Shown: positions 1 to 64,000 of the stretch, piece after piece
Layout: each line of letters starts with the position of its first letter
How positions within the stretch are numbered: position 1 is the stretch's first letter
Assembly (NCBI GenBank): GCA_002305315.1
Contig: DBQQ01000006.1
Span: 1-64,000, forward strand
Length of the DNA: 64,000 nt
Reading direction: 5' to 3'
DNA from: Clostridiales bacterium UBA1390
Lineage (GTDB): Bacteria; Bacillota; Clostridia; Lachnospirales; Bianqueaceae
Made by a program: the position numbers and the translations under genes
The notes under the pieces: model-generated
What the model was told of the DNA's origin: nothing
Seen by the model: only the letters and a program-made list of their open reading frames with translations
The model's database searches: none

Positions 1-136
1 ATGTGGTATTATAGACGTGGCATGACAGCTTCCTATAGCAATAGGGGCTGAGCCACGCCGAGAGCTTGCCGCCAAAGGGCGTCAAACTCCGAAGGAAGTT
101 TCGTCGTAGTAGTATTATTTAAAGGGGGGTAATGAA
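1..136 (+). other. Structured 5' leader upstream of fsa, class not identified
   Basis: The window opens with noncoding sequence that ends in a strong AAAGGGGGG ribosome binding site before fsa. It can fold into at least two helices. CGTGGC at 16-21 pairs with GCCACG at 52-57 and encloses a nested hairpin (CCTAT 32-36 with ATAGG 41-45, extended by AGC 27-29 with GCT 47-49). A second hairpin is built on AAACTCC-GAA-GGAAGTTT around 85-102. It could be the 3' part of a riboswitch or other cis-regulatory RNA, but it does not match the core motifs of the riboswitch classes I know well, and its 5' end lies outside the window. Confidence 0.35.
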
Positions 137-787
137 ATGCGCTTTTTTATTGACACAGCAAATGTGGATGAGATTCGGAAGGCAGCGAAAATGGGCTTTA
201 TTTGTGGAGTTACCACAAATCCTTCTCTAATTGCAAAGGAAGGCAGAGATTTTAATGAAGTGATTCAGGAGATCACCCAGATCGTGGATGGTCCTATCAG
301 CGGAGAGGTCATTTCTCTGGAAGCGGAGAAGATGATTGAGGAAGCGCGAGAGATCGCGAAAATACATCCCAATATGGTTGTCAAGATTCCGATGACCGCA
401 GCGGGCCTGGAGGCAGTGAGTGCGGTGTCGAAGGAGGGAATTAAGACAAATGTGACCCTGATCTTTTCTGCGACGCAGGCATTGCTTGCAGCACGGGCTG
501 GAGCAACGTATGTATCTCCATTCCTGGGGCGTTTGGATGATATTAGTACGGATGGCCTCACTCTGATCGAAGATATCGCAGAGATCTTCAGTATTCATGA
601 TATTGATACCCAGATTATCGCAGCGAGTATTCGGCATCCGATGCATGTTTTGGAATGTGCGAAAGCAGGGGCGGACATTGCGACGGTACCATATAAGGTG
701 CTCATGCAGATGATCGAACATCCTCTGACGAAGTCAGGTATCGAACGGTTCATGAAGGACTGGGAGAGTGCGTTTCATCAGGGATAA
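137..787 (+). CDS. fsa: Fructose-6-phosphate aldolase / transaldolase-like protein
   Basis: A class I aldolase of the small transaldolase subfamily (TalC/Fsa/MipB), cytoplasmic. It either reversibly splits fructose 6-phosphate or acts as a transaldolase in the non-oxidative pentose phosphate pathway. At 216 residues it has the family's usual length. The N-terminus [13 protein letters not shown], the GVTTNPSL motif (about residues 24-31) and the Schiff-base lysine in VVKIPMT (Lys83) are all present. The start is set by the AAAGGGGGG site eight bases upstream. The gene is monocistronic, with a hairpin terminator directly downstream. Sequence alone does not settle aldolase versus transaldolase activity. 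Confidence 0.93.
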
Positions 788-797
788 ATACAAAAAG

Positions 798-829
798 CCG
801 GTGTGCGATGGCACACCGGTTCTCTTTTT
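798..829 (+). terminator. Rho-independent terminator of fsa
   Basis: A nine-base-pair perfect stem (CCGGTGTGC 798-806 with GCACACCGG 811-819, loop GATG) is followed by TTCTCTTTTT. It lies 11 bases after the fsa stop codon. Confidence 0.9.
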
Positions 830-849
830 AACAGAAATGAAATTTAGGC

Positions 850-878
850 TTGACAAGCAAAAGAAGATAGACTATAAT
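850..878 (+). promoter_or_regulatory. Sigma-A promoter of tRNA-Val
   Basis: Consensus TTGACA at 850-855 and TATAAT at 873-878 with a 17-base spacer. The tRNA begins 14 bases downstream of the -10 box. Confidence 0.9.
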
Positions 879-891
879 AAGACATGTGCTT

Positions 892-965
892 GGGGATGTA
901 GCTCAGTTGGTTAGAGCGCTGCGTTCACATCGCAGAGGTCGTTGGTTCGAGCCCAATCATCCCTA
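892..965 (+). tRNA. tRNA-Val (anticodon CAC)
   Basis: A complete cloverleaf. The acceptor stem pairs GGGGATG (892-898) with CATCCCT (958-964), with a G-U at the first pair. The D stem is GCTC/GAGC. The anticodon stem CTGCG/CGCAG encloses the loop TTCACAT, giving anticodon CAC, which reads GUG valine codons. The T stem GTTGG/CCAAT encloses TTCGAGC. The discriminator is A965, and CCA is not encoded. It has its own promoter and terminator. The 3' half is overlapped on the other strand by the end of the CarD-like gene, whose stop codon lies in the anticodon loop. Confidence 0.95.
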
Positions 966-1509
966 TTTCTTCGTACACGGACGGTTTCTTGTCCGTGTTT
1001 TTTAATTCTGCTTTTCGCAGAGAACTTCGAATAAGGCTATCTACCTGAGATCGTGAAATGTGCAGTACATATGCAAATTCGTCAAATATCAATCTTTCGG
1101 CCTCTCGAAGGATGGCTTCATCCGAAGCGTAGAGTTTGCGTCCACGAGCGACTTGTTTTTGCTGCTGAAGACGCAGGTCACGGATGATCTTTAATAATCC
1201 CAGACGATCATAATCGGCTAAAAAATGCCGATAGCGTTCTTTGCGTCGTTCAGAACCATCCAGCCAACTGGAAGGCTCGCCCGGTAAAATATTCAGCAGA
1301 TGCTTTACTTCTTCGGGCGACAGAATGGCATGCATTTTTTCGGAAAGTGTGGCATTGGTGACAGGGACGAATATGGTAGATTCGGCACGATAGACAGGCT
1401 TTAAAATATAATAAATAGTGGGTTTTCCGCTGAATTGCAGTTCGGAAATATCCTCGATGCGGCACACACTGTGCGTGCCATATAAAACGATATCATTTTT
1501 TTGAAACAT
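925..1509 (-). CDS. CarD/CdnL-family transcription factor
   Basis: A 194-residue protein with an N-terminal CarD_CdnL_TRCF domain (residues about 1-60, beginning MFQKNDIVLYGTHSVCRIEDI), a Tudor-like fold that in CdnL/CarD binds the RNA polymerase beta subunit and stabilises open promoter complexes. A helical DNA-binding part follows to about residue 165. The start has a GGAAAGGA site. The last 30 or so residues are unusual: they are encoded antisense to the tRNA-Val terminator and then to the tRNA itself, giving the tail GLEPTTSAM typical of translated antisense tRNA. Family members usually end near 160 residues, so this tail is probably an acquired extension. The 5' UTR contains an 8-bp hairpin (1551-1558 with 1574-1581). 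Confidence 0.85.
   Translation of the reverse strand: MFQKNDIVLYGTHSVCRIEDISELQFSGKPTIYYILKPVYRAESTIFVPVTNATLSEKMHAILSPEEVKHLLNILPGEPSSWLDGSERRKERYRHFLADYDRLGLLKIIRDLRLQQQKQVARGRKLYASDEAILREAERLIFDEFAYVLHISRSQVDSLIRSSLRKAELKNTDKKPSVYEEIGMIGLEPTTSAM
975..1003 (+). terminator. Terminator of the tRNA-Val transcript
   Basis: ACACGGAC (975-982) pairs with GTCCGTGT (991-998), followed by a T-run. It sits ten bases after the tRNA and is also read in the opposite direction as codons of the CarD-like gene. Confidence 0.8.
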
Positions 1510-1602
1510 GTAACGGTCCTTTCCGCAGACTCAAAAGAGTAAAAATAGATTTCCTTCGGTTTTTAAGCGATATCGAAGGAAACAACCAATATGCTTGTTT
1601 AT

Positions 1603-1632
1603 ATTATAGCATAAAAATGAATCAAGTGTAAA
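1603..1632 (-). promoter_or_regulatory. Sigma-A promoter of the CarD-like gene
   Basis: Read on the minus strand: TTTACA (1632-1627), an 18-base spacer, then TATAAT (1608-1603). It lies about 95 bases upstream of the start codon, leaving a leader that contains a small hairpin. Confidence 0.65.
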
Positions 1633-1695
1633 GTGGGCATATTATACAAAATATTCTGGCATTTTTGCTCTTTGAATTGACAGGTTTTGAGGACA

Positions 1696-1738
1696 AAATC
1701 AAAGACGGCCTTCCAAACAGGAGAGCCGTCTTTGATTT
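1696..1738 (-). terminator. Terminator of the cysteine-rich protein gene
   Basis: Long stem AAATCAAAGACGGC (1696-1709) pairing with GCCGTCTTTGATTT (1725-1738). On the minus strand the hairpin directly follows the stop codon at 1748 and ends in GATTTTG. The inverted repeat is symmetric, so it could act both ways. Confidence 0.75.
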
Positions 1739-1747
1739 AGACGATAT

Positions 1748-2683
1748 TTAGCATTGCGTGACAGCTGGACAGATCTGAGGCGTCAGAAGAGCACCGTCGA
1801 CAAAGTCCTGGCAGGCATCCGTCTGATCTTCTTCCACAGGAACCGCTTTAGGCGGAATAGAGATGCCCTGATGAGGAATTCGGTATTCCGTGAAGTAAAT
1901 GGAACGGATATATAATGTGAGACCCAGCGCAATCTGATTGGAAGCTGCGTCGAAGCGGAGTACCTTAGCGGCCGCCTGAAGTGTCAGGCCCTGTTCCAAC
2001 TGATTGTTGACGCCAGCCACAGGACCCAGGAAGGTCATGGTCGGTGTAAAGACGCCGCAGCCAGAGGAGGCATAGGTCAAACCATAGGGAACATAGATAT
2101 CCAGTGTGACGCTGGTCGGATTCGTATCCGGATCGCTGGCAGCACTGCATTCATCTGGATCCAGATACGTGACAGTTTCGACGGACTGACAGAGGATATT
2201 GCCGCAACAATCCAACGCGGTCAAGCGGAAGGTTACATCCAGGTTGGACAGTGTCAGACGCATGCAGTTCGGCCGATTGGAGAGCGTCGCGAAGGAAGTA
2301 CCGCTGGTGCAGTTATTCAGATTCAGATTGATATCGAGGACCTGGACTTCCAGACAGGCCGTGGCAGCGGGTAATGCTGTCGTAGGAGAGAGGACGCGGC
2401 ACAGATTAACACCACATTCATCGTAAATCACGGGCATCATAGCCAGCAGTGGAGAAGCACAGTCCGGCGCTCCGCAGGAGGAGGTCGCCTCGCTACAACT
2501 CGTGTTACTGGAAGAAGCTGGCATCAATACACCGGATAGAACGTCCTGGGATGTGCAGCAAGGATTGCAGGCTGTTTCTTCCTGCGTGTCACATGGGGTG
2601 ATCCGGCGGGTTTCTCCTGGCAGAGTGTGCTGCAGCGTTTGTCCTCGTTTAGGTGTGTTGAAAAAAGAACAGCATTTCGACAT
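1748..2683 (-). CDS. Cysteine-rich protein, candidate spore coat/exosporium component
   Basis: A 311-residue protein of unknown family. It has no signal peptide and no membrane helix. The first 100 residues are rich in Cys, Ser and Thr, with paired Cys (SKCCSFF, CNPCC), and single Cys residues recur along the rest, including the end CPAVTQC. The middle (about 110-270) reads like beta-strand-rich structural protein (LEVQVLDINLNLNN, VTLDIYVPYGLTYA). I chose the ATG at 2683 because GGAGG lies seven bases before it; the in-frame ATG 15 bases further upstream overlaps that site. The gene stands alone. The sequence upstream fits a sigma-K mother-cell promoter, which with the cysteine content suggests a cross-linked spore surface protein. 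That function is inference. Confidence 0.7.
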   Translation of the reverse strand: MSKCCSFFNTPKRGQTLQHTLPGETRRITPCDTQEETACNPCCTSQDVLSGVLMPASSSNTSCSEATSSCGAPDCASPLLAMMPVIYDECGVNLCRVLSPTTALPAATACLEVQVLDINLNLNNCTSGTSFATLSNRPNCMRLTLSNLDVTFRLTALDCCGNILCQSVETVTYLDPDECSAASDPDTNPTSVTLDIYVPYGLTYASSGCGVFTPTMTFLGPVAGVNNQLEQGLTLQAAAKVLRFDAASNQIALGLTLYIRSIYFTEYRIPHQGISIPPKAVPVEEDQTDACQDFVDGALLTPQICPAVTQC

Positions 2684-2714
2684 GATCGAAACCTCCATTG
2701 AAGAATTTGTACTA

Positions 2715-2743
2715 TATCATATGATACTCTTCATGGACGGGTT
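2715..2743 (-). promoter_or_regulatory. Sigma-K-type sporulation promoter
   Basis: On the minus strand AACC (2743-2740) is followed after exactly 16 bases by CATATGATA (2723-2715). This matches the sigma-K consensus known from Bacillus (mACm, 16-17 bases, CATAnnnTA) at every defined position. It is about 32 bases upstream of the chosen start codon, and no sigma-A promoter is evident. Confidence 0.6.
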
Positions 2744-2768
2744 CCTGTTTTCGTAGAAAATGCAGCGG

Positions 2769-3170
2769 TTACGAGATGATTTCCTCTGCTACGGGGGAGA
2801 AACGTTTTTGGTTCAGTTTTGGAGTCAGGCGGTGTAAAATCAGATAGGCGACAGCGACTCCGATGACGGCGCAACCTAAAACGGCCCATTCATTCCAGCC
2901 CAGCAGGCTTAAAAGAACAATGAGCAGGACAAACACAATAGCAGGAATGACATATAAAAGACACACCGCAGCCAGAAAACCATTCTGCTGCACGCTGATA
3001 CGAACACGATCTCCGACTTTGGCCTGACAAGCATTTTCTGCCCGCAGGATCATGGTTTTGTCTGTTAGCGAAGGAAGACAGGCATTGCAATGTTTACAAG
3101 CTTCGCTTCGAATGAGCTTGATCTCCACAAATTTTCCATCGATTCGTGTTACAATTCCAGATTCAGCCAT
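2769..3170 (-). CDS. rseC: RseC/MucC-family membrane protein (SoxR-reducing system type)
   Basis: A 133-residue protein with a soluble N-terminal part containing Cys25, Cys28 and Cys31 in ACKHCNAC, followed by two membrane helices (about residues 65-88 and 92-112). RseC proteins act with Rnf-type electron transport complexes in the SoxR-reducing system and are common in clostridia without SoxR, where the role is unclear. The ribosome site AAGGAGG sits six bases before the ATG. The start overlaps the end of tcdA by eight bases, so the two genes are one operon. No Rnf genes are nearby. Confidence 0.85.
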   Translation of the reverse strand: MAESGIVTRIDGKFVEIKLIRSEACKHCNACLPSLTDKTMILRAENACQAKVGDRVRISVQQNGFLAAVCLLYVIPAIVFVLLIVLLSLLGWNEWAVLGCAVIGVAVAYLILHRLTPKLNQKRFSPVAEEIIS

Positions 3171-3867
3171 GAGAATCCTCCTTTTCCATGATTTGGCGTA
3201 TGATATATCCTGCCAGCATGTAACCGGCTACTGGCGGTACATAAGACAGGCTGCCCGGTGGAGTTGCGTTCGTAAGGGGCGGTTCATCGGAAAAAAGAAC
3301 CGGCATGGAGGCAAATTCACGGCGTCTCAGCTCATGGCGCATCACTTTCGCCAAAGGACAAACGGCAGTACGATAGATGTCGCAGATTCGGAATCGGGAA
3401 GGATCCAACTTGTTGCCGGTTCCGAGACACATGATCATAGGGACATTCTGCGCTCTGGCGTATTCTGCCAGAGCAAGTTTGCCGGTGACATTGTCAATCG
3501 CATCTATGATATACTCGGGCGCAGGAGAAAACTGCGCGCCATCGGAAGGGGTCAGAAAGAACATGGGATAGGTATGGATCCGTACATGAGGATTGATATC
3601 CTGAATACGGCGAGCCATCACATCGGTTTTAGGCTGACCGACAGTCGAACAGAGGGCAACGAGCTGCCGATTGATGTTGGAAACATCTACAATGTCCTTA
3701 TCCACGAGTGTCAGCTCCCCTATGCCGGCGCGAGCCAGAGCTTCTGCGGCATGGCTGCCTACACCACCCAGGCCAAGCACGGCTACATGGGAGTTTTGCA
3801 GACGATCCTGTGCGGTTTGTCCAATCATCCGTACAGAACGTTGAAAGAGATCCTGATATGCGTACAT
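3163..3867 (-). CDS. tcdA: tRNA threonylcarbamoyladenosine dehydratase
   Basis: A ThiF/HesA/E1-like ATP-dependent enzyme that cyclises the tRNA modification t6A37 to ct6A. It has 234 residues, with the nucleotide-binding glycine loop GLGGVGS (32-38), the DKDIVDVSNINRQ segment, and the typical CLGTGNKLDPSRF and VMRHELRRR motifs. The cysteine and membrane-associating C-terminal segment (VAGYMLAGYIIRQI) are family-typical. A GGGGGA site precedes the ATG. It is first in an operon with rseC, transcribed from a sigma-A-like promoter. Confidence 0.92.
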   Translation of the reverse strand: MYAYQDLFQRSVRMIGQTAQDRLQNSHVAVLGLGGVGSHAAEALARAGIGELTLVDKDIVDVSNINRQLVALCSTVGQPKTDVMARRIQDINPHVRIHTYPMFFLTPSDGAQFSPAPEYIIDAIDNVTGKLALAEYARAQNVPMIMCLGTGNKLDPSRFRICDIYRTAVCPLAKVMRHELRRREFASMPVLFSDEPPLTNATPPGSLSYVPPVAGYMLAGYIIRQIMEKEDSHG

Positions 3868-3914
3868 ATAACATCCCCCATTTCTAAAAGATGCGATGAG
3901 AATGAATCATATTT

Positions 3915-3943
3915 ATTCTACATGATTTTAAGAAGGAATGCAA
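3915..3943 (-). promoter_or_regulatory. Sigma-A promoter of tcdA-rseC
   Basis: Minus strand: TTGCAT (3943-3938), a 17-base spacer, TAGAAT (3920-3915), about 50 bases upstream of the tcdA start. Confidence 0.65.
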
Positions 3944-3975
3944 GGAGAAAGAACGGTATTTTGTGGAAGAAGGAA

Positions 3976-4005
3976 TTGCATTTTGTGGGGAAGGTATGCT
4001 ATAAT
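3976..4005 (+). promoter_or_regulatory. Promoter of rex-thrC-queA
   Basis: TTGCAT at 3976-3981, an 18-base spacer and TATAAT at 4000-4005 preceded by TGC, an extended -10. It diverges from the tcdA promoter. Confidence 0.75.
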
Positions 4006-4011
4006 GAAGCA

Positions 4012-4029
4012 TAGTGAATTTTTTCACAC
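4012..4029 (+). promoter_or_regulatory. Probable Rex operator (autoregulation)
   Basis: TAGTGAATTTTTTCACAC matches the known Rex consensus TTGTGAAnnnnTTCACAA at 12 of 14 defined positions. It begins seven bases after the -10 box, where a bound repressor would block transcription start. Confidence 0.65.
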
Positions 4030-4064
4030 GAATTCTAGGACAGGCAGGAGCAGGAGTGATAGCG

Positions 4065-4730
4065 ATGAGCGTAAAACAGATTCCACAGGTGGTAATCCAG
4101 AGACTTCCCAGGTATTATCGATATCTAGGGGATTTATTATCAAGAGGGATTCATAGAATTTCTTCTGGAGAACTCAGTCAGCGTATGGGCGTCACCGCTT
4201 CACAGATTCGGCAGGACTTGAATCATTTCGGAGGTTTTGGACAGCAGGGATACGGATATAATGTAGAGACACTGCATGTAGAGATTGGCCGAATCCTTGG
4301 ACAGGATCAAGAGTATCGAGTCATCATCATTGGAGCCGGAAACCTGGGGCATGCGGTAGCCAATTATACGAATTATAAGAAGCAGGGATACAGAGTCATG
4401 GCCCTGTTTGATTCGAATCCGGAACTTGTAGGAAAGGTTGTGCAGGATAGTCTGATTTATAGTATAGACGACCTTTCAAAGTACTTACAAGAACATCATA
4501 CGGACATCGCAGTTCTGACCATTCCCAAGGATGGCGCTCTGAAGGTCGTAGAGACATTGGTAGAGGGAGGCATTCAAGCAATTTGGAACTTTGCTTCTGT
4601 GGATATTCCACTGCCGAATTCGCAGGTTGTAGTAGAAAATGTGCATTTATCAGATGGTCTGCGGGTGTTGACATATCGCCTGCGAGAGCTGCGGGAACAG
4701 CAGATGCATTCACAAGAAAGGGGATTATGA
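4065..4730 (+). CDS. rex: Redox-sensing transcriptional repressor Rex
   Basis: A 221-residue repressor that senses the NADH/NAD+ ratio and controls fermentation and anaerobic respiration genes. The N-terminal winged helix runs over residues 1-75, with RLPRYYRYL and the recognition segment GVTASQIRQDLNHFG. A Rossmann NAD(H) domain follows with GAGNLG at 90-95, and the C-terminal helix carries the domain-swap region. A GTG at 4014 is in frame, but it lies inside the putative Rex operator; the ATG at 4065 has an AGGAG site and gives the normal family length. The stop overlaps the thrC start (ATGA). Confidence 0.95.
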   Translation: MSVKQIPQVVIQRLPRYYRYLGDLLSRGIHRISSGELSQRMGVTASQIRQDLNHFGGFGQQGYGYNVETLHVEIGRILGQDQEYRVIIIGAGNLGHAVANYTNYKKQGYRVMALFDSNPELVGKVVQDSLIYSIDDLSKYLQEHHTDIAVLTIPKDGALKVVETLVEGGIQAIWNFASVDIPLPNSQVVVENVHLSDGLRVLTYRLRELREQQMHSQERGL

Positions 4731-6217
4731 TGGAAAATCTTGTTTACAAAAGTACCCGGGGACATGGAGATCCCGTTAGCGCATCCTATGCGATCGTACA
4801 TGGTATTGCAGAAGACGGCGGGTTGTTTGTACCTGATCATTTGCCGAAGATGGATAAAACACTGGAGGAACTCCTGACGATGGACTATCGGGCCCTGGCT
4901 TACGAGGTCATGAAGCTGTATCTTCCGGATTTTTCCGAAGATGAACTGCATTACTGTATTGATAGGGCTTACGATGATAAGTTTGATACGTCTAAGATCG
5001 TACCGCTGTCGCATCCGGGAGAAACGCATGTTCTCGAGCTTTTCCATGGAGCGACATTAGCATTTAAGGACATGGCGCTGTCCGTTCTGCCGTATCTGAT
5101 GACCACGGCGGCGCATAAGCAGAATCTGGAGGAAGAGATTGTCATTCTGACAGCGACTTCCGGAGATACGGGAAAAGCTGCGTTAGAGGGATTTGCAAAT
5201 GTAAGCGGGGTCCGGATTATCGTCTTTTATCCGAAGGAAGGCGTGAGTCCGATTCAGAAGCTGCAGATGGTCACACAGCAGGGAGATAACACGCATGTTG
5301 TGGCCATCAAAGGGAATTTTGATGATGCACAGCGCAGCGTGAAAGAAATCTTCACAAATCCGGAAGAGGCTGTGAAGATGAAAAACGCGGGATACATGTT
5401 TTCTTCCGCCAATTCGATCAACATTGGCCGTCTGGTGCCGCAGATCGTGTATTATTATTGGGGATATCTGCAGATGGTACGCGACCAGAAGGTGGAGTTG
5501 GGAGATTCTGTAAATTTCTGTGTACCTACCGGGAATTTTGGTAATATTCTGGCAGCGCATTACGCGAAGTCCATGGGATTGCCGATTGGGAAGCTGATCT
5601 GTGCGTCAAACAGCAACAATGTATTGACGGACTTCTTCCATACGGCCCGTTATAATTCGAATCGTCCGTTTCATATTACTTCCTCGCCTTCGATGGACAT
5701 TTTGGTTTCCAGCAATCTGGAACGCCTGGTGTATGAGCTGTGTCAGGGGGATGGGGCTAAGGTACAGGAGCTGATGGATTCTCTCCGTCAGAGAGGCAGT
5801 TATATTCTGGATTTGGATCCGGCCCTGTTGCAGGAGGAATTCTGGGCAGACTTTGCGGATGAGGAAGAAACGGCAGAGGCCATTCGTCAAATGTATACGG
5901 CGTATCATTATGTCATGGATCCGCATACAGCCGTAGCGTATAGCGTGGCGGAGAAGTACGGGAAAGAGACGGGCGATGCGCGTCCCATGGTGATTGTGTC
6001 TACGGCGAGCCCTTATAAGTTCCCGGCCAGCATCCTGGCGGCCATCGGAGTACCCGCGCCCAAAGAAGAGGAAGCTTTGATGGAGAAGATGAGTGAGATC
6101 AGCGATACGACGGTACCTCAGCGAGTACGTCAAGTATTAGGATCACAGATTCGTCATCACAGGGTCTGTGAGAAGGACCGCGTACTGGCAGAAGTACACG
6201 ATATCCTGGGGCTGTAA
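4727..6217 (+). CDS. thrC: Threonine synthase
   Basis: A PLP enzyme converting O-phosphohomoserine to threonine, the last step of threonine synthesis. It has 496 residues. The N-terminal cap YKSTRG is followed by the PLP lysine in [12 protein letters not shown] (Lys114), the [11 protein letters not shown] phosphate-binding loop, and [15 protein letters not shown]. This is the long threonine synthase type (about 490 residues). The start ATG overlaps the rex stop; a second ATG follows immediately, so the true start is 4727 or 4730. AAAGGGG is the ribosome site. It is co-transcribed with rex and queA. Confidence 0.95.
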
Positions 6218-6219
6218 AC

Positions 6220-7263
6220 ATGAGACGGCAAGACTTTTATTATGATCTGCCGGAAGAACTTATCGCGCAAGTCCCATTAGCAGACCGTTCGGCTTCGCGG
6301 CTTCTTGTGCTGGATAAGAAGACAGGGGCTACGGAACATAAGCATTTTCGGGATCTGCTCCAATATCTCAGGCCGCATGACTGCCTGATTCTGAACGATA
6401 CGCGCGTCATGCCTGCCCGGCTCCTGGGAGAACGGGAAGATACGGGAACGCATGTGGAACTCCTGCTGCTGCGTCGATGTCAGGAGGGGCAGTATGGGGA
6501 AGGCATGTGCTGGGAAGTACTGGTTCATCCGGGAAGACGTGTGCGACCGGGTCATAGGCTGACCTTTGGAGATGGACGTCTTCGGGCGGAGGTACTCAGC
6601 ATCGTAGAAGGCGGAAATCGCATCGTGCGTTTTGATTTTGAGGGAGTATTTGAAGAGGTGCTGGACCAACTGGGAGAAATGCCGCTGCCTCCGTATATCC
6701 ATGAGAAACTGCAGGATAGGGAGAGATATCAGACGGTATACGCCAAGGAAGAAGGATCCGCGGCGGCGCCAACGGCCGGACTGCATTTTACCCAGGAATT
6801 ATTAGATGAAATTCGAACTGCAGGAGTAGAAATCGGTTTCCTGACGCTGCATGTGGGCTTGGGAACTTTCCGCCCGGTAAAAGAAGAGGAAATTGAGGAT
6901 CATGAGATGCATTCGGAATTCTGCATACTCAGTGAGGAAACAGCGGAGCTGATTCGGCGTTGTAAGGCGCAGGGCGGTCGAGTGATTGCAGTAGGAACCA
7001 CATCCTGCAGGACGCTGGAGAGTATGGTAGACGAGAATGGAATCCTGCATGCAGGAAGTAAGTGGACAGATATTTTCATTTATCCCGGATACACGTTTCA
7101 CGTGATCGATGGCTTAATCACCAATTTTCATTTGCCAGAATCCACGCTGATCATGCTGGTCAGCGCATTGGCGGGCAGAGAACATGTACTGGAAGCCTAT
7201 CGCCAGGCAGTGGAACTTCGGTACCGGTTCTTCAGCTTCGGAGACGCCATGCTCATCGTGTGA
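6220..7263 (+). CDS. queA: S-adenosylmethionine:tRNA ribosyltransferase-isomerase
   Basis: QueA transfers and isomerises the ribosyl part of SAM onto preQ1 at tRNA position 34, giving epoxyqueuosine. It has 347 residues, full length. Motifs include the start [48 protein letters not shown] and the C-terminal [16 protein letters not shown]. It starts two bases after thrC. No other queuosine genes are in the window. The inverted-repeat element begins nine bases after its stop. Confidence 0.95.
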
Positions 7264-7271
7264 TGAAAAGA

Positions 7272-7521
7272 GGGGCTGTTGCAAAATACCTACGTTGTCT
7301 CACCATTTATACAGAATGAAAGAGTATGATCTCCTAAGGAGTTCCGTGAATGCACGGACTCCTTTTTCGTTTCCAGGACATTCCATAAAGCTAAGAAATC
7401 CCGGAGTTTTCTCATTACTCTGACCGGGAAATTGTTACATCGCTTCAAGACCAATGAGAAATCTTGGTTTTTCACATTAGTCCAGCTGAGAGATGATTTC
7501 TCATCTATTTTGCAACGCCCC
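7272..7521 (+). mobile_element. MITE-like element with imperfect terminal inverted repeats
   Basis: About 250 bp flanked by GGGGCTGTTGCAAAATA (7272-7288) and TATTTTGCAACGCCCC (7506-7521), which are inverted copies of each other apart from one extra base. Ends of the GGGG-c-GTTGCAAAAT type are familiar from IS1182-like elements, but there is no transposase, so it is a non-autonomous derivative or a remnant. Inside are a hairpin with T-run (7336-7364, AAGGAG...CTCCTTTTT), an inverted repeat TCCCGG/CCGGGA and a small hairpin AGATGA/TCATCT beside the right end. No clear target duplication is visible. The internal hairpin may terminate queA transcription. Confidence 0.6.
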
Positions 7522-9105
7522 TTGACATTTAAAAGAATAAAATTTGGTGTTTTGCTTGGCTTTGTTCCGATTGGCAAGACCCTGAATATGGACATGATCC
7601 GCACCTTTTTTGAAAAAACGGATGAGGACACATCCATTTATTTCAGAGACAAAAAGATATGGGCTTGTGGTAAGAAATATCGAGATTATCAGGGAAAATA
7701 CCCGGTGATTTTTATTACGTTTAAGGATGTGAAGCGCGATTCTTGGGAGGAGACTTATGATCAGATTTCTAAGATTCTGATACAGGAGTTTGAGCGTCAC
7801 AGTGAGCTCTTGGAAAGCGAGTATTGTAGTACATATGAGAAAGAGTATTTTAAAAATATTCTGGAAGGAAAAGCAAATCGTACAGATATGATGATATCTC
7901 TGCAAAGGCTTTCTCAAATGCTGGATGAACATCATGGGATTCCGCCGATTATTATCATCGATGAGTATGATACGCCGATTCAGCAGGGGTATATGAGAGG
8001 ATTTTACGATAAAGTGATTCTGTTTATGCGCAATCTCTTCTCAGGTGGGCTGAAAGATAACAGACACCTTTCTTATGGGTTTTTAACGGGAATTCTTCGT
8101 GTGGCGAAAGATAGTATTTTCAGTGGTCTGAACAATTTAAAAGTAAATTCCATATTGGATAATCAGTATAGTGAATATTTTGGGTTTACGCCGGAAGAGG
8201 TAAAAGCGATTGCCCGCTATTATCATGCGGAGGAGAAATATGCCGAAGTATGCACTTGGTACGATGGATATCGGTTCGGGAGCTCAGAAATATTTAACCC
8301 ATGGTCTGTCATTAACTATTTTAGTAATGGTTGTCAACCTAAGGGCTTTTGGCAGTCAACCGGCAGTAATGAGATTATCGGTGAAATTTTGGCAAATGCA
8401 GGAGAAGATATCTATGAACGCCTTGACGCGTTATTGCAGGGGGAATCTTTCCTGACGTATATAGATACCGGTGTTATATATCCCCAGATTCGAAATAACC
8501 CTTCTTCTGTGTACAGCTTTCTTCTGGTCGCAGGCTATCTGAAAGTCGTAAGAGTAGATCCTGCTTTCAGCGGTGATTATATGTGTGAGGTGGCACTGCC
8601 TAATCGGGAGATTACATTTGTCTATAATAAAGAGATTCTGCAAAAATTGACGCATATCATTCCGCAAGCTACAGCGATTTCCATTCAGGAAGCATTATAT
8701 TCTAGAGATGCACAACGGCTGCAAAGGGAGATGCATAAACTTCTTCTCCAATCGACGAGCTGTTATGATACGGCTGGAGAAAACTTTTATCATGGTTTTG
8801 TGCTGGGACTTTGTGCTATGATGGACAATCGTTATTATATCAGTTCGAATGGGGAATCTGGAGAGGGCCGATATGATATTCAATTATCACCTAAGATGGA
8901 GAATATGCCGGGTATTCTGATTGAACTAAAGGCTGCCAGAAATATCTCCGGGGATCAGCTAAAACGGCTTTCAGAGGTAGCTTTGGCACAAATTCAGGAT
9001 CGCAAGTATGATACCGATATGCTCTCAAAAGGTATAAAAACGACCGTCAAGTATGGGGTCGCTTTTAGCGGGAAACAGGTAGAGATTGCAATATCCTCTT
9101 CCTGA
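7522..9105 (+). pseudogene. 5'-truncated AAA-ATPase-like/PD-(D/E)XK nuclease-family protein
   Basis: The open frame runs from a TTG at 7432 inside the mobile element, but family-like sequence starts only after the element. It matches the AAA-ATPase_like (PF09820 type) plus PD-(D/E)XK (PF08011 type) architecture. Walker B-like IIIIDEYDTPIQ and the LTGILRVAKDSIFSGLNN sensor region are intact, as is the C-terminal nuclease fold with GRYDI and IELKAA. The N-terminal segment of about 40 residues carrying YVDKT is missing, and the family's RPRRFGKT P-loop reads GFVPIGKT here. Restoring R-F-G-K-T would need one extra T near 7571, so a one-base deletion is possible. The reading frame is otherwise open for over 500 codons, so the loss is recent or a shorter protein is still made. 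The function of these proteins is poorly known. Confidence 0.6.
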
Positions 9106-9152
9106 ATGAGAGATACATGGATTTTCATAGAGGCCAGATAAGGAAAAGAAAC

Positions 9153-9191
9153 GGGGTGTAAAATCATCGAGGCTTGATGATTTTACACCCC
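9153..9191. terminator. Bidirectional terminator between convergent genes
   Basis: A 16-bp perfect stem (GGGGTGTAAAATCATC 9153-9168 with GATGATTTTACACCCC 9176-9191, 7-base loop). It separates the truncated ATPase gene from the minus-strand kinase gene, which ends five bases further on. Confidence 0.85.
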
Positions 9192-9195
9192 TATT

Positions 9196-10080
9196 TTATG
9201 GAAAGCACAGCGTAATCACAAGACAGCCCTGTTGATATTGTGCCTCTATGGAGCCATGTAAACGTTTCGTCAGCGTTTTGGCAATGGAAAGCCCTAAACC
9301 TGTCGCATGGTCCGCGTTTTCTACGGTATAAAATCGGTCGAACAGTTTGCCAACCTGTACAGCGTCCAGCGCTGCCGCATGATTGCAGAAAGTCATGTTT
9401 CCATCGGCATCCAGTGTCACGATGAGATCTCCATCGCTGTATTTTAGGACATTACTTACGATATTTCCTAAAATACGGTTCAGACAGGAAGAATCCAACG
9501 AACGTATGACACGAGAGTCCGGCAGGTGGATCTCCGGCTGAATGTTCTTTTGATGGAAGGCACCATAAAAGGACAGGAGAGTGTCTTCCAAGACCCGTCC
9601 AAGATCCGTGTCTCGAAAGATCAAGTCGTGCTCAGAGGGCAGAATGAGATAGCGGAAGAGTTCTTCGGTGAGATCTGTCATGGCTTCGGCCCTCCCTCGG
9701 ATTTGCCAGAGATATCGCCGGATTTCCGGAAGATCGTCTGTGGTTTCCAAAAGATCCAGATATCCATAAATCGCCGTCAGAGGGGTACGCAGGTCATGGG
9801 AGATATGGGTCACGGCTTCGCGTAAGGCCTGATCCCCCTGCTGAAACCGCCAACGTTCTTCTCGAAGGAGAATGAGCTGAGAGTTCAGACAGGAAGCCAG
9901 ATCCCGCATTGCACCATCTCTACTGGGGATATCCAGCAGCGTATTGGTCTCGTGTTCCAGACGATACGCCAGGCCCTCCTTCAATCGGAGAGCAGACCGG
10001 CGCAGCAGAAAAATCTTGATCACGAGAAGCACAAGAACGAAGGAGAGGATGGCCGCAATGACCCATAACCAAAACACCAT
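9196..10080 (-). CDS. Sensor histidine kinase
   Basis: A 294-residue membrane kinase. It has one N-terminal membrane helix (VFWLWVIAAILSFVLVLLVI), a short linker, a HisKA domain with the phospho-acceptor in SHDLRTPLTAIYG and a HATPase domain (NRILGNIVSNVLKYS, then GLGLSIAKTL). With one helix and no extracellular sensor domain it resembles the intramembrane-sensing kinases that work with antimicrobial-peptide ABC transporters. I chose the ATG at 10080, four bases after the permease stop; an upstream start would overlap the permease gene and place polar residues before the helix. It is last in the MerR-RR-ABC operon and is the evident partner of the response regulator three genes upstream. Confidence 0.85.
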   Translation of the reverse strand: MVFWLWVIAAILSFVLVLLVIKIFLLRRSALRLKEGLAYRLEHETNTLLDIPSRDGAMRDLASCLNSQLILLREERWRFQQGDQALREAVTHISHDLRTPLTAIYGYLDLLETTDDLPEIRRYLWQIRGRAEAMTDLTEELFRYLILPSEHDLIFRDTDLGRVLEDTLLSFYGAFHQKNIQPEIHLPDSRVIRSLDSSCLNRILGNIVSNVLKYSDGDLIVTLDADGNMTFCNHAAALDAVQVGKLFDRFYTVENADHATGLGLSIAKTLTKRLHGSIEAQYQQGCLVITLCFP

Positions 10081-10084
10081 GATA

Positions 10085-10915
10085 TTATCGAATGTCCTTT
10101 CTATAGAATATCCAGATACCGAGTCCGGTACAGATTCCGCCAATGAAGAGAGAGTAGAGCGGAAGGGGCCAAAAGGGACTGGGCAGTTGTGAGGAGCTGG
10201 TCAGTTGCAATGTCTGTCCGCCGGGGATGCAGTCATAGAGGAACTCATACACTTCTCGCGTCGTACCTTCCAGATAGTTGGGATTGGGGACCTCTTCTTC
10301 TGTCACTCCCGTTTCTGTCATATACACGTTAGAATAGACCGGCGGTTCGGAGAGCCTGGCACTGATATAGACGCCGGCAAAAAGCAGGATGAAGGCGAGC
10401 AGTAAACTGATGACAGCGCTCGCGGCCTTGTTTTGACAAAGAAGGGCAATCAGTGTAAAAATGCTGGAATACGCGATGATCAGGCCCAGATGTCCCAGGA
10501 GAAGGCACAGAATATCTTGGGCAGAGCTTTGAAAGCCATTCAGCAACGGAAGCCCAACCAGGATACCGAAAAAGAGAGAAAGCAGGCATAGAATCAGCCC
10601 GGCTGAGGCCGAGAGAATCCAGAGGGAAACGTAGACGGCCAGGCGGCTGTGCCCTACAACGAGTTTATTGCGAAGGGTACCATCACTGTATTCAGTACCT
10701 ATGAATAGACTGGTAAAGATGGATTGAATGATACCATAAAAGACAATATATCCATAGAGAGCATTTTCTAATGAAGAAGCGACGCCATAGGCGGCAAAGT
10801 CAAAATAGTTCTGGATCTGACACAACACAGCATATCCTACCATGAAGGCAGCACAGAGCCAGAATGTTTTGCTTCTCCAGAGCCGGGCAAAATGGGCAGA
10901 TAGCAGATTATTCAT
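10085..10915 (-). CDS. ABC-2 type transporter permease
   Basis: A 276-residue polytopic membrane protein with about six helices, including AAFMVGYAVLC, YIVFYGIIQSIFTSLFIG and a last helix YSLFIGGICTGLGIWIF. The segment FIGTEYSDGTLRNKLVVGHSR is typical of ABC-2 permeases of the bacitracin/lantibiotic resistance type (FhuE/BcrB-like). A large external loop carries the VTEEEVPNPNYLEGTT segment. GGAGGTG precedes the ATG at 10915, and the gene overlaps the ATPase gene by eight bases. Together with that ATPase it forms an exporter; the substrate cannot be read from the sequence. Confidence 0.85.
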   Translation of the reverse strand: MNNLLSAHFARLWRSKTFWLCAAFMVGYAVLCQIQNYFDFAAYGVASSLENALYGYIVFYGIIQSIFTSLFIGTEYSDGTLRNKLVVGHSRLAVYVSLWILSASAGLILCLLSLFFGILVGLPLLNGFQSSAQDILCLLLGHLGLIIAYSSIFTLIALLCQNKAASAVISLLLAFILLFAGVYISARLSEPPVYSNVYMTETGVTEEEVPNPNYLEGTTREVYEFLYDCIPGGQTLQLTSSSQLPSPFWPLPLYSLFIGGICTGLGIWIFYRKDIR

Positions 10916-11822
10916 GGATGTCACCTCCGATCAGACGGATATAGTAGCTTTCCAGGCTTTCATCCTGTTCCTGCAGAGAGATCACCTGACAATCCTGAGA
11001 AGATAGGGCTTCTACTAATTGAGAGACACTGATCGTATGATAGATCCTGGCCGAATGAGGGGATAGTATCTCATATTCAATTTTCATGGCATCCATAACA
11101 TGGGCCAGTACAGTCGTGTCAGAGACTTCGACCTGTATATATTTTCGGCATGCGTTCTCCAGATCCTGCGCGCTGATTTCCTGGATAATATGACCTTTGT
11201 CGATAAAGCCGTAATGGGTAGCCAGTCTGGATAATTCATCTAGGATATGGCTGGAAATCAGAAATGTGATCTGCCGTTCTCGATTGAGGCGGAGGATCAG
11301 TTCCCGTATTTCGATAATGCCCTGTGGATCCAGACCATTGATGGGTTCGTCAAGAACCAGAAAGTCCGGATCCCCCGCTAAGGCCAGAGCAATGCCTAAA
11401 CGCTGGCGCATGCCTAAAGAAAAGTTTTTTGCTCTTTTCTTGCCGGTCTGCGCGAGGCCGACGGTTTCGAGAAGTGCAGGAATTCCTTCAAAAGAGGGAA
11501 GTCCCAGGATACGATACTGTTCTTGGATATTTTGTTCCGCAGTCATCTCTCCATAAATGGACGGTGTTTCGACAACGGCGCCCATACGTCGACGCGAACG
11601 GATGATATCCCGGTCGGTATGGGATATTCCGTATAGATGGTAAGTACCGGCGCTGGGACGCTGTAGGCCGCAGATCAGCCGGATCAGCGTGGTTTTTCCG
11701 GCACCATTTTTACCAATGAAACCGTAGATCGCCCCTTTGGGTACATGCATGACGCAATCCTGAAGAGCCTTGAAGTGCTTGTATTGTTTACTGAGCCCTG
11801 ACGTTTCTAAAACATATTCCAT
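10908..11822 (-). CDS. ABC transporter ATP-binding protein (BcrA-like)
   Basis: A 304-residue ATPase with Walker A GKNGAGKTT, signature FSLGMRQRLGIA, Walker B FLVLDEP and an H-loop in LISSHILDELS. A C-terminal extension of about 80 residues is of the BcrA/drug-resistance type. AAGGAGG sits eight bases before the ATG. Four TTGAC repeats lie about 90 bases upstream and probably form the operator for the response regulator. It pairs with the adjacent permease and is likely involved in peptide-antibiotic resistance or lipid/peptide export, by context. Confidence 0.9.
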   Translation of the reverse strand: MEYVLETSGLSKQYKHFKALQDCVMHVPKGAIYGFIGKNGAGKTTLIRLICGLQRPSAGTYHLYGISHTDRDIIRSRRRMGAVVETPSIYGEMTAEQNIQEQYRILGLPSFEGIPALLETVGLAQTGKKRAKNFSLGMRQRLGIALALAGDPDFLVLDEPINGLDPQGIIEIRELILRLNRERQITFLISSHILDELSRLATHYGFIDKGHIIQEISAQDLENACRKYIQVEVSDTTVLAHVMDAMKIEYEILSPHSARIYHTISVSQLVEALSSQDCQVISLQEQDESLESYYIRLIGGDIHE

Positions 11823-11913
11823 ATATATTGCCTCCTTTTTTCAAAATGGAATATAAGGTGGATGCACGAAAAAAATCCTATTTTGTGCATCGACGCCAGT
11901 ATATCGAAAAAGA

Positions 11914-11955
11914 GTCAAGAAACCAGTCAAGAAAATCGTCAAGATTTCGTCAAGA
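11914..11955 (-). promoter_or_regulatory. Four helically phased TTGAC repeats, probable response-regulator operator
   Basis: On the minus strand TCTTGAC occurs four times, at 11955-11949, 11944-11938, 11932-11926 and 11920-11914, with periods of 11, 12 and 12 bases, about one helical turn. Direct repeats on one face of DNA are the usual target of OmpR-family regulators. They lie between the response regulator gene, whose stop codon touches the first copy, and the ABC ATPase start. Confidence 0.55.
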
Positions 11956-12609
11956 TGCATCGAATCGAAAGCCGATGCCCCAGACTGCTTCGATATAATC
12001 CTTACCGCCGGCATCTCGCAGCTTTTTGCGCAGATTACTCACGTGTTGTTTTAGAGAATGATCGGTGCAGTCTGGCGTATCCAGGCTGATGCGTTCCAAT
12101 AAGACACTCTTGGAGATGGCTTGCCCCGCGTTTTGTAGAAGAATTTTCAGGATGGCGTATTCTGTAGGAGTCAGATGAACGGGATGATCGGCTACGATTA
12201 CCTCTCGGGAGAGAAGATCGAGGCGCAGATCTCCTTGCTGAATCTGGCTTGCGGTCGGGGCAGACTGTCTGAGCTGTACCGTGATCCGGGCCAGTAATTC
12301 CTGAATATGAAAGGGCTTCGTGATATAGTCCGCGGCACCGGCCAGAAGAACTTGTACTTTATCGTCAATATCTGTTTTTGCACTGAGAACGATCACAGGA
12401 ATCCCTTTTACATGGGGCAGAACCTCTTCCCCGCTAAGTCCTGGCAGCATAAGATCCAGAAGAACGAGATCTGGATGATGGCGATCCAGCAGATAGAGGG
12501 CCTCTGTGCCGGAATAGGCTCTCAACACGCCGTAGCCAGCCTTGCGCAAGGCTTCTTCCAGCATATTGCTGATATGGATGTCATCATCAATGATTCCGAT
12601 CGTTTTCAT
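11950..12609 (-). CDS. OmpR-family response regulator
   Basis: A 219-residue regulator. The receiver domain (1-115) has acidic residues DDD at 8-10, the phospho-acceptor Asp in LVLLDLMLPG, a Lys in YITKPF and the switch Ser in VLSAKTD. The C-terminal winged helix (125-219) ends VWGIGFRFDAS. It overlaps the MerR gene by 23 bases and precedes the ABC exporter and its kinase. It probably activates the exporter genes through the TTGAC repeats just downstream. Confidence 0.9.
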   Translation of the reverse strand: MKTIGIIDDDIHISNMLEEALRKAGYGVLRAYSGTEALYLLDRHHPDLVLLDLMLPGLSGEEVLPHVKGIPVIVLSAKTDIDDKVQVLLAGAADYITKPFHIQELLARITVQLRQSAPTASQIQQGDLRLDLLSREVIVADHPVHLTPTEYAILKILLQNAGQAISKSVLLERISLDTPDCTDHSLKQHVSNLRKKLRDAGGKDYIEAVWGIGFRFDAS

Positions 12610-13093
12610 GGGCTTTTCCTATGGTTTTGTCTAAACGTGATTCAGGGGGAAGCTGATGAAGCAGCTGATAGGCATCTCGAAATTCAGAAGGAATTTCAGC
12701 GAGAGATAGATGTTCTAAGGACGTTGTAGTCCCATCCGCCTGTGCCTTTTCATAGTACCAACATTTATAATCCAGAACGGATAAGGTTTGGCACAAAGAC
12801 TCAATCTGGGCACGGACTTCGGTCCGACGCTGTTCAAACATCTGCTTACGCTTAGCAATTGTGCTGTCTCCCTGCTGGGTCAGCTGGAGATATACGCGGA
12901 TATCTTTAAGCTGCATCCCAGCTTTCTTGAGACATTCAATGATTAAGAGCCATTCATAATCCTGCTGTTCAAAAACACGGTTTCCACCGGGAGAACGCTT
13001 GATGGGAGGCAATAGACCTTCTTTGTCATAATATCGCAGGGTGGAAGGGGCTACACCCAGCATTTGAGCGATTTCGCTGATGGTATATGTCAT
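12587..13093 (-). CDS. MerR-family transcriptional regulator
   Basis: A 168-residue regulator. The N-terminal MerR winged helix (residues 1-70: YTISEIAQMLGVAPSTLRYYDKEGLL) is followed by a long coiled-coil dimerisation helix (about 75-120) and a short effector tail. No metal-binding cysteine pattern is present, so it is more like the organic-effector MerR proteins. Its promoter carries an 18-bp dyad between the -10 box and the start codon, suggesting autoregulation. It is the first gene of the operon with the two-component system and ABC exporter, which therefore has two layers of control. Confidence 0.88.
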   Translation of the reverse strand: MTYTISEIAQMLGVAPSTLRYYDKEGLLPPIKRSPGGNRVFEQQDYEWLLIIECLKKAGMQLKDIRVYLQLTQQGDSTIAKRKQMFEQRRTEVRAQIESLCQTLSVLDYKCWYYEKAQADGTTTSLEHLSLAEIPSEFRDAYQLLHQLPPESRLDKTIGKAHENDRNH

Positions 13094-13116
13094 ACTTTCT
13101 TCTCCTCTTTCCTCTT

Positions 13117-13134
13117 GAAGTTAAACCTAACTTC
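13117..13134. promoter_or_regulatory. Dyad operator at the MerR promoter
   Basis: GAAGTTA-AACC-TAACTTC, seven-base perfect arms with a four-base spacer, three bases downstream of the -10 box on the minus strand. Probable binding site of the MerR protein encoded next to it. Confidence 0.6.
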
Positions 13135-13137
13135 TAC

Positions 13138-13166
13138 ATTATAACAAAATCTTGGGAGACTGTAAA
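13138..13166 (-). promoter_or_regulatory. Sigma-A promoter of the MerR operon
   Basis: Minus strand: TTTACA (13166-13161), a 17-base spacer, TATAAT (13143-13138). Confidence 0.75.
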
Positions 13167-13260
13167 GAGCGGATCGGCCATATCCTCTTGTCGGTCCTAT
13201 GTATACTTGTGTTCAAAATACAGAGACTATATGTGAGGAATAGCATAGGGAGGGAAAGTG

Positions 13261-14619
13261 ATGGATAAGAAGTATCTGGATATGAATGTATACGAAGCGT
13301 TGCAAAAACGCTTCGATTTTGTTTTTCAGGAATTCACTCATATTCTGGTTTCTTTCAGTGGAGGGAAGGACTGCGGTCTACTGCTGGATCTTCTGATGGA
13401 ATATCGGAAAACACATGGAATCTCCAAGAAGATCGGGGTTTTTCATCAGGACTTCGAGGCACAGTATTCATATACGACCCGATATGTGGAGGAGACTTTT
13501 GAACGATACCTGGATCAGATCGAACCCTATTGGGTATGTCTGCCGATGGCCGTGCGAACGGCCGTGAGTCAGTACGAAATGTTCTGGTATCCGTGGGATG
13601 ATCAGAAGGAGGAGCTTTGGGTACGTCCCATGCCGCAGAAGCCCTACGTGATCCATCTGGGAAATAATCCGTTTTGGTTGTATCGCTATAAGATGCATCA
13701 GGAAGACCTGGCGAAGCAGTTTAACCGGTGGTATCATCTGAGCCATGGCGGCGGCAAGACGATCTGTCTCTTGGGAATCCGAGCGAGTGAATCCGCCAAC
13801 CGGTATCAGGGGATTATGAAGAATCGGAAAGGATACAAGGAAACTTGTTGGATTACGAAAGGGTTCAAAGATGTATGGGTGGGCATGCCCATGTATGACT
13901 GGAACCTGAATGATGTATGGAAGGCGATTGCACAGTATCACTTTTCGTATAATAAAATATACGATATGTATTATAAAGCCGGATTAAAACCTCATCAAAT
14001 GCGTGTTGCCTCGCCCTTTAACGAGTATGCGGCAGAAAGTCTGAACCTGTATCGTGTGATAGAACCTAAGACATGGGCCAAGCTGGTGGGGCGAGTACAG
14101 GGAGCGAACTTCACAGCCCTTTATACGAAAAATAAAGCGACAGGGTACCGAACACTCCGACTGCCGCCAGGACATACATGGCGTTCCTATACCTATTTTT
14201 TGTTGGAGACTTTGCCGCCGAAGCTACGCAGGCAGTATATGGAGAAGTTTAAAACCTCCATTCGATTTTGGCACAAAGTAGGTGGGGGATTATCCGAGAA
14301 AACGATCCGAGAACTCGAGGAGAAAGGGTATCGTATTCGAAGGAATGGCATTTCGAATTATACCAAATACCCCAAATCCAGGATTATTTTTGAGGGAAAA
14401 ATTCCGGATGACACGGATGATGTTTCTTCGACGAGAGACATACCCAGCTGGAAAAGAATGTGCTATTGCATTTTGACGAACGATCACATGTGCCGTTCTA
14501 TGGGATTTGGCTTGAGCAGACAACAACAGCGGCGTGTTGACAGTCTGCGGAAGAAATACCAGAATATAATTAAGAATTGTACACCTCCCGAAACAATTGA
14601 CGATGATACGAAGAGATGA
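13261..14619 (+). CDS. PAPS-reductase-family protein with DUF3440 (IbrA-like)
   Basis: A 452-residue cytoplasmic protein of the PP-loop/PAPS reductase superfamily. The P-loop SFSGGKDCG is at about residues 31-39. The domain continues with LGIRASES and a long DUF3440-like C-terminal half (RVASPFNEYAAESLNLYRVIEP, and CYCILTNDHMCRSMGFGLSRQQ near the end). The layout resembles IbrA, which in Escherichia coli is encoded next to IbrB and affects expression of immunoglobulin-binding proteins. The molecular reaction is unknown, and no ParB-like IbrB gene is adjacent. GGGAGGG sits six bases before the ATG at 13261. The alpha-amylase follows after 47 bases. Confidence 0.82.
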   Translation: MDKKYLDMNVYEALQKRFDFVFQEFTHILVSFSGGKDCGLLLDLLMEYRKTHGISKKIGVFHQDFEAQYSYTTRYVEETFERYLDQIEPYWVCLPMAVRTAVSQYEMFWYPWDDQKEELWVRPMPQKPYVIHLGNNPFWLYRYKMHQEDLAKQFNRWYHLSHGGGKTICLLGIRASESANRYQGIMKNRKGYKETCWITKGFKDVWVGMPMYDWNLNDVWKAIAQYHFSYNKIYDMYYKAGLKPHQMRVASPFNEYAAESLNLYRVIEPKTWAKLVGRVQGANFTALYTKNKATGYRTLRLPPGHTWRSYTYFLLETLPPKLRRQYMEKFKTSIRFWHKVGGGLSEKTIRELEEKGYRIRRNGISNYTKYPKSRIIFEGKIPDDTDDVSSTRDIPSWKRMCYCILTNDHMCRSMGFGLSRQQQRRVDSLRKKYQNIIKNCTPPETIDDDTKR

Positions 14620-14666
14620 TATACTCATCTCATTCCCCAGAAAGCAGGGGAGGAAGGAGAAGGAAG

Positions 14667-16139
14667 ATGGGGCAACAGACGATGCTGCAATGTTTTGAAT
14701 GGTATCTGCCTGCGAATCAGTGTTTATGGCGCAGGCTGTCTAAACAGGCACCGATGCTCAGAAAACTGGGAATCACATCGGTTTGGCTTCCACCTGCTTA
14801 TAAAGGGGCTGCTGGTAATCAGGATGTTGGGTATGGCGTATATGATACCTATGATCTGGGTGAATTTGATCAGAAGGGATCGGTCGCGACCAAATATGGG
14901 ACGCGTGACGAGTATCTTCAGGCGGTGAAGGCGCTGCGGCAGGAGGGACTCTCGGTACTTGCAGATATTGTATTGAATCATAGAATGGGAGCGGATGAAA
15001 CAGAAACGGTCAGGGCAGTACAGGATGCGGGAAATAATCGGTATCAGACCATAGGCTCGGAGGAAACCATTACGGCTTGGACGAAGTTCACATTTCCAGG
15101 CAGAAAGGGAAAGTATTCGGATTTTGTCTGGGACTGGACTTGTTTTGATGGAACAGATTGGGATCAGCGGAAGAAAAAGAATGCGATCTACCTTTTTGAG
15201 GGGAAGAACTGGGACAGTGGTGTGGATACGGAAAATATGAATTACGATTATCTCATGGGGGCGGATTTGGATCTATCCAATCCGATTGTCGTAGAAGAAT
15301 TGAAGAATTGGGGACGGTGGTATCTCCGTACCGTGGGAATGGATGGTTTTCGACTGGATGCGGTGAAGCATATCAATCGAGATTTCTATACCGATTGGCT
15401 GACCACGCTTCGCCGGGAGAGTGGTCAGGACCTTTTTGCGGTGGGAGAATATTGGAGCCAGGATGTGACAAAGCTGACAGACTATATTCAGGGAGGAGGA
15501 GGCTGTATGTCTCTTTTTGATGTCCCCCTGCATTTCCGTCTGCATCAAGCTTCCAGAAGCGGTGGTCAGTATCCCATGGATCAACTGCTGACCGGTACGC
15601 TGGCAGAGCGGGATGAAGAGCATGCCGTATTGTTTGTGGACAATCACGATACGCAGCCGGGGCAGGCGCTTTCCTCCTGGGTGGACGGCTGGTTTAAGTC
15701 GATGGCCTATGCTCTGATCCTATTGCGGGGTGTGGGTGTGCCCTGTGTTTTTTGGGGAGATCTATTTGGAATTCCACATGATGGAATCGCACCCGTCCCG
15801 GAACTGCCTCTTTTGTTACATATAAGAGAGCTTATAGCCTATGGGGAAAGGCATGATTATTTTGATGATGCCAATGTGGTCGGGTTTACCCGGGAGGGAG
15901 ATCCACAGCGGCCTGAGTCTGGTCTCGCGGTTATTTTTTCCGATGGGGCCGGAGGAAGTAAACGGATGTATGTAGGAAAAAGAATGAGCGGCCGTTATTT
16001 TGTGGACAGCACAAGAAAAACACAGGGATGTGTGCGGATTGACGAGGAAGGGTACGGGCTTTTTCAGGTCAATGGCGGCACAGTGGCCGTATGGGTAACC
16101 CGAGAAGCCGCGAATCAATTGTTTGTCGAAGGACTATAA
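14667..16139 (+). CDS. Cytoplasmic alpha-amylase (GH13)
   Basis: A 490-residue endo-acting alpha-1,4-glucan hydrolase. The (beta/alpha)8 barrel contains the four conserved regions: DIVLNH, the nucleophile in GFRLDAVKH, the acid/base Glu in VGEYW and FVDNHD. The C-terminal beta domain starts at about residue 400. There is no signal peptide, so it acts in the cytoplasm on glycogen or imported maltodextrins; it resembles the bacterial GH13_5 enzymes (AmyS/MalS-cytoplasmic type). The start ATG follows a GGAGGAAGGAGAAGG purine tract; an in-frame ATG 51 bases upstream overlaps the IbrA-like gene and is unlikely. A small ABC exporter operon follows after 15 bases. Confidence 0.93.
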   Translation: MGQQTMLQCFEWYLPANQCLWRRLSKQAPMLRKLGITSVWLPPAYKGAAGNQDVGYGVYDTYDLGEFDQKGSVATKYGTRDEYLQAVKALRQEGLSVLADIVLNHRMGADETETVRAVQDAGNNRYQTIGSEETITAWTKFTFPGRKGKYSDFVWDWTCFDGTDWDQRKKKNAIYLFEGKNWDSGVDTENMNYDYLMGADLDLSNPIVVEELKNWGRWYLRTVGMDGFRLDAVKHINRDFYTDWLTTLRRESGQDLFAVGEYWSQDVTKLTDYIQGGGGCMSLFDVPLHFRLHQASRSGGQYPMDQLLTGTLAERDEEHAVLFVDNHDTQPGQALSSWVDGWFKSMAYALILLRGVGVPCVFWGDLFGIPHDGIAPVPELPLLLHIRELIAYGERHDYFDDANVVGFTREGDPQRPESGLAVIFSDGAGGSKRMYVGKRMSGRYFVDSTRKTQGCVRIDEEGYGLFQVNGGTVAVWVTREAANQLFVEGL

Positions 16140-16154
16140 GGGAGGGGATTTGTC

Positions 16155-16862
16155 ATGTGTTTTGTGATAGAACATTTATCTAAGAGCTTTGAGAAGAAGA
16201 CGGTACTGAAGGATATCAACTTTACGTTTGAGAGCGGAAAGATCTATGGCCTTCTGGGGCGCAACGGGGCAGGGAAAACCACGTTTTTCAATTGTATCAA
16301 TCGAGATCTGAAGGCGGACGGCGGACATTTTTACCTGGAAGAAGGAAATGAGCAGCGGGAAGTTAAGGCAGAGGACATCGGATATGTGCTGTCGACACCG
16401 ACTGTACCGGAATTTTTGACAGGTCGGGAATTTCTGAAATTTTTCGTGGAGATCAATGAGAAAAGCATTCTGAATCCAAGGCCCCTGGACGAGTATTTTG
16501 ATTATATCCGCATCGATCCAGAGGACCGGGATAAGCTGATGAAGGACTACTCCCATGGGATGAAGAACAAGATGCAGATGCTGATCAATATCATCGCGAA
16601 ACCGCAGATTCTTCTTTTGGACGAACCATTGACATCATTGGATGTGGTGGTTTCCGAGGAGATGAAAGAACTGCTGCGCGGATTAAAGGAAGACAGGATC
16701 ACGATCTTTTCTACACATATCCTGGATCTGGCACTGGACTTATGCGATGTGATTGTGCTGCTGAATCATGGAATCCTGGAAGTCGTGGATCCGGCGAATC
16801 TGGACAGTCAGGAGTTCAAGGAGAAGATCATCGCGGCGCTGCGGGAGGAAGATCATGAATAA
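16155..16862 (+). CDS. ABC transporter ATP-binding protein
   Basis: A 235-residue ATPase with Walker A GRNGAGKTT, a degenerate signature (YSHGMKNKMQML instead of LSGGQ), Walker B ILLLDEP and switch His in FSTHILD. The SHGMK signature is common in ABC-2 exporter ATPases. GGGAGGGG precedes the ATG, and the stop overlaps the following permease gene by eight bases. The amylase gene just upstream is probably a coincidental or loosely coupled neighbour. Substrate unknown. Confidence 0.9.
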   Translation: MCFVIEHLSKSFEKKTVLKDINFTFESGKIYGLLGRNGAGKTTFFNCINRDLKADGGHFYLEEGNEQREVKAEDIGYVLSTPTVPEFLTGREFLKFFVEINEKSILNPRPLDEYFDYIRIDPEDRDKLMKDYSHGMKNKMQMLINIIAKPQILLLDEPLTSLDVVVSEEMKELLRGLKEDRITIFSTHILDLALDLCDVIVLLNHGILEVVDPANLDSQEFKEKIIAALREEDHE

Positions 16863-18423
16863 GACACTGCAGATCTCATTTTCACTAAAGAATACGTACC
16901 GGGTCAATAGCATTCTGTATTCTGTGAAGCAGATTCCTCTGATCAAGAAGGTCTTGCCCAGCACTCTGTATTCGATATGGGGATTTAAGATCTTTGCGAA
17001 CATCATCGCAGCCATCTGGGAGATTCTTTCCATATTCTTGGGCAAGCTGATTTATCTGGCTTTTATGATTGTTGGTGTCAGCGCGATGTATGAGGGAGTA
17101 CCGCAGGATGCGCTGTTTCTGCATATTTTTCTGTTTCTGACGGTGATTGGCTCCTATATGAATACATACCTATTCAATCCGACACAGGATAAATACTATA
17201 GTATCATTTTGCTGCGGATGAATGCCAGAGAGTTTTCTTTATGGGATTATGGATACAGCATGGTGAAGCTGTTGGTCGGCTTTTTGCCCTTTGCGATCTA
17301 TTTCGGATGCCAGCAGGGGGTACCGCTATGGATCTCTTTGCTCTGTCCCTTTTCGATTGCTTCCTTGAAAATGCTATTGGCGCGGTTTACACTGCGGGAT
17401 TTTGAAAAGACAGGAGAGGCGTCTGGCGAAAATCAATTGGGAAAGTTTGTCTGGATCGTGACAGGACTGCTGTTGGCAGCAGCCTATCTGCCGCCGGCTT
17501 TTGGACTGGTGCTGCCGCTTCCGGTGGTGGCTGCGCTGTTTGTCGGGATCCTTCCCTTTGGTCTTTGGAGTCTGCACAAGATCATCACGTTTGCCTATTA
17601 TGAAGAGATGGATCGGCAGCTACTGAAGAATTGGAAAAATCCTGTACAGGTGGGGGACATCCAGCGTCAGCAGAGCGAGAGACTGATCTCGTCGGATACG
17701 ACGATCACCAGTCAGAAAAAGGGATTTGAGTATTTAAATGATCTATTTATCAGACGGCATCAGAAGATTCTCTGGAAGTCATCGAAGAGGCTTTCGGCGA
17801 TTTGTGCGGTTCTGATTCTGGCCTGTCTTCTGATGTTTTATCTGTTGCCGCAGACGAAAAAAGAGGTGAATGAGTTGTTGCTCGTATTTTTGCCATACTT
17901 TGTCTTTATCATGTATGCGATCAATCGGGGAACGGGATTTACTCGTGCGCTTTTCATGAATTGTGATCATAGTCTGTTGACTTATTCTTTTTATAAACAA
18001 CCATCGATGATTCTCAAACTCTTTCGGATTCGACTGCGGGAGATCATCAAGATCAATCTGTTGCCGGGCGTGATCCTGGGGATAGGCTTAGCCCTGCTTT
18101 TGTATGCTTCCGGAGGAACAGACAATCCGATGAATTACGGGATTTTGGCCACGTCGATCATCTGTATGAGTATTTTTTTCTCCGTTCACTATCTGACGAT
18201 CTACTATCTCTTGCAGCCGTATAACGCGGGGACGGAAATCAAAAGTGCCACATATCAAATCGTGATGTCCGCCACCTATCTGGTCTGTTTTTGCATGATG
18301 CAGGTGAGAATGCCGATTGTAACCTTCGGGATCTTATGCATTGTCTTTTGTTTTCTATATTTTGCGGTGGCTTGTGTTTTGATCTATCGGTTTGCGCCAA
18401 AGACGTTTCGGCTGCGGAATTAA
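16855..18423 (+). CDS. Large ABC exporter membrane subunit
   Basis: A 522-residue polytopic protein, with about 10-12 hydrophobic helices in two halves (for example IYLAFMIVGVSAMY, LLLAAAYLPPAFGLVLPL, LSAICAVLILACLLMFYLL, and a C-terminal set ending LYFAVACVLIYRF). It is roughly a double-size ABC-2-like permease. I do not recognise a named family. It overlaps the ATPase gene by eight bases and must be its partner. GGGAGGAAG is the ribosome site. A terminator hairpin follows. Confidence 0.8.
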   Translation: MNKTLQISFSLKNTYRVNSILYSVKQIPLIKKVLPSTLYSIWGFKIFANIIAAIWEILSIFLGKLIYLAFMIVGVSAMYEGVPQDALFLHIFLFLTVIGSYMNTYLFNPTQDKYYSIILLRMNAREFSLWDYGYSMVKLLVGFLPFAIYFGCQQGVPLWISLLCPFSIASLKMLLARFTLRDFEKTGEASGENQLGKFVWIVTGLLLAAAYLPPAFGLVLPLPVVAALFVGILPFGLWSLHKIITFAYYEEMDRQLLKNWKNPVQVGDIQRQQSERLISSDTTITSQKKGFEYLNDLFIRRHQKILWKSSKRLSAICAVLILACLLMFYLLPQTKKEVNELLLVFLPYFVFIMYAINRGTGFTRALFMNCDHSLLTYSFYKQPSMILKLFRIRLREIIKINLLPGVILGIGLALLLYASGGTDNPMNYGILATSIICMSIFFSVHYLTIYYLLQPYNAGTEIKSATYQIVMSATYLVCFCMMQVRMPIVTFGILCIVFCFLYFAVACVLIYRFAPKTFRLRN

Positions 18424-18446
18424 AAAAGAATATGGAATGGAATACT

Positions 18447-18484
18447 ATATGCCGCAGGATGTGAAAACATATCATGCGGCGTAT
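18447..18484 (+). terminator. Terminator after the ABC exporter pair
   Basis: ATATGCCGCA (18447-18456) pairs with TGCGGCGTAT (18475-18484), followed by TTTTCAT. The stem can extend inwards (GGATGTG/CATATCA). Confidence 0.6.
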
Positions 18485-18503
18485 TTTCATCAAAAGAAAA
18501 AGC

Positions 18504-18532
18504 TTGACAAAATCAAAACACGAGAATATAAT
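18504..18532 (+). promoter_or_regulatory. Sigma-A promoter of the ZIP transporter gene
   Basis: TTGACA (18504-18509), a 17-base spacer, TATAAT (18527-18532): consensus. A GTTAGT/ACTAAC operator begins eight bases downstream. Confidence 0.85.
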
Positions 18533-18539
18533 GAAAAAA

Positions 18540-18555
18540 GTTAGTAGAAACTAAC
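18540..18555. promoter_or_regulatory. Metal-regulator operator 1 (GTTAGT-AGAA-ACTAAC)
   Basis: Perfect six-base inverted repeat with a four-base spacer over the expected transcription start of the ZIP gene. The same dyad recurs at five other places up to feoB, and a DtxR-family regulator gene closes the cluster, so this is most likely its repression site. Confidence 0.75.
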
Positions 18556-18567
18556 TTAAAGACAGGC

Positions 18568-18645
18568 ATGAATAGGAGTTTCAATAAAGTATATACTATG
18601 AGAGAGGTATATCCAGGTATGGGGGCTTTTAGAAAATATTCATAA
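18568..18645 (+). CDS. Possible 25-residue leader peptide
   Basis: A short frame ATG-AAT-AGG...TAA lies between the operator and the ZIP gene and would encode a basic, aromatic peptide ending MREVYPGMGAFRKYS. The ribosome site is weak (AAAGACAGG one base before the ATG). It may be a chance frame in the 115-base leader; I list it because it fills most of the leader of an iron-regulated gene. Confidence 0.2.
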   Translation: MNRSFNKVYTMREVYPGMGAFRKYS

Positions 18646-18670
18646 AAAAGTATAGAAGGAGAAAATATAG

Positions 18671-19462
18671 ATGCAACCAATCCTTTGGGCGGCAGTGGGA
18701 ACTGGGTTCACATTTTTGATGACAAGCCTGGGTTCGGCCATGGTGTTCTTTTTTAAGAAGAAAGTCAATCCTTCGGCACAGCGGATCTTTCTGGGATTCG
18801 CAGCGGGGGTCATGATCGCGGCATCCGTCTGGAGTCTTCTAATTCCGGCGATCGAGGAGGCGACGGAGGCAGGAAGAATTGGATGGGTTCCGGCTGCGGG
18901 CGGTTTTGCGCTGGGAGTATTGTTTCTGATGGGACTGGATGGATTGCTGCCGCATCTTCATATAGGAGCCAAGCAGCCCGAGGGGCTACACGCTTCCTGG
19001 AGAAGATCCACCCTCCTGATCTTTGCAGTGACGCTCCATAATATTCCAGAAGGAATGGCGGTAGGACTTTCATTCGCGCTAGCGGCACAGCATAGTGGAG
19101 AGTTGGCAACGCTTTCGGCGGCATTTGCTTTGGCATTGGGCATTGGAATTCAGAATTTTCCCGAGGGTGCCGCAATCTCCCTGCCATTGCGGCAAGAAGG
19201 GGCTTCCCGCAGCCGCGCTTTTCTGTATGGCAGCCTTTCGGGGATAGTAGAACCGATTTTCGGAATTCTCGTCGTTATGGTTGCAAGTGGGATTCAACCG
19301 TTAATGCCCTGGTTATTATCCTTTGCCGCGGGCGCCATGATGTTTGTGGTGGTGGAAGAGCTAATACCGGAAGCACACCTGGGGGAACATTCTCATACGG
19401 GAACTTTGGGGGTGATGGCGGGTTTCATGGTGATGATGATACTGGATGTGGCACTGGGATGA
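18671..19462 (+). CDS. ZIP-family divalent metal transporter
   Basis: A 263-residue membrane transporter with eight predicted helices. The metal site motifs of ZIP helices IV and V are intact: HNIPEGMAVGLSFA and NFPEGAAISLPL. A variable loop with HLHIGAKQPEG lies between helices III and IV. It resembles ZupT, which takes up zinc, iron and manganese. GAAGGAG precedes the ATG. The consensus promoter with a GTTAGT/ACTAAC operator places it in the same regulon as FeoAB, so ferrous iron (or manganese) uptake is more likely than dedicated zinc uptake. It stands upstream of the ferrosome-like operon but has its own promoter. Confidence 0.9.
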   Translation: MQPILWAAVGTGFTFLMTSLGSAMVFFFKKKVNPSAQRIFLGFAAGVMIAASVWSLLIPAIEEATEAGRIGWVPAAGGFALGVLFLMGLDGLLPHLHIGAKQPEGLHASWRRSTLLIFAVTLHNIPEGMAVGLSFALAAQHSGELATLSAAFALALGIGIQNFPEGAAISLPLRQEGASRSRAFLYGSLSGIVEPIFGILVVMVASGIQPLMPWLLSFAAGAMMFVVVEELIPEAHLGEHSHTGTLGVMAGFMVMMILDVALG

Positions 19463-19475
19463 AACAGAAAATACA

Positions 19476-19505
19476 TTGACAACGCTGTCCCAAGTCTGCT
19501 ATAAT
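19476..19505 (+). promoter_or_regulatory. Sigma-A promoter of the ferrosome-like operon
   Basis: TTGACA (19476-19481), an 18-base spacer, TATAAT (19500-19505), starting 13 bases after the ZIP stop codon. Confidence 0.8.
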
Positions 19506-19522
19506 AAAAACGTGAGGTTTGC

Positions 19523-19538
19523 GTTAACTAACTATAAC
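19523..19538. promoter_or_regulatory. Degenerate metal-regulator operator 2
   Basis: GTTAAC-TAAC-TATAAC has the same spacing as the GTTAGT-N4-ACTAAC dyad but fewer matching positions. It sits 18 bases after the -10 box, a little further downstream than the other sites, and is flanked by GGTTTG and CAAACC arms (19517-19522 and 19545-19550). Confidence 0.5.
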
Positions 19539-19575
19539 GGTTGACAAACCAAATTCCACGAAGGAGGGATGAGAA

Positions 19576-19656
19576 TTGAAGCAGCATCGATTCTGGGCGG
19601 TGGCCGCAGTGGTATGTTTTATTATGCTTTTTTACACAGGCTACAAACACAAATGA
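19576..19656 (+). CDS. 26-residue single-helix membrane peptide
   Basis: A TTG-started frame too short for most gene callers. GGAGGG sits seven bases before the TTG, and the translated product is MKQHR, then a hydrophobic helix (FWAVAAVVCFIMLFYTG), then YKHK. The basic ends flanking one helix are typical of small bitopic membrane peptides. It is the first gene behind the metal-controlled promoter, followed after 16 bases by the DUF6110-type gene and the FezB-like ATPase. A role in the membrane of an iron-storage organelle or in assisting the pump is inference from position. Confidence 0.7.
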   Translation: MKQHRFWAVAAVVCFIMLFYTGYKHK

Positions 19657-19672
19657 TAGGGAGGAATGAAGG

Positions 19673-19957
19673 ATGATTAACAGTTCGTGTGTGAAGAAGG
19701 CAGGGCTCTTTTTGGGCGGGGTCTTGTTTGGTACGGCAGGGATTAAGCTGTTATCCAGTAAGGATGCGAAGAAAGCTTATGTACATTGTACAGCAGCGGT
19801 TCTCAGGGCTAAGGATTATCTGATGAAAACAAGTACCATCGTGCAGGAAAACATGGAAGATATTCTGGCGGAAGCAGAAGCGATCAACGAGGCCAGATCC
19901 GAAGCGGAGGAAGCGGCGGAGGTTGCGGAGGACGAAACAGGAGAGGTTACAGAGTGA
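19673..19957 (+). CDS. DUF6110-type small membrane protein, ferrosome partner
   Basis: A 94-residue protein. An N-terminal glycine-zipper helix GLFLGGVLFGTAGIKLL (residues 11-27, with GxxxG spacing) is followed by KDAKKAYVHCTAAVLRAKDYL, an amphipathic region, and a strongly acidic C-terminus (residues 58-94, mostly Glu, Asp and Ala). I recognise the pattern as DUF6110. Small GxxxG membrane proteins are encoded beside FezB in known ferrosome (fez) clusters, and the acidic tail could hold iron. The ATG follows GGAGG, and the stop overlaps the GTG start of the ATPase. Which Fez letter it corresponds to cannot be decided here. Confidence 0.8.
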   Translation: MINSSCVKKAGLFLGGVLFGTAGIKLLSSKDAKKAYVHCTAAVLRAKDYLMKTSTIVQENMEDILAEAEAINEARSEAEEAAEVAEDETGEVTE

Positions 19958-22035
19958 GATTTGTTATTCGTCATGAAATGAAGGGGCGTATCCGTGTGCA
20001 TATGGCACAGCCAAAGATGACATACCGTCAGGCGGATACGCTGCTTTATTTTCTGGAAAGTTTGGCATATACGCATACAATCAAAGTATATGAACTGACT
20101 GCGGATGCGGTCATTGAATTTGAACCAGAAAAAAGGGCAGAGCTGATACAGGTGCTAAGGCAGTTTCAGTACGATCATGTGGAGCCGCCGCAGGAATATT
20201 TAGAAAGCTCTACAAGACAGCTAAATGCGGAATATCGGGAGAAACTTTTGGAAAAGTGCTTTCTGCGCTGCTTGCGCCGCTTTTTACCCGCACCGGTTCG
20301 ACATGGATACACGCTTCTGAGAGCAATTCCCTATGTGAGAAAAGGCTTGCAGTGCCTGAGAAGAAGACATGTGGAAGTGCCTGTGTTAGATGCCATGGCC
20401 ATCGGAGTTTCACTATGTCGGCGAGATTTTAATACCGCCAGTTCGGTGATGTTTCTGTTGGGGATTGGTGAGATTCTGGAGGAATGGACACATAAAAAAT
20501 CTGTGGAAGACTTGGCGCGGAGTCTTTCTCTGAAGGCGGAAAAGGTATGGCGTAAGGAAGGCGACGCAGAAAATCTCGTTTCGGTGAAAGAGATTGCGGT
20601 GGGGGATGAGGTAATGATCCATATGAGCGGAGTCATACCTTTCGACGGGATTGTGACGGCCGGAGAGGCCATGATCAATCAGGCTTCCATGACGGGAGAG
20701 AGTCTGCCCGTCAAGAAGATGACAGGGAGTTATGTATATGCCGGTACGGTGGTAGAAGAGGGTGAGATCACATTTCAGGTAAAAGAAGTAGCGGGCTCCA
20801 CGAGGATGGAAAAAATCATACAAATGATTGAGGATTCCGAAAAGCTGAAGTCTGCGGTAGAGAGCCAGGCGGAACATTTAGCGGATCGGCTGGTGCCGTA
20901 TACCTTTCTGGGGACCGGAATTGCATGGTTCTTGACTCGAAATATCACCCGTGCGCTAGCTGTGCTGATGGTGGATTTCTCATGTGCGTTAAAACTAGCA
21001 ATGCCAATCACGGTATTATCGGCGATCCGGGAGGCCAACCAACATAAAATCACAGTAAAGGGAGGCAAATATTTGGAGGCGATGTCCTCGGCTACCACGT
21101 TGGTGTTGGATAAGACCGGTACACTAACGAAAGCGAGACCCACGGTACATTCTGTGATTGCTTTTGGGAATCAGAATCCTGAGGAAATGTTGCGAATGGC
21201 AGCCTGTCTGGAAGAACATTTTCCACATTCTATGGCGAAAGCAGTGGTCCGTGAGGCAAAAAAACGTCATCTGGAACATGAAGAGATGCATTCTAAGGTG
21301 GAGTATATCGTAGCGCATGGTATCGTATCTCATGTGGGAGAACACCGGGTTATTATTGGAAGCCATCATTTTGTCTTCGACGATGAAAAATGCAGGATTC
21401 GTCCGGAAGATCAGGAGCGATTTGAGATGCTTCCCACACAATACTCTCATTTGTACATGGCGATGGATTTCGAGTTGGCAGCGGTGATATGTATAGAAGA
21501 TCCGCTGCGAAAGGAAGCGTCCGATGTCATTAGGGCACTGCGAAAAGAAGGATTTCAGAAGATCGTCATGATGACAGGGGATAGTGAGCGTACGGCAAAA
21601 GCCATTGCAGAAGAAGTCGGTGTCGATACATACTACGCAGAAGTGCTGCCGGAAGATAAAGCAGCCTATATTCAAAAGGAGCGGGAGCATGGACAGACTG
21701 TCGTAATGGTAGGGGATGGAATTAACGATTCTCCGGCGTTATCAGAGGCGAATGTGGGAATCGCCATGCAAGAAGGTGCAGAGATCGCCCGTGAAATCGC
21801 CGATATCACGATCAGTGGAGAATGCTTAATGGAGCTGGTGAATCTGCGGAGACTGAGCCATGCGATGATGAAGCGGATTCAGCAGAATTATCATTCCATA
21901 CTGGGAGTCAACGGGGGTCTGATCCTACTGGGGGTTGCGGGGACTATACAACCTACCACATCAGCTTTTTTCCACAATCTGACTACGTTGATATTGGGGC
22001 TTCGCAGTATGCGGCATTTACTTCCCGAAGAATAG
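19954..22035 (+). CDS. fezB: FezB-like P1B-6 P-type ATPase
   Basis: A 693-residue heavy-metal-type P-type ATPase with reduced membrane helices. The N-terminus (1-75) is a degenerate metal-binding-like domain with an Arg-rich start (RFVIRHEMKGRIRVH) and no CxxC. The actuator carries TGES (247-250). The metal-site helix reads SCALKLAMP (343-351) in place of the CPC of copper pumps, a P1B-6 feature. Asp386 in DKTGTLT is the phosphorylated residue, and GDGINDSPA closes the P domain. P1B-6 pumps of the FezB type load iron into ferrosome organelles in Clostridioides and Desulfovibrio. The GTG start overlaps the DUF6110-type stop (GTGA). Iron as substrate is supported by the operators and neighbours, not proven. 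Confidence 0.85.
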   Translation: MRFVIRHEMKGRIRVHMAQPKMTYRQADTLLYFLESLAYTHTIKVYELTADAVIEFEPEKRAELIQVLRQFQYDHVEPPQEYLESSTRQLNAEYREKLLEKCFLRCLRRFLPAPVRHGYTLLRAIPYVRKGLQCLRRRHVEVPVLDAMAIGVSLCRRDFNTASSVMFLLGIGEILEEWTHKKSVEDLARSLSLKAEKVWRKEGDAENLVSVKEIAVGDEVMIHMSGVIPFDGIVTAGEAMINQASMTGESLPVKKMTGSYVYAGTVVEEGEITFQVKEVAGSTRMEKIIQMIEDSEKLKSAVESQAEHLADRLVPYTFLGTGIAWFLTRNITRALAVLMVDFSCALKLAMPITVLSAIREANQHKITVKGGKYLEAMSSATTLVLDKTGTLTKARPTVHSVIAFGNQNPEEMLRMAACLEEHFPHSMAKAVVREAKKRHLEHEEMHSKVEYIVAHGIVSHVGEHRVIIGSHHFVFDDEKCRIRPEDQERFEMLPTQYSHLYMAMDFELAAVICIEDPLRKEASDVIRALRKEGFQKIVMMTGDSERTAKAIAEEVGVDTYYAEVLPEDKAAYIQKEREHGQTVVMVGDGINDSPALSEANVGIAMQEGAEIAREIADITISGECLMELVNLRRLSHAMMKRIQQNYHSILGVNGGLILLGVAGTIQPTTSAFFHNLTTLILGLRSMRHLLPEE

Positions 22036-22101
22036 AGAAGCGAGAAAAGCAGGTCCATCTTTTTATTTTTGAAAAGTTGGCTTGCTTTTTTAAATTGCCC
22101 C

Positions 22102-22130
22102 TTGACAGCAAAGGTTGGCTATGATATAAC
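22102..22130 (+). promoter_or_regulatory. Promoter of the DUF2325-DUF3793 genes
   Basis: TTGACA (22102-22107), a 17-base spacer, TATAAC (22125-22130), with an operator eight bases downstream. Confidence 0.75.
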
Positions 22131-22137
22131 ATAGATA

Positions 22138-22153
22138 GTTAGTTATAACTAAC
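22138..22153. promoter_or_regulatory. Metal-regulator operator 3 (GTTAGT-TATA-ACTAAC)
   Basis: A 16-bp perfect palindrome covering the expected transcription start, same design and spacing as operator 1. Confidence 0.75.
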
Positions 22154-22181
22154 CAAAAAGGAAGAAGGAAGGGATTCGAGA

Positions 22182-22496
22182 ATGTGTGTCGTCATAGTAG
22201 GCGGAAATGAACGAATGGCATGTCAGTATGAGTCGATTTGTCGAAGCTATGGACATAGAGCGAAGGTGTTCACAAAAGAAAATGGAACACTGAAACGGAA
22301 GATGGGATGTCCGGATTTGCTGATTTTATTCACCAATACGGTGGCCCATAAAATGGTGATCAGTGCTTCGCAGGAGGCGAAACGCAATCGGATCCCGATT
22401 GCACGTGTGCATACCAGCAGCGCCTGCGCGCTGCATCAGCTGTTGGGACGAATTCAGGATGGAGGAGTGGATGGTGTTAGAGAAGTATCTTATTGA
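22182..22496 (+). CDS. DUF2325 protein
   Basis: A 104-residue soluble protein with the DUF2325 pattern: CVVIVGGNERM at the start, a middle GCPDLLILFTNTVAHKM and a C-terminal HTSSACALHQLL. The family is annotated from sequence only; the fold resembles a small Rossmann-like alpha/beta domain. It is preceded by a GAAGGAAGGG site and stands directly behind a metal-regulator operator, so it is probably made when iron is scarce. It overlaps the next gene by 26 bases, indicating coupled translation. Function unknown. Confidence 0.8.
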   Translation: MCVVIVGGNERMACQYESICRSYGHRAKVFTKENGTLKRKMGCPDLLILFTNTVAHKMVISASQEAKRNRIPIARVHTSSACALHQLLGRIQDGGVDGVREVSY

Positions 22497-23019
22497 ACAC
22501 TGTGCTCCAACATTGGCGTCATTGAAAACCGCGAGTCTGATGAGTCTGCCATGGGGAGAGGAGATGGAACACCAGATTTTACGTTATAATGAAGAACTTT
22601 CTGGGAAGGGCGTGGAGATCCTGGTTTTAAGGCAAGAGGGAAATCGCGCGCTAGTTTATGTATATCGAAAGAAGATGCTGGAAGAGGATCTAAAACAAAG
22701 CAGAGTACGCCGAATACTGTGTCAATATGGATATAAGACGAATGGTGTTCAGGAGGTATTAGAGGGCCTGGCAAATCGCTTATCTCTCCAACGGGATTTT
22801 CCGCATGAAATTGGCTTGTTCCTGGGATATCCTCCGGGAGATGTGGAAGGATTCATTCAAAATTGCGGAAGAAACTGCAAATGTTCAGGATGCTGGAAGG
22901 TTTACTGCGATGAATATGAGGCTAGAAGGACGTTTGCTCGATATGCGAAATGCCGGAGGATATATGGAAGGCTGTGGAGGGAAGGACGAAGTATCCGACA
23001 GCTGACAGTGGTCTCGTAG
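22471..23019 (+). CDS. DUF3793 protein
   Basis: A 182-residue soluble protein with the DUF3793 hallmarks: LIEHCAPTLASLKTASLMSL near the start, FPHEIGLFLGYPPGDVEGFI in the middle and, near the C-terminus, the cysteines CSGCWKVYC followed by YAKCRRIYGRL. The Cys cluster (NCGRNCKCSGCWKVYC) could bind a metal or iron-sulfur cluster; this is inference. I chose the ATG at 22471, which has GGAGGAG in front of it and the family-typical N-terminus. It is translationally coupled with the DUF2325 gene in an operator-controlled unit inside the iron cluster. Biochemical role unknown. Confidence 0.78.
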   Translation: MVLEKYLIEHCAPTLASLKTASLMSLPWGEEMEHQILRYNEELSGKGVEILVLRQEGNRALVYVYRKKMLEEDLKQSRVRRILCQYGYKTNGVQEVLEGLANRLSLQRDFPHEIGLFLGYPPGDVEGFIQNCGRNCKCSGCWKVYCDEYEARRTFARYAKCRRIYGRLWREGRSIRQLTVVS

Positions 23020-23047
23020 GATTTGTTAAAAGTTTTTAAATTTATGC

Positions 23048-23076
23048 TTGACAAATGGGTTAGCGAGTGCTAACAT
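23048..23076 (+). promoter_or_regulatory. Promoter of feoA1 and downstream feo genes
   Basis: TTGACA (23048-23053), a 17-base spacer, TAACAT (23071-23076). The -10 box overlaps the right arm of operator 4. Confidence 0.7.
23059..23074. promoter_or_regulatory. Metal-regulator operator 4 (GTTAGC-GAGT-GCTAAC)
   Basis: Perfect six-base arms with four-base spacer, lying between -35 and -10 of the feo promoter. Operator 5 lies 25 bases further on, centre to centre. Confidence 0.75.
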
Positions 23077-23083
23077 ATAGGAG

Positions 23084-23099
23084 GTTAGAGGATTCTAAC
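23084..23099. promoter_or_regulatory. Metal-regulator operator 5 (GTTAGA-GGAT-TCTAAC)
   Basis: Perfect six-base arms at the expected transcription start, giving the feo promoter two repressor sites. Variation at the sixth base of the arm (T, C or A, compensated on the other side) between operators supports selection for the dyad. Confidence 0.75.
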
Positions 23100-23142
23100 C
23101 TAAAACATGAGATTTGTCAATCTTACCGAGAGAGGGATGAGT

Positions 23143-23355
23143 ATGATGCCATTAACGATGGCCAGTGTTGGTGAAGCAAACATAATCCGTAAAATTGGCG
23201 GAAATCCGGAGGTCAGAGCGCACCTCGAGAATCTGGGATTTGTCACGGGCGGAAATGTTACGGTGATTTCTACGATTGGAGGGAATCTGATTGTCAATGT
23301 GAAGGAATCACGGGTAGCGATCAGCCGTGAGATGGCAAATAAGATCATGATTTAA
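23143..23355 (+). CDS. feoA: FeoA domain protein 1
   Basis: A 70-residue SH3-like FeoA protein that helps the ferrous iron transporter FeoB. The sequence runs ASVGEANIIRKIGGNPEVRA..LENLGFVTGGNVTVIST and ends SRVAISREMANKIMI, full length for the family. Three in-frame ATGs lie upstream or at the start; the one at 23143 has GAGGG six bases before it, whereas the ATG at 23107 has no usable site. It is the first gene behind a promoter with two operators, followed by a second FeoA and FeoB. Confidence 0.9.
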   Translation: MMPLTMASVGEANIIRKIGGNPEVRAHLENLGFVTGGNVTVISTIGGNLIVNVKESRVAISREMANKIMI

Positions 23356-23447
23356 CAGACAGGACATGAAGCGGTACACGTTGTAAAGAACAAAGCTTAC
23401 GAACGACTGCTTTATGATATCAGAAACAGGGAAAAGGAGGTTGCGGG

Positions 23448-23669
23448 ATGAAGACTTTGAAGCAGGCGAGGATCGGCGAAACGGTCAGAGTTGTGAAGCT
23501 TCACGGAGAAGGCGCTGTCAAACGTCGTATTATGGATATGGGAATTCCCAAGGGTGTGGATATCTATGTACGCAAGGTAGCCCCTTTGGGAGATCCGATC
23601 GAAGTGACGGTTCGCGGTTATGAACTGTCTTTGCGCAAGGCAGATGCTGAGATGATCGAGGTACAGTGA
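23448..23669 (+). CDS. feoA: FeoA domain protein 2
   Basis: A 73-residue FeoA with typical KTLKQARIGETVRVVKLHG, then VKRRIMDMGIPKGVDIYVRKVAPLGDPIEV and the end LSLRKADAEMIEV. It differs clearly from the first FeoA, so this is an old duplication. AAAGGAGG precedes the ATG. It lies 92 bases after feoA1 and 60 bases before feoB, with a further operator between it and feoB. Confidence 0.93.
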   Translation: MKTLKQARIGETVRVVKLHGEGAVKRRIMDMGIPKGVDIYVRKVAPLGDPIEVTVRGYELSLRKADAEMIEVQ

Positions 23670-23686
23670 TTTTCGTTTACATGAAA

Positions 23687-23702
23687 GTTAGTCAAAACTA
23701 AT
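23687..23702. promoter_or_regulatory. Metal-regulator operator 6 before feoB (GTTAGT-CAAA-ACTAAT)
   Basis: Eleven of twelve arm positions fit the dyad. It is immediately followed by TATAAT at 23703-23708, so feoB probably has its own promoter; a -35 is less clear (TTTACA 23676-23681 would need a 21-base spacer). Confidence 0.65.
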
Positions 23703-23729
23703 TATAATGAGTGGGAAAGGATGAAGAAC

Positions 23730-26141
23730 ATGGGTATTCGAATCGCATTGGCGGGTAATCCCAACAGTGGTAAGACGACATTGTTTAACGCCTTGACAGG
23801 TTCCAATCAATTTGTGGGGAACTGGCCAGGAGTTACGGTGGAGAAGAAAGAAGGAAAACTCAAGAAACACAGTGATGTAACGATTACGGATCTGCCGGGT
23901 ATTTACTCGCTTTCTCCCTACACCTTGGAAGAAGTGGTAGCCAGAAATTATCTGGTGACAGAAAGACCGGACGTGATTCTGAACATCATTGACGGCACGA
24001 ATTTGGAGCGGAATCTGTATTTGACGACACAACTGGTAGAATTGGGGATTCCGGTTGTTGTCGCGGTCAATATGATGGATGTGGTGCGCAAGAATGGAGA
24101 TAAGATCGGGACGCGTGAGCTGTCTCGTCAACTGGGATGCAAGGTGGTGGAGATTTCGGCGCTAAAGGGAGACGGAGTCATGGAAGCGGCAGAGGCCGCG
24201 ATTGGCGCTGCAAACGGGACGAAAACCATTCCGCAGCATTCCTTTAGCGGCCCGGTAGAACATGCCATTGCCCATATTGAAGAGGCGGCTGTTCATAATC
24301 TGCCGCAGGAACAGCAACGCTGGTATGCGATCAAGATTTTTGAACGCGATGAGAAGGTCATGGCGCAGCTTTCTCTCTCTGAATCTGTGAGGCAGCATAT
24401 AGAAGCGGATATTCAGGCTGCCGAGAAGGAGCTGGATGATGATGCGGAGAGTATCATCACGAATGAGAGGTACGTATATATCGCATCCATCATCAAGGGG
24501 TGTTATAAGAAGAAAAACGCGGGACAGATGTCGATCTCGGATAAGATTGATAGAGTGGTGACGAACCGAATTCTGGCATTGCCGATCTTTGCGATTGTCA
24601 TGATCATCGTGTATTATGTCTCGATTACAACGGTCGGTACCTATGCGACGGACTGGGTGAATGATGGCGTATTTGGGGACGGATGGCATTTACTAGGAAT
24701 TGGTTCAGCGGACTATGAGGCGGCGACGGAAGAATATGTGATTCCCGGAGCAACCGTGGAAGCGTTTGAAGCGGCGGCGGAAGATCAGGGAATCGATCCG
24801 ACGACGGCTACAGACCTGACGACGACAGCGACGCTGTATGACGATGAAGGAAATATTGAAGAAGAATTTGAAGTCGATTATACAGCCTATATGGAGGCCG
24901 CAGCGATAGAGGAACCCGATCCCGCTGATTATGGCATTTTTGTACCGAGTATCCCGAATCTTGTGGCAGATGGCCTGGATGCGGTCGGATGCGCAGACTG
25001 GCTCCACGGACTGATTGTCGACGGTATCATTGCAGGTGTGGGCGCTGTCCTTGGCTTCGTACCGCAGATGCTGGTGCTCTTCCTGTTCCTAGCTTTTCTG
25101 GAGAGCTGCGGATATATGGCGCGTATTGCTTTCGTCATGGACCGTATTTTCCGCAAATTTGGATTATCAGGCAAGAGTTTTATTCCGATGCTGATTGGCA
25201 CGGGCTGTGGTGTGCCGGGTATCATGGCTTCTCGTACTATCGAGAATGACCGGGATCGTAAGATGACGATCATGACGACGACCTTTATTCCCTGCGGAGC
25301 GAAACTGCCTATCATTGCTCTGATTGCCGGTGCGTTGTTCGGCAATGCGTGGTGGGTGGCTCCCAGCGCCTATTTTGTAGGCATTGCCGCGATTGTAATC
25401 TCCGGTATTATGCTGAAGAAGACAAAGATGTTTGCGGGAGATCCGGCCCCCTTTGTTATGGAATTGCCGGCTTACCATTGGCCCACCGTGGGGAATGTCC
25501 TGCGTTCTATGTGGGAACGCGGTTGGTCCTTTATTAAGAAAGCAGGTACCGTGATCCTGCTGGCGACGATCCTTGTCTGGTTTACTTCGAACTTTGGCTG
25601 GGCTTCCGACGGCTCTTTCGGTATAGTGGCTATGGATGAAAGTATTCTGGCTGCGATTGGCAACGCGATTGCCTGGATCTTTGCTCCGTTGGGTTGGGGC
25701 CACTGGCAGGAAGCCGTGGCTTGTGTGACCGGCCTGATTGCGAAGGAGAATGTGGTAGGTACATTCGGCGTTCTGTTTGGCGGTTTTGAGGAAGTGGCCG
25801 AGAATGGCTGGCAGGTCTGGAACAATATGCAGGCTGTCTTTACACCGTTGTCCGCGTATTCCTTCCTGGTCTTCAATCTGCTGTGCGCTCCCTGTTTCGC
25901 GGCGATTGGCGCAATCAAGCGGGAGATGAACAATGCAAAGTGGACTTGGTTTGCCATCGGGTATCAGTGCGTATTTGCTTATGTGGTTTCATTCATCATC
26001 TACCAGGTAGGTTCCTTCTTTACCGGAAATGGCAATTTGATTGGAGGGCTGGTTGCCCTGGTTCTGATCGCGCTGATTGTATACATGTTAGTGCGTCCCG
26101 CTAAACAGGACAATAAGATGACGGTGAAGGTCAGAGTTTGA
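23730..26141 (+). CDS. feoB: Ferrous iron transport protein B
   Basis: An 803-residue GTPase-coupled ferrous iron transporter in the cytoplasmic membrane. The N-terminal G domain has G1 GNPNSGKTT, switch NWPGVTVEKKEG, G3 DLPGIYS and G4 NMMD. A helical GDI domain follows (to about residue 270), then the polytopic membrane part with Gate motifs (LVLFLFLAFLESCGYMARIAF, GTGCGVPGIMASRT, LIAKENVVGTFGVLFGG). An unusual acidic, Thr- and Ala-rich insert of about 100 residues follows the first helix and should face outside. The start at 23730 has AAAGG nine bases upstream; the ATG at 23721 abuts that site. It ends the operator-controlled feo block. Confidence 0.95.
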   Translation: MGIRIALAGNPNSGKTTLFNALTGSNQFVGNWPGVTVEKKEGKLKKHSDVTITDLPGIYSLSPYTLEEVVARNYLVTERPDVILNIIDGTNLERNLYLTTQLVELGIPVVVAVNMMDVVRKNGDKIGTRELSRQLGCKVVEISALKGDGVMEAAEAAIGAANGTKTIPQHSFSGPVEHAIAHIEEAAVHNLPQEQQRWYAIKIFERDEKVMAQLSLSESVRQHIEADIQAAEKELDDDAESIITNERYVYIASIIKGCYKKKNAGQMSISDKIDRVVTNRILALPIFAIVMIIVYYVSITTVGTYATDWVNDGVFGDGWHLLGIGSADYEAATEEYVIPGATVEAFEAAAEDQGIDPTTATDLTTTATLYDDEGNIEEEFEVDYTAYMEAAAIEEPDPADYGIFVPSIPNLVADGLDAVGCADWLHGLIVDGIIAGVGAVLGFVPQMLVLFLFLAFLESCGYMARIAFVMDRIFRKFGLSGKSFIPMLIGTGCGVPGIMASRTIENDRDRKMTIMTTTFIPCGAKLPIIALIAGALFGNAWWVAPSAYFVGIAAIVISGIMLKKTKMFAGDPAPFVMELPAYHWPTVGNVLRSMWERGWSFIKKAGTVILLATILVWFTSNFGWASDGSFGIVAMDESILAAIGNAIAWIFAPLGWGHWQEAVACVTGLIAKENVVGTFGVLFGGFEEVAENGWQVWNNMQAVFTPLSAYSFLVFNLLCAPCFAAIGAIKREMNNAKWTWFAIGYQCVFAYVVSFIIYQVGSFFTGNGNLIGGLVALVLIALIVYMLVRPAKQDNKMTVKVRV

Positions 26142-26152
26142 TCGCGCAGATG

Positions 26153-26192
26153 AAGATGACAGAATGCGAAAGAATCTGTATTCTGTCATCTT
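26153..26192 (+). terminator. Hairpin between feoB and the DtxR-family gene
   Basis: A 13-bp perfect stem (AAGATGACAGAAT 26153-26165 with ATTCTGTCATCTT 26180-26192). It lacks a T-run, so it may be a partial terminator or a processing/attenuation structure that lowers regulator expression relative to FeoB. Confidence 0.5.
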
Positions 26193-26210
26193 GGGAACGG
26201 GAGGTGGAAA

Positions 26211-26588
26211 ATGCTGTTGACAGCCATTCAGATCAAATATATACGTGTACTGCATCGGCTGCAGGATGTGCAGAGCGTGAAATTGGCAGATGTAGCGGAA
26301 GTGTTGCATGTCAGCAAACCGAGTGTACATAATATGTTTCAGAAGCTGAAACGATTTGGTCTGATTGTACAGGACGAAAAGGGATATTCACGATTGACTG
26401 AGCTGGGCAAGGAAACAGCCAGGCAATACGAGGAGGAGTATACGATTCTGTTTTCGTTCTTGACAGAGATTTTGCATTTGGAGAAAGAAATAGCCCAGGA
26501 AAACGCGATCGCGTTGATGGGAAGTGAGAAATGTGGCGCGCAGGACTTGTGTCACAGTATTGAAAAGTTCAGGGAGAAAATCGCCTGA
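26211..26588 (+). CDS. DtxR/MntR-family metal-dependent repressor
   Basis: A 125-residue regulator. The N-terminal winged helix (1-65: IQIKYIRVLHRLQDVQSVKLADVAEVLHVSKPSVHNMFQKL) and a helical dimerisation/metal domain (about 66-125: LTEILHLEKEIAQENAIAL..CHSIEKF) are those of DtxR/IdeR/MntR without the SH3-like third domain. GGGAGGTGG precedes the ATG. It ends the iron cluster and is the obvious reader of the six GTTAGNNNNNNCTAAC sites upstream; its own gene has no such site and is read through from feoB past a hairpin. Iron versus manganese specificity is not certain, but the target genes point to iron. Confidence 0.88.
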   Translation: MLLTAIQIKYIRVLHRLQDVQSVKLADVAEVLHVSKPSVHNMFQKLKRFGLIVQDEKGYSRLTELGKETARQYEEEYTILFSFLTEILHLEKEIAQENAIALMGSEKCGAQDLCHSIEKFREKIA

Positions 26589-26605
26589 TAGAAAGGGGGA
26601 TTTGT

Positions 26606-26731
26606 ATGTGGACGGCAATCATTGGAGCATGGATCGTATTGGCAGCTGTGTTTGCAATTCGTTATTATTGCAGGAAAAAGATCTATAAAAAAACAAAAAG
26701 AAGGTATCCGATGGATGCGCGTCAAAAATAG
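26606..26731 (+). CDS. 41-residue single-helix membrane protein
   Basis: A small protein: N-terminal helix MWTAIIGAWIVLAAVFAIRY, then a basic tail with CRKKIYKKTKRRYP. GAAAGGGGG precedes the ATG, which follows the regulator by 17 bases. Position and size recall the FeoB-associated small membrane proteins, but those have a cysteine cluster while this one has a single Cys. A terminator follows. It is the last gene of the iron cluster. Confidence 0.65.
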   Translation: MWTAIIGAWIVLAAVFAIRYYCRKKIYKKTKRRYPMDARQK

Positions 26732-26746
26732 GATCCTTCAAAAAAG

Positions 26747-26780
26747 AGAGTTCTCAAAAAAAACTGAGAACTCTTTTTCC
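26747..26780 (+). terminator. Terminator of the iron cluster
   Basis: AGAGTTCTCA (26747-26756) pairs with TGAGAACTCT (26765-26774), followed by TTTTCC. Confidence 0.88.
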
Positions 26781-26826
26781 TATTTCTTAATTTTTTGTGT
26801 CCAAAAACAGAGAATGATGGAATCTC

Positions 26827-26855
26827 TTGATTTCTTTTCGCCTCGATGCTATAAT
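26827..26855 (+). promoter_or_regulatory. Promoter of the yfhO-gtrA operon
   Basis: TTGATT (26827-26832), a 17-base spacer, TATAAT (26850-26855) preceded by TGC (extended -10). Confidence 0.75.
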
Positions 26856-26890
26856 TTTACGGAAAGATATAGAAAAGGGGAGAGTTTGAA

Positions 26891-29452
26891 ATGGAGGAGA
26901 CAAGGTCTGCAGCGATGGAGGAGTCTGTCAAATCAGATTCTTGCCAGGTCAGAGAAGTCGTCCAGAAGGAGAATGGCGGACATAGAAGAAAAAAGAAGAT
27001 GCCAGGTAATATGGATTGGTTTGGGATTTGTGATGACAGACATTTATTATTAAAGAGTTTCTGTATCGCACTGGTAACGGCGATTGTGATGTTTCTGCCC
27101 TCAATTATTTGGGATGAGGGCTATTTCTTGTTCTTAGGAGATTTTAATTCTCAGCAGGTGCCATTTTATAAGTTGGCGCATCAGGCGGTACGAGAGGGAA
27201 ACTGGGGATGGAACTGGTATACCGATCTGGGAGCCAATTTTATAGGATCCTATACATTCTATCTGCTGGGCAGTCCGTTTTTTTGGCTGACGCTGCCGTT
27301 TCCCAATGATTGGGTACCGTATTTGATGGGGCCGCTGTTGATGCTGAAGTATGCGTCGATGTCCATGACAGCCACAGCCTGGCTGCGCCGGTATGTGAAG
27401 CATGGTGAGTTTGCGGTCTTGGGCGGGCTTTTATATGCGTTCTCGGGCTATACGATGTACAATACCTTCTTCAATCATTTTCTGGATGTGATGGTATTCT
27501 TCCCGTTGATGCTGATTGGCATGGATGAATTGGTGGAGAATAATACCCGGGGGGTATTTGCGTTGTCTGTAGCGTTGTGCGCCGTGGTCAACTATGTGTT
27601 TTTTGCGGGAGAAGCCGTCTTCATGGTTCTATACTATGTCATGAAGGTGTGGATGAAAGGATATAAAACGGATTGGAAGCGATTTATCGCGGTAGCGGTA
27701 GAGGCGGTGCTGGGATTTCTGATCAGTGCCTTCTTTGTGCTGCCTTCCTTGATCGTGATGCTTCAGAATCCTAGATCCAGTGGATTTCTAACAGGATATG
27801 ATTTTTGGATTTATGATTATGAACGAAAACCTTGGGTAATCCTTTTAACGTTCTTTTTCCCGCCGGAATTGCCTTCACAGCCGATCATGATTACCGATTC
27901 ATATATGCGGTGGACGTCTGTACAGGCGTATATACCGATTTTCAGCATGTGCGGGGTTATTGCTTTTGTGAGAGAGCAGCGAAAACACTGGTTAAAAAAC
28001 TTTATAGTACTGCTTGTGATCATGGCCTTCATTCCAGGGCTTAACAGTATGTTCACCATGATGAATGATTCGTATTATGCAAGGTGGTATTTCATGCTGG
28101 TTCTCATGTTAGTCACAGCCACAGTAATCCAGTTGGATCAGGGAAGTCCGGAACAATTGCGTTCAGGACTGAAAATCACGGCCGTTTTCACATTGATTGT
28201 CATAGCGGCGATGTTCCTGACGCCGGAGATCGAAACCGTGCAGACGGAAGTGCCGGTGGAAGTGGAGGACGAATCTGGCAATATTACCATTGAAATGCAG
28301 GAAGAAGAGACGGAAGTCCTGAGTCTGGGAATCTACAATAAGACGTTTACGATTCCGTTTATCATCATGTCAGTGACTTGCATTGTATCGCTATATGCAT
28401 TATATCGGATTCTGGTTCATCAGAAAATACGGCCTAAGTTATTCGCCAATTATTTATTGATCGCGGTTTGTATTTTTGGTATGCTTTATGGGAACTATTA
28501 TATCATATACGGAAAAACAAGGTCTTTCGATACGAAAGGATATATTATTCCAGACGCGATACAGGGGCAGGATAAGATCTATTTTCCAGAGACAGAGCAG
28601 TTTTTCCGTATTGATAACGACGACTCCTTTATCAATATGGGGATGTTCTGGCAGGGACCAGATATGCATGCGTTCCACAGTATTGTTCCGGTATCCATTA
28701 TGGACTATTACGAGTATATCGGCGATAACCGTGATGTCAATTCCAAGATGGACTACAGTAACTACGCATCCAGATCTCTGTTTTCTGTGAAGTACTTCTG
28801 CGATAGAATCGACTATACGGCAGATGTGTTTGGAGATCGTTATGCCGAGAATCCGGACACGAAGATGCCTGGATATACCTATCGTTATGATATGGCTGGT
28901 TTTGCGGTCTGGGAGAATGATAACTATATTCCTATGGGATTTACGTATGACAGCTATATCTTGCAGTCCACGGCGGATCAGATCAGTGTCAGTCTGCGAG
29001 ATGAGCTAATGTTGAAGGCATTAATTCTGACGGATGAACAGGCAGAGAAATATGGAGATCTTTTAGAAGAGGCAGATACCAGCCAGTTTAGTTATACGGA
29101 AGAAGCCTATGACAGAGATTGTGATGAACGCGCGGCAGAGTCGGCGGATACGTTCAGTTATGATAATACAGGCTTTACCGCACACATTACCCTAGAGGAA
29201 GACAATCTTGTATTTTTCAGTGTCCCTTACGAGGAAGGATGGACGGCTACCGTGAACGGTGAACCAGTGGATGTGGAGAAAGTACAGATTGGGTTCATGG
29301 CGGTGAAAGCGTCGGCTGGAGACAATGTGATTCAGTTTTACTACGAGACACCAGGGCTGCATACAGGAATCATGATCAGTATAGGTGCAGCAGCGGTGTT
29401 GGCCGCCTACTGGGTGGTCAGCAGCATGTATAAGAGGAGACATGCAGAATGA
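26891..29452 (+). CDS. yfhO: YfhO-family membrane glycosyltransferase
   Basis: An 853-residue polytopic protein. A hydrophilic N-terminal 55 residues precede about 12 membrane helices; the first external loop has FLGDFNSQQVPFYKLAHQ and WNWYTDLGANFIGSY, the acidic/aromatic catalytic region of YfhO GT-C enzymes. The long C-terminal extracellular domain ends in EEGWTATVNGEPVDVEKV before a last helix. In Bacillus, YfhO transfers sugars from lipid carriers to lipoteichoic acid together with a GtrA-type flippase and the CsbB glycosyltransferase. Here GtrA follows with an ATGA overlap, and no CsbB-like gene is in the window. GGGGAGAG is the ribosome site. Confidence 0.85.
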   Translation: MEETRSAAMEESVKSDSCQVREVVQKENGGHRRKKKMPGNMDWFGICDDRHLLLKSFCIALVTAIVMFLPSIIWDEGYFLFLGDFNSQQVPFYKLAHQAVREGNWGWNWYTDLGANFIGSYTFYLLGSPFFWLTLPFPNDWVPYLMGPLLMLKYASMSMTATAWLRRYVKHGEFAVLGGLLYAFSGYTMYNTFFNHFLDVMVFFPLMLIGMDELVENNTRGVFALSVALCAVVNYVFFAGEAVFMVLYYVMKVWMKGYKTDWKRFIAVAVEAVLGFLISAFFVLPSLIVMLQNPRSSGFLTGYDFWIYDYERKPWVILLTFFFPPELPSQPIMITDSYMRWTSVQAYIPIFSMCGVIAFVREQRKHWLKNFIVLLVIMAFIPGLNSMFTMMNDSYYARWYFMLVLMLVTATVIQLDQGSPEQLRSGLKITAVFTLIVIAAMFLTPEIETVQTEVPVEVEDESGNITIEMQEEETEVLSLGIYNKTFTIPFIIMSVTCIVSLYALYRILVHQKIRPKLFANYLLIAVCIFGMLYGNYYIIYGKTRSFDTKGYIIPDAIQGQDKIYFPETEQFFRIDNDDSFINMGMFWQGPDMHAFHSIVPVSIMDYYEYIGDNRDVNSKMDYSNYASRSLFSVKYFCDRIDYTADVFGDRYAENPDTKMPGYTYRYDMAGFAVWENDNYIPMGFTYDSYILQSTADQISVSLRDELMLKALILTDEQAEKYGDLLEEADTSQFSYTEEAYDRDCDERAAESADTFSYDNTGFTAHITLEEDNLVFFSVPYEEGWTATVNGEPVDVEKVQIGFMAVKASAGDNVIQFYYETPGLHTGIMISIGAAAVLAAYWVVSSMYKRRHAE

Positions 29453-29883
29453 GGGCGGGATGGAAAAGATGGGCAGATCTGTACCATCGGTATGAGGAAA
29501 CATTCTGGTATCTGGTATTCGGAGGGCTGACGACACTTCTGAACCTGGCTGTGTTCTATGTCTTGTATGAGTGGATGCATATAGATACCGTCGTATCGAA
29601 TGTGATTGCTTGGATTGCGGGCGTCTTATTTGCGTTTGTAACCAATAAACTTTTTGTGTTCCGCAGCGAGGGATGGAACGGAAAGAAGGTGTGGTGGGAG
29701 CTTGGAACTTTTGTCTCTGCTCGCCTGTTTTCCGGTGTATTTGACACAGTGTTTCTGGTGGCCTTTACAGAGTGGTGGATCCATTTTCCGGCAATGCCGG
29801 TAAAAGTTGTTAGTAATATTCTAGTGATTATCATGAATTATATCTTCAGCAAGTGGATTGTTTTTCGAAAAAAAACAGAATAA
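29449..29883 (+). CDS. GtrA-family flippase
   Basis: A 144-residue protein with four membrane helices: WYLVFGGLTTLLNLAVFYVLY (about 25-45), a second at VVSNVIAWIAGVLFAFVTNK, and a C-terminal pair ending VVSNILVIIMNYIFSKWIVF. The GtrA/GtcA family is thought to flip polyprenyl-phosphate sugars across the membrane. Its start overlaps the yfhO stop (ATGA), so the pair probably provides the sugar donor outside and the transferase that uses it. Confidence 0.9.
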   Translation: MRAGWKRWADLYHRYEETFWYLVFGGLTTLLNLAVFYVLYEWMHIDTVVSNVIAWIAGVLFAFVTNKLFVFRSEGWNGKKVWWELGTFVSARLFSGVFDTVFLVAFTEWWIHFPAMPVKVVSNILVIIMNYIFSKWIVFRKKTE

Positions 29884-29896
29884 ATTGCAATTTAGC

Positions 29897-29925
29897 TTGG
29901 CAGGAGAGTCGGAATATGCTATAAT
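29897..29925 (+). promoter_or_regulatory. Promoter of the Ig-like/BY-kinase operon
   Basis: TTGGCA (29897-29902), a 17-base spacer, TATAAT (29920-29925) with extended TGC. Confidence 0.75.
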
Positions 29926-29992
29926 GTGATATGTTTACCAGAATATCCAAGAAAGACTTTTTGGAAATATTTTGAGTTATGGGGAGAAGATC

Positions 29993-30829
29993 ATGAGGAT
30001 TTTAAGAAATACGATGATCCTGCTATTCGTGGCATGTGCGCTTCTATGCGGCTTTTCGGTCGCTAAGGAGCTCCGGGAATCGGATTCCACTTATCCGCAG
30101 ATTCAGTTTGAATCGGACACGATTCAGATGGCTCTAGGGGATGAAGAAGAAAAGCTCTTAGAAGGTGTGACGGCATATGATGAAAAGGATGGGGATTTAA
30201 CAGAACAGGTTTTTGTAGAGTCAATCTCTAATTTCATCAGTCCGGGGATATCTAATGTAACCTATGTGGTGTATGATTCCAATCAGCATATTGCCAGAGA
30301 GACAAGAACGGTAGAATATCTGGATTATACGTCTCCAAGGTTTGTGCTCAATCATAGTACCGTATTTTATGTCGGAGAGAGTATATCGCTGAAGGACTTT
30401 ATTCATGCAGAGGATGTTATCGACGGTGACATTAGCGACAATATTCGTTTTAGTGCGTCCAGCATTTCGACGGCTGCCGAAGGCCTTCAGAGCCTAACGG
30501 TGCGCGTTAGCAACAGCAAAGGCGATGTATCCGAGCTTACACTCAATATTCGAGTTACGGGAGATGGGAGAACGACGCCACGGATTGACCTGAGCCAATA
30601 CATTGTCTACATGGATCAAGGAGAGAGTTTTTCTCCTAGGGCTTATCTGGATTCCGTGACGCAGGCAGATGGCACACCAATGTCTGTGTCAGATGTGACG
30701 ATAGAAAATAACGTGTTCGAGGATGAACCGGGCGTATATACGGTTGTATATTCTATCACAGATGAGAATGGAAATCGAGGCGTTACCGAGCTGGTGGTTG
30801 TGGTAGAAGGAGGGGAGACGGCGGAATGA
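29993..30829 (+). CDS. Exported Ig-like domain protein
   Basis: A 278-residue protein with an N-terminal membrane anchor or signal (ILRNTMILLFVACALLCGFSVA). Three beta-sandwich repeats follow with the DUF5011/bacterial Ig-like pattern: GVTAYDEKDGDLTEQV, HAEDVIDGDISDNI and a third ending VYTVVYSITDENGNRGVTELVV. Such domains act as spacers or adhesion modules on the cell surface. The ATG at 29993 has GGGGAGAAG; earlier in-frame codons are less likely. It overlaps the first BY-kinase gene by four bases, so it is co-expressed with polysaccharide-regulating proteins. Its partner is unknown. Confidence 0.78.
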   Translation: MRILRNTMILLFVACALLCGFSVAKELRESDSTYPQIQFESDTIQMALGDEEEKLLEGVTAYDEKDGDLTEQVFVESISNFISPGISNVTYVVYDSNQHIARETRTVEYLDYTSPRFVLNHSTVFYVGESISLKDFIHAEDVIDGDISDNIRFSASSISTAAEGLQSLTVRVSNSKGDVSELTLNIRVTGDGRTTPRIDLSQYIVYMDQGESFSPRAYLDSVTQADGTPMSVSDVTIENNVFEDEPGVYTVVYSITDENGNRGVTELVVVVEGGETAE

Positions 30830-32214
30830 GTCAGAGTCAGGATGAACAATTAGAAATTCATTGGAGCAGTATTTTCAGAGACCTGAAAAAGTCCATAGGC
30901 CTCCTTATTTTGTCTGCTATTGTGGGAGTGCTCGGCGCTTTCTCTGCCACAGTACTTTTATATCAGCCTACGTATGTCAGCAGTGCTACGTTTGTGGCGG
31001 AGATGAAAAATTCGACCTCGGTATATGCAGGACTAAGCAATGAGACTCGTCTGGCCGCCATATTTCAGGATGTGATGGACAGCGATATATTGGAACAGAA
31101 AGCAGCATCCTATATGGGAGAAGAGCAGTTTCCAGGAACTATCGAAACTCAGATTATCGATTCTACGAATCTATTTGTTGTCAATGTCTCGGCGGAGGAG
31201 CCACAATTGGCATTTGAGGGGATTCAGGCAATCATCCAGGTTTATCCAGAGGTGTCAGATAATCTGTTTGAGAATGCGGTTATGAGTGTTATCAGTGTTC
31301 CTAAGGCGCCGAATGAACCGTCAAATCCACAGAACCTGGCACGGAATATGGTACTGGGAATGCTGGGCATGGTGGTTGTTTGTGGCGGGATTATCGTCTT
31401 GCTTTCGGTGTTTAGAGACACAATCAAGAGTGAGCGGAATATTCGAAGAAAGTTGGATACTGATTTATTTGGTACGGTAGTGCATGAAAAGAAGCAAGTG
31501 AAGAAGCGGAAGACGTCTCTGCTTTTAAATCAGGTGACGATCAGCAGCCGCTTTCGGCAAAGTTTTCAAAGAATACGTCTGAAAATAGAATATGTATCTC
31601 GCAAGAAGGGATATAAAGTATTCATGGTGACCAGCGCCGGAGAAGATGAGGGAAAATCCACGGTGGCGGCGAATATCGCATTGTCCTTGGCACAGAAGGG
31701 CAAGAGCGTCTTGCTGATGGATGCAGATCTTCGTAAGCCGGCCGTGGTCAAGGTCTTTGATAAGCAAAAGGAATTCAATGGTAAGGAGTTTGGTGAGTAC
31801 CTGCAGGGAAAGCTGTCGCTGGAAGATGTCCTGACGTATGATAGCCGTCTGAAGTTATATCTGCTGATGGGAACGGAAGCTTACCAGGAGTCGCCGGAGA
31901 TGCTAGATTCTAAGGCGATGATGGACGTGCTTTCTATGGCACGAAAGGAGCTGGACTATGTCATCATTGATACAGCCCCCATGCTTTTGACAGCGGATGC
32001 GGAGACATTAGCCGCCTATGTGGACGCCTCTCTTCTTGTGATTCGAGAAGATGTGATCCGCACAAAGGATCTGAATGATCTGATCAATATCCTGCATAGA
32101 AGCCATTCGGAGCTATTAGGATGTATCTATAATGACGCCAGCAAGGTATCTGCAGAGCGAACATCCATCCGGGAATATCGCAGATACGCAGAGAGTCAGA
32201 CAGCAGAAGCTTAA
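30826..32214 (+). CDS. Wzz-type chain-length/tyrosine autokinase (BY-kinase 1)
   Basis: A 462-residue membrane protein. The N-terminal Wzz domain has helices at about 23-46 and 176-198 with a periplasm-side (external) loop between. The cytoplasmic kinase domain carries an intact Walker A (EDEGKST, Lys277), Walker A' LLMDADLRKP (296-305) and Walker B VIIDTAPM. BY-kinases control length and export of capsule or exopolysaccharide by cycles of tyrosine phosphorylation. The C-terminus has only scattered tyrosines (YRRY) instead of the usual Tyr cluster. The next gene has the reverse pattern. No polymerase or flippase genes are nearby. Confidence 0.88.
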   Translation: MSQSQDEQLEIHWSSIFRDLKKSIGLLILSAIVGVLGAFSATVLLYQPTYVSSATFVAEMKNSTSVYAGLSNETRLAAIFQDVMDSDILEQKAASYMGEEQFPGTIETQIIDSTNLFVVNVSAEEPQLAFEGIQAIIQVYPEVSDNLFENAVMSVISVPKAPNEPSNPQNLARNMVLGMLGMVVVCGGIIVLLSVFRDTIKSERNIRRKLDTDLFGTVVHEKKQVKKRKTSLLLNQVTISSRFRQSFQRIRLKIEYVSRKKGYKVFMVTSAGEDEGKSTVAANIALSLAQKGKSVLLMDADLRKPAVVKVFDKQKEFNGKEFGEYLQGKLSLEDVLTYDSRLKLYLLMGTEAYQESPEMLDSKAMMDVLSMARKELDYVIIDTAPMLLTADAETLAAYVDASLLVIREDVIRTKDLNDLINILHRSHSELLGCIYNDASKVSAERTSIREYRRYAESQTAEA

Positions 32215-32233
32215 TCCCAAGGAGAATATTGTA

Positions 32234-33688
32234 ATGAGTAAATATGATGAAAGCCAAATACAGGAGGATGAGGTTGTCATCGATCTGGGCGTACTGTTCA
32301 GTGACATGTGGCGAGGATTCAAGAAATATTGGCTTCCTATTGTTCTGATTGTTTTGATCTGTACCATTGGTTCGATGACATTGACCATGTTCTTCTATAC
32401 TCCTATGTATCGAGCGGAGGCTACGTTTACAGTCACACCCAGTTCCAATGCAAACTACGATGACTATACCTATAATTACAATTCATCGACGGCTTCTTTG
32501 ATGGCCAATACGTTCCCTTATATTATCGAAAGCAGCCTCTTGCAGGATATCATTAAAGAGGATCTTGGCGTAGACGAGATCCAGGCGGATATTACCGCGG
32601 AAGCTGTGGAGAATGCGAATATGTTCTCATTGACCGTTACGTCGCAGGACGGAGCATGGTCCTATGAGGTATTGATGTCCGTCATGGAGAACTACCCGCA
32701 GGTGGCCCGTTATGTCATCGGAGATTCCACGATGAATCTTTTAGCCGAACCATCCGTGCCAGAGGAGCCTTATAATGCCACCTCTTATCTGCGTAATGGA
32801 GGAATCGGATTCGTAGCCGGCATTTTGGTGTGTGGTGGAATCCTGTTTATCTATGCGATGACTCGTAAGACGATCCGAAAAGAGGAGGACGTGCAGGAAA
32901 TCCTGGGGCAGGAATGCTTGGCGGTATTGCCGCAAGTGTATTTTAAGAAGAGTTCTAATAAGAGCAAGCTGGTGTCCATTGATGATCGGAGGATTTCTGC
33001 TGGCTTTCTGGAGGCTATCCGTTCTTTACGCCTGCGGCTGCAGAGAATGGATGATGTGCAGACGATCATGATTACCAGTACCGTAAAAGGGGAGGGTGCC
33101 AGTACGATAGCGATGAATCTGGCATATTCCTTTGAGATGGATCGTAAGCGAGTGGTTTTGATTGATGCGGACTGGAAACATCCGTCCCTATGCAAGATGA
33201 CAGGAACCAAAACGCAGGGCGGTTTTGGAGATGCGATCTGTCAGGACAAGCTCAACGGACTCCTGACCATGATTCCGAAGAAAAACGTAGCGCTTCTGGC
33301 ATCAGAAAAGGCGGAAGCGGATCCGTATAAGATCATTAATGCAGATACACTGCCGCAGGTATTGCAGCGTCTACGGGGCATTGCAGACTATATCATCATT
33401 GATGGAGGAAGCTGTGAGGATTCCGAAAATGTTCGTTTAGCGGATCAGTGTGATGCAGTAGCGTATGTTGTGCATCAGGATGACGCGAATGGGGCGCAGA
33501 TTCTGAATGCGATGGATACCCTTTCTTATAGCCGGACACCCATTGTAGGCGTAGTATTCAATGGAATAGAAGGCGGGCTTGGCAGCTACGGCACCGGCTA
33601 TGGATATGGAAAGTATGGGTATGGAAAGTATGGATACGGGAAATATGGCAGCGGCGGCTACGGCTATGGAGAGAGTAAGGCAAAATAA
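32234..33688 (+). CDS. Wzz-type BY-kinase homologue with lost P-loop lysine and Tyr/Gly-rich tail
   Basis: A 484-residue paralogue of the preceding protein. The Wzz part has helices at about 33-54 and 189-209. The kinase domain aligns clearly, but the Walker A reads KGEGAST (Ala289 where Lys is invariant), A' reads LIDADWKHPS, and the Walker B Thr-Pro region is IIDGGSCED, so catalysis is unlikely. The tail (about 448-484) is a low-complexity Gly/Tyr/Lys stretch with three exact GYGKY units and some 11 tyrosines. GGAGAAT precedes the ATG at 32234. It looks like a substrate or scaffold for BY-kinase 1. Confidence 0.85.
   Translation: MSKYDESQIQEDEVVIDLGVLFSDMWRGFKKYWLPIVLIVLICTIGSMTLTMFFYTPMYRAEATFTVTPSSNANYDDYTYNYNSSTASLMANTFPYIIESSLLQDIIKEDLGVDEIQADITAEAVENANMFSLTVTSQDGAWSYEVLMSVMENYPQVARYVIGDSTMNLLAEPSVPEEPYNATSYLRNGGIGFVAGILVCGGILFIYAMTRKTIRKEEDVQEILGQECLAVLPQVYFKKSSNKSKLVSIDDRRISAGFLEAIRSLRLRLQRMDDVQTIMITSTVKGEGASTIAMNLAYSFEMDRKRVVLIDADWKHPSLCKMTGTKTQGGFGDAICQDKLNGLLTMIPKKNVALLASEKAEADPYKIINADTLPQVLQRLRGIADYIIIDGGSCEDSENVRLADQCDAVAYVVHQDDANGAQILNAMDTLSYSRTPIVGVVFNGIEGGLGSYGTGYGYGKYGYGKYGYGKYGSGGYGYGESKAK
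33603..33647 (+). repeat. Three 15-bp tandem repeats encoding GYGKY
   Basis: GGATATGGAAAGTAT, GGGTATGGAAAGTAT and GGATACGGGAAATAT follow each other without gaps in the tail of the second BY-kinase homologue. The third copy differs only at synonymous positions, suggesting the peptide is maintained. Confidence 0.85.
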
Positions 33689-33746
33689 ATCAAAAAACGG
33701 CGTATTGCGGCGGAAAGATTCGTGATACGTCCTTAGGGTTTTCCTG

Positions 33747-33773
33747 GCCGGTACCAATGAGTACCGGCATTTT
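33747..33773 (+). terminator. Terminator of the BY-kinase operon
   Basis: GCCGGTAC (33747-33754) pairs with GTACCGGC (33761-33768), followed by ATTTTC. An in-frame ATG of the downstream response regulator frame falls in the loop, which argues against using it as start. Confidence 0.7.
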
Positions 33774-33795
33774 CGTTAAGAGAGGGGGAGCGAAT

Positions 33796-34503
33796 TTGCA
33801 GGAGAAGATTTTGGTGGTGGACGATGAAAAAGAGATCTCCGATCTGCTGGAAGTATATTTTTCAAATGAAGGATATCGAGTCCTGAAATGCTACAGTGGG
33901 AAAGAGGCCCTCGATGCGATCCAGAAAGAAGGGGAAACATTGGATCTGGCAGTACTGGATATTATGCTGCCGGATCTGAGCGGTTTCGATCTGTGCTGTC
34001 GGATCCGGGAAAAATATACGTTCCCGATCATCATGCTGACCGCCAGAGGAGAAGATGCGGACAAAATCAATGGTTTATCGTTGGGAGCAGATGACTATGT
34101 GACGAAACCTTTTAATCCTCTGGAGTTGATGGCCCGAGTGAAGGCGCAATTGAGAAGAGTGCAGCGTTATAGTAATCCACAGCTGGCAGAAGAAGAGAAG
34201 GATCAGATCGATCTGGGAGGACTCGTCATGAATCGATCGACGCATGAATGCCTTTTATATGGAAAGCAGATCATGCTGACGCCGATCGAGTTTAAGATAC
34301 TATGGCTCTTGTGTGAGAACAGAGGACAGGTGGTTTCGTCGGAGCAGATTTTTGAGCAGGTATGGCAGGAGAAGTACCTGGATTGTAATAACACAGTCAT
34401 GGTACATATTCGAAGGCTGCGTGAGAAGCTGGGAGAGCCGGCCAGAAAACCTCGTTGGATCAAGACCGTATGGGGAGTAGGATATAAGGTTGAAAAGAAT
34501 TAG
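33796..34503 (+). CDS. VanR-like response regulator (OmpR family)
   Basis: A 235-residue regulator. The receiver domain has DDE at its start, the phospho-acceptor Asp in AVLDIMLPDLSG, Thr in MLTARG and Lys in YVTKPF. The C-terminal winged helix has the VanR-type sequence QVWQEKYLDCNNTVMVHIRRLREKLG (shown here only as the family cue VWQEKY and VMVHIRRLREK) and ends WGVGYKVEKN. I chose TTG at 33796, preceded by AGGGGGAG, because the ATG 39 bases upstream lies in a terminator loop. The kinase gene overlaps it by 14 bases. Targets may be the envelope genes upstream. Confidence 0.88.
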   Translation: MQEKILVVDDEKEISDLLEVYFSNEGYRVLKCYSGKEALDAIQKEGETLDLAVLDIMLPDLSGFDLCCRIREKYTFPIIMLTARGEDADKINGLSLGADDYVTKPFNPLELMARVKAQLRRVQRYSNPQLAEEEKDQIDLGGLVMNRSTHECLLYGKQIMLTPIEFKILWLLCENRGQVVSSEQIFEQVWQEKYLDCNNTVMVHIRRLREKLGEPARKPRWIKTVWGVGYKVEKN

Positions 34504-35599
34504 AAAAAGACGGTTAGCGGTGGGACAGATCGGAAGATTCCTATTGTATTGCCTGATCTGGAGCGCCCTGTGTGTATTGGCATATTGGGCCTACAGTCGG
34601 ATGTTTCATGAGCGTATTGTCGTATTACTGTATCAGTATCTTCCGCAAGATGCCTACGATTGGTTATCCGGTATATGGCAGACATTAGCGCTTTCCTGCT
34701 ATTTTGCAGGAATTATGCTGATCGCGATGCGGCGGATTCTGTTCTGTGCCAGGTATGCAGAGCAGATCAATAGCGATTTAGAGCTGCTGATGCATCCAGA
34801 GAAAGAGATTTCGGAGTATCCGGAATCTCTGAAAAGCACAGAAGTTCAGTTAAAGGATATCCAGCATTCTATTTTTCGCAGTGCACAGATCGCGAAAGAG
34901 GCGGAACAAAGGAAAAATGACCTGGTGGTGTATCTGGCACATGATCTTAAGACACCGCTGACTTCCATTATCGGGTATCTTTCTTTACTGGACGAGGCGC
35001 CGGAACAGGAGGAGAAGCTGAGAGAGAAATACATAGGGATTGCACTAAATAAGGCGTACCGCCTGGAGCAGCTGATCGACGAGTTTTTTGAAATTACTCG
35101 GTTTAATCTGCAGTCTATTGAGCTGTCCTGGTCGGATGTGGACCTGACCATGATGCTGTATCAGATTACGGAAGAATTTTATCCTGCCTTTTCTACAAAG
35201 GGGCTGCAGCTGGATTCGAATATACAGCCGGGCTTGCGGCTCAGAGGAGATGCGGATAAGCTGGCGCGTGTTTTTGATAACCTGCTGCGCAATGCCGTGA
35301 GTTACAGCTACGAGAATACAGTCATTCAGCTGATGGCACAGAGTCAGGGCGACTATATTCAGATCATTGTGCGGAATCGGGGAGATCGAATTCCGCCGCA
35401 GAAATTGGAACGACTATTTGAAAAATTTTACCGGGTGGATACTTCAAGAGGAACTACTAGTGGAGGCGCAGGTCTGGGATTGGCGATCGCGAAGCAGCTG
35501 GTGGAGCTGCACCGGGGAATGATAGAAGTGAGAAGCTCAGATGCGTATACGGAATTTATGGTACAATTGCCCGGAAAGTCCAGCGCAGAACAAGAGTAA
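34490..35599 (+). CDS. VanS-like sensor histidine kinase
   Basis: A 369-residue kinase with two N-terminal membrane helices (about 15-35 and 66-84) around a short external loop, a HisKA domain with HDLKTPLTSIIGYL and a HATPase domain with DNLLRNAVSYS, a degenerate G1 box (NRGDRIPP) and GAGLGLAIAKQL. The start is a TTG overlapping the response regulator end. Domain order and sequence are VanS-like; no vanHAX-type resistance genes are present, so it is a general envelope-sensing system. A weak terminator follows. Confidence 0.9.
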   Translation: MKRIRKRRLAVGQIGRFLLYCLIWSALCVLAYWAYSRMFHERIVVLLYQYLPQDAYDWLSGIWQTLALSCYFAGIMLIAMRRILFCARYAEQINSDLELLMHPEKEISEYPESLKSTEVQLKDIQHSIFRSAQIAKEAEQRKNDLVVYLAHDLKTPLTSIIGYLSLLDEAPEQEEKLREKYIGIALNKAYRLEQLIDEFFEITRFNLQSIELSWSDVDLTMMLYQITEEFYPAFSTKGLQLDSNIQPGLRLRGDADKLARVFDNLLRNAVSYSYENTVIQLMAQSQGDYIQIIVRNRGDRIPPQKLERLFEKFYRVDTSRGTTSGGAGLGLAIAKQLVELHRGMIEVRSSDAYTEFMVQLPGKSSAEQE

Positions 35600-35610
35600 A
35601 CATCGTAGGA

Positions 35611-35645
35611 GAGGCGCCGCAGAATGCAGGCGCCTCGATGAATTT
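35611..35645 (+). terminator. Probable terminator after the two-component genes
   Basis: GAGGCGCC (35611-35618) pairs with GGCGCCTC (35629-35636); the T-run is interrupted (GATGAATTTT). Confidence 0.55.
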
Positions 35646-35669
35646 TACATAGATTTCAACAAAGGACGG

Positions 35670-35698
35670 TTGCGCAGTATTATAAAATATGGTAGAAT
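35670..35698 (+). promoter_or_regulatory. Promoter of tadA-ppx-ppk1
   Basis: TTGCGC (35670-35675), a 17-base spacer, TAGAAT (35693-35698). Confidence 0.55.
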
Positions 35699-35738
35699 AA
35701 ACATGACTTAAGATTCGAAGATGGGAGGCGCCTGGATC

Positions 35739-36239
35739 ATGCAGGACATGGATGAATACTATATGCGGATGGCCCTGGATCTGGCGGAAAAAGCGGCGCA
35801 GGCAGAGGATACGCCAATCGGTGCTATCATTGTATATCAGGATCAGATCATCGGATCCGGGTATAATAAGAGAAACGCTATGGGAAATCCATTATGTCAT
35901 GCGGAAATAGAGGCCATACATCAGGCGGCTCAATACATGGGTGACTGGCGGTTGGAAGAGACGACATTGTATGTAACACTGGAACCCTGCCCCATGTGCG
36001 CGGGAGCCATCATACAGGCGCGGATTCCGAGGGTTGTGATCGGAGCCATGAATCCGAAGGCGGGCTGTGCCGGGTCTGTATTGAATCTCTTGCAGCATCC
36101 CGGTTTTAATCATCAAGCGGATGTCGTGACAGGTGTATTACAGGAGGAGAGCAGACAGCTTATGAAGTCTTTTTTTGCTCGATTGCGGGAAAGAGAAAGG
36201 TTAGAAAAACAGGGAGGAGAGTCAGATGGAGAAGTATAG
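35739..36239 (+). CDS. tadA: tRNA-specific adenosine deaminase
   Basis: A 166-residue zinc deaminase that converts A34 to inosine in tRNA-Arg(ACG). The zinc site is complete: HAEIEAI with catalytic Glu, and PCPMCAGAI. The C-terminal helix region is family-typical. The ATG at 35739 has GGGAGG ten bases upstream; another ATG three codons on is possible. It overlaps ppx by 14 bases, so this housekeeping gene leads the polyphosphate operon. Confidence 0.93.
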   Translation: MQDMDEYYMRMALDLAEKAAQAEDTPIGAIIVYQDQIIGSGYNKRNAMGNPLCHAEIEAIHQAAQYMGDWRLEETTLYVTLEPCPMCAGAIIQARIPRVVIGAMNPKAGCAGSVLNLLQHPGFNHQADVVTGVLQEESRQLMKSFFARLRERERLEKQGGESDGEV

Positions 36240-37773
36240 GACGATGGCGGCGATTGATGTGGGATCCGCATCGATTCGGTTGAAAGTGATTCAGATCGCA
36301 GAAGACGGCGATATTCAGGTCTTAGAAAACGTGATCCGCTCTTTGGCAATTGGACGAGATACTTTTTCGCAAGGACGGATTTCTCCGGAGATGGTGGATG
36401 AGGTTTGTCAGGTGCTTATCGGATTCAAGAGAATCATGCGGGAGTATAAGGTCAAGACAAAGCGTGTGGTGGCGACGACAGCGATGCGGGAAGCTTCGAA
36501 CCAGGACTACGTTCTGGAGCAGATCCGGGTACGAACTGGTTTAAACGTGGAAGTATTATCCCGTTCTGAGGAACGATATCTGACGCGTCAGGCGGCTTTT
36601 GCCACGGTGCCGGATTTTCGCAAAAGATCGGCAGAGGGATTATTGTATACGCATATTGGCTCTGGAACCACGCAGATTGCAGCCTACGACCAGGATGGAC
36701 TGTCTTTCAGTCAGAGTACACAGATGGGAGCCCTGCGCATACGGCAAATGCTCTCGTCCATAGAAGAACAGACACTGCGGTTCTCGCAGGTCATGGAAGA
36801 ATTCATGATCAGCAATATGGATTTTATTTTACAGAAAGGAGTTCGTCAGCCCTATACGCATTATCTCATCAGCGGAGATATTGGAGAAAGACTGTACCGG
36901 ATCTGTGCAGGAGAGAAAAGCGAAGCAGAGTTTGCGCGTCTCTCCTTGGATCAATTTGAGAAGATGTACCAGAAGGTCTTGACCATGTCTTCGCGAGAGA
37001 TCGGAGAGACCTATGAGATGGAGCCGGAACGGGCAGCGTTGGTGGTTCCCAGTATGCTGATCGTTCATACGTTCTGCGGCATCACGAATGCGAAATGGAT
37101 TTCGTTCTCTTTTTCGGGGCTATTGGATGGTGTGCTGTGGGAGCTGGCGGCAACACAAGAAAATAAACTGCAGCGCATGCAGTCGTTAGAAGATATTTTG
37201 TCGTATACGAAGACCATTGCCAAGATGTTTCGCTGCGATATGAAGCACGCGCAGCAGGTCAACGAATACGCTTTGATGTTATTTGACGCGCTGAGCAAGG
37301 CACACGGCTTAAACGCAAGGCATCGGCTGATGTTACAGATTGCGGTGCTGCTGCATGACAGCGGAAAGTTTCTTAACCTCAATGAACATGCGGATCATTC
37401 GGCTATGATTATTCATGCGACGGAGTTCACGGGCATCAGCACCGAAGAAAAGGATATGATTGCCATCATGGTTCGTTTTCATGAGGGCGGAGAGATTTCT
37501 GGACAGGATATGGAATTTATGGGCTTTGGCAGGAAAAATCGGCTTGTATTAGCGAAACTCACTGGGATCCTAAGGCTGGCAAATGCCATGGATTATAGTC
37601 ATCGAAGGAAACTGAAAAATGTGAAGATGAGTATTCATGGAGGCCGATTGGTGATTTCCGCCATTGTTCAGCAGGATGCTACTCTGGAGAACTGGAAGAT
37701 TCGGCAGTTCGCAGAGTATATTCAGGATGTTTTTGGACTTCAGTTAGAGTTTAACATAAAGCGAGGAAATTAA
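36226..37773 (+). CDS. ppx: Exopolyphosphatase/GppA-family phosphatase with HD-like C-terminal domain
   Basis: A 515-residue member of the Ppx/GppA family. The N-terminal actin-like fold (1-300) has AAIDVGSASIRLKVIQIAED and the second phosphate-binding region THIGSGTTQIAAYD; the canonical DIGGGSTE motif is changed to HIGSGTTQ, which may reduce or alter activity. The C-terminal helical HD-like domain has VLLHDSGKFLN and VRFHEGGEISG. GGGAGGAGAG precedes the ATG. It is followed after one base by ppk1, so polyphosphate breakdown and synthesis enzymes are made together. Confidence 0.88.
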   Translation: MEKYRTMAAIDVGSASIRLKVIQIAEDGDIQVLENVIRSLAIGRDTFSQGRISPEMVDEVCQVLIGFKRIMREYKVKTKRVVATTAMREASNQDYVLEQIRVRTGLNVEVLSRSEERYLTRQAAFATVPDFRKRSAEGLLYTHIGSGTTQIAAYDQDGLSFSQSTQMGALRIRQMLSSIEEQTLRFSQVMEEFMISNMDFILQKGVRQPYTHYLISGDIGERLYRICAGEKSEAEFARLSLDQFEKMYQKVLTMSSREIGETYEMEPERAALVVPSMLIVHTFCGITNAKWISFSFSGLLDGVLWELAATQENKLQRMQSLEDILSYTKTIAKMFRCDMKHAQQVNEYALMLFDALSKAHGLNARHRLMLQIAVLLHDSGKFLNLNEHADHSAMIIHATEFTGISTEEKDMIAIMVRFHEGGEISGQDMEFMGFGRKNRLVLAKLTGILRLANAMDYSHRRKLKNVKMSIHGGRLVISAIVQQDATLENWKIRQFAEYIQDVFGLQLEFNIKRGN

Positions 37774-37774
37774 G

Positions 37775-39913
37775 ATGATGGCAAATAGTCCTTTCAAAGA
37801 TCCCCAGTATTATATCAGCAGAGAGCTCTCGTGGCTGGAATTCAACCAGAGGGTACTGGATGAGGCTCGAGATGCGAAAAATCCTCTCTTAGAGCGCGCG
37901 AAATTTTTATCGATCACATTATCCAATCTGGATGAATTCTTCATGGTACGCGTAGCTTCGATTAAGGATCAGATTCAGGATGGGTATGATAAGCCAGATC
38001 CCGCGGGACTGACGCCGAAGCAGCAGATGAAGAAAATCTCGGAGCGTGCCCATGCAATGATGAAGGAGATATACAGCATCTATAATCGTATTCTTCTTCC
38101 TCAGCTCAAAAAAGAAGGATTTCATATTGTTGAGGTGAGGGAACTTACGAAGGAGGATCGGCGGTATCTGCAAGAACTTTTTGAAACAGAAGTATATCCG
38201 GTGTTGACGCCGATGGCCGTGGATCCATCCAGGCCGTTTCCGCTGATTCTCAATAAGAGCCTGAATATCGCACTGTTTCTGAAGGAGCCGCGCGAGGAGG
38301 AGTCTCGCTTTGCAACAGTACAGGTTCCCAGCGTACTTCCACGTTTGCTGCATCTGCCCTCTGAAAATTATATACTGCTGGAAGACGTCATCACGTTGTT
38401 CTTGCCGAAGTTGTTTCCAGAGTGTAAGATCGAGAGCTGGACATATTATCGAATCACGCGCAGCGGAGACTTTAATTTTCAAGAAGAAGAGGCACATGAT
38501 CTCTTAAAGGAAATGGAACAGTCCTTAAAACAGCGCCGAAGAGGCGAGGCCATGCGACTGGAAATGACAGCCGAAGCGGATCAGAAGCTGATTTTCTATC
38601 TGATCGATGCACTGGAAATCAAGGAGAAAGACCTGTATCTGCATGACGGACCGATGGACATTAGTTTTATTTCGAAGGTAGGAAAACTGATGCCGCTTGG
38701 CCATCTCATGAAAGCGGATCTGATCCCTCAGATGCCCCAGGATCTCTTAGGAAAGGAAGACATGTTTGCGGCAATCCGCGAGCGGGATATTCTGATGCAT
38801 CATCCTTATGAATCTTTCCAGCCAGTAGTAAACTTCATGCAGCAGGCGGCGGAGGATCCCAATGTCCTGGCGATCAAGCAAACACTGTATAGGGTTAGCG
38901 GGAACTCGCCGGTTGTACAGGCGCTGGAGAAGGCAGCGGAAAATGGAAAACAGGTGACGGTGCTGGTTGAGGTGAAGGCACGATTCGATGAGGAGAATAA
39001 CATACAATGGGCGAAGAAACTGGAAAAAGCGGGCTGCCATGTTATCTATGGTTTGCTGGGACTGAAAACCCATTGTAAGGTGACGATCGTGGTACGTCGG
39101 GATGAGGATCGAATTCGGCGATATGTGCACATGAGCACAGGAAATTATAACGATGTGACAGCCAGACTGTATACGGACATTGGGTATTTCACGGCAAAGG
39201 AACCTTTCGGAGCTGATGCGTCTGCATTGTTTAATTCTTTGACCGGATACGGAGATCCGCCGACGTTTCGTAAGGTTACGGCGGCTCCCCTGGGACTGCG
39301 GAAACAGTTTGTCAGTCTGATCGAGAGAGAGGCAAACCATGCTAGAGCAGGGAGAGAAGCGCGAATCGTAGCCAAAATGAATTCGCTTCTGGATCCCGGA
39401 ATCATTGAGGCGTTATACGAGGCTTCTGCTGCGGGCGTGAAAATCGATCTGATTGTTCGTGGAATCTGTGCGCTTCGTCCAGGTATTCCGGGAATATCAG
39501 AAAATATTCGAGTGCGGAGTATTGTAGGATGGCTTCTGGAGCACAGCCGGATCTACTATTTTTATAATGATGGACATGAGGAATATTATTTATCCAGTGC
39601 GGATTGGATGACAAGAAATCTGGATCGGCGTGTGGAGCTGCTGTTCCCGATTGAAGAGCCGCGCTTGATGGACCGCTTGAGGGAGATTTTAAGGACCTTG
39701 CTGATGGACACGCAAAAGGCGCGTTTGATGGACCGGGACGGAAATTATGTAAAAGTGGACGGACGGGGAAAGCCCGCGGTGAATAGTCAGGAAACGTTTT
39801 ACGAGCAAGCCGTTCAGGCGGCGCGAGAATACGGCCAAGAGGAAAATTTTGAAGTCTTTATACCGCTGGAAGCGCCGGATGAGGATGAAGAATACAAAGA
39901 TCAGGAGGAATAA
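37775..39913 (+). CDS. ppk1: Polyphosphate kinase 1
   Basis: A 712-residue enzyme that polymerises the gamma-phosphate of ATP into polyphosphate. The four PPK1 domains are recognisable: N (YISRELSWLEFNQRVLDEA), head (DEFFMVRVASIKDQ and so on), and the two phospholipase-D-like catalytic domains, with the phosphorylated histidine in LKTHCKVTIVVRR and the second His in the YVHMSTGNYN region. Two adjacent ATGs are possible starts (37775, 37778). It lies between ppx and an ACT protein gene in one operon. Confidence 0.95.
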   Translation: MMANSPFKDPQYYISRELSWLEFNQRVLDEARDAKNPLLERAKFLSITLSNLDEFFMVRVASIKDQIQDGYDKPDPAGLTPKQQMKKISERAHAMMKEIYSIYNRILLPQLKKEGFHIVEVRELTKEDRRYLQELFETEVYPVLTPMAVDPSRPFPLILNKSLNIALFLKEPREEESRFATVQVPSVLPRLLHLPSENYILLEDVITLFLPKLFPECKIESWTYYRITRSGDFNFQEEEAHDLLKEMEQSLKQRRRGEAMRLEMTAEADQKLIFYLIDALEIKEKDLYLHDGPMDISFISKVGKLMPLGHLMKADLIPQMPQDLLGKEDMFAAIRERDILMHHPYESFQPVVNFMQQAAEDPNVLAIKQTLYRVSGNSPVVQALEKAAENGKQVTVLVEVKARFDEENNIQWAKKLEKAGCHVIYGLLGLKTHCKVTIVVRRDEDRIRRYVHMSTGNYNDVTARLYTDIGYFTAKEPFGADASALFNSLTGYGDPPTFRKVTAAPLGLRKQFVSLIEREANHARAGREARIVAKMNSLLDPGIIEALYEASAAGVKIDLIVRGICALRPGIPGISENIRVRSIVGWLLEHSRIYYFYNDGHEEYYLSSADWMTRNLDRRVELLFPIEEPRLMDRLREILRTLLMDTQKARLMDRDGNYVKVDGRGKPAVNSQETFYEQAVQAAREYGQEENFEVFIPLEAPDEDEEYKDQEE

Positions 39914-39915
39914 AA

Positions 39916-40356
39916 ATGTCATTACAGCAGTTATCGGTATTTGTGGAGAATCGGCCGGGAAGCTTAGTCTCTGTATTGAAAACTTTGGCGGATGCGCAGA
40001 TTGATTTAAATGGTTTGTCTGTGGCAGATACAACGGAATTTGGTGTACTTCGTCTGATCTTGTCTGATCCCGCCAAGGGAGAGGAGGTTCTTCAGGAGGC
40101 AGGATTTATTGTAAAAGCGACGGACGTATTGGCAATTGATGTGAATGATACTCCGGGAGGACTGTTTCAGACAGCCGATATGCTCGCTTTCCATGGCTTG
40201 AATATTGAATACATGTATGCATTTGGTACGAAGAAGGAGCGCCATGCGATGATTATCTTTAAGACAGAGGACAATCGAAAGGCGGCGGACGTCTTAAAGG
40301 ATGGCGGAGTCCATGTGTTGGATACTCAAGAAGTTTATGAGAGGCTTTATTCATAA
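39916..40356 (+). CDS. Tandem ACT-domain protein
   Basis: A 146-residue protein made of two ACT domains: the first runs over residues 1-70 (QQLSVFVENRPGSLVSVLKTLADAQIDL) and the second over 71-146 (ATDVLAIDVNDTPGGLFQTADML). Stand-alone double-ACT proteins bind amino acids and are usually regulators; the partner is unknown. CAGGAGG within the ppk1 end is its ribosome site, and the start follows ppk1 by two bases. Confidence 0.88.
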   Translation: MSLQQLSVFVENRPGSLVSVLKTLADAQIDLNGLSVADTTEFGVLRLILSDPAKGEEVLQEAGFIVKATDVLAIDVNDTPGGLFQTADMLAFHGLNIEYMYAFGTKKERHAMIIFKTEDNRKAADVLKDGGVHVLDTQEVYERLYS

Positions 40357-40357
40357 G

Positions 40358-40615
40358 ATGGAGGCAAAAAACGAACAGGGGAACAAGAAGAGCTTTCGAT
40401 GGGTATTCAGTGTGATTGGAGAAGTGTTGTTAGTCATTCCTATTGCGATCATTTTGCTTTTTTTTGGAATATTCATTCAAGGAAGGCAGTCGGAACCGGT
40501 CCATGAATCATCAGTAAAAGCAGAATGTCTATGGGAGGAGGCGGAGCATCATGATCAGCAGACCACAATGGGATGCGATGATATTATATATGAGGATGGT
40601 ATTGGACGGATATAA
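40358..40615 (+). CDS. Small membrane protein of unknown function
   Basis: An 85-residue frame. It has a Lys-rich N-terminus, one strong membrane helix (VFSVIGEVLLVIPIAIILLFF, residues about 17-37) and an acidic, His-containing C-terminus. It starts one base after the ACT gene with only a weak ribosome site, and its last 65 bases overlap the start of the double-HD gene in another frame. The clear helix supports it as real; the overlapped C-terminus may be neutral. Confidence 0.5.
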   Translation: MEAKNEQGNKKSFRWVFSVIGEVLLVIPIAIILLFFGIFIQGRQSEPVHESSVKAECLWEEAEHHDQQTTMGCDDIIYEDGIGRI

Positions 40616-41921
40616 GGGCCGATACATGTTTCGAAGCCGGATTACCCATAGCCTGCGTGTGACACAGTGGGCACAGCGTATTTGGAATGAAGATGGACAA
40701 GCGGCAGATCCAGAGGTGCTTCTGGCTGCCGCCATTCTGCATGATATCGGATATTCTGCCAGGGATGGGGAAGATCATGGAGAATGGGGCGCCGGATTTG
40801 CGGAGCAGTATCTGCGTAATGAGGGATACGAAGAAAGCTTTACGCAGAAAGTCTGTTACCTGATCCGCCTGCATTCTCATAAGGAGTATTTAAAGATGCC
40901 GGAGAAAGCAGCCTCTCAGCTTACACCGGAATTGCAGATCCTGATGGAAGCGGATCTCCTGGATGAATGCGGCCCCATGGCGGTTGTTTTTGATTGTATG
41001 GCAGAGGCACAGGAAGAAGAACAGTCATTTGAGAAAACATATCAGCGAATCCTAAAATCCTCTCCGGATTTTTTGGAGTGCAATTGGATGATCAGTCCTT
41101 CGGCGCGGAGCTATTGGGAAGATCGTCAGATTCTTTTGAGAGATTATCTGAATGCGTACCAACAAGAACTTTTTCTGACGGAAAAGATGCCGGAAGAATA
41201 TGAAAAGGCAGCCGTCTATATGACACATACGATGAAGGGGCATGAGCTCACGCCGAATCGTAGAGGAGTCATCTATCCATTTCGCAGGCGGGATATGCAT
41301 ATGTTTCGAGTTTTCTATCAGGCTCGCAGGCTGTTCAAAGAAGAAAAAGCAAGACAAAAGGACAGGAGACGGGAGCTGAGTCCTTATGGGAAACGCGTAC
41401 TTTCCTATGCGGCGCTGCTGCATGATATTGGATACAGAAGAACGACGGATGGATTGCTGCACGCAGAGGCTGGCGCTTCGATGGCACTGGAATATATGCG
41501 CGGAGAAGGGTTGCCAGAGGAGCTTTGCCAAGATACGGCGGCCTTGATACGGGCGCATGCAGATAAACGACAATTGACGGAGGGCGAGCAGCCGATTCTG
41601 CTGCAGCTCTTGATGGAAGCGGATCATCAGGATGAAAGCGGAGCCATGTCGTTGGCATGGGATGCGATGGCCTCTGCAATGCCTGAGGCGGAGATGGACT
41701 CTGCTTTTGAGAGACAACTGGACTACGATAAGGCGTTAGAGCGAATGCAGCGCTTCACCGCGAAAATGTTTAGAAATTGTGAGTATAGAACGGCTGCCGG
41801 CAAGGAGCTTTGGCAGCAAAAAGGCCGCTTGGTTGACCGTTTTCTGCGTATGTTTCAGTATGACTTAAAAGAATGGGAACCGATTGAATTGTTAGAATCG
41901 GAAGGAAGATGGGATCTGTGA
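40551..41921 (+). CDS. Protein with two tandem HD domains
   Basis: A 456-residue cytoplasmic protein with an internal duplication. Unit 1 (about 15-200) has HSLRVTQWAQ, AAILHDIGYS, IRLHSHKEY and EADLLDECGPM. Unit 2 (about 235-445) has HMFRVFYQARRL, AALLHDIGYR, IRAHADKRQ and EADHQDESGAM. Both keep the His-Asp metal motif, so both could be phosphohydrolases. Paired HD domains in one chain are uncommon. GGAGGAGGCGGAG precedes the ATG. Its place after ppx-ppk1 suggests a nucleotide or phosphate-ester substrate, but this is inference. Confidence 0.82.
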   Translation: MISRPQWDAMILYMRMVLDGYKGRYMFRSRITHSLRVTQWAQRIWNEDGQAADPEVLLAAAILHDIGYSARDGEDHGEWGAGFAEQYLRNEGYEESFTQKVCYLIRLHSHKEYLKMPEKAASQLTPELQILMEADLLDECGPMAVVFDCMAEAQEEEQSFEKTYQRILKSSPDFLECNWMISPSARSYWEDRQILLRDYLNAYQQELFLTEKMPEEYEKAAVYMTHTMKGHELTPNRRGVIYPFRRRDMHMFRVFYQARRLFKEEKARQKDRRRELSPYGKRVLSYAALLHDIGYRRTTDGLLHAEAGASMALEYMRGEGLPEELCQDTAALIRAHADKRQLTEGEQPILLQLLMEADHQDESGAMSLAWDAMASAMPEAEMDSAFERQLDYDKALERMQRFTAKMFRNCEYRTAAGKELWQQKGRLVDRFLRMFQYDLKEWEPIELLESEGRWDL

Positions 41922-42127
41922 TAGAGAGAGAACCATCCCGAATACAGGGAATCGTCGCTCTAGTGGTGACGGGATTGGCACTTGTTTGGGTGATTATGGC
42001 ATTGGTGGGAGAGGCGCCGATTTTTTTCACGCTCTTCGGCGTATGGGTAGGATTTCTTTCCGGAAAAGAGGCTGTTCGATATTTGAAGCATCATAAAGGG
42101 CATTCAAAAAACGCTTCGGATCATTGA
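41909..42127 (+). CDS. Small two-helix membrane protein
   Basis: A 72-residue protein with two hydrophobic helices (GIVALVVTGLALVWVIMALV and FFTLFGVWVGFLSG) and a basic C-terminus. It overlaps the HD gene end by 13 bases. The start may instead be a GTG at 41918, which overlaps the HD stop (GTGA) and is better spaced from GGAAGGA. Its stop codon lies inside the bidirectional terminator shared with the tetR gene. Function unknown. Confidence 0.65.
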   Translation: MGSVIEREPSRIQGIVALVVTGLALVWVIMALVGEAPIFFTLFGVWVGFLSGKEAVRYLKHHKGHSKNASDH

Positions 42128-42138
42128 TTCGAAGCGTT
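42110..42138. terminator. Bidirectional terminator containing both convergent stop codons
   Basis: AACGCTTCG (42110-42118) pairs with CGAAGCGTT (42130-42138). Preceding A-run and following TTTAA serve each direction. The stop of the small membrane protein (42125-42127) and of the tetR gene (42121-42123) both lie in the loop. Confidence 0.75.
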
Positions 42139-42696
42139 TAACCATGTTATCCCATGCAGCATGAGGGCTTCCGCCATTTGCGCGATGGTAGAAGCCGGCA
42201 GGAGCATACCGTCACCGACCCACTTGCGCAGAAGACCGATACATCCGGAACTGACAAAAACATAGAAGTATTCGATTTCAAAGGGGCTGGCATTCTGGTA
42301 ATACTTTGAATAGGCTTTAACACAGTGTTCCCTTCCAATCTCCAGAAGCTTGCGAACGAACTCCTCTTCTCCATGATTGCCCAAAATGGCAGAACAGAGA
42401 TCAGCATTTTCCTGTAAACACTGAAATACTGCGGTAGTGATCTGCAGCGGATCTGTAGTTTCGCAAGAAAGCAAAGGACCCAAAGCACTTTCCAGATTCT
42501 TGGTCATCTCTGCTTCGATCTGGTGCAAAAGATCATACAGATCTTTATAATGTGCGTAGAAAGTGCCGCGATGGATACCGGCTTCTTCACATACTTCTTT
42601 TACGGTAATGTTTTGGATTGGCTTCTTCTTCAGCAGGTCTAAGAATGCACGACGAATCATGCGTTGGGACATGCGTACCCGGTGGTCCGACTTCAT
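42121..42696 (-). CDS. TetR-family transcriptional regulator
   Basis: A 191-residue regulator. The N-terminal helix-turn-helix (about 5-60) has SQRMIRRAFLDLLKKKPI, then ITVKEVCEEAGIHRGTFYAHYKDLYDLL. The C-terminal domain is of the TetR_C_8/DhaS-like type (FYVFVSSGCIGLLRKWVGDGM). I chose the ATG at 42696 with AAGGAAG eight bases upstream, rather than the GTG nine bases earlier. It is convergent with the polyphosphate operon and upstream, on the opposite strand, of the epimerase gene, which it may regulate. Confidence 0.88.
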   Translation of the reverse strand: MKSDHRVRMSQRMIRRAFLDLLKKKPIQNITVKEVCEEAGIHRGTFYAHYKDLYDLLHQIEAEMTKNLESALGPLLSCETTDPLQITTAVFQCLQENADLCSAILGNHGEEEFVRKLLEIGREHCVKAYSKYYQNASPFEIEYFYVFVSSGCIGLLRKWVGDGMLLPASTIAQMAEALMLHGITWLNASNQ

Positions 42697-42831
42697 TCGC
42701 TTCACTTCCTTTTTGTTTTATTATAACGCAAACAGGAGTCAAATGTATGAACTTTTTGAAAAGAATCCGAGATATCAGACATTCTGTGTAGGATTTGTCG
42801 GTTATCCGATCATCTGTACAGATTCTGATGA

Positions 42832-42860
42832 TTGCCTGCCGAAAGAAAGCCTTGTATAAT
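42832..42860 (+). promoter_or_regulatory. Promoter of the epimerase gene
   Basis: TTGCCT (42832-42837), a 17-base spacer, TATAAT (42855-42860). Confidence 0.7.
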
Positions 42861-42882
42861 AGAAGTGGGAGGAGAGGATAAG

Positions 42883-43878
42883 ATGAGAAGAGTTTATATC
42901 ATCACAGGTGCGAATGGACATCTGGGAAATACGTTGATTCGAATATTGCGCAAAACAGAAGTGGAAATTCGGGGGCTTCTGCTTCCCACAGAACACCGTA
43001 AGGAGAGAGAGAACATTCATTACTTCCATGGAGATGTGCGGGACACAGATACGCTGAGCTCCTTGTTTGAAGGCCTTTCGGATGCGGAGGTCATCGTGAT
43101 TCATACGGCCGGCATTATTGACATTGCAGGTACGGTTTCGAGCCAAATGTATGCAGTCAATGTGGAAGGAACACGGAATATAGTGAAGCTTTGTCAGGAA
43201 TATGGTGTGAAGCGATTGGTATATGTGAGTTCTGTGCATGCCATTCCGGAAAAGCGGTGGAGTGTACAGCGAGAAGTACATCATTTTTCTCCAGAAGAAG
43301 TCGTTGGCGGATATGCAAAGACCAAAGCAGAGGCGACGCAATTGGTGCTGGATGCGGTTTCAGAGGGCCTGGATGCGGTGGTAGTGCATCCTTCTGGTAT
43401 TATTGGACCATATGACAGTTCAGGAAATCATCTGGTTCAGATGATCACAGATTATATTCGCGGAAAGCTCCCGGCTTGTGTTCGAGGGGGGTATGATCTG
43501 GTGGACGTGCGGGATGTGGCGGCAGGTTGTATTGCCGCAGCGGAGAAGGGGCGAACAGGAGAATGCTATATTTTGTCTAACCGGCACTACGAGATTCGAG
43601 AGGTACTTGGCATGGTACGAGAATATGGCGGCGGCAGGAGATTACCCACATTGCCGATCTGGATGGCAAAGGCGGCAGCGCCCCTGCTGGGATGGATCGC
43701 GAAGAAACGGCATCGTCGTCCGCTGTATACTAGATATTCGCTGTATACGCTTCATAGTAATGATAAGTTTTCCCATGAGAAGGCGAGTCGGGAGTTGGGG
43801 TATCATCCCAGAGATTTGGTGCAGACCATCCAGGATACGATTCGTTGGGAACGGGGGCGTAGAATGACGGCAAACTAA
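42883..43878 (+). CDS. NAD-dependent epimerase/dehydratase family protein
   Basis: A 331-residue extended SDR protein. The Rossmann loop is ITGANGHLG at residues 7-15, with HTAGIID and the catalytic YxxxK in GGYAKTKAEA; a C-terminal substrate domain includes YILSNRHYEIREVL. It is closest in pattern to dihydroflavonol-4-reductase-like and sugar-epimerase-like bacterial SDRs; substrate unknown. GGGAGGAGAGG precedes the ATG at 42883. It is monocistronic, ending at a strong terminator. Confidence 0.88.
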   Translation: MRRVYIITGANGHLGNTLIRILRKTEVEIRGLLLPTEHRKERENIHYFHGDVRDTDTLSSLFEGLSDAEVIVIHTAGIIDIAGTVSSQMYAVNVEGTRNIVKLCQEYGVKRLVYVSSVHAIPEKRWSVQREVHHFSPEEVVGGYAKTKAEATQLVLDAVSEGLDAVVVHPSGIIGPYDSSGNHLVQMITDYIRGKLPACVRGGYDLVDVRDVAAGCIAAAEKGRTGECYILSNRHYEIREVLGMVREYGGGRRLPTLPIWMAKAAAPLLGWIAKKRHRRPLYTRYSLYTLHSNDKFSHEKASRELGYHPRDLVQTIQDTIRWERGRRMTAN

Positions 43879-43938
43879 GTTCTGGATTTCCCGTCAGCAG
43901 TTCGCGATGCAAATATTTCCACAGAGGAGTCATGTGAA

Positions 43939-43991
43939 AGGAGCTGTCACATCAATGATTAGAAAATCATTGATGCGGCAGTTCCTTTTTT
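43939..43991 (+). terminator. Long-stem terminator of the epimerase gene
   Basis: AGGAGCTGTCACATCAATGATT (22 positions, 43939-43960; key arms AGGAGCTGTC and ATCAATGATT) pairs with 43965-43986 across an AGAA loop with two mismatches, followed by a run of seven T. The end sequences resemble the terminator at 44205-44243, so both may derive from one mobile hairpin family. Confidence 0.85.
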
Positions 43992-44019
43992 ATATGTCTT
44001 CACTCGGGGCGATTTTCAG

Positions 44020-44160
44020 GGCCGCCGAGGCTCAAACCCGCAGATTTTGATGATACTATGTGTTGCGTAGTATCATCACTTTGGGTTGTTCTGAGGCCGC
44101 CGAGGCTCAACCCCGCAGGTTTTGATGATACTATGTGTCGCGTAGTATCATCACTTGGGG
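44020..44160. repeat. Two tandem 75-bp-period repeats containing hairpins
   Basis: Copies at 44020-44085 and 44095-44160 share GGCCGCCGAGGCTCAA, CCCGCAG, TTTTGATGATACTATGTGT and GCGTAGTATCATCACTT with few differences. Each contains a hairpin GATGATACTA/TAGTATCATC, with T/C variation only in the loop. A fragment of a further copy (CTTCACTCGGGGCGATTTTCAGG) precedes them at about 43998-44020. The 75-base period equals 25 codons, and the minus strand is open across both copies, but with no ribosome site. This 365-base gene-free stretch otherwise holds only two terminators. Confidence 0.75.
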
Positions 44161-44204
44161 GTGTAATGATGCGATCTCCGGAATCTGACGACACATAGGA
44201 AAAT

Positions 44205-44243
44205 GGGCTGTCGCACTAAATGATTAGTGCGACAGCCCATTTT
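44205..44243. terminator. Bidirectional terminator at the end of the GntR gene
   Basis: GGGCTGTCGCACTAA (44205-44219) pairs perfectly with TTAGTGCGACAGCCC (44224-44238), loop ATGA. It is followed on the plus strand by ATTTTTTAT and lies five bases from the GntR stop codon. Confidence 0.85.
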
Positions 44244-44963
44244 TTATAGAGTAAAGATGAAGCTGTTGGAACGATAGGTCGTGGTGAAAAGCTCCAATAT
44301 CAATCCGTCTTCTGGTCGAATGGTTTTTCCTGTTAGCACGATAGCCTCTTGACTATACTGCATATTCAGAAGTTCTCGTTTACGTTTGGATATGTTAGTG
44401 ACGGCCATTTGCACATCGGTGGATGCGGTTTCAGGATACCCGTGTTCATGGATATATTGTGTGGAAGATTGAATCGCGCTTGCATTTTCCGGTAATGACG
44501 GAAAAAGGGATTCCCGCATATAACGAGTATGTATGGCTACGGGTTCCTCATTTACATAACGAAGAAGCGAGATCTTCCAAATGGACTCCTCAGGACCGGC
44601 ACCTATGTTTTCATAGATATTAGGGTTATATTGAATGGTTCTTGCTTCCACATTTTCAGTGCGATAAGGAAGGCCCAGTTCTTCCATCTTACGGCTGAAG
44701 CTTATACCGCTGACAAGGGATAGGGGAACGCGTAAGCGTTTGCCGGAATAAAAACTGCCGCAGCCACGGATCGAATAGATATAACCTAATTCTTTCAGAC
44801 GTTTGTATACACGGCGAATCTCACTGCGGTTCACACCAAAACGAGCGGCCATCTCATTTTCTGTAGGTATTTTTTGATCCTTTCCGTAGGTTTGCTTACG
44901 GATTTCTCGAATCATGATGTCCAAAATTTGCTCCCAGTCTGAGACTGATGGATTGGATTTCAT
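44244..44963 (-). CDS. GntR/HutC-family regulator, probable phosphonate operon regulator
   Basis: A 239-residue regulator. The N-terminal GntR winged helix (15-75: IREIRKQTYGKDQKIPTENEMAARFGVNRSEIRRVYKRL, cues IPTENEMAARF and GVNRSEIRR) is followed by a UTRA effector domain (about 95-239). The layout is that of PhnF. It is divergent from the C-P lyase operon, which is where PhnF-type regulators usually lie. I chose the ATG at 44963 because GGAGGTG precedes it; the ATG 15 bases earlier overlaps that site. The probable ligand is a phosphonate or pathway metabolite. Confidence 0.85.
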   Translation of the reverse strand: MKSNPSVSDWEQILDIMIREIRKQTYGKDQKIPTENEMAARFGVNRSEIRRVYKRLKELGYIYSIRGCGSFYSGKRLRVPLSLVSGISFSRKMEELGLPYRTENVEARTIQYNPNIYENIGAGPEESIWKISLLRYVNEEPVAIHTRYMRESLFPSLPENASAIQSSTQYIHEHGYPETASTDVQMAVTNISKRKRELLNMQYSQEAIVLTGKTIRPEDGLILELFTTTYRSNSFIFTL

Positions 44964-44984
44964 AGGTTTCACCTCCATTCACAC

Positions 44985-45013
44985 ATTGTAATCATCCCCG
45001 ATCCGGATGTCAA
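44985..45013 (-). promoter_or_regulatory. Promoter of the GntR gene
   Basis: Minus strand: TTGACA (45013-45008), a 17-base spacer, TACAAT (44990-44985). The spacer contains the palindrome ATCCGGAT (45001-45008). Confidence 0.7.
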
Positions 45014-45039
45014 TATTCGGAGACTGGATTTTACTTTGA

Positions 45040-45053
45040 TTTCACTTGTGAAA
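45040..45053. promoter_or_regulatory. Palindrome in the GntR-phn intergenic region
   Basis: TTTCACTTGTGAAA, six-base arms with a two-base centre, located between the divergent genes and 74 bases before phnD. It could be an operator for the adjacent GntR-type regulator; a clear phn promoter could not be picked out. Confidence 0.4.
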
Positions 45054-45126
45054 AATGGCACCTTTATTGAGACGTGGTTCAATAGATACGTACCAAGAAA
45101 CTTCAAGAAAGCAAAGGAGTAAGAAA

Positions 45127-46020
45127 ATGAGAAAAAAGTTAGCGGTACTTCTGATGTGTGTAATGGCAGTGGCATCTTTAGCAGGATGTTCAGAGAGCAA
45201 CGCGGCAGAGAATCCGTATGGGCTTGAGGAATTTGTCATGGTTCTGATCCCCGGGGAAGATTCGGAGAAAGACGTACAGCTTCGAGATGAGATGGCGCAG
45301 CATATGAGTGAAGCGATCGGGATTCCTGTGACAACATACCGCGCGACTGACTATAATGCGGCAGTAGAGGCGATGCGTACAGGACAGGCACAATTAGCGC
45401 TCCTAGGACCTTTTGCGTATGTGACAGCCGTAGAGCGAGCGGGTGCCGAATGCATATGTGTCACAGCGACAGATGGAGCAACAGGATATTATTCATATAT
45501 CGTTACCAGAGCGGATAGCGGAATTGAAAGCATTGAGGATTTGGAAGGAAAAACGTTCGCGTTTGTGGATCCGTCTTCTACTTCTGGCAATGTGGTACCC
45601 AGCAACGAGATCCTGAATGCGATTGATAATCGGATTTCGTTCGACGAATTGCATGCGGATGGCATGTTCTTCAAATCCGCAACGTTCGCGGGATCACATC
45701 CGAGTGCCCTGCAGGCTGTCATACAGGGGAATGTAGACGCTGCGGCGGTATCTTCGAATACGCTGCAGAATCAGATTGATGAAGGTCTGGTATCGGAAGA
45801 CGAGATCAAAGTCATTCATCAGTCTCCGCTGATTCCGGGAAGCCCCCTGGCAATTCAGAAGGATCTTCCGCAGGAGCTGAAAGACAAAGTGACAGAGTTC
45901 TTGCTGAACTATGATGATGAGGAATACTTTGGAGCTCCCAATAAGAACTATGTAGCAATCGAAGACAGTGAATATGACTACATCCGTGAGCTGCAGCAGA
46001 AATACAATCTGACAGACTGA
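45127..46020 (+). CDS. phnD: Phosphonate ABC transporter substrate-binding lipoprotein
   Basis: A 297-residue lipoprotein that captures phosphonates outside the cell for PhnCE. The signal is a type II one with lipobox SLAGC (Cys20-22 region). The mature part has the PhnD/PtxB-like fold: EEFVMVLIPGEDSE, ALLGPFAYVTAVERAG, FAFVDPSSTSGNVVP and the helix-capping SHPSALQAVIQGNVDAAA. AAAGGAG precedes the ATG at 45127. First gene of the C-P lyase operon. Confidence 0.93.
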   Translation: MRKKLAVLLMCVMAVASLAGCSESNAAENPYGLEEFVMVLIPGEDSEKDVQLRDEMAQHMSEAIGIPVTTYRATDYNAAVEAMRTGQAQLALLGPFAYVTAVERAGAECICVTATDGATGYYSYIVTRADSGIESIEDLEGKTFAFVDPSSTSGNVVPSNEILNAIDNRISFDELHADGMFFKSATFAGSHPSALQAVIQGNVDAAAVSSNTLQNQIDEGLVSEDEIKVIHQSPLIPGSPLAIQKDLPQELKDKVTEFLLNYDDEEYFGAPNKNYVAIEDSEYDYIRELQQKYNLTD

Positions 46021-46032
46021 TCGGAGGATGTT

Positions 46033-46821
46033 ATGGAGAGTATCTTAAGAATAGAGCATCTGAGAAAGTATTATGGCGAGACGAAAGCGGTAGAAGACGT
46101 ATCCTTCTCTGTAAATAAGGGGGAGCTGGTGGTTATCATCGGCCCCTCCGGCGCCGGCAAGTCCACGGTACTGCGGTGTATCAACCGCATGATTGATCCC
46201 ACGGATGGTTCGATCTGGTTTGAGGGTGCAGATATCGCGAAACTGACGAGTGAAAAGGAACTGAAGGCCTTGCGCCGTCGAATCGGTATGATCTTTCAAT
46301 CCTTTAATCTGGTATATCGCTTGTCTGTATTTCAGAATGTATTGCATGGAAGATTGGGATACATGTCAACCATGGATGCGGTACTGGGGAAATACAGCGA
46401 AGAGGATAAGAGAAAGGCACTGGAACTTCTGGATATGATTGGACTCAAGGATATGATTTATAAGCGGGCCGGGGACCTGTCCGGAGGACAGAAGCAGCGT
46501 GTAGGAATTGCCAGGGCGCTGATGCAGGATCCGGCGCTGCTCCTATGTGATGAGCCGATTGCTTCGTTGGATCCGGCCTCGTCCAAGATCATCATGGATC
46601 AGATTCAGAAGATGACGAAGGAACGCGAAATAGCCTGCATCGTTAATCTGCATCAGGTGGATGTGGCGAAAACCTATGCGGATCGGATTGTGGGCATTCA
46701 TAAGGGAGAAGTTGTATTTGACGACGTGCCGGAAAAACTGGATGAGGCGATGATTGAGAAAATCTATGAAATGCCGATTCAGGAACTGACGGTGGGATTA
46801 GAGAAAGGGAAGGTGTCATAA
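46033..46821 (+). CDS. phnC: Phosphonate ABC transporter ATP-binding protein
   Basis: A 262-residue ATPase with Walker A GPSGAGKST, Q-loop IFQSFNLVYRL, signature LSGGQKQRVGIARAL, Walker B LLLCDEP and NLHQVDVAKTYADRI, which is typical of PhnC. CGGAGGA precedes the ATG. Directly followed by the two permease genes without gaps. Confidence 0.95.
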   Translation: MESILRIEHLRKYYGETKAVEDVSFSVNKGELVVIIGPSGAGKSTVLRCINRMIDPTDGSIWFEGADIAKLTSEKELKALRRRIGMIFQSFNLVYRLSVFQNVLHGRLGYMSTMDAVLGKYSEEDKRKALELLDMIGLKDMIYKRAGDLSGGQKQRVGIARALMQDPALLLCDEPIASLDPASSKIIMDQIQKMTKEREIACIVNLHQVDVAKTYADRIVGIHKGEVVFDDVPEKLDEAMIEKIYEMPIQELTVGLEKGKVS

Positions 46822-47622
46822 ATGCACGCGGCAGAGAAAAAAATTGCCGTAAGACCCCAGGAGGAAAAGAGAAGAACCTATATTGCGGCACTCATTATCT
46901 TTGTTCTGTTCCTGGTGTCGACAATCTCGACAGAATACCAGCCATTTGAGCTTTTCGCCAATATGGAAAATTTCTGGGATTTCCTGTTTCAAGATTTGCT
47001 GCCGCCCAGGCTGACAGATCCTCAGATGATCGTGGAGGGTGTGGTGCAAACAGTCAGCATGGCCATTGTAGCCACTCTTCTGGCCGCCATCCTATCGATG
47101 ATTCTGGCTGTTTTAGGAGCTGAGGCCACATGCCCATGGAAGCCTCTTAGAAAACTGGTTCGCTTGATTGCCTCCATTCAGCGAAACATTCCCAATATGA
47201 TCTGGATCTTTATCCTGATTATGGCCTTTGGGATCGGGAATGTGGTGGGTATGTTGGCGTTATTGATTCAGAGTACGGGGTTTATGACAAGAGCCTTTAT
47301 TGAGACGCTGGATGAGATTGGCGGAGAAAGCCTGGAGGCCATGCATGCCGTGGGAGCGACGCGATTCGCTATTATCACGCAAGCGCTGATTCCGGCTTGT
47401 CTTTCCGGTGTGATTTCATGGATGCTCTATGGCTTGGAGATCAATATCCGATCTTCCAGTCTGGTTGGTGCAGTCGGCGGAGGCGGTATCGGCCTGGTGA
47501 TGATGGGATATATTAAACAGTTTCGGTATCATTCTGCCATGGGTACGATTCTTTTGATCGCCGCGATTGTGATTCTGGTAGATATGCTGACAAATTTCCT
47601 GAGAAAGAAGGTGCTGGCCTGA
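46822..47622 (+). CDS. phnE: Phosphonate ABC transporter permease 1
   Basis: A 266-residue membrane protein with about six helices and the EAA-type loop (ETLDEIGGESLEAMHAVGATRFAII, cue EAMHAVGA). It starts directly after the phnC stop and overlaps the second permease by one base. Two PhnE subunits form the channel with PhnC. Confidence 0.93.
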   Translation: MHAAEKKIAVRPQEEKRRTYIAALIIFVLFLVSTISTEYQPFELFANMENFWDFLFQDLLPPRLTDPQMIVEGVVQTVSMAIVATLLAAILSMILAVLGAEATCPWKPLRKLVRLIASIQRNIPNMIWIFILIMAFGIGNVVGMLALLIQSTGFMTRAFIETLDEIGGESLEAMHAVGATRFAIITQALIPACLSGVISWMLYGLEINIRSSSLVGAVGGGGIGLVMMGYIKQFRYHSAMGTILLIAAIVILVDMLTNFLRKKVLA

Positions 47623-48494
47623 TGGAAGGCATAGTGGTAGGTGGAAATCGACAAAATATCTTTGGACCGGAGCCCGAAGAAAAACAGTCTTCGCCGGTAT
47701 TGCTTCATCGAGATGGAAAGATCCGAACCGCGGATCCGGCCAAGAGCAGGGGAATCAAGATTTTTCTGATCCTCTTCTTGATTGTAGGTTGTGGCGCGAT
47801 GTATACGATGAACCTCGATTGGGCCCAGCTTGCAGGAGGAATTTCACAGATTCCGGCGGCTATCGCGAACCTGTGTGAAATTGACTTTTATCAGTTTGAT
47901 GTCACATTTTCCGCCCTGTTTGAATCCATCGCCGTATCTATCCTGGCGACGATCTACAGTCTGATTCTGGGCATGTTTCTGGCGGTTTTCATGGCAAGAA
48001 ATATCACGCCGTTTCGTTGGCTCCCGCCGATTCTGTCCGCATTCTTCACCTTTTTGCGGGCGATTCCGAGTACGATTTGGGTACTGCTGATTCTGGTATG
48101 CGTAGGTTTTGGCCCTACGGCAGGCATCATTGGTATGAGCATCTCCAGCATGGCCTTTTTTGCAAAATCCATGTGTCAATGCTTTGAAGAGGTTTCGAAT
48201 GATACGATTGAAGCCTTAAAAGCAATGGGGGCTGGTAAGATCAAGATTTTCTTCCGGGCGATTCTGCCGTCTGCGTTTACGAGTCTTTTGGCGTGGACGT
48301 CCATCAATTTCGAAAGCAATTTCGAGTCCTCTATCATCCTGGGTACGGTTGGCGGCGGCGGTATTGGATATGTGGTTTCCAACTGTATGGGACGATATTC
48401 CTACGGACAGGCCATGGTAGCGATCCTGCTCATGCTGGCATTCACCTACATTATGGAAATTGGATTTACCGTATTCAAAGAACGTAAAAAGTAA
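47622..48494 (+). CDS. phnE: Phosphonate ABC transporter permease 2
   Basis: A 290-residue paralogue of the preceding permease with a longer, hydrophilic N-terminus (about 40 residues before the first helix) and the coupling loop DTIEALKAMGAGKIKIFFRAILP (cue EALKAMGAGK). Its start overlaps the previous stop (TGATG). It completes the phnCDEE transporter. Confidence 0.93.
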   Translation: MEGIVVGGNRQNIFGPEPEEKQSSPVLLHRDGKIRTADPAKSRGIKIFLILFLIVGCGAMYTMNLDWAQLAGGISQIPAAIANLCEIDFYQFDVTFSALFESIAVSILATIYSLILGMFLAVFMARNITPFRWLPPILSAFFTFLRAIPSTIWVLLILVCVGFGPTAGIIGMSISSMAFFAKSMCQCFEEVSNDTIEALKAMGAGKIKIFFRAILPSAFTSLLAWTSINFESNFESSIILGTVGGGGIGYVVSNCMGRYSYGQAMVAILLMLAFTYIMEIGFTVFKERKK

Positions 48495-48507
48495 GCGGAG
48501 GAAAGAA

Positions 48508-48936
48508 ATGGAAAAGAAGAGATTGTCTCGTATTTTAGAAAAGACAGAGGGGGCGATTCTCAAAGAATTAGCCGAACCCCTGATTGAGAAGTATCCGGTA
48601 CAGGTATTGCGTAAGCCCAGTAAGACAATGGTCATGATTCGTATGAGAGAGACCGTTGCGAAAACGGAATTTTATCTGGGAGAACTCCTGGCTTGTGAGG
48701 CCATGGTGGAGATGAATCATAGCCGAGGATTTGCCCTGATGGCAGGGGACGATCTGGAGAAGGTGTTTTATGGCGCGGTACTGGATGCCGCCTGCAACAT
48801 GGAATATCCACAGAAAGAAGAATTGCTGAGGCGCCTCCAGGCTTTAGAGAAGGAGCTGGAGGAGAAGGAACAGCAGGAGATCCGTATGCATCAGGCGACA
48901 AAAGTACAATTTGAGACATTGGATACGAATTACTAA
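48508..48936 (+). CDS. phnG: C-P lyase core subunit PhnG
   Basis: A 142-residue subunit of the PhnGHIJ complex, which with PhnI transfers the phosphonate to the C1 position of ATP's ribose. The PhnG pattern is seen in KTMVMIRMRETVAKTEFYLGELLACEAMVEM and GDDLEKVFYGAVLDAA. GCGGAGGAAAG precedes the ATG at 48508. The C-terminal helix is rich in Glu. Confidence 0.9.
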   Translation: MEKKRLSRILEKTEGAILKELAEPLIEKYPVQVLRKPSKTMVMIRMRETVAKTEFYLGELLACEAMVEMNHSRGFALMAGDDLEKVFYGAVLDAACNMEYPQKEELLRRLQALEKELEEKEQQEIRMHQATKVQFETLDTNY

Positions 48937-48954
48937 AAGAAGGGGGAAGAGACC

Positions 48955-49545
48955 GTGATTACAGATCAGCAATTTCATCTGGTGTTTGATTGTCAGAAGA
49001 TTTTCAAAGCACTCATGAATGCGTTGGCGCGACCGGGGCAGATTTTTAATACAAAGGAATCGATCGATAAAATAGAAGGGGAACATACAGCGCTATTAGC
49101 AGCGGCTTTAACCGTCCTGGATAACCGGTGTGGTTTTTATACCAATGGAGATGCCGGGTTTGCAGAAGAAGTACGAGAACAGACACTGGCGAAGGAAACA
49201 GAAGTGAAGGAAGCGGATTACATACTGATTACATCAGACGCGTTGTCCAGAGAAGAATGTACCGCATTGCTGCAGAATGCTAAAGTAGGAACACTTCCAG
49301 AGCCTCATAAGAGCTGTACATTCTTTATTGAGATAGAATCGCTCCAAGAGGGAGAAGAGGGAACATTGCAGGGGCCTGGCATTCAGGAAACGCGTACGGT
49401 TCTTCTTCCGACGCAGGCCTGGATGTGGCTGGAGGTCAGAGATGCGATGCAGTATGAATTTCCCTGCGGTGTGGATATGTTTTTTGTCACCCCGAAGGGA
49501 GAATGGGTCGGAATTCCTAGAACCACGAAAATAGGAGGACGCTAA
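48955..49545 (+). CDS. phnH: C-P lyase core subunit PhnH
   Basis: A 196-residue PhnH with FKALMNALARPGQIF near the start, a PLP-transferase-like fold without cofactor, and the C-terminal FPCGVDMFFVTPKGEWVGIPRTT. It starts with GTG after AGGGGGAAGAG. It lies between phnG and phnI, as in other C-P lyase operons. Confidence 0.9.
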   Translation: MITDQQFHLVFDCQKIFKALMNALARPGQIFNTKESIDKIEGEHTALLAAALTVLDNRCGFYTNGDAGFAEEVREQTLAKETEVKEADYILITSDALSREECTALLQNAKVGTLPEPHKSCTFFIEIESLQEGEEGTLQGPGIQETRTVLLPTQAWMWLEVRDAMQYEFPCGVDMFFVTPKGEWVGIPRTTKIGGR

Positions 49546-49546
49546 G

Positions 49547-50623
49547 ATGGGATACGTTGCAGTGACCGGAGGACAGGAGGCCATTGAGGCTTCGATTGAA
49601 CTCTTGAAAGAGTATCGTGCAAAAGGGTGTCAGGAGCTGGATATTCAGGTAGTACGGGATCGAATGGCGCTTTTGATCGATAGAATCATGTCGGAAGCCG
49701 GATTGTATGCACCGGATTATGCAGCGCTTGCGTTGAAGCAGTGTGAGGGAAGTCCAGAAGAAGCCGTTTTTCTGCTGCGTGCGTATCGTTCTACTCTGCA
49801 GAGAAACTACGTTTCGAAGACAGTATCCGGGGAAGATATGCATATTCGAAGACGAATCAGTTCCGCATTTAAGGATATTCCCGGAGGACAGATGCTGGGG
49901 GCCACCTATGATTATGTACATCGACTGCTGGATTTTTCACTGAAAAATGAAAAGGAAGAGGAACTGGAAGCATGGAGGGACTCTTTTGTTCAGTCTCATG
50001 CCCAGAATGAATATGTGACGTTATCCGATACCGCCCCCCGTGTGTTGGATCTTCTGCGGGCCGAAGGATTGCTGGAGGATGTGGAAGAGGATACATCGGA
50101 ACCCTGTGATGTGACGATGGAAAAGCTGCCGCTTCCGGCACCTCGAAGTGCGATTCTGCAAACCTTGACAAGGGCAGATACCGGATTTGTATCGGGACTT
50201 GCGTACAGTGATATTCGGGGATTTGGCATGTCCCATCCGACGATTGGTGAGCTTCGGTATGGCAAACTGTCGATTGAGGTCGTCTATCCGCTTGATGAAG
50301 AGGAATCCTGGTATGTGGGAGACATCTGCGTGACGGAAGTAGAGGGCCTGATGGGCGAGAGACCGGATAAGAGCGGGATCGGTGTTGGGTATGGCTGCGT
50401 CTTTGGACGGAATGATACGAAGGCCATCGCCATGGCCGTGCTGGATCATGCCTTGACACTGGATATTGACAGCCCGACCAGCGATATGGAGTTTGTCCTC
50501 TTGCATGGAGATTGTCTGGAGATGAATGGGTTCATCTCTCACTTGAAGCTTCCGCATTATGTGACATTCCAGTCGAAGCTGGATTCTCTGCGGCATAGAA
50601 AGAAGGAGGGGAATTGGAAATGA
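49547..50623 (+). CDS. phnI: C-P lyase core subunit PhnI (nucleosidase)
   Basis: A 358-residue PhnI that removes adenine from ATP so that the ribose triphosphate can be coupled to the phosphonate. Motifs: MGYVAVTGGQEAIEAS, HIRRRISSAFKDIPGGQMLGATYDY (cue DIPGGQMLGATYDY) and LLHGDCLEMNGFISHLKLPHYV. AGGAGG precedes the ATG. Its stop overlaps the phnJ start (ATGA). Confidence 0.95.
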   Translation: MGYVAVTGGQEAIEASIELLKEYRAKGCQELDIQVVRDRMALLIDRIMSEAGLYAPDYAALALKQCEGSPEEAVFLLRAYRSTLQRNYVSKTVSGEDMHIRRRISSAFKDIPGGQMLGATYDYVHRLLDFSLKNEKEEELEAWRDSFVQSHAQNEYVTLSDTAPRVLDLLRAEGLLEDVEEDTSEPCDVTMEKLPLPAPRSAILQTLTRADTGFVSGLAYSDIRGFGMSHPTIGELRYGKLSIEVVYPLDEEESWYVGDICVTEVEGLMGERPDKSGIGVGYGCVFGRNDTKAIAMAVLDHALTLDIDSPTSDMEFVLLHGDCLEMNGFISHLKLPHYVTFQSKLDSLRHRKKEGNWK

Positions 50624-51507
50624 ACCAGAGAGTAGGCGAGGTGCAGAGCACAGATTATAATTTCGCGTTTTTAGATGAAGGTTCGAAGCGGGAGATCCGA
50701 CGTTCCGTACTAAAGGCGGTGGCTATACCTGGATATCAGGTACCGTTTGGTTCCCGAGAGCTGCCGATCGGAAGAGGTTGGGGTACCGGCGGGATTCAGC
50801 TGACCATGTCGCTGATCGGGCCGAAGGATGTACTCAAGGTCATAGACCAGGGAAACGACGACAGTGTGAATGCGGTTAGCATCAAGAAGCTCATTTGTGC
50901 CACCACCGGTGTAGAGACGACGACGGATACGGCAGAAGCAGATATCATTCAGTCCCGGCATAGAATACCCGAAGAACCGCTGCGGGAAGATCAGGTACTG
51001 GTACTGCAGGTTCCGAATCCGGAGCCACTCAGAGGAGTATCCCCTCATGAGGAAGTGACGAGACAGCTCCACGGAGATGCGGAGTACACGGGCATCTGGG
51101 TCAATCTCTTTGAGCAGCTTCTCAAAAAGGGAACGCCTTTCCGCGGTGCGGCCCATCCGGTGATGGCGAATCATAGATATATCATGAGTCCCAGCCCGAT
51201 TCCGCGATATGACAATCCCAAGAGGAATCAGGCGAAGTGCCTGTATCTTCTGGGTGCGGGCCGTGAGAAGAAGATCTATGCAGTCCCCCCCTATACGGAT
51301 GTGGAATCCCTGGCTTTCGAAGATTATCCCTTCCGCAGAGAAGATATGTCTGGCAGAAAATGCCGGATTTGCGGTGCGGAAAACGTATACTTCGATGAGA
51401 TCTATGATGCGGAGAAGGGCGAACATTACTATCAGTGCTCGGATACGGGGTACTGTCAGAAACGGCGCAGACAGCAAGAGGAGCAGGGGGAAGAGAAGCA
51501 TGAATAA
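50620..51507 (+). CDS. phnJ: C-P lyase catalytic subunit PhnJ (radical SAM)
   Basis: A 295-residue PhnJ that cleaves the carbon-phosphorus bond of the ribose-1-phosphonate-5-phosphate intermediate, releasing for example methane. Four cysteines, Cys248, Cys251, Cys273 and Cys279, have exactly the CxxC-21-C-5-C spacing known from the Escherichia coli enzyme, where three hold the 4Fe-4S cluster and the last is the catalytic thiyl. Also present are GYQVPFGSRELPIGRGWGTGG and the QVPNPEPLRG stretch. GAAGGAGGGG precedes the ATG. Overlaps phnI and phnK. Confidence 0.97.
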   Translation: MNQRVGEVQSTDYNFAFLDEGSKREIRRSVLKAVAIPGYQVPFGSRELPIGRGWGTGGIQLTMSLIGPKDVLKVIDQGNDDSVNAVSIKKLICATTGVETTTDTAEADIIQSRHRIPEEPLREDQVLVLQVPNPEPLRGVSPHEEVTRQLHGDAEYTGIWVNLFEQLLKKGTPFRGAAHPVMANHRYIMSPSPIPRYDNPKRNQAKCLYLLGAGREKKIYAVPPYTDVESLAFEDYPFRREDMSGRKCRICGAENVYFDEIYDAEKGEHYYQCSDTGYCQKRRRQQEEQGEEKHE

Positions 51508-52336
51508 AAAAATGCCCATTTTAACAGGACGTAATATTACTGTACGATTTGGAGAGGGATGCCCATATTGCATGACGCATACAGAACTGGAAAAAGGACG
51601 ATGCCCCTTCTGTCATACCATCTGGGCAGTGCGGGATGTGAGTTTTAATCTATATCCAGGCGAGATTCTGGGCATTGTCGGCGAGTCTGGATCAGGAAAA
51701 AGTACATTATTGAAAACGCTATATTTTGATGTGCCGGCAACGGCGGGAGATGTCCGCTTAACATTATATCATGAGGGAAAGGACAATATCCTGCATTGCA
51801 GTACCCAGAATCAGCGGTATCTGAGAAATCATCTGATGGGGATGGTATATCAGAATCCGATGCTGGGTCTTCGGATGGATTTGTCTTCCGGCGCGAATAT
51901 TGCAGAGAAACTGATTGCCGCGGGCAATCGCAATGCCGGTCAGATGATGAAGCGGTGTCAGGGGCTTCTGCAGCATGTGGAGATTCCGGTAGAAAGAATG
52001 AAGGATGCGCCCAAGGTGTTCTCCGGCGGTATGCAGCAGCGTGTACAGATCTCCAAGGCCATTGCGAATAATCCGCCGATTCTGTTCCTGGATGAGGTGA
52101 CTACCGGATTGGATTTGAGTGTACAGGCGAAGGTACTGGATCTGATCCGGACGATTCAGCAGGAACTGGGGATTGCCATGATGATCGTAAGCCATGACCT
52201 GGCGGTCATTCGCATGATGTCGGATCGTACCATGGTCATGTTGGGCGGCCGAGTAGTGGAGGAGGGCTTAACAGACCAGATCCTGGAAGATCCGCTGCAT
52301 GAGTATACACAAACACTGGTAAGTTCATTACTGTAA
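51500..52336 (+). CDS. phnK: C-P lyase accessory ATPase PhnK with CxxC-CxxC insert
   Basis: A 278-residue ABC-type ATPase that binds the C-P lyase core through PhnJ. Walker A GESGSGKST, signature FSGGMQQRVQISKAI, Walker B LFLDEVTTGLD and SHDLAVIR are complete. Unlike the Escherichia coli protein, residues 20-40 hold GCPYCMTH and GRCPFCHT (Cys21, 24, 35, 38), a likely zinc ribbon before the Walker A domain. It starts eight bases inside phnJ. Confidence 0.92.
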   Translation: MNKKMPILTGRNITVRFGEGCPYCMTHTELEKGRCPFCHTIWAVRDVSFNLYPGEILGIVGESGSGKSTLLKTLYFDVPATAGDVRLTLYHEGKDNILHCSTQNQRYLRNHLMGMVYQNPMLGLRMDLSSGANIAEKLIAAGNRNAGQMMKRCQGLLQHVEIPVERMKDAPKVFSGGMQQRVQISKAIANNPPILFLDEVTTGLDLSVQAKVLDLIRTIQQELGIAMMIVSHDLAVIRMMSDRTMVMLGGRVVEEGLTDQILEDPLHEYTQTLVSSLL

Positions 52337-52355
52337 GGGATAAGAGGAGTAGACT

Positions 52356-53573
52356 ATGGCAAGAACATGGATTTATAATGGGATCATCGTACAGAAGGAC
52401 CGGGTACTGGAACAGGCATCACTTCTTATTGATGGAAATCATATTGCCGAGATCCGCGAGGATAATGGCGGATGGGATCAGGATCCATTTGCAGAAAAGA
52501 TCGATGCGCAGGGAGCCTATGTGGTTCCGGGCTTCATGGATCTACATTCAGACCATATTGAGAAAGTGGCACAGCCAAGACCACAGAGCCTGATCGATTT
52601 TGATATTGCAATACGAGAACAGGAAAAACAACTGGTTTGTCAGGGCATTACCTCGATGTATCACTCCCTGACCATGAACGGCGGTTCGAAAACCTCAAAG
52701 GATCTGAAGGCACTGCTTCGTACGCCGGAGAACTATAATAAATTGGTACAGCTGATTCGTAAGCATAATAGCGGAGATCATATCATTCGGCATCGTTTTC
52801 ACTGTCGGTATGATGTGACGAACACGCAAGGCTTTGACCAGCTGTTAGAGTATATCAGAAACAACGATATGCAGCTTCTTTCCTTTGTGGATCATACACC
52901 GGGACAGGGACAGTATAAGGATCTGGAATTCTTCAAGAATCATGTCATGGGTTCGGATAAAACCGAAGAAGAGAAAGAAGAGATCTTGAGAAAACGGATG
53001 AATACGGCGCGTATCACGGCGCAGCAGATGGAGATGGCGGCAAATCTGGCAGATCAGCTGGGGATTCCGATTGCTTCTCATGATGACGACAGTCTGGAAA
53101 AACTGGATTATGTGATGAAGCATCTGCATATTCGGATCTGCGAGTTTCCCATCACGATGGAGGTTGCGAAAGAAGCACACCAGAGGGGACTGAAGGTCGT
53201 AGTGGGCGCGAATAATGTGTTGATGGGACGGTCTCATTCCAATAATCTCTCGGCATTGGAGGCAATCCGCGAAGGCTGTGCAGATATTCTGGTTTCGGAC
53301 TATTTTCCCGCGTCACTGCTGCATGCGGTATTTAAGATTTATGATATGGGCTTGACAACGCTTCCGGATGCCATTAATATGGTAACGTACAATCCAGCCT
53401 GTGCGGTAGGTGTTGCAGATCATCTGGGTTCTCTGGAAGTCGGAAAATGGGCGGATCTTCTGCTGATTCAAAGAAGCCAGTCGATGCCGGTTCTGGGTAC
53501 GGCTTTTGTCGATGGAGATAAGGTCATGGATATTCGGTACCGAGAGAAGACGGGTGAGCGGTATGCAGGATGA
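52356..53573 (+). CDS. phnM: Alpha-D-ribose 1-methylphosphonate 5-triphosphate diphosphatase
   Basis: A 405-residue amidohydrolase-superfamily enzyme that removes pyrophosphate from the triphosphate intermediate. Metal ligands: DLHSDHIEK, FHCRYDV region, FVDHTPGQGQY and SHDDD. The C-terminal composite domain carries GSLEVGKWADLLLI. AAGAGGAG precedes the ATG. The stop overlaps the next gene by 11 bases. Confidence 0.95.
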   Translation: MARTWIYNGIIVQKDRVLEQASLLIDGNHIAEIREDNGGWDQDPFAEKIDAQGAYVVPGFMDLHSDHIEKVAQPRPQSLIDFDIAIREQEKQLVCQGITSMYHSLTMNGGSKTSKDLKALLRTPENYNKLVQLIRKHNSGDHIIRHRFHCRYDVTNTQGFDQLLEYIRNNDMQLLSFVDHTPGQGQYKDLEFFKNHVMGSDKTEEEKEEILRKRMNTARITAQQMEMAANLADQLGIPIASHDDDSLEKLDYVMKHLHIRICEFPITMEVAKEAHQRGLKVVVGANNVLMGRSHSNNLSALEAIREGCADILVSDYFPASLLHAVFKIYDMGLTTLPDAINMVTYNPACAVGVADHLGSLEVGKWADLLLIQRSQSMPVLGTAFVDGDKVMDIRYREKTGERYAG

Positions 53574-54294
53574 GCGGATTCAATTCGGCGGACGATGGAT
53601 ATTAGAGTGCGCACAGCATCTGCGGAAAAAACGCAGTGCCGAATCGCTGATACTGAGAGAGAAGAACGGCTGCAGCGATATTGTGACGGATCATGACCTC
53701 TGGGTACAGGAGGATTTGATTCGGAATGTCAGCCGCTGTTTTCCTCAGGATCAGGTGATCGGAGAGGAGGAGACGAAGCCTTCGACTCCTCATGAAGGGG
53801 AATGGCAGTGGCTCGTTGACCCGATTGATGGGACTGGCAATTACGCGTATCTAGGCAGGGAGTACAGCATTTGCCTGGCGCTTCTGCGTTGGGGCAAACC
53901 CTATTATGGTTGGGTATATGATGTGACATCACAGATTCTCTATGATAGCCAGGGGAGGCATGGCGTACGGACATCGGGGCCGGAGCGAACCGAACATTGT
54001 CTTCTATACATGGGATATAAGACAATGAAGGATCTAACCAAGGAAGGCGTGGATCCCTATATGGTATGCGGTCAGTTTGCCGGTGTACGCTATGAAGGAT
54101 GTGCTTCTTTAGAAATTTGCCGGGTTTTGCAAGAGCCTGCCAGAGTCTATATGAGTTCTCATCTGAAGAGTTGGGATTTTGCGGCGGCTGCCTGTATCCT
54201 GCAGTCTGCAGGAGCCGTGATACGGGCAGTTCCAGTAGGACATGGCAGATACTATGTATACGCTTGTAAGAACAAGAAGGTTGCGGAGATCTGA
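53563..54294 (+). CDS. Inositol-monophosphatase-family phosphatase in the C-P lyase operon
   Basis: A 243-residue Mg2+-dependent phosphatase. The metal-binding motifs are GEEET, DPIDGTGNYAY and, near the C-terminus, WDFAAAACILQSAGA. The family hydrolyses sugar and inositol phosphates. The gene overlaps phnM by 11 bases and precedes phnL, so it surely belongs to the operon; it may remove phosphate from a ribose phosphate made in the pathway, in place of PhnN/PhnP chemistry. I chose the ATG at 53563, since earlier in-frame starts run deep into phnM. The following 85 bases are noncoding. Confidence 0.85.
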   Translation: MQDERIQFGGRWILECAQHLRKKRSAESLILREKNGCSDIVTDHDLWVQEDLIRNVSRCFPQDQVIGEEETKPSTPHEGEWQWLVDPIDGTGNYAYLGREYSICLALLRWGKPYYGWVYDVTSQILYDSQGRHGVRTSGPERTEHCLLYMGYKTMKDLTKEGVDPYMVCGQFAGVRYEGCASLEICRVLQEPARVYMSSHLKSWDFAAAACILQSAGAVIRAVPVGHGRYYVYACKNKKVAEI

Positions 54295-54379
54295 GAACGG
54301 ATGATGCCGGTACGTCTGCAGGGAAAGATGCGGGACGTGGATGCCGCTTTCTGTTTTGAAACGGGAAAGGAAGAGACAA

Positions 54380-55123
54380 ATGGTTAAAGTAGAAAATCTG
54401 AGTAAAGAGTTTATCATGCATATACGCAATGACGCACAAATTGAAGGGTTTGAAGGAATATGCCTGGAGGTGGAGGCGGGGACACTGACAGCAGTGACAG
54501 GCCCCAGCGGCTGCGGAAAATCTTCTCTCTTGAAGTGTATTTATCGTACATATACACCTACGGGAGGACATGTATGGTATACGAGAGAAAACGGAGAACA
54601 GACGGATCTTGCTACGGCAGAACCCTGGGAGATCATCGAACTGCGTAAGCAGGAGATCGGGTACGTCTCACAGTTTTTCAGTGTGATCCCGCGTGTATCG
54701 GCGATGGACATCCTGGAGCAGACGCAAACCTCTCGCGGTGTCGAGGAGAAGGCGGCCCGAGAAAAAGCGGAGGAATACTTAAGCTGCGTGGGCATTTCCA
54801 AATCACTCTGGGACATGTATCCGGCCACCTTCAGTGGTGGTGAAAAACAGCGACTGAATATCGCAAATGCACTGATCACGAAGCCGCGCTTCCTGCTGCT
54901 CGATGAACCGACCGCGTCTTTAGATAAGGTGAGTAAGGAATGGGTCATGAAGCTCATCCTGGATCTGAAGGACCAGGGAACCGCAATGCTGGGCGTTTTC
55001 CACGATGAGATTGCGATTCATACGCTGGCAGATCAACGGTTCGAGATGCGGGAACGTCATCTGGTGGACATGGATTATAAGATGGATTATGCTTCCGAGG
55101 TGCTGGCGGAGGCGATCGGTTAA
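54380..55123 (+). CDS. phnL: C-P lyase accessory ATPase PhnL
   Basis: A 247-residue ABC-type ATPase. Walker A GPSGCGKSS, Q-loop YVSQFFSVIPRVSAMD, signature FSGGEKQRLNIANAL, Walker B LLLDEPTASLD and VFHDEIAIHTLADQ. The IPRVSA stretch is typical of PhnL. PhnL binds on top of PhnK in the C-P lyase complex. GAAAGGAAGAG precedes the ATG at 54380. Confidence 0.93.
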   Translation: MVKVENLSKEFIMHIRNDAQIEGFEGICLEVEAGTLTAVTGPSGCGKSSLLKCIYRTYTPTGGHVWYTRENGEQTDLATAEPWEIIELRKQEIGYVSQFFSVIPRVSAMDILEQTQTSRGVEEKAAREKAEEYLSCVGISKSLWDMYPATFSGGEKQRLNIANALITKPRFLLLDEPTASLDKVSKEWVMKLILDLKDQGTAMLGVFHDEIAIHTLADQRFEMRERHLVDMDYKMDYASEVLAEAIG

Positions 55124-55140
55124 GAAAGGTAGGATGGAAA

Positions 55141-55956
55141 ATGGTAGACATGCATGTACATTCCTGGTGGTCCGATGGAGACCGGAGTGTGAAAGAATTG
55201 GTACAAATGGCCGAGGAAAAAGGGATTCAGGGTATTGTGATCTGCGATCATGATACCTTTTCTGGCGCTTCGGAAGTGAAGGAGGCGGCATTGGAGACAG
55301 GATATCCCGTTTCCCTGGGCATCGAGATCTCCTGTATGGATCCTGTAAGCAGAAAACAGGTGCATATTCTGGGGTATGGCTTAGATGAAGCAGGTCAGCG
55401 GAAGATCGATGCGTATTGCCGCCCGATTCGAGAGTCTATGCAGTCTGCCGTGAAGAAAAGCATAGAAGCCTTAGAGAATGCGGGATATCCTGTGACCGTG
55501 TCCGAAGTGGAAGCATTGGCGGGGCCTGGCGGAGGGATATATAAGCAGATGGTGATGGAGATTCTGATCCAAAAAGGATGCTGTAAAGAGCTGTATGGTT
55601 CTTTATATAAAGAATTGTTCAAAACCGGCAGGGACGGACAGCCGCCAATTGCCAGACTCACACCGCAATATGGGGATCCGATCGAAGCTGTCAGGCAGAT
55701 TCGTATGGCGGGAGGCGCTCCTGTACTGGCACATCCTGGGCAGTATGATAATTTTGATCTCGTACCGGCGCTCGTTCAGGCAGGCCTTTTGGGGATCGAG
55801 GCGTATCATCCGAAGAATGATGTGGAGGAACTCAAGAGGGCCGTAGAGCTGGCAGAACAGTACGGGTTGCAGATGACAGGCGGATCGGATTTTCATGGTC
55901 GGTTCGGAGAGGGAGAGGTGCTGGGCCAGGACTGGGTCATGCATAATCCGTTTTGA
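55141..55956 (+). CDS. phnPP: PHP-domain phosphodiesterase, PhnPP-like
   Basis: A 271-residue PHP-fold metal hydrolase. Metal ligands: DMHVHSWWSDG, ICDHDTFSG, the Glu/Cys region GIEISCMD, PVLAHPGQYDN, and TGGSDFHGR. It is the last gene of the C-P lyase operon. In Eggerthella a PHP enzyme (PhnPP) is known to hydrolyse 5-phosphoribosyl-1,2-cyclic phosphate, the PhnJ product, to ribose 5-phosphate and phosphate. The same position and the lack of phnP and phnN make that the best guess here. A terminator follows. Confidence 0.85.
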   Translation: MVDMHVHSWWSDGDRSVKELVQMAEEKGIQGIVICDHDTFSGASEVKEAALETGYPVSLGIEISCMDPVSRKQVHILGYGLDEAGQRKIDAYCRPIRESMQSAVKKSIEALENAGYPVTVSEVEALAGPGGGIYKQMVMEILIQKGCCKELYGSLYKELFKTGRDGQPPIARLTPQYGDPIEAVRQIRMAGGAPVLAHPGQYDNFDLVPALVQAGLLGIEAYHPKNDVEELKRAVELAEQYGLQMTGGSDFHGRFGEGEVLGQDWVMHNPF

Positions 55957-55971
55957 AATGAAAAAGCAGCA

Positions 55972-56015
55972 AAAAAAGAAGGAGATACATTATGTTGGGT
56001 ATCTCCTTCTTTTTT
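55972..56015. terminator. Bidirectional terminator between the phn operon and trpS
   Basis: AAAAAAGAAGGAGATAC (55972-55988) pairs with GTATCTCCTTCTTTTTT (55999-56015). A- and T-runs on either side serve both directions. Confidence 0.92.
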
Positions 56016-56019
56016 GAAT

Positions 56020-57108
56020 TTATTGCTGACTAAATTTTTCGGCTTGGGACTGGATCAATTCCAGATCCTCGAAATAATCGATACGCATGGCATGCCGCAC
56101 CTCTTTCAGCGTCTGCGCCGCGACTTCGCGAGCCGTCTCGCTGCCCTTTTTCAAGATATCATAGACGGCCGGAATGTCCTTTTCGAATTCCTTACGCCGT
56201 GCACGAATGGGAGCAAGTTCCGCCTGCATCACCTGATTCAGAAAACGCTTGACTTTCACATCGCCTAAACCACCGCGACGATAATGGTCTTTCATCTCGT
56301 CCAGATTCTGGTAGTCGGAGGAAAATTCTGCGAAATATTCGTCTTTGCAGAAGGCATCCAGATACGTAAAGACCGGATTTCCTTCTACCTGACCCGGGTC
56401 AGATACCTTCAGATGGTTCGGATCCGTGTACATGGACATGATCTTCTGACGGACTTCCTCTTCTGGATCGGAAAGATAGATACAGTTTCCCAGAGATTTA
56501 CTCATCTTCGCCTTGCCATCGATACCCGGCAGGCGCAGGCAGGCCTTATTATCCGGCAGCAGCACATCGGGCTCGACCAGGGTATCACCATAGACAGAAT
56601 TAAACTTACGGACAATCTCCCGAGTCTGTTCCAGCATAGGCAGCTGATCCTCGCCCACAGGAACCGTTGTCGCCTTAAATGCGGTGATATCCGCCGCCTG
56701 ACTGATCGGATATGTGAAGAATCCGACGGGAATGCTGGCTTCAAAGTTGCGCATCTGGATTTCAGATTTCACCGTAGGATTTCGCTGTAAACGAGAGACC
56801 GTGACCAGATTCATATAATAGAAAGAGAGTTCACACAGTTCCGGAATCTGCGATTGGATGAACAGCGTAGACTTCGCCGGATCCAGACCGCAAGCCAGGT
56901 AGTCTAATGCGACTTCTATGATATTTTGCCGCACTTTTTCCGGATGTTCCGCATTATCCGTCAGTGCCTGTGCATCTGCGATCATGATAAAGATACGATC
57001 ATATGCACCCGAATTCTGTAGTTCTACGCGGCGCTTCAAAGAACCGACATAGTGTCCGACATGCAGGCGCCCGGTGGGCCGGTCGCCTGTTAAGATGATT
57101 TTTTTCAT
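56020..57108 (-). CDS. trpS: Tryptophanyl-tRNA synthetase
   Basis: A 362-residue class I aminoacyl-tRNA synthetase charging tRNA-Trp. The HIGH-like motif is [10 protein letters not shown], and KMSKSLGN is intact; LTGDRPTGR at the start and [11 protein letters not shown] are typical. It is slightly longer than the 330-residue form. GGGAGG precedes the ATG. Third gene of the DUF5721-htpG-trpS operon, with a 21-base gap after htpG. Confidence 0.95.
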
Positions 57109-57129
57109 TGGGGCCTCCCGTTTGTATTT

Positions 57130-59010
57130 TTATAAAAGATTCTGCATCAGATCCTGACTGCGTTGGATGAAAGCGGTGAGGTCACCAGCTTCCAGCGGAC
57201 GGCTGGAAATACGAGCCAGGTCATAGAGCTGTACGGCAATGGTTTTAGAAAGATCCTCATTTGTGGAAGCCAGAAGCTTCTGTACAACAGGACTCGCCGC
57301 ATTCAATACCAGTGTCTCGTCATTCATAGAGGGCATCATTCCCATTCCGCCATACATACGCATCATATCCTGCATTCTGCGGCTTTCTTCGGAAACTTCC
57401 AACATGGCAGATACCTTGGGATCCTTCAAAGACTCGAGACGAACTTTCAATTGATCATTTCCCAATGCTTCCTTGAAAAGTTTCTCGGCCTTTTCGGTCA
57501 GCTCCACATCCTCTGCCAAAGAGTCGTCCTTCAACGCTTCGGACAGATTGGCATCGACGCGGAAGAACTTCACACCTTCCCGTTTCGATTCCACCTGGGA
57601 GATGAACGGCGGATCAATGGTCGTATCCAGTACCAGCACGTCGATGTTCTGACCGGAAAGAGCATCAATATACTGAGCCTGCTGGCGAGCGTCAGTGGTG
57701 TAGAACACTTTATTTTCATGGGTTTCCTTGGCAGCGTCCAGATACTCATCTAAGGTGACATATTTCTGAGATATGGCGGATTTATAGATAATACAGCCAT
57801 TCACACGCTCCAGGAACTTGTCGTTACGCAGGCAGCCATACTTGATGAAAGGATGAATATCATCCCAATACTTCTCATAGTCTTCCCGCTGGGAAGTGAA
57901 GAGGGACTTCAGTTTATCAGCGACTTTACGAGTAATGTAGTCGGAAATTTTGCGGACATAGCCATCATTCTGCAAGAAGCTTCGAGATACATTCAGCGGA
58001 ATATCCGGACAATCGATCGCACCCTTGAGTAAAAGCAGGAATTCAGGAATGACTTCCTTTACATTATCCGCTACAAAGACCTGATTGCAGTACAGCTTTA
58101 CCTGTCCCTCGGCAGATTCAAATTCATTGCCCAGTTTGGGGAAGTACAGAATGCCCTGCAAATGGAAAGGATAGTCCATGTTCAAATGAATCCAGAACAG
58201 AGGCTCCCGATAATCCATGAAGACCTTGTGATAGAATTCTTTATATTCTTCATCGGTACAGTCCTTCGGATTCTTAGCCCAAAGCGGGTGGATATCATTG
58301 ATGGGTTCCGGTGCCTTTTTCTCCGGTACCGGATCGGAATCTTTGCGATTCTTAGCCGCTTCTTCCTCAGCCTTCTTTTCTTCGGCAGGATTGGACAGAT
58401 AGATGGGTACAGGCATGAACGAGCAGTATTTATTCAAGATATTGCGCAGATCCCAGGTATTGAGATACTTCTCGCCATCCTCATTGACATGAAGGATGAT
58501 GTCGGTACCGCGCTGTGTGCGGGAACCCTCGTTCATTTCATAAGAAGAACTGCCGTCGCAGCTCCACAGAACGGCCTTGGCCCCTTCCTGATACGAAAGA
58601 GTATGGATCTCTACCAGGTTCGCCACCATAAATGCGGAATAGAAACCCAGACCGAAGTGACCGATGATAGGATCTTCGGATGCATCCTTATACTTTTCCA
58701 AGAATTCAGCGGCGCCGGAGAAAGCAATCTGATTGATATACTTGCGTACCTCTTCATCCGTCATGCCAATGCCATTATCAGAAATGGTGATCGTCTTGCC
58801 TTCCGCATCGATTGTCACATGAACGGAGAATTCCTCGCCTTCCGGCAACTGCACCTCGCCCAGAGAAGACAGTTTCTTCATCTTGGCGATCGCATCCGCC
58901 GCATTAGAAACGAGTTCACGGATAAAAATATCCTGATCAGAATATAACCATTTTTTTATAATGGGAAATAGATTTTCACTGTGTATAGACAAACTTCCCT
59001 TTTCTTGCAT
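57130..59010 (-). CDS. htpG: Molecular chaperone HtpG (Hsp90)
   Basis: A 626-residue dimeric ATP-dependent chaperone. The N-terminal GHKL ATPase domain has ELVSNAADAIAKMK, DNGIGMT, SGAAEF and HFGLGFYSAFMVA; middle and C-terminal dimerisation domains follow. A Lys/Glu-rich linker (about residues 215-245: EEKKAEEEAAKNRKDSD) is longer than in Escherichia coli. CAAGGAGG precedes the ATG. In an operon with the DUF5721 gene and trpS; no heat-shock operator is visible. Confidence 0.96.
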   Translation of the reverse strand: MQEKGSLSIHSENLFPIIKKWLYSDQDIFIRELVSNAADAIAKMKKLSSLGEVQLPEGEEFSVHVTIDAEGKTITISDNGIGMTDEEVRKYINQIAFSGAAEFLEKYKDASEDPIIGHFGLGFYSAFMVANLVEIHTLSYQEGAKAVLWSCDGSSSYEMNEGSRTQRGTDIILHVNEDGEKYLNTWDLRNILNKYCSFMPVPIYLSNPAEEKKAEEEAAKNRKDSDPVPEKKAPEPINDIHPLWAKNPKDCTDEEYKEFYHKVFMDYREPLFWIHLNMDYPFHLQGILYFPKLGNEFESAEGQVKLYCNQVFVADNVKEVIPEFLLLLKGAIDCPDIPLNVSRSFLQNDGYVRKISDYITRKVADKLKSLFTSQREDYEKYWDDIHPFIKYGCLRNDKFLERVNGCIIYKSAISQKYVTLDEYLDAAKETHENKVFYTTDARQQAQYIDALSGQNIDVLVLDTTIDPPFISQVESKREGVKFFRVDANLSEALKDDSLAEDVELTEKAEKLFKEALGNDQLKVRLESLKDPKVSAMLEVSEESRRMQDMMRMYGGMGMMPSMNDETLVLNAASPVVQKLLASTNEDLSKTIAVQLYDLARISSRPLEAGDLTAFIQRSQDLMQNLL

Positions 59011-59033
59011 GTCTAAATTGCCTCCTTGTATGA

Positions 59034-59501
59034 TTACAGATCGAAAGCGATCTGCAGACGAGATAGTACCTTGGGAAAATGAGCGTCCCAGAACTGTGCG
59101 TCACTGCGATCCATGGAGAAGACCCGCATGGATATGCCCCCAGTGACTTTTAGGACTCCATCTTGAAAATGGATTGTCATCAAATAAGATTCCGCACCGA
59201 TGGAGGTATGACCGTCCAGTAGAGAAGCCGGACAGACCAGTACCAGTTTCATCAGGGAAGGAGTGCGGCCTGCCTTGATGATGCTCGCCAGAACCTTGCG
59301 TACTTCGCTGAACAGGAGTCCCTCTGTCTTGCGAGAGGTCCGTTCTGCTTCGCTCAGGTACCGAGCGTTTAGGGTGCCTGCTATGGAATACTGCGTAAGC
59401 GCAATGACTTCAGCGCCCTGGAAGCCCCAATCATCAAAGGTGGGGGTCAGCAACAGCCGGTTCATGAAATCTTTCACATTGGATAGTGTGAGTGTAACCA
59501 T
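59034..59501 (-). CDS. DUF5721 protein
   Basis: A 155-residue soluble protein with the DUF5721 pattern: LTLSNVKDFMNRLLLTPTFDDWG at the start, NARYLSE, then a beta-rich C-terminal half (MKLVLVCPASLL, TIHFQDGVLKVTGGISM). Function unknown. AAAGGGG lies six bases before the ATG at 59501. It leads the operon with htpG, from a good sigma-A promoter. Confidence 0.78.
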   Translation of the reverse strand: MVTLTLSNVKDFMNRLLLTPTFDDWGFQGAEVIALTQYSIAGTLNARYLSEAERTSRKTEGLLFSEVRKVLASIIKAGRTPSLMKLVLVCPASLLDGHTSIGAESYLMTIHFQDGVLKVTGGISMRVFSMDRSDAQFWDAHFPKVLSRLQIAFDL

Positions 59502-59533
59502 GGAATACCCCTTTCTCAAATTGTACAGAAAAC

Positions 59534-59562
59534 ATTATAGCACGATTGTATGCGCCTCGCAA
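59534..59562 (-). promoter_or_regulatory. Promoter of the DUF5721-htpG-trpS operon
   Basis: Minus strand: TTGCGA (59562-59557), a 17-base spacer, TATAAT (59539-59534) preceded by TGC (extended -10). Confidence 0.75.
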
Positions 59563-59574
59563 GGGATTTTCGGC

Positions 59575-59602
59575 AAAAAAAGAAGGGCGCAGAAGCGCCC
59601 CA
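59575..59602 (-). terminator. Terminator of the gltD-like gene
   Basis: Minus strand: GGGCGC (59600-59595), loop TTCT, GCGCCC (59590-59585), then TTCTTTTTTT. It is about 55 bases after the stop codon and just upstream of the htpG operon promoter. Confidence 0.75.
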
Positions 59603-59658
59603 AATAAAAGGAAAAGATAAAAAGAAAGTAAGAAAAGAGGAGATATACAAAAATAAGA

Positions 59659-60960
59659 TTATTCAGGATCTTGAGGCTGTTCCACGCCTTCCAGAGGATC
59701 AATCTCGCCCTTACGGGCCCGTTCTCCGGCTACATAGTTGGTGACATATTCATCGATAGCATCTGCCACCATCTTAGACTGGCGTACAGCCTGCACCACG
59801 GTTTTGGCTCCGGTCACAACATCACCGGAAGAGAATACACCAGGACGGGTGGTACTGCCGTCTTCGTGGGTTTCAACGAGACCGCGGTTATTGACATCAA
59901 TACCGCGCGTACTATTGACGATGAGATGACGGGGACCCTGGCCGATCGCGATGATCACGTTGTCACATAGGAATTCACCTTCTGTGCCGGGGATATCATC
60001 CCAGCTCTGGGTCTCTTCATTCCAGGTGGTTTTACGATACTTGACAGAATGCTCTGTGATCTCATAAGGTTCTTTCTGGAACTCAAATTGTACTCCGTCA
60101 ATCTTAGCTAATTCTACTTCACTCGGCAGAGCCGACATATCATCCGGCGAACCGCGGTAGAGTATGGTCACATCCCAGATATTCTGGCGAATCGCACTTC
60201 TGGCTGCATCGATAGCCACATTTCCGGCACCAATGATACAAAGCTTCTTGCCGAGACGGAAGGAAGAAGGATCCTTCAGGTAGTCGATCGCAAAGTGTAC
60301 ATTGCCAAGGGTCTGTCCTTTGATTCCTAAAGAACGGGGGCGCCATACGCCGGTTCCGATGAAAACAGCTTTATAACCGTCATTAAATAAATCATCAATG
60401 GTGATGGTGATTCCTACCAAAATATTGGGACGAATCTTAATTCCCATATGAATCAGCTTCGTATACAATCTCTCCAGGATATCCTTAGGAAGACGGAAAC
60501 CAGGGATTCCATACTGTAATACGCCACCGATCTTGTCATGACTCTCGAACATCGTGATATTATATCCACGTTTCGCAAGAATTACCGCGATAGTGATGCC
60601 GGCGGGTCCAGTACCAATAATGGCGACGCGGCGGCATGGATCAATAATACGAGGGGGCGGAACCAATGCATCCAAATATAAATTCGAGATATACCGCTCG
60701 ATTTTACTGAAATGAACAGGTTCTCCTTTGATCCCCAATACACAATGGCCCTCACATTGATTCTCATGCGGACATACATAAGCACATACTAGAGAAAGAG
60801 GATTGTTCGCGAAGAGTATCTTGCCCGCCTTCCGTACTTCTCCAGATTTCATCAGTGAAATCACTTTGGGAATCGGGGTATGTACAGGACACCCTTCCAT
60901 GCAGCGAGGCTTTTTACAATTCAAACAGCGATTCGCTTCTGCTGTGATAAGATCTGGCAT
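59659..60960 (-). CDS. Glutamate-synthase small-subunit-like FAD/NAD(P) oxidoreductase
   Basis: A 433-residue flavoprotein of the GltD/NfnB/SudA family. The N-terminal ferredoxin-like domain carries CLNCKKPRCMEGCPVH and CAYVCPHENQCEGHC (two 4Fe-4S sites). FAD binding is at IIGTGPAGITIA, and a second nucleotide fold is at IIGAGNVAIDAA, with VFSSGDVVTGAKTVVQAV at the C-terminus. There is no large glutamate synthase subunit nearby, so it may be a stand-alone NADPH oxidoreductase. GGAAGGAGGAG precedes the ATG. Monocistronic. Confidence 0.9.
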   Translation of the reverse strand: MPDLITAEANRCLNCKKPRCMEGCPVHTPIPKVISLMKSGEVRKAGKILFANNPLSLVCAYVCPHENQCEGHCVLGIKGEPVHFSKIERYISNLYLDALVPPPRIIDPCRRVAIIGTGPAGITIAVILAKRGYNITMFESHDKIGGVLQYGIPGFRLPKDILERLYTKLIHMGIKIRPNILVGITITIDDLFNDGYKAVFIGTGVWRPRSLGIKGQTLGNVHFAIDYLKDPSSFRLGKKLCIIGAGNVAIDAARSAIRQNIWDVTILYRGSPDDMSALPSEVELAKIDGVQFEFQKEPYEITEHSVKYRKTTWNEETQSWDDIPGTEGEFLCDNVIIAIGQGPRHLIVNSTRGIDVNNRGLVETHEDGSTTRPGVFSSGDVVTGAKTVVQAVRQSKMVADAIDEYVTNYVAGERARKGEIDPLEGVEQPQDPE

Positions 60961-61008
60961 TTTTGGCTCCTCCTTCCGGTCGTCATCTTGAACAAATCCG
61001 ATAAATAA

Positions 61009-61037
61009 AGTATAGCATAAACGGGAAAATTATACAA
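61009..61037 (-). promoter_or_regulatory. Promoter of the gltD-like gene
   Basis: Minus strand: TTGTAT (61037-61032), a 17-base spacer, TATACT (61014-61009) preceded by TGC (extended -10). Confidence 0.7.
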
Positions 61038-61073
61038 GAGTTTTTTGAAAGATTTTTTTGATTTTTATTCCGA

Positions 61074-61101
61074 TTGACTTTACCCGGGTAAAGAGTATAA
61101 A
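61074..61101 (+). promoter_or_regulatory. Promoter of the deoC operon
   Basis: TTGACT (61074-61079), a 16-base spacer, TATAAA (61096-61101). The spacer is almost filled by a perfect palindrome. Confidence 0.7.
61078..61093. promoter_or_regulatory. Palindromic operator of the deoC operon
   Basis: CTTTACCCGGGTAAAG is a perfect 16-bp palindrome located between -35 and -10, an ideal repressor site. The regulator is not encoded in the window. Confidence 0.7.
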
Positions 61102-61130
61102 ATAGAAAGAAAAGAGGAGGTACGTCTGCC

Positions 61131-61799
61131 ATGAATGTGCAGGAGATATGTGGAAAGATTGATCATACGATATTACAACCGGAGTGTACATGGGAGGAAG
61201 TAAAGAAGGTCTGTGAAGAGGCGGTAAAGTACAGAACTGCTACGGCCTGTATTCCGCCTTCTTTTGTGAAGAGCGCCGCCAAGTGGAGAAGCCAGGAGGA
61301 AAATGATCTGAGGATTTGTACGGTCGTCGGTTTTCCAAACGGGTATCAAACGACATCGGTCAAATGTTTTGAGACAGAGCAGGTACTTCGGGACGGTGCG
61401 GATGAGGTGGACATGGTCATTCATATCGGATGGGTGAAAGAGAAAAAATATGCTGAGTTATTGGAGGAAATACGAAACATCCGTTCTATATGCGGAGAAA
61501 AAGTGCTGAAAGTGATTATCGAGACCTGTTTATTAAACGAATACGAGAAAATTAAAATGTGTGACATTGTGTCAGAGTCAGGAACCGATTTCATTAAAAC
61601 ATCGACGGGGTTCTCTAAAGAGGGGGCGACACCGGAAGATGTATCATTACTCCGAAAATATGTAAGTCCGTATGTACAGGTAAAAGCCGCCGGCGGTATT
61701 CGCTCGATTGCTGATGCGGTCTGGATGTTAGGAGCAGGAGCCGATCGGCTGGGAACCAGTTCATTAATTAAAGCGATTGTAGGAAAGGCATTATTATAA
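61131..61799 (+). CDS. deoC: Deoxyribose-phosphate aldolase
   Basis: A 222-residue class I aldolase splitting 2-deoxyribose 5-phosphate into glyceraldehyde 3-phosphate and acetaldehyde. IDHTILQP at the start, VVGFPNG, the Schiff-base lysine in VLKVIIET or DFIKTSTGF (the two active-site lysines) and VKAAGGIRS are present. AGAGGAGG precedes the ATG. First gene of the deoxynucleoside salvage operon. Confidence 0.96.
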   Translation: MNVQEICGKIDHTILQPECTWEEVKKVCEEAVKYRTATACIPPSFVKSAAKWRSQEENDLRICTVVGFPNGYQTTSVKCFETEQVLRDGADEVDMVIHIGWVKEKKYAELLEEIRNIRSICGEKVLKVIIETCLLNEYEKIKMCDIVSESGTDFIKTSTGFSKEGATPEDVSLLRKYVSPYVQVKAAGGIRSIADAVWMLGAGADRLGTSSLIKAIVGKALL

Positions 61800-61815
61800 G
61801 ATAAGGAGACAGAGT

Positions 61816-62991
61816 ATGAGAGACATACAGCGGGTTTTCTTGATTGTATTGGATAGTTTTGGCGTCGGGGAAGCGCCGGATGCGGGAGAGTACGGAGATA
61901 TCGGCAGTCATACGCTGCGCACGGTGACTGCCTGTGAGAATCTGGAGATTCCCAATCTGACCCGTATGGGATTGTATCGGATACCGGATATTGGCTGCCA
62001 GCCGAGGGAGATGACGACGGAACTTTGGGGATCCTATGGAAAGATGGCAGAAGCTTCCAAGGGAAAGGATACGACGACGGGACATTGGGAACTCGCGGGG
62101 CTTGTTTCTCAGGAGGCTATGCCCGTCTTTCCACAGGGATTTCCGGATGAGGTCATTCGGGCTTTTACAGAGGCAACTGGCCGGGGCGTGCTCTGTAATC
62201 GTCCATACTCGGGTACGCAGGTGATCGCAGACTACGGTGAGGAACATATCCGTACGGGAAAATGGATCGTGTATACGTCGGCGGATAGTGTGTTTCAGCT
62301 GGCTGCGCATGAGGAAGTTGTGAGTGTGGAAGAACTGTACGAAGCCTGCCGAAAGGCCAGAAAGATTCTTCAGGGGCCTTATGGGGTGGGGCGTGTGATT
62401 GCAAGACCCTTTGCCGGGGAAGCCCCCTCTTTTTATCGTACGAGCCGTCGGCATGATTTTTCATTGAAGCCAGGAGGAATGGTTTTGCCAAAGCTTCTGC
62501 AGATGAATCAGCTGGATACCATAGCGATAGGTAAGATCTATGATATCTTCGCGGGTGTCGGATTTGATGCGCCGCACGTCACACAGAATAATGCAGAAGG
62601 AATGGCGATGACGGAGAGTTGCCTAAAGGAAGACTTTCATGGTTTATGTTTCACGAATCTGGTGGATTTTGATATGCTGTATGGACATCGAAACGATCCG
62701 GCAGGCTATGCCGGGGCACTGACAGAGTTTGATCGGTGGTTGGGAGATTTTCTGCCTAGACTGGGAGAGAGGGACTGTCTGGTCATTACGGCAGATCATG
62801 GCTGCGATCCGGGAACCCCGAGTACAGATCACAGCCGGGAATATGTGCCGGTATGTATTTATTCTAAAGAGTTGCCGCCGCGGCCGATCGGAATACGAAA
62901 GAGCTTCGCCGATCTGGGACGAACGATTGCCGCCTGGTTTGGGATTTCAGAGGGAATCCAGGGCGAATCCTTTGCGGAGATATGGCCATGA
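61816..62991 (+). CDS. deoB: Phosphopentomutase
   Basis: A 391-residue Mn2+-dependent mutase interconverting (deoxy)ribose 1- and 5-phosphates, of the alkaline phosphatase superfamily. Metal and catalytic motifs: LDSFGVGEAPDA, GKDTTTGHWE (with the phosphorylated Thr), FTNLVDFDMLYGHRND, TADHGCDP and STDHSREYVPV. AAGGAG precedes the ATG. The stop overlaps cdd (ATGA). Confidence 0.96.
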   Translation: MRDIQRVFLIVLDSFGVGEAPDAGEYGDIGSHTLRTVTACENLEIPNLTRMGLYRIPDIGCQPREMTTELWGSYGKMAEASKGKDTTTGHWELAGLVSQEAMPVFPQGFPDEVIRAFTEATGRGVLCNRPYSGTQVIADYGEEHIRTGKWIVYTSADSVFQLAAHEEVVSVEELYEACRKARKILQGPYGVGRVIARPFAGEAPSFYRTSRRHDFSLKPGGMVLPKLLQMNQLDTIAIGKIYDIFAGVGFDAPHVTQNNAEGMAMTESCLKEDFHGLCFTNLVDFDMLYGHRNDPAGYAGALTEFDRWLGDFLPRLGERDCLVITADHGCDPGTPSTDHSREYVPVCIYSKELPPRPIGIRKSFADLGRTIAAWFGISEGIQGESFAEIWP

Positions 62992-63407
62992 GAGAACAGG
63001 AATTGCTGAAGAAGGCAGAAGAGGCCAGTCAGTACGCATATGCGCCCTATTCACACTTTCAGGTGGGAGCTGCGGTACTGTGCGTAGACGGAAGCATCTA
63101 TACGGGATGCAATGTGGAAAACGCTTCCTACGGGCTTTGCATGTGTGCAGAGCGGGTCGCGATTGGAAAAGCGGTATCAGAGGGGAAGCGCCGGATTGAT
63201 ATGATTGCGATTGCAGGACGAGAAGAAGGCGGTGCGTTTCGAGCCAGCTGTTCTCCCTGTGGTGCTTGCAGGCAGGTGATTGCCGAGTTTTCCGACGAGA
63301 ATACGAGGGTGATTACCGGAAACAGTGACGGAGAGTGGAAAGAATGGTCGGTGCGAGAGATGCTGCCGGCAGCGTTTGAAATGGAGGAGTCCAATGAGAG
63401 CCTATGA
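62988..63407 (+). CDS. cdd: Cytidine deaminase
   Basis: A 139-residue homotetrameric zinc deaminase converting (deoxy)cytidine to (deoxy)uridine. Motifs: [22 protein letters not shown], the catalytic CAERVAI and SPCGACRQ. I chose the ATG at 62988, overlapping the deoB stop and eight bases after GGAG; another ATG lies six bases upstream. Overlaps the pdp start by 14 bases. Confidence 0.95.
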
Positions 63408-64000
63408 TCTGCTGGAAAAGAAGAAGAGAGGGGAAGCGCTGAGCCAGGAAGAGCTCCATTTCCTAATCGATGGATATGTACAAGGAGAAATACCGGATTA
63501 TCAGATGGCAGCATTCCTGATGGCCGTCTGTCTGCGAGGCATGACCGATCAGGAAACAGAGGCGATGACACAGATCATGCGCGCATCCGGTGCGCAGATA
63601 GATCTTGCGGGAATAGAAGGCCCTACCGTAGATAAGCATAGTACAGGAGGTGTAGGGGATAAGACAACGCTTGTGCTGGCGCCTGCCATTGCGGCGCTGG
63701 GAGGTCGGATGATGAAGATGAGCGGCCGGGGCCTGGGATATACAGGGGGAACGATTGACAAACTGGAATCGATCCCGGGATTTCGGACGGCGCTATCGAC
63801 AGAAGAGGCTGTGGCACAGGTCAATCGAATTGGTGTATGTATCCTAGGACAGAGCGAAGATCTGGCGCCTGCTGATAAAAAAATCTATGCGCTGCGAGAT
63901 CTGACCGCAACGGTGGATAGTGTGCCTTTGATTGCGGCCAGTATTATGAGTAAGAAGCTGGCGGTAGGAAATCAGGGGATTGTACTAGATGTGACCTATG
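63394..64000 (+). CDS. pdp: Pyrimidine-nucleoside phosphorylase (partial, cut by window end)
   Basis: The first 202 residues of a class II nucleoside phosphorylase that splits thymidine, uridine or deoxyuridine to a base and (deoxy)ribose 1-phosphate. The N-terminal helical domain has [20 protein letters not shown], followed by the signature region [30 protein letters not shown] and [16 protein letters not shown] precedes the ATG. The frame is open to base 64000. Together the four genes turn pyrimidine nucleosides into glycolytic intermediates. Confidence 0.95.

What the first reader, a model, noticed from the sequence alone, without database searches (positions are those of the whole stretch)
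18504..26731. An iron regulon with six matching operators ending in its own DtxR-family regulator
Dyads of the form GTTAGNNNNNNCTAAC occur at 18540, 22138, 23059 and 23084 (perfect arms), at 23687 (one mismatch) and, more degenerate, at 19523. They lie at or near the -10 box or transcription start of the ZIP, ferrosome-like, DUF2325/DUF3793 and feo units. At four perfect sites the sixth arm base varies with compensation on the other side. The DtxR-family gene at 26211 closes the block. This implies one metal sensor coordinating iron uptake, storage and two unknown proteins.
Basis: partly seen in the sequence, partly recalled or inferred. Interest (0 to 1): 0.75.

Follow-up and report, generated by a model that had tools for sequence, protein, structure and literature searches.

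The report
Iron regulon; sensor probably encoded elsewhere
In this uncultured Clostridia genome the iron genes share a real and conserved DNA palindrome, but the regulator gene beside them has lost its metal-binding residues, so the iron sensor is most likely a second, intact regulator encoded elsewhere in the genome.

Summary
The operators are real. GTTAG-N6-CTAAC occurs 4 times without mismatch in the window (0 in 100 shuffles) and 10 times in the 2.82-Mb genome (about 0.7 expected). All 10 lie upstream of a gene start: 7 before metal, flavodoxin or AhpC genes, 1 before DUF2325/DUF3793, 2 before ABC half-transporter pairs of unassigned substrate.

So: a DtxR-type iron regulon, a new member of a known kind, plus a small family of metal-blind DtxR paralogues recurring after feoB, role open. 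No binding data.

The parts
18504..18532 (+). -35/-10 promoter of the ZIP gene (TTGACA-17-TATAAT)
   Evidence: 12 of 12 consensus letters
18540..18555 (.). operator, perfect GTTAG-N6-CTAAC, just after the -10
18671..19462 (+). ZIP-family metal transporter
   Evidence: PF02535, 79.7 bits
19476..19505 (+). -35/-10 promoter of the DUF6110/ATPase unit (TTGACA-18-TATAAT)
   Evidence: 12 of 12 consensus letters
   Evidence: same letters in L095
19673..19957 (+). DUF6110 protein (small membrane-associated partner; ferrosome-like role is recalled, not tested)
   Evidence: PF19605, 118.9 bits
19954..22035 (+). heavy-metal P1B-type ATPase
   Evidence: PF00122 and TIGR01525 (497 bits)
22138..22153 (.). 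operator, perfect
22182..22496 (+). DUF2325 protein
   Evidence: PF10087, 108.9 bits
22471..23019 (+). DUF3793 protein (start placed by eye at the ATG nearest the Pfam match; the mechanical ORF starts at 22363)
   Evidence: PF12672, 206.8 bits; sequence
23059..23074 (.). operator, perfect, overlapping the -10 of feo
23084..23099 (.). operator, perfect, second feo site
23107..23355 (+). FeoA (first copy)
   Evidence: PF04023, 56.1 bits
23448..23669 (+). FeoA (second copy)
   Evidence: PF04023, 74.1 bits
23687..23702 (.). operator with one mismatch, in the spacer of a promoter before feoB
23721..26141 (+). FeoB
   Evidence: TIGR00437, 544 bits; PF02421
26211..26588 (+). metal-blind DtxR/MntR-fold protein (feo-linked paralogue)
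   Evidence: PF01325 above cut-off; full MntR/DtxR fold; ligand positions lost
26606..26731 (+). 41-aa single-helix membrane peptide at the place where a FeoB-associated small protein is usual; not Cys-rich here
   Evidence: read by eye; no family search made
26743..26778 (+). terminator-like stem with T run closing the block
   Evidence: 14 pairs

Best explanation
The block is part of a genome-wide, DtxR-type iron regulon. Shown: the palindrome, extended to R-GTTAGY-N4-RCTAAC-Y, lies on or just after the -10 of metal-uptake, DUF6110/ATPase, DUF2325/DUF3793, feo, flavodoxin, siderophore-type ABC, ABC-pair and AhpC units. Inferred: when Fe(II) is plentiful, a homodimer of the one-domain DtxR encoded on contig C18 (ligands H, C-x-x-E-H as in DtxR) binds the palindrome and keeps RNA polymerase off; when iron falls the metal leaves, the dimer lets go, and uptake, iron-sparing and redox genes come on together. 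The DtxR-fold protein encoded inside the feo operon cannot be this sensor as it has lost the ligands. My most likely reading of it is a metal-independent accessory: it keeps the DNA-reading Ser/Pro of the recognition helix and the dimerisation helices, so it may bind the same operators, or pair with the sensor, and modulate the response (about 45%); a FeoC-like role at the FeoB protein is next (about 25%).
For: Own genome: 10 perfect sites, about 0.7 expected, all upstream of a gene, 7 before ZIP, feo (2 sites), AhpC, flavodoxin+FecCD/Peripla_BP_2 (2 sites) or flavodoxin; 6 of the 12 one-mismatch sites are also at promoters, among them one before a small Cys-rich FeoB-associated-like ORF on C47. 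Order sample of 196: perfect sites 586 vs 211 control in the 120 genomes with the C18-type DtxR at E <= 1e-40, 123 vs 190 in the 76 without (genomes are related, so the p of 1e-11 is only indicative). 7 of the 30 best-scoring dtxR loci have a perfect site within 350 bp upstream, control 0 of 30; G005, G022 and G023 add three. dtxR faces feoA across perfect sites in G005, G012, G022, G023, G098. Ligands: invariant H76, C98, E101, H102 in 15 orthologues, aligned to DtxR ACRWEH. Geometry TTAGY-N4-RCTAA equals the 14-bp TTAGG-N4-CCTAA single-dimer IdeR box proposed in PMC8464063 (passages).
Against: No binding or expression data. The own C18 dtxR has no site with up to 1 mismatch on its 9.5-kb contig. 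G004, G021, G009 and G071 have 9, 6, 5 and 4 perfect sites (0 controls) but no C18-type gene even at E 1e-3; for G004 and G021 the contig breaks 405 and 87 bp from the neighbour gene transketolase, which in G011 and G008 lies about 2 kb from dtxR, so a gap is likely; G009 and G071 stay unexplained. Several genomes with the gene have no perfect site (12 such genomes fetched; of the 11 with a readable gene none showed a telling change of recognition helix, judged by eye). In some feo-facing loci the upstream site may serve feo only.
Confidence: 0.72

Rival explanations
1. One reading: the feo-linked DtxR-like protein at 26211 is itself the iron sensor and repressor of these sites.
Against: In one search the ligand positions N7, E10, H76, C98, H102 of the C18 protein are K, R, Y, I and K; E101 keeps an E only through a 3-residue insertion. 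18 of 30 aligned homologues lack the E-H motif, and the 12 that have it are the more distant, canonical-like ones. Clear orthologues in 4 of 196 genomes, two more divergent ones by eye, while perfect sites are in 156 of 196.
Confidence: 0.1
2. A Fur-family protein or some other regulator reads the palindrome.
For: Fur represses the ferrosome genes of C. difficile (PMC12574912, passage); the genome has one Fur-family protein above cut-off (C49, 90.3 bits), and AhpC is a usual PerR target (recalled).
Against: The palindrome does not resemble the Fur or PerR boxes (recalled: GATAATGATAATCATTATC and TTATAATNATTATAA). Nothing ties the Fur gene to the sites; I did not test Fur presence against motif counts.
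Confidence: 0.13
3. The palindromes act as RNA hairpins in the 5' leaders rather than as DNA operators.
For: Several sites lie at or after the expected start of transcription; self-complementarity at the sixth base is slightly above chance (p = 0.016).
Against: 23687 lies between -35 and -10 and 23059 overlaps a -10, so neither is transcribed whole from that promoter; stems are 5-6 pairs; covariation is weak and the five arm letters do not vary in kind as a stem would allow (they are fixed by the search, so this point is limited).
Confidence: 0.04

Closest known systems
IdeR/DtxR iron regulons of Actinobacteria (TTAGGTTAGSCTAACCTAA; 14-bp form TTAGGNNNNCCTAA, PMC8464063, passages)
   Same: Half-site TTAG, two arms with the same spacing as the 14-bp form, Fe-type C-x-x-E-H ligands in the candidate sensor, targets are iron genes.
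   Different: Fifth half-site base is Y instead of G; the candidate sensor is a one-domain protein of about 125-135 aa without the SH3-like domain; host is a Clostridia.
MntR of Bacillus subtilis and Escherichia coli (one-domain DtxR-family Mn sensors)
   Same: One-domain architecture; PDB sequence hits of the C18 protein (2h09, 1on1); 16-bp operator with 6-4-6 layout (MntR box recalled).
   Different: The C18 protein has C where MntR has E99, as DtxR; targets are iron genes rather than Mn transporters.
Ferrosome (fez) genes of Clostridioides difficile
   Same: P1B-type ATPase with a small partner gene under an iron regulator (PMC12574912, passage).
   Different: There repressed by Fur; here a DtxR-type operator. 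Homology to FezA/FezB was not tested here; the primary paper is not held.
FeoC of feoABC operons (PMC8749426, passages)
   Same: A small winged-helix protein (for FeoC recalled) encoded after feoB in one transcription unit.
   Different: 26211 is a 125-aa DtxR/MntR fold with dimerisation helices and no Cys motif; no FeoC family hit in Pfam or NCBIfam.

Membership tests
DtxR/MntR metalloregulators (protein 26211) | DtxR-type winged helix | tested here: met
DtxR/MntR metalloregulators (protein 26211) | metal-binding ligands (H, C/E-x-x-E-H, N-terminal D/M and E) | tested here: not met
   K, R, Y, I, K at five of six positions, the sixth E only with an insertion; PF02742 below cut-off
DtxR/MntR metalloregulators (protein 26211) | metal-dependent binding to its operator | not testable with these tools
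   needs purified protein
DtxR-type iron sensors (protein on contig C18) | PF01325 and PF02742 above cut-off | tested here: met
   46.2 vs 26 and 62.2 vs 27 bits
DtxR-type iron sensors (protein on contig C18) | C-x-x-E-H ligand motif of DtxR | tested here: met
   DACRIEH; orthologue aligned to DtxR ACRWEH; H76, C98, E101, H102 invariant in 15 orthologues
DtxR-type iron sensors (protein on contig C18) | operators before iron genes and near its own gene | tested here: inconclusive
   iron genes yes; own gene no, but 7 of 30 orthologue loci yes
IdeR/DtxR operator | TTAGG-N4-CCTAA | tested here: not met
   geometry equal, fifth base Y (C .33, T .45, A .19, G .03 over 124 perfect sites) instead of G
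Ferrosome operon | FezB-type ATPase and FezA | not tested
   DUF6110 and P1B ATPase found; no comparison with Fez proteins was made
FeoC | FeoC family match or C-terminal Cys motif | tested here: not met
   no FeoC hit for 26211 at E 0.01; no Cys cluster in the sequence

The most novel reading that the evidence does not exclude
The feo operons of some Clostridia carry a metal-blind DtxR: a full-length, selected DtxR/MntR fold that lost its metal ligands but kept the DNA-reading Ser/Pro and the dimerisation helices. It would act as an iron-independent antagonist or partner of the true iron sensor at the shared TTAGY-N4-RCTAA operators, made only when feo is on, and so give the iron response a built-in feedback that no described DtxR regulon is known to me to have.
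Probability: 0.3. Interest if true: 0.7.

Novelty: new member of a known kind. Interest (0 to 1): 0.45.

Why it matters
It gives a testable iron regulon, with operator and candidate sensor, for a part of the Clostridia where iron control is usually assumed to be Fur's work; it puts two proteins of unknown function (DUF2325, DUF3793) and a DUF6110/P1B-ATPase unit under iron control; and it warns against naming the regulator that lies next to a regulon as its sensor. The metal-blind paralogue is a natural test of what a DtxR does without metal. In nine literature searches of the held library I saw no listing that describes this operator or this paralogue; most subscription papers and databases such as RegPrecise are not covered, so prior description is not excluded.

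Tried and rejected
Weighed and set aside: (1) counts at up to 2 mismatches, since they do not exceed chance; with up to 1 mismatch in the whole genome 22 sites stand against 76 of the reversed control, but the control pattern is itself about ten times more expected from base composition (7.7 vs 0.72 perfect), so the genome-wide case rests on perfect sites. (2) Autoregulation in the window's own genome: no site on contig C18. (3) A change of recognition helix that would explain genomes with the gene but without perfect sites: none seen by eye. (4) One-mismatch sites overlapping the start codon of the metal-blind gene in L098/L159 (one locus seen twice) and L101: they coincide with the ribosome-binding site and start, and the window, L095, L096, L097, L099, L100 and L199 have none, so I take them as chance. 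(5) Six of the 12 one-mismatch sites of the genome are not at promoters of iron genes: three (C4, C26, C55:59) lie in a shared repeat, C14 lies inside a gene, C50 and C56 have no clear target. (6) In relatives some perfect sites precede genes with no evident iron link, for example an aromatic-amino-acid gene in G004 (L189), an enolase-superfamily gene in G012 (L166) and a methyltransferase in G011 (L175) (named by eye). (7) Heterodimer or DNA-complex modelling: no tool here.

Limits: the ORF picker left 16 perfect sites without a gene, among them the feoA and AhpC sites that assigns; of the sites listed I did not fetch G012:C289 nor those of G006, G010 and G022-G026. Gene names clusters are by eye from similarity to the proteins scanned. 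The table was typed. Only the best 30 loci were read. 17 of the 47 proteins were not aligned.

Full report
Observation. Four perfect sites against 0 in 100 shuffles, and six with up to one mismatch against a mean of 0.59, exclude chance; at two mismatches the window is at chance (13 vs 13.3). Sites at 18540 and 19517 directly follow perfect TTGACA/TATAAT promoters, 23059 overlaps a -10 and 23687 lies in a promoter spacer, the usual places for a repressor.

Genes. Pfam and NCBIfam name a ZIP transporter, DUF6110, a heavy-metal P-type ATPase, DUF2325, DUF3793, two FeoA, FeoB and a DtxR-like protein. A 41-aa membrane peptide (26606-26731, by eye) and a terminator-like stem (26743-26778) end the block.

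The own assembly (2.82 Mb, 61 contigs, 96.3% complete) holds 10 perfect sites; first-order composition predicts 0.72. All 10 lie upstream of a gene start: ZIP; DUF2325/DUF3793; feo (two); a flavodoxin followed by FecCD, ABC and periplasmic-binding genes (two); another flavodoxin; AhpC followed by its reductase; and two ABC half-transporter pairs of unassigned substrate (domains). Of the 12 one-mismatch sites, six are at promoters (two more at one ABC pair, 19517, 23687, a third ABC pair, and a small Cys-rich FeoB-associated-like ORF on C47) and six are not (three in a shared repeat). With up to one mismatch the reversed control has more hits (76 vs 22), but it is also ten times more expected.

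Conservation. In the 19 genomes of the family that are held, perfect sites number 107 against 18 of the control (sums). In 50 stretches from 11 genomes (43 of them fetched by place) the genes after perfect sites fall into the same groups: ABC pairs (10 site-gene pairs, 7 genomes), FeoA, FeoB, DUF2325, DUF3793, ZIP and dtxR itself, with some genes of no evident iron link. In 196 genomes of the order 156 have a perfect site, 709 sites in all against 401 of the control; in 291 of the class 200 do, chance hits included. Over 124 distinct perfect sites the flank is R at -1 (A .47, G .40) and Y at position 6; compensation at position 6 is only slightly above expectation.

The C18 protein (L032) matches both iron-repressor domains above cut-off and keeps H, C-x-x-E-H, which an orthologue's alignment puts on ACRWEH of DtxR; MntR has E in place of that C. 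Orthologues at E <= 1e-40 are in 120 of 196 genomes; these hold 586 perfect sites vs 211 control, the other 76 hold 123 vs 190. Related genomes are not independent, so the test value is indicative. Of the 30 best loci, 7 have a perfect site within 350 bp upstream of dtxR and 0 a control site. In G005, G012, G022, G023 and G098 dtxR and feoA are divergent with the sites between, and in G008 and G011 dtxR stands apart from feo with its own site, which suggests autoregulation there.

Results against. The own dtxR has no site on its contig. Four genomes with 4 to 9 sites and no control hits lack a detectable C18-type gene. In G004 and G021 the contig breaks 405 and 87 bp from transketolase, the neighbour that lies about 2 kb from dtxR in G011 and G008, so an assembly gap is likely; G009's contig ends in a repeat and G071 was not looked into. 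Some genomes with the gene have no perfect site, and their recognition helices gave no clue.

Relation to the known. IdeR binds TTAGGTTAGSCTAACCTAA as two dimers, and a 14-bp form TTAGGNNNNCCTAA for one dimer has been proposed; Ser37, Pro39, Thr40 and Gln43 touch the bases (PMC8464063, passages). TTAGY-N4-RCTAA has the same layout. S-K-P-S of both paralogues here aligns to S-G-P-T. Ferrosome genes are Fur-repressed in C. difficile (PMC12574912, passage), so the DUF6110/ATPase unit, if ferrosome-like (not tested), would be under another regulator here.

Verdict. Observation confirmed and extended; regulon real and of a known kind; sensor most likely the C18 DtxR (0.72), not the feo-linked protein (0.1). 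The lasting puzzle is the metal-blind paralogue that travels with feoB.

Noticed in passing
window 26211-26588; L098, L099, L100, L101, L199: A small family of DtxR-fold proteins without metal ligands recurs after feoB in several Clostridia; in L097 it lies before an ABC pair with a perfect site between them.
   Followed up: partly
window 26891-29452 and L096/L062: A large membrane protein follows the metal-blind gene both in the window and in L096/L062, where no feo gene is next to it, so this pair keeps its neighbourhood without feo.
   Followed up: no
G000 C4:36302, C26:22958, C55:59 (L021, L023, L026): Three one-mismatch sites lie in a shared repeat near contig ends, in one case inverted; they look unrelated to the regulon.
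   Followed up: no
window 19576-19656: A short TTG-started reading frame of about 26 residues with one hydrophobic stretch lies between the 19517 operator and the DUF6110 gene.
   Followed up: no
G007 L159 354-638; G009 L164; G021 L172: A small heavy-metal-associated (GMMCGMC) protein sits with feo or ZIP genes behind the same operator in relatives, not in the window.
   Followed up: no
G000 C24:390 (L018): A peroxiredoxin and its flavoprotein reductase, usual PerR targets (recalled), carry the iron operator here.
   Followed up: no
class-wide sample: Some more distant Clostridia have many perfect sites with few controls (for example G229 16 vs 0, G278 18 vs 3, G418 19 vs 4), so the operator may be wider than the order.
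   Followed up: no
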